IMG/VR virus record: IMGVR_UViG_3300030110_005755
Location: 1 to 38,187 of that record
Source: a virus
Length of the DNA stretch: 38,187 nucleotides
Reading direction: 5' to 3' (one strand)
A program made the translations under genes and the position numbers. Within the stretch, counting starts at the first letter, position 1; each line of letters opens with the position of its first letter. Below the pieces are notes generated by a model. The model had not been told where the DNA came from and did not search any database. It saw nothing but the letters and a program-made list of their open reading frames with translations. Below, piece by piece: positions 1-38,187 of this stretch.

Positions 1-1
1 A

Positions 2-442
2 GACAAAGATTTTGTTAACAAAAATCCAATGTTAAACCCTGCTATAGATGTTTTAGCTCATGTTAATGACCCGGCTATCAACCCACAAAATGAAGACAAA
101 CCTGCTAAGTTAGGTGTTGGTGCTTTAGAACCGGGTGATAAAGGGTTAGGTTGGGAAATGTGTGAATGTTGCCCTTGCCCAGAAACTAACAAACCTCCTG
201 GACCTGGACCTGGTGGACCGGTTCCACAACCACAAGAGCCAGAAGTAATAATAGTTCCTGGTGATGCAGAAGATCCTCCAGATTTTCCAGATGATGAACT
301 TACTACACCAACAGTCCGTACAACTACAACTGAAAGAGTAACTACTACTACAGTTACTACTGGTACAACTCCAAGATTACCTACAACAATCTGCCCTCCA
401 GATTCTAAAGGAGGTCCTCGTTGCAATGTGTTAAAATGGTAG
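2..442 (+). CDS. C-terminal part of a Pro/Thr-rich protein, 5' end outside window
   Basis: The frame is open from the first bases of the window and runs to a TAG at 440-442, so the Met at 29 is probably internal and the gene starts upstream. The visible 146 residues contain a short Cys cluster (CECCPC), a Pro/Gly-rich segment, an acidic stretch and a Thr-rich run (about 290-390) that looks like a flexible linker. Such compositions are common in surface-exposed or appendage proteins of phages, but no domain is recognised here. Two glycosyltransferase genes follow on the same strand 12 nt later. The opposite-strand frame over the same bases is a shadow of the repetitive codons. Function unknown. 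Confidence 0.65.
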   Translation, partial: DKDFVNKNPMLNPAIDVLAHVNDPAINPQNEDKPAKLGVGALEPGDKGLGWEMCECCPCPETNKPPGPGPGGPVPQPQEPEVIIVPGDAEDPPDFPDDELTTPTVRTTTTERVTTTTVTTGTTPRLPTTICPPDSKGGPRCNVLKW

Positions 443-454
443 TAATTATTATTA

Positions 455-1285
455 ATGACTAAACTTACTGTTGGTATTTGTGTATACGATGACTTTGATG
501 GAGCTTATTTTACACTACAATCATTAAGATTGCATAATAGAGATATTATAGATAGGTTAGAATTCGTTATAATAAATAACAATCCGTCTTCGGAACAAGG
601 TAAGGCACTTCATGGTTATAAAGGGTGGATTAAGGAACCTGTTACATATATTGAATATGATAATTTTAGCTCTACTGCTTTGAGAGATAAAATATTTGGT
701 CTAGCTAATACTGAATACGTATTAGTAATGGATTGCCATGTGTTGCTAGCTAACGGAGCATTAGTAAGATTATTAGATTATTATGACAGAAAAAAAGACA
801 AGGGGAATCTTCTTCATGGTCCTCTTTTATACGACGATCTCGAAGGATACAGTACTCATTTTGATTTAAGTATTTGGGGATCACATATGTGGGGTCAATG
901 GGGGTGTGATCCTCGTGGAGATTCAGCTGACAACGTACCTTTCGAAATTGAAGCTATGGGGCTTGGATTATTTTCCTGCAGAAAGGATAGTTGGTTAGGC
1001 TTTAATCATAAATTTAGAGGCTTTGGTGGTGAAGAAGGATACATTCATGAAAAATATCGCAAAGCTGGTAAGAAAGTAATGTGTCTTCCCTTTTTAAGAT
1101 GGAATCATAGATTTGAAAGACCGGCAGGTGTACCTTATACTAACGATTTAAAAGATAGATTTCGTAACTATATGATAGGTCATGATGAAGTTGGATTAGA
1201 TACATCAAAAGTAATTGAAGAGTTTAAGGATGTTATACCTATCAGTTATATTGAAAAGGTAAAAAAAGAGCTTCATATTAAATGA
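455..1285 (+). CDS. Glycosyltransferase, GT-A fold (family 2/27-like)
   Basis: A 276-residue protein that probably transfers a sugar from a nucleotide-sugar donor. The N-terminus (LTVGICVYDDFDG) is the usual first strand and turn of a GT-A fold. VMDCH at 91-95 occupies the place of the metal-binding DxD/DxH motif. GFGGEEGY near 189-196 followed by WNH at 216-218 resembles the acceptor and metal-binding half of polypeptide GalNAc-transferase-like enzymes. Its stop overlaps the next glycosyltransferase start by 4 nt (ATGA), so the two are translationally coupled. The acceptor could be a virion protein, host surface glycan or DNA; the sequence does not decide. Family call is confident, substrate unknown. 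Confidence 0.82.
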   Translation: MTKLTVGICVYDDFDGAYFTLQSLRLHNRDIIDRLEFVIINNNPSSEQGKALHGYKGWIKEPVTYIEYDNFSSTALRDKIFGLANTEYVLVMDCHVLLANGALVRLLDYYDRKKDKGNLLHGPLLYDDLEGYSTHFDLSIWGSHMWGQWGCDPRGDSADNVPFEIEAMGLGLFSCRKDSWLGFNHKFRGFGGEEGYIHEKYRKAGKKVMCLPFLRWNHRFERPAGVPYTNDLKDRFRNYMIGHDEVGLDTSKVIEEFKDVIPISYIEKVKKELHIK

Positions 1286-2052
1286 AAAAAAATTATAAGT
1301 TTTTGCTCATTACACCGAGCTTTAAACGTCCATACATGTTAAGAAACTGTGTAATGAACTCAGTTAATCAGACATATACTAACTTTTGTCATAGCATAGT
1401 AATTAATCAAGAAGAAGATCAAGAATATAATTATGAATTTCTATTAGATGATGTAATTAAAAAAACTGAAAATGTTTATAATTATGAAGATCCTTTTATG
1501 ATACCTGAGTATGTTGTTAATTATAAAATAAATGAAGATCAACATTTAAATTACATATCTACTATTACCTATATAATAAAACAACGTCCTGAAATTTACA
1601 ATACAATTGATTATATTTTAAAGTGGGATGATGACGAAATTCATAAAGCTGATTTTTTAAAAAGCATAAATGATTTTATAAACAACAACCCTGGATATCA
1701 CATTTATTCCTCAAAGCTTAGTACGCAACTTAATAACTACCATTTCACTGCTGAAGGCTCCTTTGGTAATTTGGGAGGTGTGCCTGAAGGTATCGATATA
1801 GGTCACCCAGCAACAATGGCCTTTGATAAAATTGCAGCTGAAATGATATTATTAACACCTAATGATAAAAATTATTGGGAGTTACGTGGAGGTGGTACAT
1901 GGGAAGATACAGCTTGGTTAAATTATTGGAATAAAAATAATTTAAAGTTTAAATGTAATCATACTCCTAATCCAAATTATGTTTGGCATATACACGGAGG
2001 TCGTGGTCCTGGAGCTGGTAATGTATCAATCTCTAACTGGGTTCGCGATTAA
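1282..2052 (+). CDS. Glycosyltransferase-like protein (GT-A)
   Basis: A 256-residue protein starting inside the stop of the preceding glycosyltransferase. LITPSFKRP at about 9-17 is a typical family 2 N-terminal motif. WDDDE at 115-119 fits the DxD metal and nucleotide-sugar site. GGGTWEDTAWL near 203-213 and WHIHGG near the C-terminus match the positions of the catalytic and late metal-binding elements of GT-A enzymes. It is more divergent than its neighbour and could be a specialised sugar transferase or a non-catalytic partner. It meets the leftward gene at 2049 tail to tail with a 4 nt overlap. No terminator hairpin was seen at that junction. Confidence 0.75.
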   Translation: MKKNYKFLLITPSFKRPYMLRNCVMNSVNQTYTNFCHSIVINQEEDQEYNYEFLLDDVIKKTENVYNYEDPFMIPEYVVNYKINEDQHLNYISTITYIIKQRPEIYNTIDYILKWDDDEIHKADFLKSINDFINNNPGYHIYSSKLSTQLNNYHFTAEGSFGNLGGVPEGIDIGHPATMAFDKIAAEMILLTPNDKNYWELRGGGTWEDTAWLNYWNKNNLKFKCNHTPNPNYVWHIHGGRGPGAGNVSISNWVRD

Positions 2053-2282
2053 AGGTTGCCCATTGAAGCTTCTACTTTAAGATCATGTCTCATTGAGTGA
2101 TATCTTTCATCAATATACTTTTGAAACGCTAAAGGCTTTATCCACTTATCACTATCAACGTCTACATCTTCTTGATTACCTACTACTTCGAGAGCTTCAA
2201 TTAGACATGCCCATCGAACTAGTTCATCAAATTCCATTGTCTTAGTAGTTCCGTCTTTTAGTTTAAAGGTATAGTTTTTCAT
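2049..2282 (-). CDS. Small hypothetical protein, 77 aa
   Basis: An unrecognised 77-residue protein with charged N- and C-terminal parts (KLKDGTTKTMEF near the start) around a more hydrophobic centre. It is the last gene of a three-gene leftward cluster (3073 to 2049) and lies 12 nt downstream of the zinc-ribbon membrane protein. A TATAAT-like hexamer lies at 2294-2299 in the end of the upstream gene, 11 nt before the ATG, but without a clear -35. The gene converges with the glycosyltransferase at 1282-2052. No function can be assigned. Confidence 0.6.
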   Translation of the reverse strand: MKNYTFKLKDGTTKTMEFDELVRWACLIEALEVVGNQEDVDVDSDKWIKPLAFQKYIDERYHSMRHDLKVEASMGNL

Positions 2283-2294
2283 ATTATAATAATA

Positions 2295-2750
2295 TTATAG
2301 TTCCGTTCCTTGTGAATAGCTTGAAGTAATTTTAATATCATCGTCTACTTCTTCTTCTTTAGTAAGTTCAGCAAAAGCTTGATTAACATTTACAGGTTGA
2401 GTTAATAGAGTAGGTGAAATACTTACTTCGATTCTAAAATCATTATTACATTTTTCACAAGTATACGTATTTTCCATATTTAGAAACACATTCTCTGTAA
2501 ATGTATAATTACCACAAGGACAAGCAATAGTTACTTCACTAAGATCGAGCAATTGTTGCAATTCTCCTTCAAACTCTTGAGTTAGATTATCTACTCGACT
2601 AATCTTAAAAGAAGAATAAACAAAAGCTATAATAAATTGAATAACAATAGCGAGAGCTAAAGTTTCCCAAAATCCTATAATATTTCTTAATCCGAAAGCA
2701 AAAGCAATTGCTACTAATAGGGTAATAAGGAAAGACCTTAAGATAGTCAT
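2295..2750 (-). CDS. Small membrane protein with a zinc-ribbon-like domain
   Basis: A 151-residue protein. The first 48 or so residues contain two closely spaced hydrophobic segments (ITLLVAIAFAFGL and ETLALAIVIQFIIAFVY), consistent with a two-helix membrane anchor. After a short predicted helical linker come CPCG and CEKC, about 25 residues apart, which would form a Cys4 zinc ribbon on the soluble side. The tail is acidic. Its start overlaps the end of the 108-aa gene by 4 nt, and it is probably expressed from the late-type promoter at 3079-3086. Role unknown; a membrane-located late function is possible but not shown. Confidence 0.7.
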   Translation of the reverse strand: MTILRSFLITLLVAIAFAFGLRNIIGFWETLALAIVIQFIIAFVYSSFKISRVDNLTQEFEGELQQLLDLSEVTIACPCGNYTFTENVFLNMENTYTCEKCNNDFRIEVSISPTLLTQPVNVNQAFAELTKEEEVDDDIKITSSYSQGTEL

Positions 2751-3073
2751 ATAGCTATTTTAGCCAGATCTTCAGGAATATCAAGTATAAGTTCGTTAAT
2801 CTTATCTATCTTATTGTTTATATTATCAATTATTCCATTTGGAGTGTCATTACTAGCTTTGGCTTTAGCTAGCATATTACGTAGTTCCGCTAGGGAGACA
2901 AAAGCAGCCCCCAGTACCTCGTTAATTCTATCTAATTCATAAGGTAAAACTGGCGGGGCTTTCTCATTCTTTTCATTATCTTTATACATAGACATTTGGT
3001 CTTGTACATTCATATGATAATTGATAGGTTTATCTTCTGGCCCTACACTATAAGGAAAATCAGCTCCATCCAT
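2747..3073 (-). CDS. Hypothetical protein, 108 aa, first gene of a late leftward cluster
   Basis: An unrecognised protein with a polar N-terminal third and a C-terminal half rich in helix-forming residues (DNINNKIDKINELIL), suggesting a short coiled coil. The ATG at 3073 is preceded by CATAAATA on the same strand (3079-3086) with a 5 nt gap, the same geometry as the rightward late genes. I therefore read it as late-expressed. It overlaps the downstream membrane protein gene by 4 nt. Unlike the rightward late genes it lacks the Lys/Phe-rich N-terminal peptide. Function unknown. Confidence 0.65.
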   Translation of the reverse strand: MDGADFPYSVGPEDKPINYHMNVQDQMSMYKDNEKNEKAPPVLPYELDRINEVLGAAFVSLAELRNMLAKAKASNDTPNGIIDNINNKIDKINELILDIPEDLAKIAI

Positions 3074-3078
3074 GTAAT

Positions 3079-3086
3079 TATTTATG
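3079..3086 (-). promoter_or_regulatory. T4-type late promoter box, leftward (CATAAATA)
   Basis: Reading leftward the box is CATAAATA, 5 nt before the ATG at 3073. T4 late promoters are recognised by gp55-RNA polymerase at TATAAATA centred near -10, so the start point would fall on or next to the ATG. It lies 6 nt from an oppositely oriented late box at 3093-3100. Confidence 0.65.
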
Positions 3087-3092
3087 CTAGAG

Positions 3093-3100
3093 ACTAAATA
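3093..3100 (+). promoter_or_regulatory. T4-type late promoter box (ACTAAATA)
   Basis: ACTAAATA ends 5 nt before the ATG at 3106. The same variant is found before the gene at 37464. It is paired back to back with the leftward late box at 3079-3086. Confidence 0.65.
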
Positions 3101-3105
3101 ATTTT

Positions 3106-3552
3106 ATGACTAAGTTTGAAAGACGTTTTTTTAATAGCCTTAGAACCGTAAACGAAGCTGCAGTAGAAGAAAGAGAAGCTTTTGAAGCAGAATTAGATGA
3201 TAATACTGAAGCAGGAGATTTTGATGTAAATGTAGATGTAGATGAAACGGTTGTTGATGATGATCCTAACGTAAAAGCTGCAATGGCAGTAAATGAACGT
3301 AATGAAGCTATGAAAGAAGAGCTTAGAGGGTGGATTAAGGCTATGGAAGGATTTTTGGATTACTTAAACGGAGAAGAGGCTAATTCAATTCAACAGCAGC
3401 TAGCTAATGCAGAGCCAGATACTATATTTGATAGAATGAAAGCTTCTGAACAACGTAAACTAGCTAGAGTAGCTACTGAGTTAGCAGGTGTTACAGAGTC
3501 ATTCAAAGGTTACTTAGCCCAAACAGGAAATTCTCAGTTTAAATACGTTTGA
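3106..3552 (+). CDS. Helical late protein with capsid-targeting-like N-terminus
   Basis: A 148-residue protein, predicted mostly helical. It starts MTKFERRFFNSLRTVNE, an amphipathic segment with three Phe, ending in V-N-E at 15-17 before Ala. That resembles a T4 internal-protein targeting peptide with a gp21-type (hydrophobic-x-Glu) cleavage site. Residues about 20-55 are strongly acidic; the rest alternates charged and Ala/Leu residues like a helical bundle. It is the only gene of its transcript: a late promoter lies directly upstream and a terminator lies 34 nt beyond its stop, inside the convergent primase gene. Its last 19 nt overlap the primase 3' end. Internal head protein is an inference from the N-terminus. 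Confidence 0.7.
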   Translation: MTKFERRFFNSLRTVNEAAVEEREAFEAELDDNTEAGDFDVNVDVDETVVDDDPNVKAAMAVNERNEAMKEELRGWIKAMEGFLDYLNGEEANSIQQQLANAEPDTIFDRMKASEQRKLARVATELAGVTESFKGYLAQTGNSQFKYV

Positions 3553-4595
3553 TTTCGATACTTTTTAATTTCAGATAACTTTACAATACCTTCGATTCCG
3601 TCGAAGGTATTTTTTTGTATAAAACTCCATTTAATTTCATCTATCTTGCAAGCAATTGCGATATCATTAAAGTCTTTAAATCTTTTACCAAATTTCTCTG
3701 GCCATATAAACACCCTCTCTCCTTGTTTGAGTAAGACTTCAGACTTTACCAATGATGCTTGATCGATCCATTGTGAATCAAGTATCCACGTTTTATCATA
3801 ATACTTAAGGGTTGTATTTAATTGCTCTTCCTGTCGCTTAGTAAAGGATTTTCCACGTTCTGTAATACCTGCTACGGCAATAGAGTTTTTCGTAAAGAAC
3901 GCATTAATAGGTCCTTCAAAAATATAAACACTATCATGATTACTACTTACGCGATCAATATTAAAGAGAGTTTTTTCAGCGTTAACTTTTCCTAAATATT
4001 TTGGTTTAACTTTGCTATCTTTGTTAAGAACTGTTCTAGTTTGATAAAACTCAATTACATCATGCTCATTAAAAAAAGGTATAACAAGTCTATTCTTATG
4101 AACCATATCTGTTAACGATACATACAAAGCATCAGGCTTATTTACAGCTGTATCAAGACGTCTCTCTTTAATTAAATGTCGAACAGCTGTAACAACATTG
4201 CTGTTATTATAAAAGTCAAGCTGAAGCTTATCAGACAAATTAATACTATCCTTAGGTAAGGTAGTGACTTCAAAGTTCGGTTTAGTATCCTCATCTCTAG
4301 CAATAATATCTTTAGCATCCGGAACATGATCTTTTAATTCTCTTATTACTTCTTCATCAGTATCACCTGATACTTCTTTTATCCATCTAAAAGGTTTTCC
4401 TGACCAACCACAGTTATGACAAAATATATTATCATTTTTAGGAATGTAATAACATCTTCTCTTTTTACCTAATGACTGACCTTCTCTGCATATCGGACAA
4501 CTACATTGATATACATTATTAAATTTGTTATACTTCGGATAAAAGCCAAGTTCAAAAAACTTAAGTATAACAAAGTCTTCAGGAAGCGATATCAT
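3534..4595 (-). CDS. 61: DNA primase (T4 gp61-like)
   Basis: A 353-residue primase that would make RNA primers for lagging-strand synthesis with the gp41-like helicase. The N-terminus has a DnaG-type zinc finger: Cys residues at 31, 33, 36 and 48, then CHNC at 59-62. VYIFEGPINAFF in the middle is the Toprim glutamate motif (E-G-P-x-N-A) seen in gp61 and DnaG. Length is close to T4 gp61. It overlaps the downstream end of the 5' nuclease gene by 17 nt and the convergent late gene by 19 nt; a rightward terminator lies within its C-terminal codons. Identification rests on the zinc finger, Toprim motif and replication context. Confidence 0.88.
   Translation of the reverse strand: MISLPEDFVILKFFELGFYPKYNKFNNVYQCSCPICREGQSLGKKRRCYYIPKNDNIFCHNCGWSGKPFRWIKEVSGDTDEEVIRELKDHVPDAKDIIARDEDTKPNFEVTTLPKDSINLSDKLQLDFYNNSNVVTAVRHLIKERRLDTAVNKPDALYVSLTDMVHKNRLVIPFFNEHDVIEFYQTRTVLNKDSKVKPKYLGKVNAEKTLFNIDRVSSNHDSVYIFEGPINAFFTKNSIAVAGITERGKSFTKRQEEQLNTTLKYYDKTWILDSQWIDQASLVKSEVLLKQGERVFIWPEKFGKRFKDFNDIAIACKIDEIKWSFIQKNTFDGIEGIVKLSEIKKYRNQTYLN
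3586..3616 (+). terminator. Rho-independent terminator inside the primase gene's 3' end
   Basis: A perfect 10-bp stem (ATACCTTCGA, loop TTCCG, TCGAAGGTAT) is followed by a run of T's. It is positioned to end rightward transcription of the 3106-3552 gene. The same bases encode part of the primase C-terminal region on the other strand. Confidence 0.85.
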
Positions 4596-5463
4596 TTAAT
4601 TTATTATAAAGACTTTTCATAAAAAACAAATTATGCCAGTCTTCTTTTTTATCTAAAATACGTTTAAATGAATAATCTTCACAAAACTTCAAAAACGTTT
4701 TATAACAAGGATTTACTTTTACTGCTAATTGTTCTTTATAATAATTAGATTCATCAGGCAGAGATTCATACTTATCTAAACAAAATATTTCTGAATTACG
4801 TTTAAATATTTCTTGTTGATCATTATCAAGAATATATCCCGGGTCATTCAAATATTTTTTTACTGCTGCTTTACCAAATCGAGGTATACCAGGTACATTG
4901 TCTGACTTATCACCAGTTAAACATTTTGCTGTATACCATTCTTCTACATCTTTATAACCCGTTTCTAGCTCAAAACTATTATAATCAAAATATTTTTTTC
5001 TAATAGGATCATAAAGAGTGCACTCTTCACTTACTAACTGTAAAAAGTCCCTATCTACTGATATAATAACTTTTACCCCTTTCTTTTCTCTGCATATATA
5101 TGCAACAATATCATCAGCCTCCAACTGTGAGGGGAATATTGAATTTATACCCATAGATAAAAGTATAGCTTTTATCACTTCATTATTCTGATGCGGTGAA
5201 GGGTCTTTAGATCTATTACCTTTATAATCTTTAAAGACCTCTTTACGTATATTAGGTTTATAGTCTTTCTTTTCATCCCATACAAATATAGTATTATCAG
5301 GAACAAATTGCTTCACGTAGGAGCTCACCGCATTAAGCGTAAAGTATATATGATAGTTACTGACTTGACTATCCGAATGTGTCTTCGTCTTTTTCGACTG
5401 CGTCTTCGCTGTATGAAATGTTCGGTGTATTAAATTGTTGCCGTCGATTATCAGAGTTTTCAT
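4579..5463 (-). CDS. rnh: 5'-3' exonuclease / flap nuclease (T4 RNase H-like)
   Basis: A 294-residue FEN/5' nuclease expected to remove RNA primers and flaps during lagging-strand maturation. It has the N-terminal metal site LIIDGNNLIHR, the arch region with DYKGNR, LEADDIVAY and SVDRDFLQL acidic clusters, then LTGDKSDNVPGIP, the helix-3-turn-helix DNA-binding signature. I chose the ATG at 5463 because it places IIDGNN near the N-terminus as in the family; the frame extends to a TTG at 5484 with seven extra residues. The first 95 nt overlap the 109-aa gene in another frame, so both N- and C-terminal sequences are constrained. The primase gene follows with a 17 nt overlap. Confidence 0.9.
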   Translation of the reverse strand: MKTLIIDGNNLIHRTFHTAKTQSKKTKTHSDSQVSNYHIYFTLNAVSSYVKQFVPDNTIFVWDEKKDYKPNIRKEVFKDYKGNRSKDPSPHQNNEVIKAILLSMGINSIFPSQLEADDIVAYICREKKGVKVIISVDRDFLQLVSEECTLYDPIRKKYFDYNSFELETGYKDVEEWYTAKCLTGDKSDNVPGIPRFGKAAVKKYLNDPGYILDNDQQEIFKRNSEIFCLDKYESLPDESNYYKEQLAVKVNPCYKTFLKFCEDYSFKRILDKKEDWHNLFFMKSLYNKLNDIAS

Positions 5464-5698
5464 TTGCTTTATATTGAGCTTCAACTACCGAATATATTTT
5501 TTTAGGTAGCTTCTCTACAAATTTAATTATATCACTGTTCCTTCCGTTTTCAAATGACTCTTTTGGAACTTTTACATTTTCCATAACTGGTAGGGATAAA
5601 CACCCAACAAAATCTTTTGAAGGCTCAATAACTGCAAACATTTGACCAGCATAATCACCAGTCTGCACAGCATATAATTCTCTTTTACAATAACTCAT
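5369..5698 (-). CDS. Hypothetical protein, 109 aa
   Basis: An unrecognised protein beginning MSYCKRELYAVQTGDYAG, with alternating hydrophobic and polar residues in the first 60 positions that suggest a beta-rich fold, and a polar acidic tail (EDAVEKDEDTFG). Its start overlaps the end of the 104-aa gene by 14 nt and its last 95 nt overlap the start of the 5' nuclease in a different frame. The dense packing with replication genes suggests it is translated, but no role can be inferred. Confidence 0.65.
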   Translation of the reverse strand: MSYCKRELYAVQTGDYAGQMFAVIEPSKDFVGCLSLPVMENVKVPKESFENGRNSDIIKFVEKLPKKIYSVVEAQYKANENSDNRRQQFNTPNISYSEDAVEKDEDTFG

Positions 5699-5999
5699 CA
5701 GGAGGGTTTATTCCTTTTATTGACTGGGCTTCATTAGCAAAATATTTTAATAAGAATGAATTTAATGCTTCAACTTGCTGTGGAGTTTTAGCTGCTTTGA
5801 AATCTATATGTCTACCATTAAAATCGAACCCTAAAAGTATATAACTATCAAGATATTCACTAATGATAGTAGATAATCGATATGCGAGGTCTTTTCTATT
5901 CTTAAAGGATTTTCTTTCTTTAATATTTTCCCTTAAAGCTTTTTCGACCATTTCACGTAATTCGTCATCACTGTCGAACTGATCTTGATCTTCTTCCAT
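5685..5999 (-). CDS. Hypothetical acidic protein, 104 aa
   Basis: An unrecognised helical protein with an acidic N-terminus (MEEDQDQFDSDDE) and a C-terminus ending PPDELL. Small acidic proteins ending in a short acidic-hydrophobic tail include T4 gp33, which contacts the sliding clamp; the clamp gene is two genes upstream. That parallel is weak and I do not assign gp33. GATAAATA lies 5 nt before the ATG, but those bases also encode the last codons of the 112-aa gene. It overlaps the 109-aa gene by 14 nt. Confidence 0.65.
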   Translation of the reverse strand: MEEDQDQFDSDDELREMVEKALRENIKERKSFKNRKDLAYRLSTIISEYLDSYILLGFDFNGRHIDFKAAKTPQQVEALNSFLLKYFANEAQSIKGINPPDELL

Positions 6000-6003
6000 A
6001 CTA

Positions 6004-6342
6004 TTATTTATCTAAAAAATCACTTTCGTGTTTTTGCCGGACCCCGTTATTTAGTAGTTTTGATACAACTACTTCAATTGAATCAGTTTTAAGACTAAAA
6101 TTAGAGTTAAAATTTTGATTACCGTCGTATAGAGAAAATAGATATTCACCCCTGAATGGTGTATTTTCAAAACATGTTACAAATACAGATGCACCACCTG
6201 GATCTACTAGTACTGTCCATTTACGTGGATCTGCTTCACTGTATTTATCAAATATTCGCAAGGTAACAAAATCATTATCCTTTAGTCTTTTAATAAAGTA
6301 CCCTGCAGTTTTTAGCTTGTTCTTTTTTTGATTCACTATCAT
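6004..6342 (-). CDS. Hypothetical protein, 112 aa, downstream of the clamp gene
   Basis: A compact protein (KLKTAGYFIKRLKDNDF, then WTVLVDPGGASVFVTCF) whose pattern looks like a mixed alpha/beta domain. I associate similar sequences with small conserved proteins of marine T4-like phages but cannot name a function. It starts inside the stop of the clamp gene (4 nt overlap), indicating coupled translation, and ends 4 nt before the 104-aa gene. It is not RegA-like. Confidence 0.7.
   Translation of the reverse strand: MIVNQKKNKLKTAGYFIKRLKDNDFVTLRIFDKYSEADPRKWTVLVDPGGASVFVTCFENTPFRGEYLFSLYDGNQNFNSNFSLKTDSIEVVVSKLLNNGVRQKHESDFLDK
6005..6012 (-). promoter_or_regulatory. Possible late promoter box (GATAAATA), doubtful
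   Basis: Leftward GATAAATA lies exactly 5 nt before the ATG at 5999, matching the geometry of the better late boxes. However, these bases also encode Asp-Lys-stop of the preceding gene, so the match may be coincidence. Confidence 0.3.
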
Positions 6343-7061
6343 TGAGTTAATGCTGAAATTATATACTTTAATTTAATACCATTACTCTCAATATCAAATA
6401 CAACTACGCCAAACTCAGTATTTACTTTAACATCAAACTTATCATTAATACTTGAAAGTAATCTTAAGTTATCTAAGTTTAGAGGCACAGCTTCTAAATC
6501 AAACTTAACTTCTCCAATAGATAGAGTAAAGTTATCGGTATTATGTCTAGATCGATCAGTAAGTTCTGCCATTAAATTACCGTCTTCAGTATAAAAATAA
6601 ATTTTATTAGTTTCATGCGCAAATCCACAACCTTTAAAGATACGTTGCAGAGTAGTTTTATCTAAATCAAATTCAACATCATATTTAAACTTACTAATTT
6701 TATCTAAGTTAATATTAGGTCTAGTAATAAAGCCTTCTTCATAGAGATGATACTTAAACTTTACGTCTTTACCTTTATACTCTAAATTATTACTATTGAT
6801 AATCAATTCGATTTCATCTTTTTCAATAGTATCTAAGACGTGCTTAAGTTTTTTAACATCAGGTATATTAAGAACAGTTTCTATATCGCAATCAATATCA
6901 AAGTTAGTATGTAATATTAACGTACTATCTAAGCTTGAAACTAAAGCAGATATCTGCTTATCTTTAATATCTAAAATAACGCCTTGATCATTTATCTTTG
7001 AAATAGCGTCTAAAAACTTTAGAAATTCACCTTTGTTTGTTAATTTTAACTTTCTTTCCAT
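6339..7061 (-). CDS. 45: Sliding clamp (T4 gp45-like)
   Basis: A 240-residue protein with clamp-like alternating beta strands and helices (SSLDSTLILHTNFDID, IKLKYIISALTQ at the C-terminus), close in length to T4 gp45 (228). The clamp encircles DNA, holds gp43 on the template and, in T4, also activates late transcription through gp55 and gp33. The gene lies between the SSB region and primase/nuclease genes. Its start overlaps the end of the 159-aa gene by 35 nt and its stop overlaps the 112-aa gene by 4 nt. Clamp-loader genes 44 and 62 were not found here. Confidence 0.8.
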   Translation of the reverse strand: MERKLKLTNKGEFLKFLDAISKINDQGVILDIKDKQISALVSSLDSTLILHTNFDIDCDIETVLNIPDVKKLKHVLDTIEKDEIELIINSNNLEYKGKDVKFKYHLYEEGFITRPNINLDKISKFKYDVEFDLDKTTLQRIFKGCGFAHETNKIYFYTEDGNLMAELTDRSRHNTDNFTLSIGEVKFDLEAVPLNLDNLRLLSSINDKFDVKVNTEFGVVVFDIESNGIKLKYIISALTQ

Positions 7062-7506
7062 TATCTAATTTTAAACTAATTTCTTTTAGAATCAAATTTT
7101 GCTTTTCCAAAAGATCAACCATCTTATCGATCTTTGAAGGTTCGGTAAAATCAAAATCTAATTGATTGTCATTAGATTGTGGTAGTGGTTCTTGTGGTAC
7201 TGGTGCTTGTTGTACCTCTCTTAACTCTTGTGCAGCTTGTTCCGGAGTTACCGGGGCTACCGGTTGGGGTGCAGCCTCTGGTTGAGGAGGAGCTTCTTGC
7301 TGTGGAGGAGCTCCTTGCTGAGGCATTTGTACAGTAGGTATTTTTGCTACTGATTCAAATGTATGTCTTAGTTGATCAGATTTAGGTTGTAAATTACCTG
7401 ATTGACCTACAATCATTTGATCTTGCTTATTCATCTGACCATATGTCTGGCCAACAAACTGCATTAAGGCTGCTTTAGCCTCTGGTGTCATTGGTGGTTC
7501 TTGCAT
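7027..7506 (-). CDS. Pro/Gln-rich linker protein next to SSB, 159 aa
   Basis: An unrecognised protein with a short helical N-terminus, a central low-complexity segment rich in Pro, Gln and Ala, and a C-terminal part with DNQLDFDFTEP followed by a predicted coiled coil (KMVDLLEKQNLILKEISLKL). It begins 1 nt after the SSB stop and overlaps the clamp start by 35 nt, so it is expressed with both. An unstructured linker joining an acidic-hydrophobic peptide and a coiled coil would suit a replisome adaptor, but that is speculation. Confidence 0.65.
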   Translation of the reverse strand: MQEPPMTPEAKAALMQFVGQTYGQMNKQDQMIVGQSGNLQPKSDQLRHTFESVAKIPTVQMPQQGAPPQQEAPPQPEAAPQPVAPVTPEQAAQELREVQQAPVPQEPLPQSNDNQLDFDFTEPSKIDKMVDLLEKQNLILKEISLKLDNGKKVKINKQR

Positions 7507-7507
7507 C

Positions 7508-8347
7508 TTAGAGATCTTTCAAAAGGTCGTCAATATCCTCTTCAACTGAATCATTACCTGCAACTACAGGCTCGGGTTCAGCAGGAGCAGCGGCTGGCTC
7601 CGGAGCTGACGTTACTGGAGTTTCAGGAGTATCATCTCCGGTCTTACAGTAATAATGCTCATTAAACATTTCTTTAAGATCGTCATAAGACTTAAGAGTA
7701 AACACTTCCGTGAGATCAAATACTCCATCGTAAATATCTTTTTGTTGATCTTCAGACAGCTCTACCTTACCAGCAGAAGTAAATCTAGAAGATACATAAG
7801 TAGGAAAGTCCCCTTGCTGCTCTACTTTAATCTTAAAGTTAACGCCTTCAGATCCTAAGTCAAAGATACGAGCTCCAAACTCTTCAGCATCTTCTCCTTC
7901 AATAGCTTCAGTAATAATTTTTTGAAGCTGCTTACCATAACGAAGAATTTTTACTTTTCCGTTATTATCCGGATTAGAAGGATCGTCGATAACATAAACA
8001 TTTACCAACCACTTCTCTAAGCGTCGTACAGCGCTCATTTTTTCTTTCTCTTCTTCACTACCGGTACGAAGAACACGAAAACGCTCTTCAGCAATAGGAT
8101 CACGTTCACCAAACGTTTGCGGACTCAAAGTCTGAACGTATTGACCAGTAGCGTAAGAATTCCATCCATGGTTATAATAATGAAAGAATGTCTTACTCGG
8201 ATCTTTTGCAAATGGCAAAAGTCTTACAGTATAAGTATTACCTACTTTAGTAGGCATAATCTCATTGAATGTAGCTGACCCCTTATTATCAGAAGTAGCT
8301 AGTGCGTCTTTAATTGATTGAAACATTGAACTAGTAAAAGTACTCAT
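7508..8347 (-). CDS. 32: Single-stranded DNA-binding protein (T4 gp32-like)
   Basis: A 279-residue SSB. The N-terminal segment (MSTFTSSMFQSIKDAL) corresponds to the cooperativity region. The central OB-fold region includes TVRLLPFAKDP, ERFRVLRTG, WLVNVYVIDDP and KILRYGKQL. The tail is Pro/Ala-rich then acidic (VEEDIDDLLKDL), like the gp32 C-terminal partner-binding domain. The His/Cys zinc site of T4 gp32 is not visible: the region around FFHYYNHGW to FGERDP has no Cys. It is the first gene after a clear promoter, with TATAAT ending 6 nt before ATG. Confidence 0.88.
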   Translation of the reverse strand: MSTFTSSMFQSIKDALATSDNKGSATFNEIMPTKVGNTYTVRLLPFAKDPSKTFFHYYNHGWNSYATGQYVQTLSPQTFGERDPIAEERFRVLRTGSEEEKEKMSAVRRLEKWLVNVYVIDDPSNPDNNGKVKILRYGKQLQKIITEAIEGEDAEEFGARIFDLGSEGVNFKIKVEQQGDFPTYVSSRFTSAGKVELSEDQQKDIYDGVFDLTEVFTLKSYDDLKEMFNEHYYCKTGDDTPETPVTSAPEPAAAPAEPEPVVAGNDSVEEDIDDLLKDL

Positions 8348-8353
8348 GCCATA

Positions 8354-8381
8354 ATTATAATGCCTGTGTACTAAACTTCAA
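8354..8381 (-). promoter_or_regulatory. Sigma70-type promoter for the gp32 gene
   Basis: Reading leftward: TTGAAG (8381-8376), 16 nt spacer, TATAAT (8359-8354), then 6 nt to the ATG at 8347. A start 6-7 nt after the -10 box would make the transcript leaderless. Confidence 0.7.
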
Positions 8382-9014
8382 CAGCTTTTGTTCTATTATT
8401 TTCAGACCTTTTCTTGCTTTATCTTTTAGAGTTTTGGAACTTATAAATTTTACTCTTGTCTTGGAATAAAGGTCTGCAAAATCAGTTATAAGCCAGTTAA
8501 ACACTTCCATATCTCCGCTCCTTACAACACTCTCAACATCAAGAGCATGAAGTGTATAAAAATTAATATGATGATTTTTTAAATGTTTAAATACTTCGGG
8601 TGTAGTTCCAGAAGTACGTGTCTTATACTTTCCGAGAGTTATTTTTTCCGTATTACAGTAATTGTAAATAAACTTTAAACACTCTTTTAGTGTATTAATA
8701 CTTTCTTCACTGTCAGGATCTTGTACTTGTTTATCTTTACAGTACATAGAATAACATTTTATTGCTCTACGTGTGTTAAAAAACGTCAAATCAAAATAGT
8801 TATCTGAACCGTAAACTTTATATGGGGCGATAAAGAAGTCGCTATAGTTTATATGTGTATATTTTGATAAAAGTAAGTTAAGTTTCTTGAGAGCTACTTC
8901 GTCTTTACTCTCTAAGTTATCAAAATTTTGTCTTAACCGAACTGGCTTATTTTTTGCTTTTCGAGATGCGTATAAAAAACTATTGTATATTGATTTTTCT
9001 TTTTCATTGATCAT
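8355..9014 (-). CDS. Hypothetical protein, 219 aa, between SSB and helicase genes
   Basis: A Lys- and aromatic-rich, probably helical protein starting MINEKEKSIYNSFLYASRKAK. It lies just upstream of gene 32 and has nearly the same length as T4 gp59 (217 aa), the helicase loader, whose gene is also next to 32 in T4. I see no convincing motif match, so gp59 is only a positional suggestion. Its ATG overlaps the stop of the 98-aa gene by 4 nt. The gp32 promoter lies in its last codons. Confidence 0.65.
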   Translation of the reverse strand: MINEKEKSIYNSFLYASRKAKNKPVRLRQNFDNLESKDEVALKKLNLLLSKYTHINYSDFFIAPYKVYGSDNYFDLTFFNTRRAIKCYSMYCKDKQVQDPDSEESINTLKECLKFIYNYCNTEKITLGKYKTRTSGTTPEVFKHLKNHHINFYTLHALDVESVVRSGDMEVFNWLITDFADLYSKTRVKFISSKTLKDKARKGLKIIEQKLLKFSTQAL

Positions 9015-9307
9015 AGTTTAATATTAGAATTCGAATTTAGGAACTTTGTAATATATTTCGATTTAGTAATCGAAGGTTCAAAGTCTATAAATAGTTTAAC
9101 TACATCGAAGTTAGTTTCAATGGTTAAAAGTTCCTTTAATATTGCTCTAAGTCTTTTTTCTTGTAAGACTAAAATAAAAACATTTTGCAAAGAAAGTTTT
9201 TTTCCTTTTAATAAAGAACAAAAAGTACAAAAGCACATTAATAGATGATCAGTTTCATCTTTTATTAAAGAGGAAGAAGGTGATTTTGGTGTATTGGTTA
9301 TTAACAT
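9011..9307 (-). CDS. Hypothetical protein, 98 aa
   Basis: An unrecognised small protein with a Ser-rich N-terminus, a Cys-containing hydrophobic patch (LLMCFCTFCSLL) and a helical C-terminal half. It starts 7 nt inside the end of the DHH phosphoesterase gene and overlaps the 219-aa gene by 4 nt, so it is part of the same leftward operon. The Cys patch could bind metal or be buried. No function assigned. Confidence 0.55.
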   Translation of the reverse strand: MLITNTPKSPSSSLIKDETDHLLMCFCTFCSLLKGKKLSLQNVFILVLQEKRLRAILKELLTIETNFDVVKLFIDFEPSITKSKYITKFLNSNSNIKL

Positions 9308-10173
9308 GGGGTAAATTGTTTAGTTAAAGTTGCAAACTGTTCTGTTAACTTACCTCCTGCAGCTGCAGCATGTCCCCCACCATTGCAAAGTTTTTGAGCT
9401 AATATACTAACATCAGCATCACATGATTTAGATCTTCTAAATGATACTGTTTTAGATTGTGTGTTTACTATAACGCTTATATCTGCTTTATGTTTATTAA
9501 TTAGATAATGCGCTAGTTCGTTTATAGCATAATTAGCAAAAGTAGCAACTATACTATACTCTTTTATCTTTCCTGAAAAAGTTTCACCGGTTAATTGTTC
9601 TTTAAATTTTTTAAAGTATAACTTTATAGCATTTTTTTCCTGTATAGTAAAGTCTCTTAATCCTTTTTCAAAAGCATTTATAAAATTTTCAGTTTTAGGG
9701 GAATTAAGGTTGTAGTAGATGGCATTTAGCTTTAAACTATCTTTATTTTCGGCATTATACCAATCGTATGATTGTATGCATTCTATAAGCTCAATTTGTT
9801 CTTTCGATAGATGAGAAAGATGAGATTTAAACTTATCATAAATAAGAGTTGTACTAGAATATACATCTGGGTCAATTATTACTTTAGCTTTTTTATATAA
9901 GTCTGTATGTTTAGCATGATTTTTGTGACTATCTATAACTACAACATTTTCTCTATCAATAAGACTTACTTGTTCTGGAGTTAAGTCTAAATCAGCTACG
10001 TAGACTCTATCATAATGATCTAATGTATGTAGTGCTCCTTTAAATCGTCCTGTTAAAGTAGATTCAGTTACATCTTGAATACTAAAAGCTTTAGCATCTT
10101 TATATAACCACTTTAACAATAATGCAGAACCTGCACCATGTAAATCGGTATCTGTCCATACTTGGATATTCAC
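9301..10173 (-). CDS. DHH-family phosphoesterase
   Basis: A 290-residue member of the DHH superfamily, which includes RecJ and the NrnA oligoribonucleases. Metal-ligand motifs are visible in order: DTDLHGAGS (8-16), VADLDL (59-64), DSHKNH (81-86, replacing the usual DHH) and the C-terminal DHHA1 signature GGGHAAAAGG (265-274). The first motif has LHG after the Asp pair where DGDG-type sequences are usual, and the DHH is DSH, so substrate may be unusual. Likely role is degradation of short oligonucleotides or cyclic dinucleotides. The start is a GTG at 10173, 23 nt after the gp41 stop. Confidence 0.8.
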   Translation of the reverse strand: MNIQVWTDTDLHGAGSALLLKWLYKDAKAFSIQDVTESTLTGRFKGALHTLDHYDRVYVADLDLTPEQVSLIDRENVVVIDSHKNHAKHTDLYKKAKVIIDPDVYSSTTLIYDKFKSHLSHLSKEQIELIECIQSYDWYNAENKDSLKLNAIYYNLNSPKTENFINAFEKGLRDFTIQEKNAIKLYFKKFKEQLTGETFSGKIKEYSIVATFANYAINELAHYLINKHKADISVIVNTQSKTVSFRRSKSCDADVSILAQKLCNGGGHAAAAGGKLTEQFATLTKQFTPC

Positions 10174-10196
10174 TATTTGTATTTACAAAGAGTTCC

Positions 10197-11504
10197 TTAT
10201 TGTGCAAGTCCAGCTAGCGCGTTAAGAGTCTCCATGCTATCATCTTCAAAATCAATATCATCTGCCTCTTCAATAGTTAAAGTACTATAGTTAATACGCA
10301 TAGCTTGCGTATTACCACGAGGGCCATACCGATTTTTCATCATTCCAAGCCTTATAATACCTAATTCTCTATCTTCTTCATTTTGATAGATTGAAACAAT
10401 AACATCAGAAGTAGCAGCTAATCCAATAGATTCAGATATAGTAGCAAGATCAGGGTTATCAGTATCAAACCCGGCTCTATTTAACTGAGTAGCAGATATA
10501 ATAGGACATTCAAACAAGTAACTCATTGCACGAACTTGCTCAGTTACATGTTTAATTCTCTCATACGAATTATTACCCATCGTTGAATGCATTAAGTTAA
10601 GATAATCTAAAACTATAGCATCTAACTTAATTCCTTGTTCTTGAAACTTCTTTATAAAGCCTTTCAATTGACTAGGAGTAATAGTTGAAGGAGGAAACTC
10701 TTTAATAAAAATCTTTCCAGCTTCATCTTTTATAGCTTGCTTAATTGAAGGTGTATTACTAGCTAATTCCTTCATAGGAATTTTAGTTACATTAGTACAA
10801 ATACGTCTTGCATAAAGCAACTCAGACATCTCAAGGGTAACTAGCAATACGTTCTTACCTTGCTTAGCAATATTATGAGCTATGTTACCGAGGAATATTG
10901 ACTTACCAATATTAGTCTCACCAGCAAATACATACAACGATTTACCTGCTTCAAGGAACCCTCCACCGAGACTTTCATCTAACCATTCCCATTGACTAGG
11001 GATATGTCTTTCTACAGAGTTAATATCATCAATCAATACGTCAATATCATTGTATAAATTTAAACCAAGATCAGTTACCAGGTTAATATTACACGATTTT
11101 TCAAACTTATCTAATACTACTGATGTATCTACTTTACCGTTAGATACATCTTCAGCTACATTTAACATAGTATGATATACAGCTTTCTCTTTAAGGAACT
11201 GTTCCGTATTATCATACAATTCATCCTTATCTAAGTTCTTATCTATATCATTAAACGATGTTACTAGTTCCTTAAATGACTCTCTTTGTTCATCTGTTAC
11301 TAGATGAGACTTAATTTCAGTAGTAGTAGGAAGCTTGTTACGCTTTTCAGAAAAATCTCTAATAATAGAAAAAATACTCGCAATAGATTTTTTCTTAAAG
11401 TAGTCAGGCTTTACAAAATCAGCTATAGAAGCCAAATATGTGCCGTCTGTTAAAGACTTATATATAAGGACATTTTCGAAATAATCTAAGTCTAGTTTAC
11501 TCAC
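10197..11504 (-). CDS. 41: Replicative DNA helicase (T4 gp41 / DnaB-like)
   Basis: A 435-residue hexameric helicase. The N-terminal helical domain (about 1-145) precedes a RecA-like core with Walker A GETNIGKS (195-202), Walker B-type DAIVLDYLNLM, then SATQLNR and arginine-finger-region sequences. It would unwind the fork and recruit the gp61-like primase. The start is GTG at 11504; TATAAT lies 11 nt upstream at 11516-11521. A glycosyltransferase gene ends 19 nt upstream. Length is slightly below T4 gp41 (475). Confidence 0.92.
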   Translation of the reverse strand: MSKLDLDYFENVLIYKSLTDGTYLASIADFVKPDYFKKKSIASIFSIIRDFSEKRNKLPTTTEIKSHLVTDEQRESFKELVTSFNDIDKNLDKDELYDNTEQFLKEKAVYHTMLNVAEDVSNGKVDTSVVLDKFEKSCNINLVTDLGLNLYNDIDVLIDDINSVERHIPSQWEWLDESLGGGFLEAGKSLYVFAGETNIGKSIFLGNIAHNIAKQGKNVLLVTLEMSELLYARRICTNVTKIPMKELASNTPSIKQAIKDEAGKIFIKEFPPSTITPSQLKGFIKKFQEQGIKLDAIVLDYLNLMHSTMGNNSYERIKHVTEQVRAMSYLFECPIISATQLNRAGFDTDNPDLATISESIGLAATSDVIVSIYQNEEDRELGIIRLGMMKNRYGPRGNTQAMRINYSTLTIEEADDIDFEDDSMETLNALAGLAQ

Positions 11505-11523
11505 AATAAAATGATATTATATT

Positions 11524-12177
11524 TTATTTTGTTTTCCACTTATTCAAGAACCACTCTTGTCCTTTATAAAATTCGTTAGTAAAAGATTTCAAACCTGGAG
11601 ATTTATGAGTAATGTATATGTCACCGACTCCTAATTTAAAGCCGGCTTTATGACATTGCATTGAATAATCTAAATCATAAAAATGCCACTTTGAAGGGCA
11701 CGATTCATCAAATCTTATCTTTGTAAATACCTCTCTCTTTATAGCCATAAAGACACCATCAAGTAAAACTACACGTTTTGGATATTCGCCAAAACATGTC
11801 ATGTGCTTTTTATTTTCATCTCCATGAGCTACAGCACCGTGTAAGTTTCCGGAGTTAAAACCGCCTCCCATTAAGTGCCATAGTGCAGGTGCTTTCAAAC
11901 TAACTTCAGTAGTACCTGCGCAACCAACGACATCGAATTTTTTAAACAGTTTATTAAGTCTTTCCTCAGAAAAGTTTTCTAAAATAATGTCATCATGAAC
12001 TAACACTAAATTTTGTACATGTTCCTGTAAAGCAAAATCTATAGCTTTGTTATATATCTTATGTAATGAGTCTTTATTGTTTTGTTTAAAGATAACAGAA
12101 GAGTTTTCACTAGTTTGCCAAAGTAAAGTATTAGTGTCTTTACCTGCTGTGGCTGAGAATATCATAGTATCAATCAT
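11524..12177 (-). CDS. Glycosyltransferase-like protein (GT-A), 217 aa
   Basis: The sequence VLVHDDI at 58-64 gives the D-D motif, LLDGVFMAIKREVF at 138-151 is the typical acceptor-side strand and helix of family 2-type transferases, and YDLDYSMQCHKAGF at 167-180 carries the later catalytic acidic residues (compare the StrF/Glyco_tranf_2_5 group). Its ATG overlaps the stop of the glutamine amidotransferase gene by 4 nt, and the helicase follows, so a sugar transferase is embedded in a replication operon. The acceptor is unknown. Confidence 0.75.
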   Translation of the reverse strand: MIDTMIFSATAGKDTNTLLWQTSENSSVIFKQNNKDSLHKIYNKAIDFALQEHVQNLVLVHDDIILENFSEERLNKLFKKFDVVGCAGTTEVSLKAPALWHLMGGGFNSGNLHGAVAHGDENKKHMTCFGEYPKRVVLLDGVFMAIKREVFTKIRFDESCPSKWHFYDLDYSMQCHKAGFKLGVGDIYITHKSPGLKSFTNEFYKGQEWFLNKWKTK

Positions 12178-12851
12178 ATAAAAGAAAACGGAGAGTCGTG
12201 CTCAAACTTACCAACTTTATTCCATCGTTTAGTTTTTTCATTTAGACGTACTATAACTCCTTCTGGAAGCTCTTGTAATGAACTACCATTTATAGTAGAA
12301 TAGTCACCTTTATTATTGTAATGAAGTATAGATCCTGAACGAGCAAGGAACACTTCACTAGTATCACAAAATACAATACTTAAAGCATATGTACCTGCAA
12401 GAAGCTCTAATGTCTGTTTTATAATCTTAACAGGGTTAGGTAGTACTTTACCTTTATCGTGTTCCTTTTGCGTAAAGTGTTCCAATAAATTAACTATAAC
12501 AGCAGTATCTACATTATTTTCAAGATACTTACAGTATTGTTTCTTAAGCTTTTTATGATTAGTTAGAACTCCATTATGAGAAACTAACCAAGAAAGAGAT
12601 TCAAAAGGGTGTGAGGTATCATATCCCCATTTTCTAGTAGATGAAGTAGGTGCCTGTACATGACCGAGATAATACCTACTTAGTGGTTGATGTGTATACT
12701 TATCAAAGTTTATATCACCTTGTTTCTTTTTAATAAATTGATCGTCTTCCGATAAGCTAACTATACTACTTGCAAAATTACCTCTTTGCTTGTTTGCTTC
12801 ATACAAAACTTCAAACATAGAAGAGTCAAAAGAACCAAATATCGCGCACAT
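12174..12851 (-). CDS. Stand-alone class II glutamine amidotransferase domain
   Basis: A 225-residue Ntn-hydrolase that should release ammonia from glutamine. Cys2 directly follows the initiator Met (MCAIFG), so Met removal exposes the nucleophile. R23-G-N, GHVQAPTS at 63-70 and HNGVLTN at 92-98 match the glutamine-binding loops of GlmS and asparagine synthetase. There is no fused synthetase or isomerase domain, so it must act with a partner. Candidates are the QueC in this window (Gat plus QueC systems convert preQ0 to archaeosine-type bases) or the adjacent sugar enzymes. TATAAT lies 7 nt before the ATG. Confidence 0.85.
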   Translation of the reverse strand: MCAIFGSFDSSMFEVLYEANKQRGNFASSIVSLSEDDQFIKKKQGDINFDKYTHQPLSRYYLGHVQAPTSSTRKWGYDTSHPFESLSWLVSHNGVLTNHKKLKKQYCKYLENNVDTAVIVNLLEHFTQKEHDKGKVLPNPVKIIKQTLELLAGTYALSIVFCDTSEVFLARSGSILHYNNKGDYSTINGSSLQELPEGVIVRLNEKTKRWNKVGKFEHDSPFSFI

Positions 12852-12858
12852 ATACTAT

Positions 12859-12864
12859 ATTATA
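12859..12864 (-). promoter_or_regulatory. -10 box for the amidotransferase gene
   Basis: Leftward TATAAT lies 7 nt before the ATG at 12851. A TTGATA-like hexamer lies upstream but with a short spacer. The placement predicts a leaderless transcript. Confidence 0.5.
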
Positions 12865-12880
12865 TTAGTTTATGCAATTA

Positions 12881-13333
12881 TCAATCTTCCCAATCAAACT
12901 TAAATCCTTCTTCCCACATATATGAGTTATCAACATACCTACTCATTGGACCATCAGGTCCTTCAGCTCTGATTCGTTCGCTAATTCTACGATTACGTAG
13001 AACCCAAGGTGAGGGTTCACTTATACTTTCTCTATGATTTTTATCAATTCGCCAAAAGAAGTCAATAGTTCCATAACGTGTATCTTTAGCAAGACAATTA
13101 TCTGGGTAATCAACCCCATCTAGGGTATACCATTTTTTCTTCTTCTTTTTAGTTTTTTCTATGCCTAAATCCTTTAAAGTCTTTCTTCCTAAGCCTTTTA
13201 CTTTAAAGAGATCATCATTTTTTCTAAAAGGTCTAAAGCCTACGATACGTTTAGCTGTAGTTCTACCAACACCTGGTATTTTACATAGCTCTTTTTCTGT
13301 CATTTCGTTAAAATCCTTATAATTTAGCTTCAT
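12881..13333 (-). CDS. Helix-hairpin-helix protein, 150 aa
   Basis: Two tandem HhH motifs are visible, IPGVGRTTAKRIVGF and VKGLGRKTLKDLGI, within the first 60 residues, resembling ComEA/PolX-type non-specific DNA-binding modules. A short Lys-rich linker (KTKKKKKKW) follows, then an Arg- and Trp-containing C-terminal domain ending DNSYMWEEGFKFDWED. It likely binds duplex DNA, possibly at repair intermediates. The gene is divergent from the large late gene at 13351 with only 17 nt between start codons; a leftward TATAAT overlaps the late gene's ATG (13346-13351). Confidence 0.8.
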   Translation of the reverse strand: MKLNYKDFNEMTEKELCKIPGVGRTTAKRIVGFRPFRKNDDLFKVKGLGRKTLKDLGIEKTKKKKKKWYTLDGVDYPDNCLAKDTRYGTIDFFWRIDKNHRESISEPSPWVLRNRRISERIRAEGPDGPMSRYVDNSYMWEEGFKFDWED

Positions 13334-13336
13334 AGG

Positions 13337-13344
13337 TATAAATA
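13337..13344 (+). promoter_or_regulatory. T4-type late promoter box (TATAAATA)
   Basis: A perfect TATAAATA ends 6 nt before the ATG at 13351. It occupies almost all of the 17 nt between two divergent start codons. A leftward TATAAT lies at 13346-13351, immediately beside it. Confidence 0.75.
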
Positions 13345-13350
13345 TATTAT

Positions 13351-14850
13351 ATGAGTTCCTTTGATTACACCGATAATTTTAATGGCTTTAATGATTTAAT
13401 CAACAGAGCAGACTTTCTTACAGAAGCTAAGATTGGAAAAGCACATCCTTCATTTGGAGGCTTAGCCAAAAGGATAAAGCAAGAGGTTGGAAAAGGGTTT
13501 CCACGAGATGTGAGAATGCTTATAAAGACAGTATTATATTACCTAGATATTTTTAATGATGAAGATCTAGATACATTAAAAGCAGCTGGAGGAGCGGCGA
13601 CTAGTAGCTATAGGCTAGCGTTAGAAGGGTTATTAGACAAATACCAGGATGAAATTAAAAGCAGAGCGGATGAAATTACAGATAAACTTGAAGAAGAATT
13701 TATTAATTTTGTTAATGAACAAAAATTAAAGGTAGGAGCAGATAGAAAAGCTGCGTATGAGGCGGAGTCCGAGGCTAAGGCTGCAGCACAGCGTTTAGAA
13801 AAGGAAATTGAAGGAGGGGGTGATATCGTTGATGCGGTGGATGGTGCTGTAGGTGAACTTGAGCAGAGTACAGCTGATGCGTTTGAAACTCTTAGAGCAG
13901 CTAAAGAAGATCCAACTACATTTATTGAAATAAAAATTAGAGATGCTGATAAAGCTTCTGATGTAAGTAACATTGTTACTAAATATGCTAATGAAGATGG
14001 TGTAGAAGTATCAGGTAATACGGTACAATTTTCAGTCGATCCAGATACACCGTTAGCTAATGCAGTATCTACACACGGAGTAGATAAAATTGAAGCAGCT
14101 CTTAAAAGAGATGTGGACGCTATCAGTGATAGTGTAGTTGTAGTTATGGCACCAGAAGAAGATTACGAGCGTATGGATGATGAGGAAATGGGATATGGTC
14201 TAGATGAGCCAGGTGGTGTACCGGGTAGTTACGCTATGGGTGAAGAAGGTGGTGGAATTACAGAAGTAGAAGATAACGAAGATGAAGCAGCTGCAAGAAA
14301 AAAGCCAGGTGGTTCAAATGTAGGTGATTATCCTAACGTCTCTAAAGATGATTTTTGTGGACCAGCTGGGGGAGCTCCAGAAGGTAGTTATCCTGTAAAT
14401 TCAGAAAGAAGAGCTCGAGCTGCTTTAGCTTATGCACACAATGCGCCGGATCCTGAAGGTATTAAAAACTGTGTATACAGAAAAGCTAAAAAGCATGGAT
14501 GGTTTGATAAACCAGATGAAGAGGATAACGAGCTAGATCACTTCTTAACTAAAGAGCAACCAGAAGATTATATTCCTTCAACTGATTATGAAGACGTGTT
14601 AGATGCTCTTGTTGATGATGATAAAAAGAAGCATGCAATGAAAAAGCTTGGTAGTGAAGATGAAGAAGAGGCTATAAAGATGCAACCGATGCTTGAGTCA
14701 CATAAAACAAATACATCAGTATATCTTACTGAGCAAGCTGCTTCTGATAAGCGTAATAAAAAGACTGAGACTAAGAATCAGTCCTTTAAAGAAAAGTATA
14801 AGCCAAAGACGTCTTGGCAGTTAGAAGAGCTTAGACGTTACGGTCTTTAA
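13351..14850 (+). CDS. Large late protein with Gly/Pro signature domain
   Basis: A 499-residue acidic protein. The N-terminus (FDYTDNFNGFNDLINRADFLTE) is Phe-rich and ends in L-T-E at 23-25, compatible with a gp21-type processing site. Residues about 40-220 look helical, with Ala/Glu-rich coiled-coil segments. From about 330 comes a Cys-containing domain with FCGPAGGAP, SYPVNSERRARAALAYAH and a later CVYRKAKKHGW, a signature I associate with phage structural or prohead-associated proteins. The C-terminus is basic (TSWQLEELRRYGL). It has its own late promoter. Whether it is a head-internal protein or part of the capsid maturation machinery cannot be told. Confidence 0.7.
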   Translation: MSSFDYTDNFNGFNDLINRADFLTEAKIGKAHPSFGGLAKRIKQEVGKGFPRDVRMLIKTVLYYLDIFNDEDLDTLKAAGGAATSSYRLALEGLLDKYQDEIKSRADEITDKLEEEFINFVNEQKLKVGADRKAAYEAESEAKAAAQRLEKEIEGGGDIVDAVDGAVGELEQSTADAFETLRAAKEDPTTFIEIKIRDADKASDVSNIVTKYANEDGVEVSGNTVQFSVDPDTPLANAVSTHGVDKIEAALKRDVDAISDSVVVVMAPEEDYERMDDEEMGYGLDEPGGVPGSYAMGEEGGGITEVEDNEDEAAARKKPGGSNVGDYPNVSKDDFCGPAGGAPEGSYPVNSERRARAALAYAHNAPDPEGIKNCVYRKAKKHGWFDKPDEEDNELDHFLTKEQPEDYIPSTDYEDVLDALVDDDKKKHAMKKLGSEDEEEAIKMQPMLESHKTNTSVYLTEQAASDKRNKKTETKNQSFKEKYKPKTSWQLEELRRYGL

Positions 14851-15626
14851 GCACATTCTCTACAATTATTTTCTTCGTATAGCTTATTCAACTTTTCTTG
14901 TTGAATATAAGTAATAGGATCTTTATAACCAGCGTCAACAAACCCCTTTACTCTCATACTACTTGATGGTGTAGTTGCGTCTGCAATCAAATGATAACCT
15001 TTACCGTTCTTTTCTACCTTACCATCAGAATAACAAGTCCAAGTATCTTTAAATTTAACTCCAAGTCTAATACCTTCTTTGATAATATCTGCTTTAGACA
15101 TATCTAATAAAGGAGCTTCAATTTCAATTCTATTTTCTCTGTTTAGTTCTGTTACTTCATTAACAACATCTACAAACTCTTCACTACCATCCCAGTAACC
15201 AGCTAGAGAGTCTACTTGCGCTGCACCATACCAAACTGTATCAGCTCCAACACCTTCAGCGTAAGAAGAACAAATAGATAAAAACATTAAATTCCTAAAC
15301 GGTACATAAGATACAGGTTGTGCATCACCAGCCATATCACTAATGTTAGGATTATCGATATCGGTATTAGTTAAAGATGATGTAGGGGCAATATCTTTGA
15401 TATACTTAACATCTAAAACTTTATTCGTCACCTTAATGTTCATCCAAGCATTAAACTGCTCATTAAAGTTTTTAATTTGCTTATCAACGCAAGCAAGTTC
15501 ACGTTTATGTCTTTGACCATAGTCAAAGGTTACCGTATGTATTTCTTCATAGCCTCTATCTTGTGCCATATACAACAGCACAGATGAGTCCATTCCGCCA
15601 CTAAGAGTTAGTACTAATTTTTTCAT
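14847..15626 (-). CDS. queC: 7-cyano-7-deazaguanine synthase (QueC-like)
   Basis: A 259-residue N-type ATP pyrophosphatase that would convert CDG to preQ0. The PP-loop LSGGMDSSVLL (8-18), FDYGQRHKREL (34-44) and VPFRNLMFLS (108-117) are conserved. Cys198 (TWTCYS) remains from the usual zinc cluster, but the CGxCxxC part is replaced by ATTPSSSMR near 217-225; a CREC pair ends the protein (255-258). It overlaps the glycosyltransferase-like gene upstream by 26 nt and converges with the late gene at 14850. With FolE2 at 36360 and the amidotransferase at 12174 it suggests a 7-deazaguanine pathway; QueD and QueE are not in this window. Confidence 0.88.
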   Translation of the reverse strand: MKKLVLTLSGGMDSSVLLYMAQDRGYEEIHTVTFDYGQRHKRELACVDKQIKNFNEQFNAWMNIKVTNKVLDVKYIKDIAPTSSLTNTDIDNPNISDMAGDAQPVSYVPFRNLMFLSICSSYAEGVGADTVWYGAAQVDSLAGYWDGSEEFVDVVNEVTELNRENRIEIEAPLLDMSKADIIKEGIRLGVKFKDTWTCYSDGKVEKNGKGYHLIADATTPSSSMRVKGFVDAGYKDPITYIQQEKLNKLYEENNCRECA

Positions 15627-16293
15627 AATTTTTTGTAAATGTTTTCTTCACTGGGTGATATATACCGAAGTTGTTTATTTCTTTCGAACTATATCTATAT
15701 TTTGGTGCCCAGCCTACATTAGGCAAGTATATTTCACCTATTTTATATTTTTCTATAATTGCTATTGTTGGAAATCTTAATTCACAAAATATGTCTAGTG
15801 TATATGCCTTGTCCCATTTTGTTTTACTTATACTATCCAAAACCTCTCTTTTCATAATTAACCCCCCGAATGGTACTATACCTGTTAAGTGTTTGTCCTG
15901 TATTTTTAGCTTATCTAACTTGGTTATCTCATTAGTTTGATGAAACCAGTACCAATTACTGTATGTTGTTGGTGTAACCACCCTTGCACCAGCTAAATCA
16001 ATACCTGGTGGGAGAGATGGTAGTTTTACTGTAACAAGAACATCATACTCTAGAACAACAACTACCGGTGTTGTGATCTTATCTTTATTTTGCTTCCACC
16101 AAAAGCGTAATAGTTCATCTCCGTTCCGCCATGCATAGGGCAGATCAGTACGTAAATCGGAGAGATCGTCTCTAACAATTAACTTAATATCTACATCCGG
16201 ATTGCTTGCTTTTAACCATTGTATATGAGGTGCAACTACTTTTCCGGATTGGTCTCTATAAGTGAGAATTAAAACTGTTATGTCTTTATTCAT
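15601..16293 (-). CDS. Glycosyltransferase-like protein (GT-A), 230 aa
   Basis: The N-terminus ITVLILTYRDQSG is GT-A-like, and VVVLEYDVLV near residues 79-88 has a D in the place of the DxD metal motif. GGLIMKREVLD and the later EIYLPNVGW match acceptor-side elements of sugar transferases. The ATG at 16293 was preferred over a TTG at 16296; it overlaps the UvsX stop by 8 nt, so the two are coupled. QueC follows with a 26 nt overlap, forming a uvsX-transferase-queC operon. Catalytic residues are less certain than in the other transferases. Confidence 0.65.
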   Translation of the reverse strand: MNKDITVLILTYRDQSGKVVAPHIQWLKASNPDVDIKLIVRDDLSDLRTDLPYAWRNGDELLRFWWKQNKDKITTPVVVVLEYDVLVTVKLPSLPPGIDLAGARVVTPTTYSNWYWFHQTNEITKLDKLKIQDKHLTGIVPFGGLIMKREVLDSISKTKWDKAYTLDIFCELRFPTIAIIEKYKIGEIYLPNVGWAPKYRYSSKEINNFGIYHPVKKTFTKNYEKISTNS

Positions 16294-17395
16294 CAATTAA
16301 ATCATCTAACGAATTAATTTCATCAGGTGGTTCTTCTTCTTTATTACTATATGTCCATTCCAGACTTATACGTTCTTCTACTTTAGGTAAAATAGTTTCT
16401 TCCCAAAGCTTAACGTCTTTTCTCCAATTCTTATAATAACCTAACTTAGTACCATCTTCAAGCTGATAAGTAGCTCCAGTTTGAATTACTGCACCAACAC
16501 CAACGGCTAAGTCGACTAATCCATAGTATCTATCCAAACCAGAAGAGAAAGAAAGATACATTTCACCTTCTAAGTATTGCTTAATAAATCTATTTTTACG
16601 AGTTAACGCTCTAATTATAATACCGGAGTATTTTTTCTGACCTACTGCAAGTTCACCATCTACTGTCTTGCCACCATCGTCTTTCATAGGTTTGCGAGCT
16701 AACTGCACCGTTACTGATGGTAAATAGATACAAGACTTACCACCAGGCATATTCTTTTCAATAGATGGAAACAAAGCAGTAGGATCATCATAAACATGAT
16801 TAGTACACAGTATGGTAGTTTGAGTAACTGAACCTAAATTCGTACAAGTCTGCATTAACGTTTTCATAGCACGTGCTTTAGTACCCATATCTGATGAAGT
16901 ACTATCTTTACTCATACGAGAAAGTTCTAACTCTGACTGTAAGTTAGCAAGAGAGTCAATAGCTACAATAAACTTACCTTCTAAACCTTTTTCTTTAACA
17001 GAGGTAAGAAACTTATACAGAGAATTTCTAGCTTGTTCAATACTAGTAGTAGGAACATACTTTACTTTACTAATATCTAAACCAAGTCTTGCTGCTCCAT
17101 CCGGGTCAATAGCATTTTCAGTATCAAATATAACAGGAATAAGTCCTTCTTCTTGAGCTTTAGCTAAAATCTTTTGTACAAACAATGACTTACCGGTCAT
17201 TGATTCGCCAGCAAGCATAGTTACTCTACCTTTAGGAATACCACCATTAATTGATCCAGAAATAATAGCATTCAGTACATAAGACCCTGTATCAATCCAC
17301 TCACCAACATGACTTAAAGTATTGTTATCAAGGTAAGTAGCGAAAGGGTTAACTTTATCAATAGCGTCTAATGCGCTAGCAACGTCTTTATCCAT
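16286..17395 (-). CDS. uvsX: Recombinase UvsX (RecA-like)
   Basis: A 369-residue strand-exchange ATPase. Walker A GESMTGKS lies at 63-70, followed by FIVAIDSLANLQSE as Walker B, then CTNHVYDDP as an L1-L2 region sequence. The acidic tail (EEEPPDEINSLDDLIDE) resembles UvsX and RecA C-termini. In T4, UvsX works with UvsY, gp32 and gp41 in recombination-dependent replication, and candidates for all of these are in this window. Its promoter lies just downstream of the bidirectional terminator: TTGAAC, 16 nt, TATAAT, then 7 nt to ATG. Confidence 0.93.
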   Translation of the reverse strand: MDKDVASALDAIDKVNPFATYLDNNTLSHVGEWIDTGSYVLNAIISGSINGGIPKGRVTMLAGESMTGKSLFVQKILAKAQEEGLIPVIFDTENAIDPDGAARLGLDISKVKYVPTTSIEQARNSLYKFLTSVKEKGLEGKFIVAIDSLANLQSELELSRMSKDSTSSDMGTKARAMKTLMQTCTNLGSVTQTTILCTNHVYDDPTALFPSIEKNMPGGKSCIYLPSVTVQLARKPMKDDGGKTVDGELAVGQKKYSGIIIRALTRKNRFIKQYLEGEMYLSFSSGLDRYYGLVDLAVGVGAVIQTGATYQLEDGTKLGYYKNWRKDVKLWEETILPKVEERISLEWTYSNKEEEPPDEINSLDDLIDE

Positions 17396-17402
17396 ATATA
17401 AG

Positions 17403-17430
17403 ATTATAAGATATAAGTCTTTAAGTTCAA
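17403..17430 (-). promoter_or_regulatory. Sigma70-type promoter for uvsX
   Basis: Leftward TTGAAC (17430-17425), 16 nt spacer, TATAAT (17408-17403), then 7 nt to the ATG at 17395. It shares the -35 type and spacing of the gp32 and gp55 promoters. Confidence 0.7.
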
Positions 17431-17431
17431 T

Positions 17432-17461
17432 AAAAAAAGCCCCTCTATAGAGGGGCTTTTT
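17432..17461. terminator. Strong bidirectional terminator
   Basis: The palindrome GCCCCTCTATAGAGGGGC (17439-17456) is flanked by A7 on one side and T5 on the other, so either transcript would carry a GC-rich hairpin followed by U's. Leftward it would end transcripts from hsp20 and the structured segment before the uvsX promoter. Confidence 0.92.
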
Positions 17462-17672
17462 AAAAGGGTGGGTGAGAGGATTGTCTGGTTACCTCCAACT
17501 TTCGGTTAGGCAAGATGCAGTTTCATCTTTTTACCTACTTATGCCCCGCATCATACACTTACTAGTCAGTTGACCCTCCATGTAAGTCAGCAGTCCCTTT
17601 AACACTCTTGCTTAAAATGTTTATTCAGGCACACCCGGGTTTGGGCTAGCTAGGCCCATTTACAAATAACTG
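17462..17672 (-). ncRNA. Candidate structured non-coding RNA, unclassified
   Basis: This 210-nt segment between hsp20 and the terminator has no convincing ORF and is visibly richer in G and C than its AT-rich surroundings. Leftward it can form several hairpins: TGGGC/GCCCA near its 5' end, TTTAA/TTAAA, ACTTAC/GTAAGT enclosing GTCA/TGAC, TAGG-AAGATG/CATCTT-CCTA, AAC/GTT closed by CGAAA, and GAGG/CCTC near the 3' end. GGGTG near the 5' side can pair with CACCC near the 3' end. A strong terminator follows, so the leftward strand is favoured. I compared it by eye with tmRNA, RNase P and the glutamine riboswitch and found no convincing match. It may be the processed 3' part of the hsp20 transcript. 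Confidence 0.6.
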
Positions 17673-17677
17673 CAGCT

Positions 17678-18088
17678 CTAAACTTTATATGTTTTAATAT
17701 ATTCTTCTTTCTTTCTACGAGGTACATCTACCTCTAGAACTCCATCAATATAAGAGAAATTAATCTTATTGAGATCAAACTCTCTTCCAACTGAGAACGA
17801 CCTGTTGTAGGTTTGTTCCTTTTCCCCGTCGTGGGCTTTTACTTTACGCTTAGCCTTAATATAGACCTCACGTTGATCACTGTCCGTAGAAAGATCTAAA
17901 TCTTCTTTACCGACTCCTGGAAGATCAATTTGTACACTAAGATTATCTTCATCAGATGCAAAGCGTACTTGATCTCCGGTTTTATATACTTCTTCCAGCT
18001 GGTGGAAGACTGGTGTCAGATTGAAAAAACCATCAAAGGCTCTTTCGATTTCTGCGATTGGGTTGTGTGTGTATTTAGTTAGTTTCAT
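17678..18088 (-). CDS. Small heat shock protein (Hsp20 family)
   Basis: A 136-residue protein with an N-terminal arm (ERAFDGFFNLTPVF), an alpha-crystallin domain from about 45 to 125 (DNLSVQIDLPGVGKEDLDL, then YNRSFSVG and GVLEVDVPRR) and a short C-terminal tail. It would hold unfolding proteins as an oligomeric chaperone. Hsp20 genes are common in marine T4-like phages. TATAAATA lies 8 nt before its ATG, so unlike its replication neighbours it appears to be late, which would fit a role in virion assembly. The structured segment and terminator lie downstream on the same strand. Confidence 0.92.
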   Translation of the reverse strand: MKLTKYTHNPIAEIERAFDGFFNLTPVFHQLEEVYKTGDQVRFASDEDNLSVQIDLPGVGKEDLDLSTDSDQREVYIKAKRKVKAHDGEKEQTYNRSFSVGREFDLNKINFSYIDGVLEVDVPRRKKEEYIKTYKV

Positions 18089-18096
18089 AGTAAAAT

Positions 18097-18104
18097 TATT
18101 TATA
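18097..18104 (-). promoter_or_regulatory. T4-type late promoter box for hsp20 (TATAAATA)
   Basis: Reading leftward, a perfect TATAAATA lies 8 nt before the ATG at 18088, between the 147-aa gene and hsp20. This places a late promoter inside an otherwise early or middle leftward region. Confidence 0.7.
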
Positions 18105-18118
18105 ACACAAGCCAGTTT

Positions 18119-18562
18119 TTAGCAGCAAGAACTACTGCCGCAAACATCAACAGGCGCACAAGCCTCTGGCGGTGCTGTAGTTGATGTTGCAACTTCTTCA
18201 TCGTCATCAAAAAGTTTGATTACTTCAGGCTCTTGACCTGTACCTTGCTGTGGTTGCTGGATAGGTGGTTGTGGATTGTTAATATTTTCGTATTGAGTAA
18301 TAATACGCTCATCAAGCTCAACATCAGAAACACTAATAGCTGATTTCGCAAATGTCCAATTATTCTTATCTTTATCTTTTAGAAACTCCATAAAGATATA
18401 AGGAAAAGATTGTACTTGAAGTTGACCAGTCTGTTGATCTGGTTGTACGTGAATAATCACTGGGTTAAAAAGAGTAATAGAGTCTTTTGTGTCTTTCTCT
18501 ACTTTACCTACTACAGTTCTTCCAATGTGATCAACAATAGTTTTGATTTGTTTGTCTGCCAT
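18119..18562 (-). CDS. Hypothetical protein with Cys-rich C-terminus, 147 aa
   Basis: The first 90 residues (IVDHIGRTVVGKVEKDTKD, FNPVIIHVQ, FPYIFMEFL) alternate strands in a way reminiscent of small beta-barrel, Sm-like folds. A Pro/Gln-rich linker follows, then an acidic patch and a tail ending VDVCGSSSCC, which could bind a metal or form disulfides. TATAAAAT lies about 7 nt before the ATG. It sits between the polymerase-side 90-aa gene and hsp20. I associate similar proteins with the gene 43 neighbourhood of marine T4-like phages, but cannot give a role. Confidence 0.65.
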   Translation of the reverse strand: MADKQIKTIVDHIGRTVVGKVEKDTKDSITLFNPVIIHVQPDQQTGQLQVQSFPYIFMEFLKDKDKNNWTFAKSAISVSDVELDERIITQYENINNPQPPIQQPQQGTGQEPEVIKLFDDDEEVATSTTAPPEACAPVDVCGSSSCC

Positions 18563-18595
18563 ATATATATTTTATATAAAAGTTATAAATTGCAA

Positions 18596-18868
18596 CTACT
18601 GATAACGTAAAGTTTTTGCTATCTTTACTGCTTCTTGTAAGGTTTGTTTATCAGCGGAGTTTTTCATTAAAAAAATTGATTTTCTTATTTTTTCTATTTC
18701 AGGAGAATTAATAACACCAGAGCCATCATCCTCTCCAGTAATTATATTTTTAATAATAGACAAAGTCTCTAAAATGCCCCTAACTTTACCTCTATGAAAA
18801 GCGGGGTGTGCTTTTTTTGTATTATCATCTTCTGGTCTATCTGTATATCCACCGGGTTGTAATGCCAT
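18596..18868 (-). CDS. Hypothetical protein, 90 aa, after DNA polymerase
   Basis: A small helical protein with a Gly/Pro/Asp-rich N-terminus (MALQPGGYTDRPEDD) and two predicted helices (VRGILETLSIIKNIITG and KQTLQEAVKIAKTL). It begins 8 nt after the polymerase stop with no visible promoter of its own, so it is probably cotranscribed with gene 43. No recognised domain. Confidence 0.6.
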   Translation of the reverse strand: MALQPGGYTDRPEDDNTKKAHPAFHRGKVRGILETLSIIKNIITGEDDGSGVINSPEIEKIRKSIFLMKNSADKQTLQEAVKIAKTLRYQ

Positions 18869-18876
18869 GCGTCTAT

Positions 18877-21450
18877 TTAGGCGAACAGGTCAAATAATTC
18901 AACTTGTACATTTTCAGCTGGCTTACGAATCTTCCATCCAACACAGTCGTAAAAACGTTCAATGCCTTGAAATAGAATTTTCTCAAACATCTTTTCATAA
19001 TCAACCTTAAACACATCATTAAATTCATTAGGATAGTTGTACTTAAATCCAATACTTTCTAAGCCATACTTATTAGGTTTTTCTAGATACATATATCTCA
19101 CTTTATCTCCTGAACCAAGAGATTCATACTTGTTTCCGGTTTGAAGTTTTTCTAAAAGTAGATTATAAAAATAAGCAGACTTAACATGTATAGGCATACT
19201 CTTTACAGTAGTAAATTCATTACATGATACAGCGTATTTTTCGTAGCCTTTAACTCCCATTACAAAAGCCAACTCTTCAGGTTTGAGCTCTTTAAAGATA
19301 TCATAAGTTTCGTTAAGTATTTTATTAGTTTCAGATAAGGACTGAGTACTTAACATAGTTTCGATTATCTTTTTAGCATAAGGCTTAATAGCATTAGGCA
19401 TAGTAGTTCGAACTACCTCAACACCTGTATACTTAAATTTATTTTCCTTAATACCTTCATCATCAAGAATATGCATTACATATCTCTTCTTTTGTAAAAA
19501 GACTCCTACATCAGCAATACATTCCCGCTTGAATACAAATCGACTATCCTTCGATAGTAGAGATTTCTTTGCCCATTGATGAACACCATCATTTAAATAG
19601 TCCTCAATCTCTTGAATTTTATCATGCGTATCTTGATGTACATCATTTCCATCTAAAAAGTTTAAGCCCTTATTAACAAGAGGTGTAATAGAAACATAGG
19701 AAGAATCCGTATCGTTATATACAATGCAACCTTCAAGCTCTCTATCAGAGATATCAGGGATTTCTTTTTTGATAAATTCCTTAATAAGCTCATTTGAATA
19801 TTTAATAACTGCTTGCCCGGTTAGCGTGACAGAAGATGCAATATCGTCATCACCAATAGGAGCATTTTTATTACCCATATATCCATAACACGAGTTAATA
19901 AGAATCTTTATAACCATCTGCGAAGTATTAAGTCTTTCCACTTCATATTTAGCTTCAATAAATTCAGGAGTATTTTTCTTAAGTTTCTTGAGTTTAGTCT
20001 TAGCTTTAAAAAGGTCCTTTTTAATCTTTACTCGTTGATTGTAATAATACTCTAGAAACTCCGGAATAATTCCTTTCTTCTTTTGAGTAAAAAGGAACCC
20101 AGCTTTCGAAAGAGCACATTCTTCATCTTTAAGGAACTTTGCAAATGCCGGTCGATCTAACTCAAATAATTTTCCACTAACATGCTGTATAACTACCTTT
20201 TTATCAGTAGTCTTTTCAACTTTACCTACTTTGGTTTCCGGTGAAGTATTAAGCGATATCATCACATTAGGATATAGCGAGTTAGCATCAAATGATACTA
20301 TATGATTCTTAAAACCATTCTTAGGTTCGGCTACATAAGCACCAGGATTCTTACCAGTATCAGCATTCCGTAAAAACGTCGCAATAACTTCACCTCGTTT
20401 TCTAGCTTTAATACATAACGCACCATTAATAACCCCAATAGTTCCCATTGCACCCTCTAACGTAGTTAAACCTACATAAGATAGCTTACGCAATAAAGGA
20501 ACATATTGTAATTTTTCTTCTAGTCTTACTAGTAAGTTAACGTCTTGAATATTATAGTCAATAAATGTATTCCAATCTTCATCAGATAACGTTGCAAGAT
20601 TAGTATCACCATAATCTATCTTTCGTTGACCTAACTCTACTTCACCAATAGCGTCTAGTTTATAAGACTCTCTAAGTTTTAAACAAAAACGTCTATACAC
20701 ATCAAGATAATCTAAACAAGCAATACCATCAATATAGTAACGTTTTTGCTCTTTACCAAATTTACCTTTGATAGCTCTAAAATGAACTCTACCTAGAGGA
20801 GATAATCGATTAACATACTCTTGACCAAGTATATGTTCAATTCTATTAATGATATAAGGTATATCAAAAAACTCAGAGTTCCATCCACTCAAAATATCCG
20901 GATAGTCGCTTTCCAAATATTCAATAAATCTTATAAACATTTCTCGCTCATCTTGACAATGAACGTAATTTAGATTATCTTCACCTTTACCAGTATAAGG
21001 TTTAATTCCAAACGTATGAAACTTCTTACTAAAGTTATCATAACAAGTAATTACATTTACTACATGCGTAGGATTTTCAGGATCAGGAAAAGAGTCCGGA
21101 GAGTAAGTCTCAATATCAAGTAGGCACGTCTTTAAAGGATGAGTACTAAATTCTTTTTCTTCGTTTTGCTCCCAATACAAATCAAGTAAAAATTGCTGAA
21201 CAGGCGGCATATTCTCAAATACCCGCTTTACATTAGACTCTCTTACAAATCTAGACCTATCGTAGCTAGTATTAAACTTACGCTTTCTAACTTTAGTTCC
21301 GTAAATAGACGTTTTATCACCACCATTATTTTCTAGATACAAATAAGGCTCAAAGGAACATTCATGCATTACCCGCTTACCATCAGTATCCCAGGTAAAC
21401 AAATTTACGCATCGGTTTCTACCGTTATAAACTACATTACGATATGACAT
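18877..21450 (-). CDS. 43: DNA polymerase, family B (T4 gp43-like)
   Basis: An 857-residue replicative polymerase with proofreading. Exonuclease motifs are present in order: CLLDIETYSPD (Exo I), LSGWNSEFFDIPYI (Exo II) and YNIQDVNLLVRL (Exo III). Polymerase motifs follow: SFDANSLYPNVMISLN (A), KILINSCYGYMGN (B) and YNDTDSSYVS (C). The C-terminus ends VELFDLFA, like the hydrophobic clamp-binding tail of T4 gp43. Length is close to T4 (898). TATAAT lies 7 nt before ATG; no good -35 is seen, so an activator may be needed. A glycosyltransferase gene ends 27 nt upstream. Confidence 0.97.
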   Translation of the reverse strand: MSYRNVVYNGRNRCVNLFTWDTDGKRVMHECSFEPYLYLENNGGDKTSIYGTKVRKRKFNTSYDRSRFVRESNVKRVFENMPPVQQFLLDLYWEQNEEKEFSTHPLKTCLLDIETYSPDSFPDPENPTHVVNVITCYDNFSKKFHTFGIKPYTGKGEDNLNYVHCQDEREMFIRFIEYLESDYPDILSGWNSEFFDIPYIINRIEHILGQEYVNRLSPLGRVHFRAIKGKFGKEQKRYYIDGIACLDYLDVYRRFCLKLRESYKLDAIGEVELGQRKIDYGDTNLATLSDEDWNTFIDYNIQDVNLLVRLEEKLQYVPLLRKLSYVGLTTLEGAMGTIGVINGALCIKARKRGEVIATFLRNADTGKNPGAYVAEPKNGFKNHIVSFDANSLYPNVMISLNTSPETKVGKVEKTTDKKVVIQHVSGKLFELDRPAFAKFLKDEECALSKAGFLFTQKKKGIIPEFLEYYYNQRVKIKKDLFKAKTKLKKLKKNTPEFIEAKYEVERLNTSQMVIKILINSCYGYMGNKNAPIGDDDIASSVTLTGQAVIKYSNELIKEFIKKEIPDISDRELEGCIVYNDTDSSYVSITPLVNKGLNFLDGNDVHQDTHDKIQEIEDYLNDGVHQWAKKSLLSKDSRFVFKRECIADVGVFLQKKRYVMHILDDEGIKENKFKYTGVEVVRTTMPNAIKPYAKKIIETMLSTQSLSETNKILNETYDIFKELKPEELAFVMGVKGYEKYAVSCNEFTTVKSMPIHVKSAYFYNLLLEKLQTGNKYESLGSGDKVRYMYLEKPNKYGLESIGFKYNYPNEFNDVFKVDYEKMFEKILFQGIERFYDCVGWKIRKPAENVQVELFDLFA

Positions 21451-21457
21451 CTACTAT

Positions 21458-21463
21458 ATTATA
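21458..21463 (-). promoter_or_regulatory. -10 box for the DNA polymerase gene
   Basis: Leftward TATAAT lies 7 nt before the ATG at 21450, predicting a leaderless mRNA. The region 16-17 nt upstream does not contain a TTGAA-type hexamer, unlike the gp32, uvsX and gp55 promoters. Confidence 0.5.
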
Positions 21464-21477
21464 GTATATAGTAGTTC

Positions 21478-22701
21478 CTAATTCCATCTCTTAAGTTTAT
21501 CTCTTTCACTACTACCCCAAGGGGTGTTTAGACTTTCTAGATAAGCTCCTATATTATCATCCTTTTCTAGAATTCTTTTCTCACCAATAGCTCTTAGTTT
21601 GCGAATATTACCAAAATATGAAGCTTTATTTTTGAAAGCGAGTATGGAGTTAATTTTTGATTCAAATTCTTCTACAGTGGAAAATTTTAAGTTATCAGGC
21701 GCTGTATTATATGTTTCCATGTTCTGACATAAACATGGTATACCTAATGTACATGCTTCAATAAATTTAATGTCTGACTTAGCTCTGTTAAAATCATTTA
21801 CTTGAAGAGGTGCAACCATAAGTTGTGCATTTAAGCTTTCAATAAGATATGGATACTTAATTAAACTTTGCCAGGGGTAAAATTCTATTTCTCTTTGTTG
21901 AACTAAATCTAATAACTGAGGAGGAAATGCACCAACAAATACCCATTGATATTTTTTAACTGTCTTACGAATAAAGTCTCTTACTTCAGACATATCATCT
22001 TTACCACCAGTCTTATTATCAACATCGTAATGAGCTCCTGAACCTGTATATAAAATACGAGGACGATTTTTATTCTTTTTAAACTCTCGTTCTACTTTAC
22101 GTGGATTGTATAAATGACCCATCCAAAAATTAGGAACAAAGTTTGGTATAACAGTAATTTTTTCCTGACCGGTCTTTTCAGTATATAACCGTTTCATGAA
22201 TTCACATGTTACAGTTACTTCATCTACTAAATTAATAATATCAACGCAATTTTGTCTTACCTCTTCTGTATCAAATGCAAATTTAAATTTATTATAATCA
22301 GGTATTACTTCTTTAAAAACGACATCATCAACTTCATAAATGATTTTAAAATCATGATCATTTTGCAACCTCTTAAGATACTTAATAAATTCTTTTTGTT
22401 GTGAGGATGCTTGTCTTTGTACTTTTACTGTTTTAATTCCTTGATACCACCTAGGATCTGTTACCATTGCTGTAGTAGATTGTGACATACCATCACCACG
22501 AGAGTTAATAACTGATTCTGGCCATAATATTCTCCAATGACCACATCCAGAATAATCAGCTAAGTAGTTTACATATCGTGGTAAATGCGCTTCTTTAGGT
22601 CTAAGATCTTCTTTTGGTTTTTGTGGAACAGGTTTAGGTATCCCTTGTAAGCCTACTATAGGTGACCCATAGGGTTGTGGATATGGAGAAGCGCCAATCA
22701 T
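21478..22701 (-). CDS. Glycosyltransferase, GT-B fold (GT4-like)
   Basis: A 407-residue protein. After a Pro-rich N-terminus, the first domain includes YLADYSGCGHWRILWP and YEVDDVVF; the second contains ILYTGSGAHYD, VFVGAFPP and the donor-binding motif KSDIKFIEACTLGIP at 308-322, corresponding to the E-x7-E region of GT4 enzymes. It lies between gene 46 and gene 43 in the leftward replication region. TATAAT lies 2 nt before its ATG, so the true start of transcription relative to translation is unclear. Acceptor unknown; DNA, virion or host glycans are possible. Confidence 0.8.
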   Translation of the reverse strand: MIGASPYPQPYGSPIVGLQGIPKPVPQKPKEDLRPKEAHLPRYVNYLADYSGCGHWRILWPESVINSRGDGMSQSTTAMVTDPRWYQGIKTVKVQRQASSQQKEFIKYLKRLQNDHDFKIIYEVDDVVFKEVIPDYNKFKFAFDTEEVRQNCVDIINLVDEVTVTCEFMKRLYTEKTGQEKITVIPNFVPNFWMGHLYNPRKVEREFKKNKNRPRILYTGSGAHYDVDNKTGGKDDMSEVRDFIRKTVKKYQWVFVGAFPPQLLDLVQQREIEFYPWQSLIKYPYLIESLNAQLMVAPLQVNDFNRAKSDIKFIEACTLGIPCLCQNMETYNTAPDNLKFSTVEEFESKINSILAFKNKASYFGNIRKLRAIGEKRILEKDDNIGAYLESLNTPWGSSERDKLKRWN

Positions 22702-22713
22702 ATATTATATAGT

Positions 22714-24519
22714 TTAAAGTTCAGTATAATCTACCCTACGTGTAATACCGTTTTCTTTTTCCAAATATATAACATCACCGGTTACTGCTTTGATAGATTC
22801 TTTACGATGTGAAATTACTATTGAGCATTCATCCAACTCTTCAACTCTATCTTGTAATATATGAGTTATAAGTTCTATACCCTTTTCATCAAACGAAGAG
22901 TCAAACAGTTCGTCATAGATTGCAATATTGTATTGTACACCTCCTTGTAATCTACGTATATCAGAAAATGTAAACAAGCATGCTAGATCAATTGACTTAC
23001 GTTCAGCACCGGAAAAGTTAAAATACGAGCATACTTTATTTTTTTCGTTAAGTATCTCTTCTTCAAAGTATTCGTTAAATATACAAATAGAGTTTGAATC
23101 TAGTCTTTTAAGATAATGTAGCAGTTTACTATTTAAAAGTTCCAAAAGTTTATTTACAATATAAGACTTAACGCCTTCTTCTGATACAATATACTTTACA
23201 ATATCAAGCTTAGCTAATTCCTCTCTATGCTCTTTAACTTTCTTAGCTAACTTATTAACGCGTTGCTTAGTTTCAATAATTAAATGATCAAAATCTGTAT
23301 CTGTTGACTCAATAGCTTCTAAGTCACTTTTTAACTCTTCTTGCCATTTATCTAACTGATCTATTCTATGCTCAATGTTCTTTTTGTTCTGTTCTTGTAG
23401 TTTAGCTTCTGATATTTTATTTTGACACTGACTAATTGCTTTTAAAAATCTATCTTTCTTTACTCTTAGTTCCTTTAAACCGTCGGAATAATTTTTAATG
23501 TCTTCAACAGCTTCATGAATCATTTCTTTAAGCTTTTCTTTCTCTTTAACTATTAAATCAGTATCATGATCTTCCATAGGCCTAAGACAGACAGGACATT
23601 TTTCTTCATCTGTACCCATCTTTTTATAGGTTTCTTTTCTCGTAGCAGCTAAAGCTTTATTACGAGCAACAGCTTCTAAATTAGTTTCGATTTTTAAGTC
23701 TTGATCTTGAGCTGCTTCTTCTAGAGCAGATATTTGAGTATTAATCTTTTCTACATTTATATCATCAACTTGATCTAACTCGCTTTCGAGTTTTTCTTTC
23801 TCTTCGGTATTATCTTTTTGACGACCAATGTATTTTTCTTTCTTATCCTTTCTTGTTTGCAAGATACGCTGTTTTTGGTCTTCATAATTTTTATAGGCTT
23901 TTTCAATCTCTTCTAATTTAGTTAACTGCGTATCATGCTCCTTAGATATCTCATTATATTCAGTACGTAATGCTGTAAGCATAGTACTAAAAATTTCCAT
24001 ACCAAAAATATCTTCAATAAACTTTCGTTTTTCAATTTTATTTTTAGCCATAAATGGAACTGCATTATTAACTGTCATAATAACACAGTTTTGAAAGATT
24101 GATGGAGAAGCGCTTAATACGCTATTGATGTATGCTGTAGTATTCTTGATACTATCTCGTGTTCTATCAACACCATCCTTAAAAATAGTTACCTTAGACG
24201 GAGATAGAGTTCGTATAATTTTATATTGATTAACTCCCTTAGTTGAATCTAGCTCAAAGTCTAATTCAATATGAGTTTTACCATTAGTTAGGTTATTAGG
24301 TATAAGATCCTTCTTTAACTCTCTTAACGTTTCACCAAAAATAGCAAAATAAATAGCATCAGCAATAGTACTCTTACCTATAGCATTACGTCTATCAGGC
24401 TTATCTTTATTCTTACCGGTAATAACATGAAGACCTTTACTAAACTCTACTGTTACAGGCTTTTCACCAACTGATAAAAAATTTACTATACTAATCTTTT
24501 TAAAGTTTACTTTTTTCAT
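22714..24519 (-). CDS. 46: Recombination nuclease subunit gp46 (Rad50/SbcC-like)
   Basis: A 601-residue SMC-type ATPase that, with gp47, resects DNA ends for recombination-dependent replication. The N-terminal Walker A reads RRNAIGKST, preceded by an insertion relative to the usual GKNGxGKS form. Long coiled coils flank a zinc hook (EEKCPVCLRPM). The C-terminal lobe has the ABC signature NFSGAERKSIDLA and Walker B IAIYDELFDSS. I chose the ATG at 24519 over a TTG at 24528. It overlaps the gp47 gene by 20 nt, the usual coupled arrangement. Length is similar to T4 gp46 (560). Confidence 0.93.
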   Translation of the reverse strand: MKKVNFKKISIVNFLSVGEKPVTVEFSKGLHVITGKNKDKPDRRNAIGKSTIADAIYFAIFGETLRELKKDLIPNNLTNGKTHIELDFELDSTKGVNQYKIIRTLSPSKVTIFKDGVDRTRDSIKNTTAYINSVLSASPSIFQNCVIMTVNNAVPFMAKNKIEKRKFIEDIFGMEIFSTMLTALRTEYNEISKEHDTQLTKLEEIEKAYKNYEDQKQRILQTRKDKKEKYIGRQKDNTEEKEKLESELDQVDDINVEKINTQISALEEAAQDQDLKIETNLEAVARNKALAATRKETYKKMGTDEEKCPVCLRPMEDHDTDLIVKEKEKLKEMIHEAVEDIKNYSDGLKELRVKKDRFLKAISQCQNKISEAKLQEQNKKNIEHRIDQLDKWQEELKSDLEAIESTDTDFDHLIIETKQRVNKLAKKVKEHREELAKLDIVKYIVSEEGVKSYIVNKLLELLNSKLLHYLKRLDSNSICIFNEYFEEEILNEKNKVCSYFNFSGAERKSIDLACLFTFSDIRRLQGGVQYNIAIYDELFDSSFDEKGIELITHILQDRVEELDECSIVISHRKESIKAVTGDVIYLEKENGITRRVDYTEL

Positions 24520-25549
24520 ATAAACCAAGCGTGTAGTCTATTATCTCCTTTTTATTCTTAATTTCAAGTAGGTTGACGAACTCTTCTATAGCTTGTGGTA
24601 TATCAATACCTGATAGATCTTCCTTATTATCTGTATCATCAATTAACCGATTAAAATTTATATCATAGTCAACTGTTAAGACCTCTGGCTTGAGCATAGT
24701 TAACTTCTTTAAAAGAATATCCATATCAGCTTGAGATATATTTCTATCAACCTTTAGTTTGGTTATATTTCCAGCAAACATATTAACGATATTTTTTGTA
24801 ATAGCCTTTTCACGAACTAATTCACTCAACGATACTTTCATATAGTTAGGTGATATGTTATTAGGTGTAAACTCATACTCTAAAGTATCTAAATCTAATA
24901 CGTAATAACCTTTTTGATTATCTGCATCACCGAAATCCATTTGAAAGGGGTTACCAACATACAAAATCGTTCCTTTACCAAACTTCTTTTCATGTCTTGT
25001 ATGAAAATGCCCTGATACAACTAACGGACTCTTCTTTAATAAATCCTTTACCTTAAGTCCTTCTTCACAAACCTTATAAGAATTCATCTTAAAAGTTTCA
25101 ATCTCAAAATGGCCAAAGACTATATCACTTTCAGGTATATCTTTAACGTTTGTGTTCCAAGGACAGAAGGTTATGGTACGATCAAAAGCTTCAATCGTAT
25201 CAAACTTGTCTAAAATAGTAACATTTTTACGCTTCTTGAAGATAGATAGTGAATTAACATCTGTTCTATGTTTATAGTAAATATCATGGTTACCAGTGAT
25301 CGCTATAATATTAAAATCACTTAGTATATCCAATATATCTGCAGATACCTGTAACGTATTAACAGAGATTTCACTTCTATTATGGTGCCAATCACCACAA
25401 AAGATTAAATCTTTAATATTTTTTCGTTTACACTCTTCTTTAAACCAGTGAGCCCATTCTACGGCATAATTATGCCATTCAGAACTGTTAGAATGTACTC
25501 CTAGATGAAGATCTGAAAAAATACCAATTCTGGGTTTATTGATCTTCAA
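24500..25549 (-). CDS. 47: Recombination nuclease subunit gp47 (Mre11/SbcD-like)
   Basis: A 349-residue metallophosphoesterase. All nuclease motifs are visible: FSDLHLGVHS, FCGDWHHNRS, ITGNHDIYY, VFGHFE and VSGHFHTRHE, followed by VGNPFQM. It pairs with gp46. The start appears to be a TTG at 25549, overlapping the gp55 gene end by 14 nt; the next Met in frame would remove the first nuclease motif. Length matches T4 gp47 (339). Confidence 0.94.
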   Translation of the reverse strand: MKINKPRIGIFSDLHLGVHSNSSEWHNYAVEWAHWFKEECKRKNIKDLIFCGDWHHNRSEISVNTLQVSADILDILSDFNIIAITGNHDIYYKHRTDVNSLSIFKKRKNVTILDKFDTIEAFDRTITFCPWNTNVKDIPESDIVFGHFEIETFKMNSYKVCEEGLKVKDLLKKSPLVVSGHFHTRHEKKFGKGTILYVGNPFQMDFGDADNQKGYYVLDLDTLEYEFTPNNISPNYMKVSLSELVREKAITKNIVNMFAGNITKLKVDRNISQADMDILLKKLTMLKPEVLTVDYDINFNRLIDDTDNKEDLSGIDIPQAIEEFVNLLEIKNKKEIIDYTLGLYEKSKL

Positions 25550-25976
25550 AAGAATTTTCTTCGTCAGGTGGTTTTACATATACATGACCATGAGTATTTT
25601 CAGGATTGGTCATAAAATCTTCGTATACTCTTTCTTTATACTTAGTAACTGCTTCATGATGCTTTTTTTCTTTCTTTATCCTGTTAATAAATGCATGATA
25701 AGCTATAGTAGTAAAATAAGAAAAAGGATTAGTAGCTTTTTCAAAGTTAAACTTTTTATGCTTTAGTGCAGAGTACATTTTAATAAGAGCGTCTCCAATC
25801 ATATCGTCTTTATATGTGTAATTGATAAACGATGCATTATAACTTAGACCATAAGCAATTTTTTTAATATTTTCTGCTAAATCATCTGTTAATATATCAC
25901 TATCATAATACTTTTGCAAAGACTCTTTAAAGACTTTAGGTTCAATATAGTATGGTTTTTTTTCTTTTCCGGCCAT
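25536..25976 (-). CDS. 55: Late-transcription sigma factor (T4 gp55-like)
   Basis: A 146-residue sigma-family protein. YKDDMIGDALIKMYSALK and FSYFTTIAYHAFINRIKKE correspond to region 2.1-2.4-like helices that contact core RNA polymerase and the -10-type late box. The C-terminus (PPDEENSFEDQ) is acidic; in T4 gp55 the end binds the sliding clamp. It should read the NATAAATA boxes found before the late genes in this window. Its own promoter is early-type: TTGAAA, 16 nt, TATAAT, 7 nt, ATG, with the -35 in the last codons of uvsW. Confidence 0.88.
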   Translation of the reverse strand: MAGKEKKPYYIEPKVFKESLQKYYDSDILTDDLAENIKKIAYGLSYNASFINYTYKDDMIGDALIKMYSALKHKKFNFEKATNPFSYFTTIAYHAFINRIKKEKKHHEAVTKYKERVYEDFMTNPENTHGHVYVKPPDEENSFEDQ

Positions 25977-25983
25977 TTGTTTA

Positions 25984-26011
25984 ATTATAATGTATAATTT
26001 TTATTTTTCAA
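25984..26011 (-). promoter_or_regulatory. Sigma70-type promoter for the gp55 gene
   Basis: Leftward TTGAAA (26011-26006), 16 nt spacer, TATAAT (25989-25984), then 7 nt to the ATG at 25976. It gives gp55, gp47 and gp46 expression independent of uvsW. Confidence 0.7.
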
Positions 26012-27434
26012 CGATGTTAGTTTCTGTATACTTTATCTTCTCAGCATCGTATATTTCTTTACGTTTTTCACAATGTCTTATACCATATCTTAACTGATCG
26101 CATATATCAAATATAATAAGCTTGTTTTTTGAGGTATGTTTACGTAATCCACGTCCTACTGACTGAACTGTACGAATAAACGACTTTCCTCCTGCAGCAA
26201 ATATAATATTATGTAGATTCTTGATGTTAACCCCAGTAGAAAAGATAGAACTCATTGCTACACATATAACATTATTATCCTTCTCCATTATTCTCTTTAT
26301 ATCTTCACGGGTCTCTACTTCTACCTCACCTCTAATAAAGTAAATTTGTTTATTTTCGCATTGAGTAAGATATTCGGAAAGATTTACCCCTTGAGCTATA
26401 TGATTAACAAGTATAAGGGTGTTATTCTCTAATTTACCGCATAATTTAGTTAAAAACGTGTTACGAAAATGACTTTCATATATAAAATCTAACTCTTCTT
26501 TGTAGGCATTATCAGAAAGATACCTAGGAGGTGTATTATACTCAAGATTTAACACCTTCACATTAACATTTGCTAAATAATCCTCTAATCTAAGTTCGTA
26601 ACTCGACTTCTCATATATAACAGGTCCTAATTTACCTATAATCGACCACTTATCTAAGTTATTCTCCGGAAGAGTACCTGTAAATCCATATTTGTTATGT
26701 GTAGTTATCTTAGATACAATTTTACTGATCTTATTTGATGATTTAATCTTATGACACTCATCTACTATAAGTAAATCAATGTATTTTAACCAATCGCTAG
26801 TTTCAAACTGACTTTGAACTATTCCTATATTACAAATAACAACATTTGCAGTTAGATCTGGTTTAGTTTTACCAGTCCATTTAGTAAGTTTAAAGGTTGT
26901 ACCACAACTTATAAACTCATCATACGTTTGAGTCACTAGTCCAAGGTCAGGTACTAGTACGACACACTTAAAAGTATCTTTATCCGGACAAGATTGAAAG
27001 TAATTTTCAATTAAAGCAGCAGTTGTTAGTGTTTTTCCAGCACCGGTGCCTAATACACATGTACCTCTACCTAGTTTTAAAGCTCTTTTAATTACATCTT
27101 CCTGATATTCACGCAATGTAAGTGTAAAGTCTTTATATAGCTCTATATCTTTACCTACTTTTAATACTTTTTGTAGTTTATCTGTTATTTCAATATCAAT
27201 TTTGATCTGATTGTTAATCAAGTATTGTCTAATCTCCCAGTATAGCCCGACTTCACAAGCTCCTGTACCAGTTATAGCGTATTTACGTCGTGCAGCAAAG
27301 CGACCTCTATATCTTGCAAACCGAGCTCCATCGTTCTCGACACTAAAATGCTCTCTTAATCTATCAAATAGGTCTTTATCATCAGTTTTAAGCTGAATCT
27401 TTCTTTTACCGGGGCTATAATCAAACGTAAGCAT
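26001..27434 (-). CDS. uvsW: Helicase UvsW (SF2)
   Basis: A 477-residue SF2 helicase. The small N-terminal domain (about 1-95) precedes REYQEDVIKRAL (Q-like motif), Walker A GTGAGKTLTTAAL, DECHKIK (motif II), FTGTLPE (motif III) and the C-terminal SVGRGLRKH (motif VI). In T4, UvsW remodels replication forks, unwinds R-loops and switches origin-dependent to recombination-dependent replication. The ATG overlaps the last base of the UvsY-like gene stop, so the pair is cotranscribed as in T4. Confidence 0.92.
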   Translation of the reverse strand: MLTFDYSPGKRKIQLKTDDKDLFDRLREHFSVENDGARFARYRGRFAARRKYAITGTGACEVGLYWEIRQYLINNQIKIDIEITDKLQKVLKVGKDIELYKDFTLTLREYQEDVIKRALKLGRGTCVLGTGAGKTLTTAALIENYFQSCPDKDTFKCVVLVPDLGLVTQTYDEFISCGTTFKLTKWTGKTKPDLTANVVICNIGIVQSQFETSDWLKYIDLLIVDECHKIKSSNKISKIVSKITTHNKYGFTGTLPENNLDKWSIIGKLGPVIYEKSSYELRLEDYLANVNVKVLNLEYNTPPRYLSDNAYKEELDFIYESHFRNTFLTKLCGKLENNTLILVNHIAQGVNLSEYLTQCENKQIYFIRGEVEVETREDIKRIMEKDNNVICVAMSSIFSTGVNIKNLHNIIFAAGGKSFIRTVQSVGRGLRKHTSKNKLIIFDICDQLRYGIRHCEKRKEIYDAEKIKYTETNIVEK

Positions 27435-27829
27435 TAAAGTTGCTCCATTTTATTAATATCTATGATGTTTTTTATCTCCCAGTGCATTTGACCCATGATC
27501 TTTTCTACTTTTTCAAGATATTCAATAATAGAATCTTGTTCGTTTATAGAATCATTCAAGTTGCTTATAGAATCATGACGTTCTGCAGCAGATTCAGCAG
27601 CAGATTGACTTATTCGAACCGGAGAATCAGATATTACCTTTTTAACTACCTCTTTTTTAAGTTTTTTCTTTTCTTTGTAAAGAGTACTACGTTTAATTTT
27701 TGCTTCTATTAGACGAGCCACCCAAAAGTGCTTACGAGCAGGTAATCTCATTTGTGATTCTTTGATATTAAAGTCATCTAATTGAAGATCTTTAGTAATT
27801 TCTTCAATATACTTTTTTAGCAATTCCAT
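27434..27829 (-). CDS. uvsY: Probable recombination mediator UvsY
   Basis: A 131-residue highly charged helical protein. Its layout (acidic N-terminal helix LLKKYIEEITKDLQLDD, a basic middle segment KIKRSTLYKEKKKLKK, and a C-terminal helix EIKNIIDINKMEQL) parallels T4 UvsY (137 aa), which loads UvsX onto gp32-coated ssDNA. The gene is directly upstream of uvsW, as in T4-like genomes. Identification is by size, architecture and position, not by a catalytic motif. TATAAT lies 6 nt before the ATG and overlaps an oppositely oriented late promoter. Confidence 0.75.
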   Translation of the reverse strand: MELLKKYIEEITKDLQLDDFNIKESQMRLPARKHFWVARLIEAKIKRSTLYKEKKKLKKEVVKKVISDSPVRISQSAAESAAERHDSISNLNDSINEQDSIIEYLEKVEKIMGQMHWEIKNIIDINKMEQL

Positions 27830-27835
27830 CTATAT

Positions 27836-27862
27836 ATTATAAATACTAATGTATGGAATCAA
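27836..27862 (-). promoter_or_regulatory. Promoter of uvsY-uvsW, overlapping a late promoter
   Basis: Leftward TTGATT (27862-27857), 15 nt spacer, TATAAT (27841-27836), then 6 nt to the ATG at 27829. Bases 27838-27841 are shared with the rightward TATAAATA box at 27838-27845. Confidence 0.6.
27838..27845 (+). promoter_or_regulatory. T4-type late promoter box (TATAAATA)
   Basis: A perfect TATAAATA ends 7 nt before the ATG at 27853. It heads the rightward late block 27853-29735 and overlaps the leftward -10 box of uvsY. Confidence 0.75.
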
Positions 27863-28287
27863 CCGGTAGATTTGAAAAGTTATTCTTTAAAATGCTTGAA
27901 GAAATGAATATAGCAGGTGCTGATGGATCGTTTGGCGATGGGCAAACAATGCATACCGTATATGGTCCTAATGCTGCAGCACAAAATATTGATTCTGGTG
28001 ATACTTATGCGCCTGGAGATGCAAGAATACCTTTTGGAACTAAAAAGGTACAAACACGAAGAGGATCAACAGGAAATAAAAAGAAAAAAAAGAAAGAAAA
28101 AGGTATAAATTTTGCTACTGGTGAAGAAAACGAGGAAGGCTTACCAGAAGAGGATGCTGAAAAGAAAAAGAAGGCTGATAGATGTAAGCGTAGAGCAGAT
28201 TCAGTTTATGGTAAGAAGACTTCAGCTTATAAATCTGGTGCTATAGTGAGATGTAGACAAGGTAAAATTTGGAAGAAGAAAAAATGA
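27853..28287 (+). CDS. Basic Cys-containing late protein with targeting-like N-terminus
   Basis: A 144-residue protein. The N-terminus FEKLFFKMLEE resembles a capsid-targeting peptide with an L-E-E site at 15-17. The centre has low-complexity Gly/Asp segments and a Lys run (KKKKKKEK), and the C-terminal domain contains DRCKRRADSVYG and VRCRQGKIWKKKK. The ATG at 27853 is used because the earlier ATG at 27849 hits a stop after six codons. Its stop overlaps the next start (ATGA). The strongly basic, Cys-bearing C-terminus could bind DNA. Internal head protein is an inference. Confidence 0.7.
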   Translation: MESTGRFEKLFFKMLEEMNIAGADGSFGDGQTMHTVYGPNAAAQNIDSGDTYAPGDARIPFGTKKVQTRRGSTGNKKKKKKEKGINFATGEENEEGLPEEDAEKKKKADRCKRRADSVYGKKTSAYKSGAIVRCRQGKIWKKKK

Positions 28288-28733
28288 GTAAGTTCGAACA
28301 AGCTTTAGAATCTTATTTAGAAGAAGCCAGTGATTCATTACGTCAGTGGTTTAAAAGAGGTGGTACTGATCCTAAAACTGGTAAGAAGTTTAAAGGTTGG
28401 GTAAATTGTAAGACTGGTGGTCCTTGTGGTCGTAAATCTAAAAAATCTGGTGGTAGTTACCCAGCTTGTCGACCTACTAAGGCGGCATGCAAGAGTATTA
28501 AAGGTAAAATGTATAAGAAAAAAGGACCGAAGCGTGTTAACTGGAAGAAGAAAAAGAAAAAGAGCGAAAATGCAGAAGATGTACATAAGCCAGTAAAGCC
28601 AGGTATACTTAAAAAGCGTTTAGGTGATCTTTCTTGTAGTAAGGTAAGAGGTGCAAAGAGTAAATTAAAAAATAAGGGCACTCATTATGCAAAAGCTCTT
28701 CAAAGATATTTAAATTATCACTGTCAGAAATAA
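28284..28733 (+). CDS. Lys-rich Cys-containing late protein (DUF5872-like), 149 aa
   Basis: I start at the ATG at 28284, overlapping the previous stop, because MSKFEQALESYLEEAS then forms a targeting-like peptide with L-E-E at 12-14 before Ala. The central domain has RQWFKRGGTDPKTG, GGPCGRKSK, SYPACRPTKAACKS and a Lys run, a pattern I associate with small phage proteins of the DUF5872 type. A second basic, helical region ends with YHCQK. Several Cys suggest zinc binding. Charge and size suit a packaged DNA-binding protein. Confidence 0.72.
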   Translation: MSKFEQALESYLEEASDSLRQWFKRGGTDPKTGKKFKGWVNCKTGGPCGRKSKKSGGSYPACRPTKAACKSIKGKMYKKKGPKRVNWKKKKKKSENAEDVHKPVKPGILKKRLGDLSCSKVRGAKSKLKNKGTHYAKALQRYLNYHCQK

Positions 28734-28736
28734 ATA
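28729..28736 (+). promoter_or_regulatory. T4-type late promoter box (AATAAATA)
   Basis: AATAAATA overlaps the stop codon of the previous gene and ends 5 nt before the ATG at 28742. Confidence 0.6.
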
Positions 28737-28741
28737 TTGTT

Positions 28742-29206
28742 ATGCAATTCGACGAATTAGTAAATCATCTACTTAAAGAGAACTGGAAGAAAGGGACATC
28801 AAAGGCTCCAAAGGGAGATTCATATGATATGGCAAGAGGGGGTGCTCCAAGTCGAGTAGATGCTGCTAGTGATGGATCAGGTGGTAGATATAGACGTACA
28901 CGTCCTCCAAGTGCACCATCTAAAAAAACTCATGGTGAGATGGAAGAAGAGCCTGAAGAGGATGCTGAAAAAGTTGATAAGGATCGTATGAAGTGTAACA
29001 GCCCTCGTCGTACTTCAGGTGGTTCTAAGAAATTCGTTGTTAAAGCTTGTAAAGATGGTAAAGAAAAGATTGTTCGTTATGGAGATCCAAATATGAAGAT
29101 TAAAAAGAGCAATCCAAAGCGTAGAAAGTCATTCCGCGCACGTCATAAGTGTGATCAGAAGAAGGATAAGTTCTCTGCTGGTTACTGGTCATGTAAAAAG
29201 TGGTAA
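28742..29206 (+). CDS. Basic Cys/Trp-motif late protein, 154 aa
   Basis: The N-terminus MQFDELVNHLLKENW is amphipathic with an L-K-E site at 11-13. The middle is Gly/Ser/Pro-rich and acidic. The C-terminal 75 residues form a basic domain with MKCNSPR, KACKDGKEKIVRYGD, RKSFRARHKC and the ending YWSCKKW. The FRARH-x-C and WSCxxW motifs recur in marine phage proteins of unknown function. The four Cys suggest a zinc site. It is the third consecutive basic, Cys-bearing protein with a targeting-like N-terminus. Its own late promoter overlaps the previous gene's end. Confidence 0.72.
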   Translation: MQFDELVNHLLKENWKKGTSKAPKGDSYDMARGGAPSRVDAASDGSGGRYRRTRPPSAPSKKTHGEMEEEPEEDAEKVDKDRMKCNSPRRTSGGSKKFVVKACKDGKEKIVRYGDPNMKIKKSNPKRRKSFRARHKCDQKKDKFSAGYWSCKKW

Positions 29207-29210
29207 TAAG

Positions 29211-29735
29211 ATGGTCACCTTTAAAACATATTATGTAGTTAATGAATTGTTTAATAAAGGTGAAGAGCCTATAGCTGATAACCCAGAGTCTACATCAATT
29301 GATACGTTCGATGATTTAAATAGAGTAATAACTGGTATTATAAATAAGGCAAAAATGGGTGAAGTTAAAGACCAGGCTGTAGGTATGGTGGTTGATACTG
29401 TAATAGGTTTAATACCTGGAGCGGGTGCAGCAAAAACTGCGTTTGATTTTTTTAAGGGTGTAACTAAACAACCAGATGCAAATGAAACCGGGTCATTTAT
29501 TGATCAACTAGATGTAGATGACCAGCTATCGATGATAGTGGACGACACTGTTGAAGGTAAATTTTTAAAGTTTATACAAAAACAAATTAAAGGTAAAGGG
29601 GGTCCTATTCCTCCGGAGTGGAATATTAACGCGGAGCTTAAGCAATATTTAGCGAATCAATTTGGAGGACGCACTGTTGCTGGATCAGAAGAAAACAAGC
29701 CGGTAGCAGATCCTCATTTAAGGACACTAAAATAA
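29211..29735 (+). CDS. Late protein with hydrophobic glycine-rich segment, 174 aa
   Basis: I start at the ATG at 29211, just after the previous stop; the frame extends to an ATG at 29151 but that would overlap the previous gene by 56 nt. The N-terminus MVTFKTYYVVNELF is aromatic with V-N-E at 10-12. A hydrophobic, Gly/Ala-rich stretch (VVDTVIGLIPGAGAAKTAFD) could be a membrane-active or buried helical hairpin. The C-terminal half (MIVDDTVEGKFLKFI) is acidic-helical. Unknown function; a packaged or membrane-interacting protein is possible. Confidence 0.65.
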   Translation: MVTFKTYYVVNELFNKGEEPIADNPESTSIDTFDDLNRVITGIINKAKMGEVKDQAVGMVVDTVIGLIPGAGAAKTAFDFFKGVTKQPDANETGSFIDQLDVDDQLSMIVDDTVEGKFLKFIQKQIKGKGGPIPPEWNINAELKQYLANQFGGRTVAGSEENKPVADPHLRTLK

Positions 29736-29742
29736 AGAAAGA

Positions 29743-30141
29743 TTGAGTGATTTAGGACATTGGGAAGGAGTTCTCGAAGAAAATGTAGATCTACCTTACG
29801 GTTTCATTTATAAGATAACAAATCTTACTAATGACAAGAAGTATATTGGTAAGAAACAGTGTCAATCAATAAGAAAACGTCCTCCTTTGAAGGGTAAAAA
29901 GAATAAACGGCATGAAAAAATTGAAACCGACTGGAAAACCTATACTTCTTCATCAAACGAGCTTAATGAGCATATAAGAGTGTTAGGTAAAGGTAATTTT
30001 AAGTTTGAAATCCTTAGATGGTGTGATTCGAAGTGGGAGTTGAGTTATCACGAAACTAGATTACAATTTGAAGAAGAAGTATTACTAAGAGATGACTACT
30101 ACAACGGAATTATTAACGTCAGAGTTGGAAGGCGTAAATGA
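29743..30141 (+). CDS. GIY-YIG family endonuclease-like protein
   Basis: A 132-residue protein with the GIY-YIG pattern: FIYKI at about 21-25 and KKYIGKK about 10 residues later, then a basic Arg/Lys segment and later W-E-L-S-Y-H-E, whose Glu would be the metal ligand. Stand-alone nucleases of this type include homing-type Seg proteins of T4 and host-DNA degradation enzymes. The start is a TTG at 29743; no ATG precedes the core. It sits in the late block without a targeting peptide. The next gene starts 50 nt inside it. Nuclease activity is inferred from the motifs. Confidence 0.75.
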   Translation: MSDLGHWEGVLEENVDLPYGFIYKITNLTNDKKYIGKKQCQSIRKRPPLKGKKNKRHEKIETDWKTYTSSSNELNEHIRVLGKGNFKFEILRWCDSKWELSYHETRLQFEEEVLLRDDYYNGIINVRVGRRK

Positions 30142-30586
30142 TAATATACGTGGTTTTGAGTTTATAAACCTTAATAAGTGCTTAGCTAAGTCGTTTAATG
30201 AATATAACTACTATATTACTGAAAACGAATTAAAACTTACAAGAAAAGATAAGAATAAGCTTGGTATTCACTTTATTATCAAAGAATTAGTTAAGGTTTG
30301 TTCAAGTAGTGATACAAAAAAGTGGTTTTACTATAAGACAGACGGTGAATCTATAGAGCATACACTAGTAAAGCGTATTTTTAATGCTCTTCCTACCAAT
30401 ATTACGTATAGTGATGACAGTTTTGAGACGTTTTTAGAAGAAAGAGACTACATGTCTTTTAAAAAAAGAGATTCCTCAGCTGTTTCCTTTTATAAATTTA
30501 GATTATTTCTTCGAAGATACGAATTACAGCAAATAGAGAAAGAGTTTCTAACCAATATAAATATAAAACTCTCATTACTTCCATAA
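30092..30586 (+). CDS. Hypothetical protein, 164 aa
   Basis: An unrecognised Lys- and aromatic-rich protein starting MTTTTELLTSELEGVNDN, with a mostly helical pattern and a basic C-terminal half (YKFRLFLRRYELQQIEKEF). Its start lies 50 nt inside the GIY-YIG gene in another frame. It lacks the targeting-like N-terminus of its late neighbours. It could be linked to the GIY-YIG protein as a small nuclease unit inserted among structural genes, but that is a guess. Confidence 0.6.
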   Translation: MTTTTELLTSELEGVNDNIRGFEFINLNKCLAKSFNEYNYYITENELKLTRKDKNKLGIHFIIKELVKVCSSSDTKKWFYYKTDGESIEHTLVKRIFNALPTNITYSDDSFETFLEERDYMSFKKRDSSAVSFYKFRLFLRRYELQQIEKEFLTNINIKLSLLP

Positions 30587-30589
30587 ATA
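30582..30589 (+). promoter_or_regulatory. T4-type late promoter box (CATAAATA)
   Basis: CATAAATA overlaps the previous stop codon and ends 5 nt before the ATG at 30595. It heads the tightly packed operon 30595-34599. Confidence 0.65.
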
Positions 30590-30594
30590 TATAC

Positions 30595-30903
30595 ATGCGT
30601 AAGTTTCTTAAACTGATCGATGAAAATAGACCAGGTAGTAATAGTCAATATGTTATTTCAATAAAGGGCCCTGCTGAATTTGAAGATATTCAGGTATCAG
30701 GTGACGAGTATGTATATCATCTATATCGTAAGATAAAAGATTATGTAGATGGTGTTGAGGATAATGAGATATTAGATAGAGAATTTCAAGATAAAGCACA
30801 GACTGATCCTGAATATGCTACAGCTTTAAAAGATAGAGAAAAAGCTATTGATAAAAAACTAATCGATTATAAAAAAGAAACGCAAGAATTAGAAACGTCA
30901 TGA
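30595..30903 (+). CDS. Small late protein with targeting-like N-terminus, 102 aa
   Basis: Starts MRKFLKLIDENR, the shortest and clearest targeting-like peptide here, with I-D-E at 8-10. The rest is acidic and helical (YVYHLYRKIKDYVDGVED; KAIDKKLIDYKKETQEL). First gene of the operon reaching 34599; its stop overlaps the next ATG by 4 nt. Candidate internal head protein; no enzymatic motif. Confidence 0.68.
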   Translation: MRKFLKLIDENRPGSNSQYVISIKGPAEFEDIQVSGDEYVYHLYRKIKDYVDGVEDNEILDREFQDKAQTDPEYATALKDREKAIDKKLIDYKKETQELETS

Positions 30904-31451
30904 AGACTTTGAGATTAATAGAGAGTTATATGCGTTTACTCGAGCAAGACGTTGATGTTGAAGAGACTGATGTCGAAGTAGATGTTGAAGTAGAAGAAAA
31001 ACCACCGGCTCCTGGTGAGCAAGCTATAGCTGAACTAATTGCTGCAGCTTTTGCTTATCTTCCTACTGACCAAGAGGCAGAAATAATTGAAGATATAGAA
31101 TTAAATCAAATAGGCTCACATAATGAAGCGCCTCCTACACCAGAAATTAATCCAAGATCAGTAATTAAGAGTGTTGTAGCAGCTTTACCTGTTCAATTAA
31201 GAGCAGTTTATACAAGAGGACCTGGTTTGGGTGGCATTACACCGGAGTCAGAGATATATTTAGCACAGATGTTAGCAAGCGCTTTTAGATATAAGCCAAC
31301 TCCGCAAGAAGCTCATATTGCTAGCTCTGTTAACGAGCAATATAACGATACTGAACCTTTAAAAGTAATTGAAACCGTAGAAAGACTTATTCAATTCTCA
31401 GATGAGCCTATTGAAGATGATCTTTTAGATATAGAAATTGATACCGAATAA
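30900..31451 (+). CDS. Late protein with an internal duplication, 183 aa
   Basis: N-terminus MKTLRLIESYMRLLEQ carries LIE and LLE sites. An acidic Val/Glu stretch follows. Two repeats are visible: IAELIAAAFAYLPTDQEAEI (about 43-62) and LAQMLASAFRYKPTPQEAHI (121-140), each followed about 25 residues or less later by a VIKSVV / VIETVE helix, so the protein is probably two copies of one helical domain. It overlaps the preceding gene by 4 nt and ends 3 nt before the next start. No known function. Confidence 0.7.
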   Translation: MKTLRLIESYMRLLEQDVDVEETDVEVDVEVEEKPPAPGEQAIAELIAAAFAYLPTDQEAEIIEDIELNQIGSHNEAPPTPEINPRSVIKSVVAALPVQLRAVYTRGPGLGGITPESEIYLAQMLASAFRYKPTPQEAHIASSVNEQYNDTEPLKVIETVERLIQFSDEPIEDDLLDIEIDTE

Positions 31452-31454
31452 ATT

Positions 31455-32858
31455 ATGCAATGGTCATTAGAACAAATCTATAAAAAGCGTGTTATTAATG
31501 AAGACGTTGAAGTATCTTTTAAAAATGAAGATGGATCTGTAGATACTTACAAGCTTGAAGACACTTATGCTAAAATATTAAAGAGACAGATTAAAGTAGA
31601 GTCAAGTAAAGAAATAGATGATTCAATTAATAAAATATTTTCTCAAAGTGATTGGACCGGTAATCAAAATATACCAAAAAGCGTTCTTAAAGACATAACA
31701 ATAAAATCACCATACGATCAAGGAGTTGATCTTTTGGCTTATTTAGCAGAAAATAAAAAAGAACTTTATTCTTTAGCAGATATAAGACGAGGTGAAGTTT
31801 TCAGTTTTTTAGATGGTATTGTAAATAAGCTACCTCAAGAATTTAAAGTTGAAGGTTTAGATGATTACATAAGACAAGTTCATATGACTGTAGTACCTAA
31901 AGCTGCTACTAGTGTTGGACTTGGCGAGGGTACTTTTACTATTTTTGGTACAGCTACAAAAGGAAATAGTGGTGACTTACAGTGGGGTGGTTTAGAGGTA
32001 GAGATTAAAACTAATGGAAAAGATAATTCTGGAGCAATTTTAGGTGGTGATGGGTATTTAAATAAAGTAACTGATAGATTAGAAGGTGTTTTAGATTATG
32101 AAAACTTAAAAGGAGGTCAGATTAAAAAATTTAGAGATCAACTCGAAGATATAGGCAGGTTATATAAACAAGACAAAGAAGGTGCAGAAAAGTTATACAT
32201 AGATTTTCAAAATAACGCAGAACCGTTATTAGGTATGCTACGTAATAAAAAAATAGAAAATGCATTAAAGAGTTTAAATATTGATCAATTGTTTAGTACA
32301 CAGTTAAACAGAGATTATACAATAAAGAATACACAATCACCGGTGCCTGATGCATCAACAAGTCTATATAATATGCTCGGGACGAGATTAGTTAAAGAGG
32401 TTGAAAAGGCTGGAGCTTTAAAAACTAATCTACCAAGTCAAATTAGCACTTTTATAACTGATGACCTTACTTCTGATGATTACGTAAGAATTTTTTCTGA
32501 ATTTAAAACTTATACTGATGCAAGAGGGTTAGATTCTCAACTAAAAGAGTTTTTTAATTCAAATAATTATCAAGATTTTAATCCAAGAGTAAATTATACT
32601 AAATTTCAACGTTTAGTAGGAGCGATCGCGATCGTATCTTATCAACAAAAGATTAATTTTGATCTGCTTACGACAGGAAATGATAAAAAAATGACAATGG
32701 CGGTAATAGATTGTAGAAATCCTTCTGTTAGTAGTATATATAACCAGTTAGAAGCTATACCTGAGATAGTATTTGACTTAAATATTGATGTATATGAAGG
32801 CGGTAAGTTTGTTAGTCAAACGGTAATTGCTAAATCTCCAAGAATTATATTAAAATGA
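31455..32858 (+). CDS. Late protein with PD-(D/E)XK nuclease-like motif
   Basis: A 467-residue protein. N-terminus MQWSLEQIYKKRVINE ends in I-N-E at 14-16. In the middle, SGDLQWGGLEVEIKTNG places Asp174, Glu183 and Lys185 in the D...ExK order of restriction-endonuclease-fold enzymes, with Glu158 upstream (GEGTF) as a possible fourth residue. The following GDGYLNKV and the helical C-terminal half are unassigned. A nuclease carried in the head and injected with DNA is one reading; a structural protein with a degenerate fold is another. It overlaps the next gene by 4 nt. Fold assignment is by motif only. Confidence 0.62.
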   Translation: MQWSLEQIYKKRVINEDVEVSFKNEDGSVDTYKLEDTYAKILKRQIKVESSKEIDDSINKIFSQSDWTGNQNIPKSVLKDITIKSPYDQGVDLLAYLAENKKELYSLADIRRGEVFSFLDGIVNKLPQEFKVEGLDDYIRQVHMTVVPKAATSVGLGEGTFTIFGTATKGNSGDLQWGGLEVEIKTNGKDNSGAILGGDGYLNKVTDRLEGVLDYENLKGGQIKKFRDQLEDIGRLYKQDKEGAEKLYIDFQNNAEPLLGMLRNKKIENALKSLNIDQLFSTQLNRDYTIKNTQSPVPDASTSLYNMLGTRLVKEVEKAGALKTNLPSQISTFITDDLTSDDYVRIFSEFKTYTDARGLDSQLKEFFNSNNYQDFNPRVNYTKFQRLVGAIAIVSYQQKINFDLLTTGNDKKMTMAVIDCRNPSVSSIYNQLEAIPEIVFDLNIDVYEGGKFVSQTVIAKSPRIILK

Positions 32859-34063
32859 AAAACTTTAAACTATATTACGAAAGTTACTTAGAGCTCCTTG
32901 AAGAGAGTAAGGCTAATACACATCTTACTCATTTAGAAGAGCTTGTACTTACTAAAGGTAAGGGTGGTTATGATCAAGCTAGGGGCTTTTTAACTAATTT
33001 ACTTGGTCATTTACAAGGAAAGAGTAAAAGAAAGATCGGTACTACGGTAAAATGGGATGGAGCACCTGCTATTTTCGTTGGAAAGCACCCTGATACCGGT
33101 AAATTTTTTGTTGGTACTAAGTCTATCTTTAATCGGGATCCTAAAATTAACTATAATGAGCAAGATGTTGAAGTAAATCATGGGCATGCCCCTGGTTTAG
33201 CAGATAAACTTAAAAAAGCTCTTAAGCATTTACCAAAATTAGGTATTAAGAACATAATGCAGGGTGATTTTATGTTTGATTCTTCATCTGTTAAGAAAGA
33301 AAACATAGATGGAGAGGTACATTACACTTTTCAACCAAATACAATTAAGTATGCTGTAGAAGCTGACTCAGATCTCGGAAGACAGATAGCTAACTCTGTG
33401 TTTGGTATTATATTCCACACTGAATACGATGGATTAGACAGCCCTGCATCATTTGGTGCTAAGGTTAACCGGTTAAATAAGGTGCCTGGTGTTTGGTTTG
33501 ATGATGCTTTCTTTAAAGATGATACAGGAATAGTAAATTTAACTAAAGATGAAGTAAAGCAGGTTAGAGATTTAATAAAAACTGCTGATTCTATCAAAAT
33601 AGATTACAAGGACTTACCTTCTGATCTTCTCAACCCTTATATTAATACGGAGATTCGAGAAGGTAAGTTCTTAAATGATCCAGAAGAGTCTTATAGGAAC
33701 TTTATTGATTGGTATACAACTAGAATCAAAAAAGAGATAGATAAAAGAAAATCTGTACGAGGTAAGCAAAGATTAGAAGAGACACTTAAGCAAAAAACAG
33801 CTCAGTTTGAAGATCAAAAAGATGATATAGTTAATTTGTTTAAAGTAAGTAGTTTATTGTCACAAGCTAAGCAGATCTTCATTAACAAGTATAATAATGC
33901 TGTATATAACACTAAACACTTTATCGATGAAGGAGAAGGCGTGTTAAGAGTCACATCTCCTGAAGGATATGTAGCAGTTGATAGAGATGGTAATGCTGTA
34001 AAGCTGGTAAACAGATTAGATTTTAGTTCAGCTAACTTTCAAAAAGATAAACCCGGTTCATGA
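32855..34063 (+). CDS. KxDG nucleotidyltransferase/ligase-like late protein
   Basis: A 402-residue protein. MKNFKLYYESYLELLEE is a strong targeting-like peptide with L-E-E at 15-17. TTVKWDGAPAIF has Lys66 in KWDG, matching motif I (KxDG) of ATP-dependent DNA/RNA ligases and capping enzymes. IMQGDFMFD near 134-142 resembles motif III, and YTFQPNTIKYAV near 157-168 could supply later motifs. C-terminal residues are helical and charged. It is not the standard T4 gp30 or Rnl layout, so substrate and activity are open. It is coupled to both neighbours by 4-nt overlaps. Confidence 0.68.
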   Translation: MKNFKLYYESYLELLEESKANTHLTHLEELVLTKGKGGYDQARGFLTNLLGHLQGKSKRKIGTTVKWDGAPAIFVGKHPDTGKFFVGTKSIFNRDPKINYNEQDVEVNHGHAPGLADKLKKALKHLPKLGIKNIMQGDFMFDSSSVKKENIDGEVHYTFQPNTIKYAVEADSDLGRQIANSVFGIIFHTEYDGLDSPASFGAKVNRLNKVPGVWFDDAFFKDDTGIVNLTKDEVKQVRDLIKTADSIKIDYKDLPSDLLNPYINTEIREGKFLNDPEESYRNFIDWYTTRIKKEIDKRKSVRGKQRLEETLKQKTAQFEDQKDDIVNLFKVSSLLSQAKQIFINKYNNAVYNTKHFIDEGEGVLRVTSPEGYVAVDRDGNAVKLVNRLDFSSANFQKDKPGS

Positions 34064-34599
34064 AGACTTTTAGAGAATATTTTGAAGATATGGAGAGTAG
34101 ATCCGAAAGGATTGCTTTGCTTCCTGGTGGTTTTAAGCCACCTACTAAAGGTCACTTTAATGCTTTAAGGTATTTGCTTGATGATGCTGATAAAGGAATA
34201 GTTTTTATTGGCGGTAAAGCTCGAGAAGGTATTACACCTGAACAATCTGAAAAGATTTGGAATATATACGCAAAGTATTTTGATAAACCTGTACAGGTAG
34301 TATATGTACCTAATCCAGTAAGAGCAGTATATGATTTTGCAGATGAAAATTTAGATAAAACACTTCTAGTAGGTGCAGGAGCAAAAGATGAGGATGTTAA
34401 ACGTTATGCATATTTTCAAAATAATATAGAAAAGTATCCTTTTGTTAACGTTATTAAGATTCCTATGCAAGAAGGTGGTATATCGGGTAGTGAAACAAGA
34501 AAAATGATACAACAAGATGTTGATGAGTCGTTAGATTACTTTGTACCTGAAGAAATTTCTATAGAAGATAGAGATCAAATAAAAGCAATATTAGTATAA
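34060..34599 (+). CDS. Cytidylyltransferase-like nucleotidyltransferase (NMNAT-like)
   Basis: A 179-residue Rossmann-type nucleotidyltransferase. LLPGGFKPPTKGHFNAL at 20-36 carries the TxGH form of the HxGH motif with the preceding GGFKP loop; GISGSETRKMI near the C-terminus is the ISSTxxR-type signature. Families with this pair include NMN adenylyltransferases, PPAT and cytidylyltransferases. The N-terminus MKTFREYFEDME resembles the targeting peptides, though its YFE site is a weaker gp21 match. Overlaps the upstream gene by 4 nt. NAD synthesis or repair is possible; the substrate is inferred only by family. Confidence 0.78.
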   Translation: MKTFREYFEDMESRSERIALLPGGFKPPTKGHFNALRYLLDDADKGIVFIGGKAREGITPEQSEKIWNIYAKYFDKPVQVVYVPNPVRAVYDFADENLDKTLLVGAGAKDEDVKRYAYFQNNIEKYPFVNVIKIPMQEGGISGSETRKMIQQDVDESLDYFVPEEISIEDRDQIKAILV

Positions 34600-34602
34600 A
34601 TA
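34595..34602 (+). promoter_or_regulatory. T4-type late promoter box (TATAAATA)
   Basis: A perfect TATAAATA overlaps the preceding stop codon and ends 5 nt before the ATG at 34608. Confidence 0.75.
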
Positions 34603-34607
34603 ATTAT

Positions 34608-35033
34608 ATGAGAGATAAGAAGCGTAAAGAAATGGCTTTAATGGAAGAAGCCTATCAAAAAGTAAATGAAACAAATCTAGGTCCTGCAGCTATGACTGCA
34701 TCTAGTGGTGCTTCTGGTCCAGTAATAGCAATACCAGCAGAAGATGAAAGCTGTGGTGAATATGATCAATCAGAAATAGATATGGCTGGTAGAGACCTTC
34801 TTAAGGCTCAGGAGTACGCAGCTAAGTTAACCGCTATGGTACAGCAGGTTCCAGGTTTAGATGGATGGGTTTCCGCTAAAATAACAAAAGCTTCAGATTA
34901 TCTTTCTTCTGTATACCATTTTCTCGATTATGAGTTACGCGAAAAGCCACAAGAAGTGGTTGTCGACATAGAGGAGATTGAGGCTCCTGTTGAAGTCTTT
35001 AACGTTGGGTATGAAGATTTAGAAAGTACTTGA
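34608..35033 (+). CDS. Late hypothetical protein, 141 aa
   Basis: Starts MRDKKRKEMALMEEAYQKVNE; the basic N-terminus and MEE-Ala at 12-15 fit a cleavable leader. After a low-complexity Ala/Ser/Gly segment comes a conserved-looking helical region (SEIDMAGRDLLKAQEYAAKL, WVSAKITKASDYLSSVYHFL) that I associate with small structural-region proteins in T4-like phages. The C-terminus is acidic. Possible internal or structural head protein; no enzymatic motif. Confidence 0.68.
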   Translation: MRDKKRKEMALMEEAYQKVNETNLGPAAMTASSGASGPVIAIPAEDESCGEYDQSEIDMAGRDLLKAQEYAAKLTAMVQQVPGLDGWVSAKITKASDYLSSVYHFLDYELREKPQEVVVDIEEIEAPVEVFNVGYEDLEST

Positions 35034-35057
35034 CCACATTCTTAATTAGCAGTTGCT

Positions 35058-35498
35058 ATGAAAAAATTTAAACAATTCTTTATAGAAAAATCTGTCTTAG
35101 GACTCATAGAGTTCTTTGATGTAGATGGTATTGGTAAAATTCCTTCTAAATTAGACTCAGGTAACGGTGCTTATAACGTTATACACGGTGAAGATATACA
35201 AGTACAAGGTAATAAAGTACATTTTAAGACAGTAAACAATCAACGTCTTATGAAGGACAAGGTAGATGATATAGTAATTAACGTAGGTGCCGGTAATACT
35301 GAAGAAAGACCGGTAGTTAATTTCGATCTTAAGATTGGTAGTAAGGAATTCAAAGATATTCCTTTTTCCGTAGGTAACAGAGCTAGTAATCTGTTTAAAA
35401 TATTAGTCAGTAAAGACTTTATTGAAAAAGAGCTAGATGCTCTTATTGATGTAAGTCAGGAAAATATAGCTGACAGAGATATTGAAGCTACTTATTAA
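35058..35498 (+). CDS. Retropepsin-like aspartic protease domain protein, late
   Basis: A 146-residue protein. MKKFKQFFIEK is a typical targeting-like peptide of this phage. The remainder resembles the retropepsin-like RimB/PF05618 family: IPSKLDSGNGAYNVI (Asp33-Ser-Gly as the catalytic D-S/T-G), RPVVNFDLKIGSKEFKDIPFSV and a later FKILVSKDFI strand set. Such proteases act as dimers with one Asp each. A capsid-targeted protease could process head proteins or be injected. No late box is seen; it begins 24 nt after the previous stop and may share that transcript. The final codons overlap the convergent gene. Confidence 0.65.
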   Translation: MKKFKQFFIEKSVLGLIEFFDVDGIGKIPSKLDSGNGAYNVIHGEDIQVQGNKVHFKTVNNQRLMKDKVDDIVINVGAGNTEERPVVNFDLKIGSKEFKDIPFSVGNRASNLFKILVSKDFIEKELDALIDVSQENIADRDIEATY

Positions 35499-36025
35499 TA
35501 CCAAGTAGGTTTCCAACGCAATGTCCAAGTTGCGAAGTCCTTATCATGACGAATATACTCTCTGTATTTGTCGATAGTTGAAAGATTATCAAAATTTTCT
35601 ATATTTCTACAATCACAATCATCACTAATAGCGACTGCATAATTAGTAAGACCGGTTTTACTCATAATTGTATTATGAATATTTTTACCGCACCATTGTA
35701 TAAACGTTTTAGTAAAATGCTCATTAGAATCAGGCCATCTATACATACGTTCAGTAAACATTTCTAACGTATGATCAACTAACCACTTAAAGTTATCTTT
35801 AGTCTCTCTAGCCCATATAGAGCATTGATGATTGAAATAACCTTTACCTCTTCTACGAGGTTTACCGGTAGAAGTTCTAGGAGTAGAAGGATGATCTAAC
35901 ACCTCTTGTGGAAATGCATGAGCTAACATAATAGCCCCTTCTATTTGCATCTTCGATCTTACATGTTGATCGCAAAGATTGTGAGTTGATTGTATAGGGT
36001 CGTCGTCAGTTACAAAGATATTCAT
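35495..36025 (-). CDS. Conserved phage protein of unknown function, 176 aa
   Basis: Begins MNIFVTDDDP with CDQHVRSKM, contains CSIWARETKDNFKWLVDH and LTNYAVAIS, and ends YREYIRHDKDFATWTLRW. I recognise this as a widespread phage family with the pattern MNIF-x-DP, CD-x-HV, IW-RE-x-N, and a C-terminal WxxRxxPxWY, without known biochemical function. Conserved His, Asp and Trp residues suggest an enzyme. It overlaps the SET-domain gene by 4 nt and converges with the late gene at 35498. Confidence 0.72.
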   Translation of the reverse strand: MNIFVTDDDPIQSTHNLCDQHVRSKMQIEGAIMLAHAFPQEVLDHPSTPRTSTGKPRRRGKGYFNHQCSIWARETKDNFKWLVDHTLEMFTERMYRWPDSNEHFTKTFIQWCGKNIHNTIMSKTGLTNYAVAISDDCDCRNIENFDNLSTIDKYREYIRHDKDFATWTLRWKPTWY

Positions 36026-36357
36026 TTAAGTAGAGTATAATATGAAGTTATCTCATCTCCAGCTTTTATTGGCTTAACGGTATATAAAATTCTACGAAAA
36101 TTAAAATGGGAACCTTTTATTTTTTCTTTTACCATAAAGGTATTAGGATTTTCACTATGATTTATAAACCCTCCTAATGGTGTTCTTACCCATTCATCAA
36201 TACCTATATATAAATTACTAACTTTAATATGTGTTATTCCGAGCTTTTTACCAGCACGTAGATCTACTTTAGTAAACAACCCTAAACCGTGTATATTACT
36301 TTCTTTTATTGTAAGGCCTAATGGTAAAGGCCTATAACTTTCCGGATCAAACTCCAT
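36022..36357 (-). CDS. SET-domain protein (putative lysine methyltransferase)
   Basis: A 111-residue minimal SET domain. SNIHGLGLFTKVDLRAGKKL gives the first strand and AdoMet-binding turn; GGFINHSENPNT carries the N-H-S motif of the pseudoknot; AGDEITSYYTLL supplies the C-terminal Tyr motif. SET proteins usually methylate protein lysines. The domain is shorter than eukaryotic examples but typical of small bacterial and viral SET proteins. It overlaps the 176-aa gene by 4 nt and follows FolE2 by 2 nt. The target is unknown. Confidence 0.85.
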   Translation of the reverse strand: MEFDPESYRPLPLGLTIKESNIHGLGLFTKVDLRAGKKLGITHIKVSNLYIGIDEWVRTPLGGFINHSENPNTFMVKEKIKGSHFNFRRILYTVKPIKAGDEITSYYTLLK

Positions 36358-36359
36358 TA

Positions 36360-37409
36360 TTATCTTAATCCTGTAGATTCAAAAACATCTCTAGTAACTC
36401 CTGCTTTGAAGCCACCTTCGATACCTTTTACAATTACAGATACAGCATTATGACTATGCAAACTTTCATTATGAGAAGCTACAATCTTAAAGTCTAAAAT
36501 ACGCGATTCGTTAGTAAGCTTTTCATAAAGTAATCTAACAGCATCTTCTACAAACTTTAAGTAAGCACCGTTCTTTTCTGCAAACGCTTGCTCATCTTCT
36601 CTCTTAACCATAACTTGCGTTTCAGTTTGAAGAGCAGCTAAGCATAATTCTTGAATATCTTCAATCCAAAGCATATCTTCAAATCTTACACTTACACGAG
36701 CAACGCTTCTTTGACTATGAGGTACAGTAGCTCTATTACGATACTTCTCAGCATGTTCACTTAGCTCAAAACTACAAGGACAAGCAGAAGAATAAACAAA
36801 ATCAAAATGAATATACTTCTTAAACTCACCTTCTTTAGTTAAGTCACCTTCAAATACTACATCGTAATATTGATAACCTTCTAAACCGCTACGTAAACTA
36901 TTTTGCTTAATAGGATAAGATATCTTAAGCATTATTCTTGAATCAAAACACTTAAGATTATTTTTATAAGTCTCTAAAACGTCTTTAATCTTATCAATAC
37001 TAAACGTCTCATCTTTATGATCATAAAAACTTCTCATAATACGTGACATATTAATACCTTTCTTATGAGCTTCCAAACTAACACTACCCGTAACGCTTGT
37101 TTCCAACTCAATTGTTTTACCGTTCCTTTTCTTATATGTAAGAGGAAGTTTAAAGTTATGAATACCTACTTGTTGAATAGGAACTGCTGCACCTTGAATT
37201 AAGCTTGAAGGTCCATTTTGCAGATCAGGTAAAGAAGAGATATACTTTTTAGTAGCGTTGACGTTTTTATCATAAACTCGAATAGGAGGAAAATAACTTT
37301 TACTATATTCTTCACCCATTAACTCTTTTGCAATAACATCTTTTTCGCCAGTAAGTTCATCATCCTCTCCTAGCCACTCATAATTAGAATCTTTTTTACT
37401 TTTACTCAT
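36360..37409 (-). CDS. folE2: GTP cyclohydrolase I, FolE2 type
   Basis: A 349-residue FolE2-family enzyme that would make dihydroneopterin triphosphate from GTP, the first step toward folate or 7-deazaguanines. The metal-binding CPCS motif lies at 210-213 (Cys210, Cys212), followed by SEHAEKYRNRA and HSQRSVARVSV; KKGINMSRIMRSF around 116-128 matches another conserved segment. Two TATAAT boxes precede the ATG: 37414-37419 (4 nt) and 37422-37427 (12 nt, with TTGAAA 15 nt further upstream). It heads the leftward operon folE2-SET-176 aa. Confidence 0.9.
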   Translation of the reverse strand: MSKSKKDSNYEWLGEDDELTGEKDVIAKELMGEEYSKSYFPPIRVYDKNVNATKKYISSLPDLQNGPSSLIQGAAVPIQQVGIHNFKLPLTYKKRNGKTIELETSVTGSVSLEAHKKGINMSRIMRSFYDHKDETFSIDKIKDVLETYKNNLKCFDSRIMLKISYPIKQNSLRSGLEGYQYYDVVFEGDLTKEGEFKKYIHFDFVYSSACPCSFELSEHAEKYRNRATVPHSQRSVARVSVRFEDMLWIEDIQELCLAALQTETQVMVKREDEQAFAEKNGAYLKFVEDAVRLLYEKLTNESRILDFKIVASHNESLHSHNAVSVIVKGIEGGFKAGVTRDVFESTGLR

Positions 37410-37413
37410 TTAT

Positions 37414-37448
37414 ATTATACTATTATAGTTACAATATTTCTTTTTCAA
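37414..37448 (-). promoter_or_regulatory. Promoter region of folE2
   Basis: Leftward TTGAAA (37448-37443), 15 nt spacer, TATAAT (37427-37422); a second TATAAT lies at 37419-37414. The -35 hexamer lies next to the rightward late box at 37450-37457. Confidence 0.6.
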
Positions 37449-37449
37449 G

Positions 37450-37457
37450 ACTAAATA
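37450..37457 (+). promoter_or_regulatory. T4-type late promoter box (ACTAAATA)
   Basis: ACTAAATA ends 6 nt before the ATG at 37464, the same variant as at 3093-3100. Confidence 0.6.
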
Positions 37458-37463
37458 TTGTAT

Positions 37464-38187
37464 ATGGCTAAATTGACGCAAAAAGACCTTATTCAAAAAA
37501 GTTTATATGAGGAAGGAATAGGAAGTATGTTAAAACAAGCTGCAAAATCAGCTTTAAAGACAGGAGTAGGAGCTGCTAAAGCATTAGGCGCATCTGCAGC
37601 TCCAAAGACAGCGGCTGCACTCGGTAAACTAGGTAATGTAGTGAGCAGTAATTTTGTAGAAATTATGGCTGCTAACCCTAAAAATGGTCTTAGATCTTGG
37701 TTAAATACCCCTGAAGGCCGTAGACTTTTTAAAGATGTAAGTTTAGGTAAAGAAAAAACTTTAGCTAATAATGATGTTAATGTAAATTTTAAAGGACAAT
37801 ATATAGATCCTAAAACCCCTAATGAACCTAAAGAAGTACAAGGTATTTTTTCAGTAAGAAAAGAAGACGAAGGTAAATGGGGAATAATGGGTGCAAATGA
37901 CAATGAAGGAAATGTAATATGGGCTCCTACAAAAAAGAAGGATAAAGATAAAGATAAAACTTCTTCTAAAGAAGCTGCACCAGTAACTGTAAACGTACAA
38001 GGCTCTCGAGAAGCTCAAGGTGAAAAAGGAGCTACTGGTGCTACTGGTGCTACTGGTGAAAAAGGAGCTACTGGTACTCAAGGTAAACAAGGTACTACTG
38101 GTACTCAAGGTAAACAAGGTACTACTGGTGCTACTGGTGCTACTGGTACTCAAGGTGCTACTGGTGCTACTGGTACTCAAGGTGCTA
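37464..38187 (+). CDS. Collagen-like late protein, 3' end outside window
   Basis: The frame opened by ATG at 37464 stays open to the window edge (241 codons), so the gene is partial. The N-terminus [17 protein letters not shown] has an L-Y-E site at 14-16 similar to the other late proteins. Residues about 22-60 are Ala/Lys-rich, then a folded-looking region ([19 protein letters not shown]) ends in a Lys run. From codon 186 the protein is Gly-x-y repeats ([19 protein letters not shown]), as in collagen-like phage fibres. This could form a trimeric rod. Leftward frames over this stretch are shadows of the repeats. Confidence 0.8.
38019..38187 (+). repeat. Collagen-type Gly-x-y coding repeats
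   Basis: Imperfect 9-nt units such as GGTGCTACT, GGTACTCAA and GGTAAACAA encode Gly-Ala-Thr, Gly-Thr-Gln and Gly-Lys-Gln triplets up to the window edge. The near-identical codons make unit-number variation by slippage or recombination likely. Confidence 0.9.

Follow-up and report, generated by a model that had tools for sequence, protein, structure and literature searches.

Probable overlapping divergent early and late promoters, both predicted to be leaderless, at the uvsY gene of an uncultured T4-like virus

The short gap between uvsY and the first gene of the divergent late block in an uncultured T4-like virus appears to hold a bidirectional, dual-sigma promoter that would start leaderless RNAs in both directions and admit one polymerase at a time. 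We put the probability of this reading, which is built on sequence comparison, at about 0.78. The arrangement lies in a window of 38,187 nt (the whole stretch of DNA analysed; positions 1 to 38,187 of IMGVR_UViG_3300030110_005755), a fragment of ~38 kb with 33% GC and no near isolate, the closest polymerase match being 33% identical.

The leftward genes form a replication and recombination cluster encoding uvsY, uvsW, gp55, SbcD-/SbcC-like nuclease subunits (the equivalents of T4 gp47/gp46), DNA polymerase and UvsX, together with a helicase, a gp32-like protein, an exonuclease and a primase. The recombination mediator gene uvsY (27434..27829, minus strand; phrog_231, E 2.7e-9; Pfam UvsY at 2.3e-4, just under its cut-off) is followed by the helicase gene uvsW (26001..27434, minus strand; phrog_16, E 2.9e-67), whose start overlaps the uvsY stop; the two are probably in one transcription unit. 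After a spacing of 24 nt comes the gene for the late sigma factor gp55 (25536..25976, minus strand; phrog_234, E 1.7e-25; T4 gp55 chain 7d7c_F, E 1.5e-7), which has a promoter of its own, TTGAAA-16-TATAAT-7-ATG, at 25984-26011 on the minus strand. The rightward block opens with a gene for a small basic protein (27853..28287, plus strand; weak match to phrog_727), and its next late-type box, AATAAATA, lies at 28729..28736 on the plus strand, 5 nt before an ATG at 28742. No RNA families were found in the window. Elsewhere it carries a gene resembling those for glutamine amidotransferases, headed by an early promoter (12174-12851), and a QueC-like 7-deazaguanine gene (14847-15626); the two are a hint that bases of the phage DNA or of the host's tRNA may be modified.

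On the plus strand, the 23 nt of the gap (27830-27852) read CTATATATTATAAATACTAATGT and are bounded by CAT, the uvsY ATG (27827-27829), and the ATG at 27853. The leftward -10 element of a sigma70-type early uvsY promoter, TATAAT (ATTATA on the plus strand), occupies 27836..27841 on the minus strand, 6 nt from its ATG, and the rightward box of a late, gp55-type promoter, TATAAATA, kept in relatives, occupies 27838..27845 on the plus strand, 7 nt from its ATG. That the two elements overlap by four bases within a 23-nt divergent gap had been claimed in an earlier note and is borne out by direct reading of the sequence; the shared bases, 27838-27841, are the self-complementary TATA. The note's description of two overlapping, divergent promoters of different class also stands, and both prove to be conserved; it was incomplete in that it missed the -35 element and the leaderless layout. 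The leftward -35, TTGATT (27857..27862, minus strand), falls beyond the gap, in the late gene (codons 2-4), with a spacer of 15 nt; it matches TTGACA at four of six positions. An earlier ATG, at 27849, runs into a stop after just six codons and is already upstream of the point where the rightward RNA is predicted to begin, which makes 27853 the likely start of the late gene.

We compared 79 uvsY relatives, which represent 56 distinct sequences including the window. As the earlier note had proposed to look for, the same arrangement recurs in related genomes: it is kept in 55 of the 56 distinct sequences, a count that does not represent independent trials because the relatives share descent. Of these 55 sites, 54 have TATAAATA as the late box and one has AATAAATA; the leftward -10 is TATAAT in 51, TATACT in three and TATTAT in one, and the distance from the -10 to the uvsY start is invariably 6 nt (55/55). 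From late box to ATG there are 8 nt in most relatives, and the other intergenic bases at the site vary. A TTGA is present as -35 with a spacer of 16 nt in 47 sites and of 15 nt in four, and is absent in four. The serine that overlaps it is encoded by TCA almost without exception, though TCA makes up only 24% of Ser codons; residue 4 of the late gene varies (T, S, R, M, I) and its codon always begins with A. Late genes with one extra N-terminal codon (MQES, MSES, MTES, MEKS) retain TTGA 16 nt from the -10. The -35 is apparently not essential everywhere, since TTGA is lost in a subclade whose late gene begins MNSTSKF (L219, L221, L222, L230-L232), with both overlapping -10 boxes retained, and TCC replaces TCA at the serine codon in the L027 group. 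The MNSTSKF subclade is a ready-made natural experiment on the importance of the -35.

A comparison with late boxes elsewhere separates the two elements. At 83 other late boxes from the window and two relatives, G001 and G002, the full TATAAATA is uncommon (23/83), and the bases in the corresponding overlapping position read TATAAT at just three of the 83, against 51 of 55 at uvsY; bases 27836-27837 therefore seem to be held for the leftward promoter. Mere counts of the box mean nothing, as TATAAATA occurs seven times in the window with 9.1 expected from shuffling; position and conservation carry the weight. In the clade loci, 32 of 61 copies of TATAAATA sit 3-9 nt before the ATG of an ORF of at least 80 aa, and this start-proximal share exceeds that of all letter permutations except ATAAATAT, which is TATAAATA displaced by a single base. 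Once relatives are compared, the arrangement is far above chance.

The uvsY site follows a promoter layout seen throughout the clade. Replication genes are headed by TTGA-16-TATAAT-6/7-ATG and late genes by NATAAATA-5/8-ATG, with clade-wide peaks of TATAAT at 6-7 nt and of NATAAATA at 5 and 8 nt before ATG. TTGA lies exactly 16 nt from TATAAT at 39 of 70 early-type heads (replication genes such as uvsY, gp55, polymerase, uvsX, gp32 and primase) and at none of 74 late-type heads; even with spacers of 15-17 nt it was found in only three of the latter. In G002, late-type boxes head the genes for tail sheath, tape measure, tail, portal, neck and head protease. The boxes occur at divergent or gapped gene heads; of 70 G002 genes that lie close against the preceding gene or overlap it, 59 have none. 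At most gapped or divergent gene heads surveyed (window, G001 and G002, L158-L175), early and late promoters stand 5-9 nt before the start codon.

This spacing has a consequence for the transcripts. In T4, TATAAATA spans -13 to -6 (PMC1524935), and the leftward +1 was deduced by letting TATAAT span -12 to -7; these rules predict RNA starts that coincide with the start codon or lie no more than about 3 nt from it. At the uvsY site the leftward RNA would begin at 27829 (minus strand), the A of the uvsY ATG, and the rightward RNA at 27851 (plus strand; PMC1524935), with a leader of 2 nt, so that both promoters are predicted to be leaderless. Taken together with Shine-Dalgarno motifs at background level, the layout suggests leaderless mRNAs, early and late, across this T4-like clade, and such a promoter grammar is a larger finding than the uvsY site alone. 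Searches of an open-access subset of the literature turned up no T4-like phage described as having leaderless promoters of both classes, early and late. Promoters fused to start codons would allow the promoter class, and hence timing, to be read from sequence and would correct the annotation of start codons.

Might the boxes be something other than promoters? Their fixed distances from start codons and the background level of Shine-Dalgarno motifs are what one would expect of A/T-rich translation-initiation signals in a host that makes no use of Shine-Dalgarno pairing. A -35, however, has no place in a translation signal, and the early class has one at a fixed spacing of 16 nt where the late class has none; in addition, the two classes track gene function, the boxes are largely absent before overlapping genes, and the late box is the known late promoter of T4 and cyanophages (PMC1524935, PMC2984593) in a virus that encodes gp55. 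We regard this explanation as very unlikely. Chance matches in an AT-rich genome of 33% GC would agree with the lack of enrichment of TATAAATA across the window, but hardly with a fixed spacing preserved in all but one of the distinct sequences while flanking intergenic bases vary, and we give them next to no credence. The promoter reading of both boxes is strongly supported.

How would such a promoter work? Leftward, polymerase with a host sigma70-type factor would recognize TTGATT-15-TATAAT and start RNA on the uvsY AUG, the transcript covering uvsY-uvsW and probably continuing into gp55. Rightward, polymerase with the phage sigma factor gp55 would recognize TATAAATA and begin RNA some 2-3 nt upstream of the late gene's AUG. 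This assignment of sigma factors to elements is deduced from the motifs. As the -10 elements share TATA, the site would hold a single polymerase at a time: both polymerases need the same melted DNA and the predicted divergent starts are 22 bp apart, within the ~25 bp expected of bidirectional promoters. From this geometry, simultaneous open complexes would be sterically impossible and mutual exclusion is likely. If indeed two sigma factors, one from the host and one viral, read opposite strands of one -10, a single short fragment would suffice to measure how they compete.

It is tempting to speculate that exclusion matters during infection and acts as an early-to-late switch. Since transcription of uvsY-uvsW would run toward gp55, 24 nt beyond uvsW, late polymerase on the site could damp early expression of uvsY-uvsW-(gp55) as gp55 builds up, but any feedback on gp55 would be only partial since gp55 has its own promoter. 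Late onset in T4-like phages depends on gp55, gp33 and gp45, not on one site; in the window no homologue of gp33 or gp45 was recognized, and the candidates at 6339-7061 and 6004-6342 had no significant match. Competition is plausible at uvsY in that both boxes are near consensus. At their basal level, bidirectional promoters of E. coli are usually not active enough to compete, and repression of one direction requires strong activation of the other (PMC12825309). Of the built-in switch proposed in the earlier note, polymerase exclusion holds up as a matter of geometry with a parallel in E. coli (PMC12825309), and its role as a switch is speculative. The most far-reaching version, a clade that dispenses with leaders and Shine-Dalgarno sequences in both programmes and uses the shared -10 as a sigma-exchange switch by which gp55 represses the early unit that runs toward its own gene, we consider rather unlikely as a whole.

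A serious rival to any regulatory role is compaction: the shared TATA may simply be the shortest way to seat two leaderless promoters, exclusion being a by-product without regulatory function. The divergent gaps of the clade are about as short as promoters allow, mostly 47-60 nt for other early/late pairs, which is approximately the length of two abutting promoters, and 28-34 nt for late/late pairs. Against economy as the whole reason for the overlap, which it may yet be, overlapping -10s were found at no other early/late pair of the three genomes examined, and the layout at uvsY persists throughout the clade without the promoters drifting apart; we rate this explanation slightly below even odds. 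An additional role of the site as a replication origin is a good deal less probable, in our view improbable. In the T4 record oriF sits at the uvsY start, with the uvsY transcript as primer, but gene order and strand here are unlike T4, GC skew in the window merely tracks the coding strand and no further origin element was seen.

Two other divergent gaps in the window may be mentioned here. At 13334-13350 a gap of only 17 nt has a rightward late box, TATAAATA (13337-13344), without a clear leftward promoter; the gap is kept in G002 and is 68 nt in G001. The region 37409-37464 holds a divergent early/late pair, TTGAAA-15-TATAAT leftward and CTAAATA rightward, the latter 6 nt ahead of an ATG at 37464; the tail-fibre-like gene probably begins at this ATG and not at the TTG at 37458.

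Parts of the dual-sigma arrangement proposed here are known from other systems. Bidirectional promoters of E. coli likewise have overlapping, pseudo-symmetrical elements and near starts, and one polymerase excludes the other (PMC12825309, PMC10268837); the commonest separation of their RNA starts is 18 bp, with 10 and 23 bp also common (PMC12825309). They differ in that the host's own sigma factors serve both directions, whereas at uvsY one side would belong to a phage late sigma and both RNAs are predicted to be leaderless. T4-type late promoters have the same octamer and, as here, no -35 and an encoded gp55; their boxes are TATAAATA in T4 and NATAAATA in cyanophages (PMC1524935, PMC2984593). 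The distance to the ATG sets the present clade apart: 5-9 nt, compared with 12-35 nt, mostly 27-28, in T4 and mostly 10-32 nt in pelagiphage Mosig. A -10 element a few nt before the start codon is also found at leaderless genes of Deinococcus-Thermus (PMC12340547) and at bacterial TA-led genes (PMC3160421), but here it would occur in a T4-like phage, in both early and late classes, and with a -35 in the early one. Early and late promoters at one place, as here, have been described for RB49, S-PM2 and Syn9, where, in contrast to the oppositely pointing promoters at uvsY, both drive one gene in one direction and mimic middle expression (PMC2984593). The divergent layout itself belongs to this clade, since uvsY follows same-strand structural genes in pelagiphage Mosig, cyanophage S-SCSM1 and phage C48C1, and uvsY and its neighbours are arranged differently in T4.

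The host is approached through a few leads. A scan of bacterial genomes with the DNA polymerase found nothing, and a small Kiritimatiellaceae genome that was sampled had no leaderless TATAAT peak. A weak match to a Flavobacterium phage had pointed to a Bacteroidetes host, an idea that was dropped since the early promoters belong to the TTGA/TATAAT type and the Flavobacterium phage lacks such spacing. The relative G001 carries tRNAs and a tmRNA (tag AANKVVDFVLPQAEPQFALAA; L167:19007-19082, L166:15777-16193). A 49-nt stretch of its tRNA-Arg matches exactly in eight genomes, six of which are Lentisphaerales or Kiritimatiellales, which makes these orders a possible lead to the host; two of the matching loci were checked and both look chromosomal.
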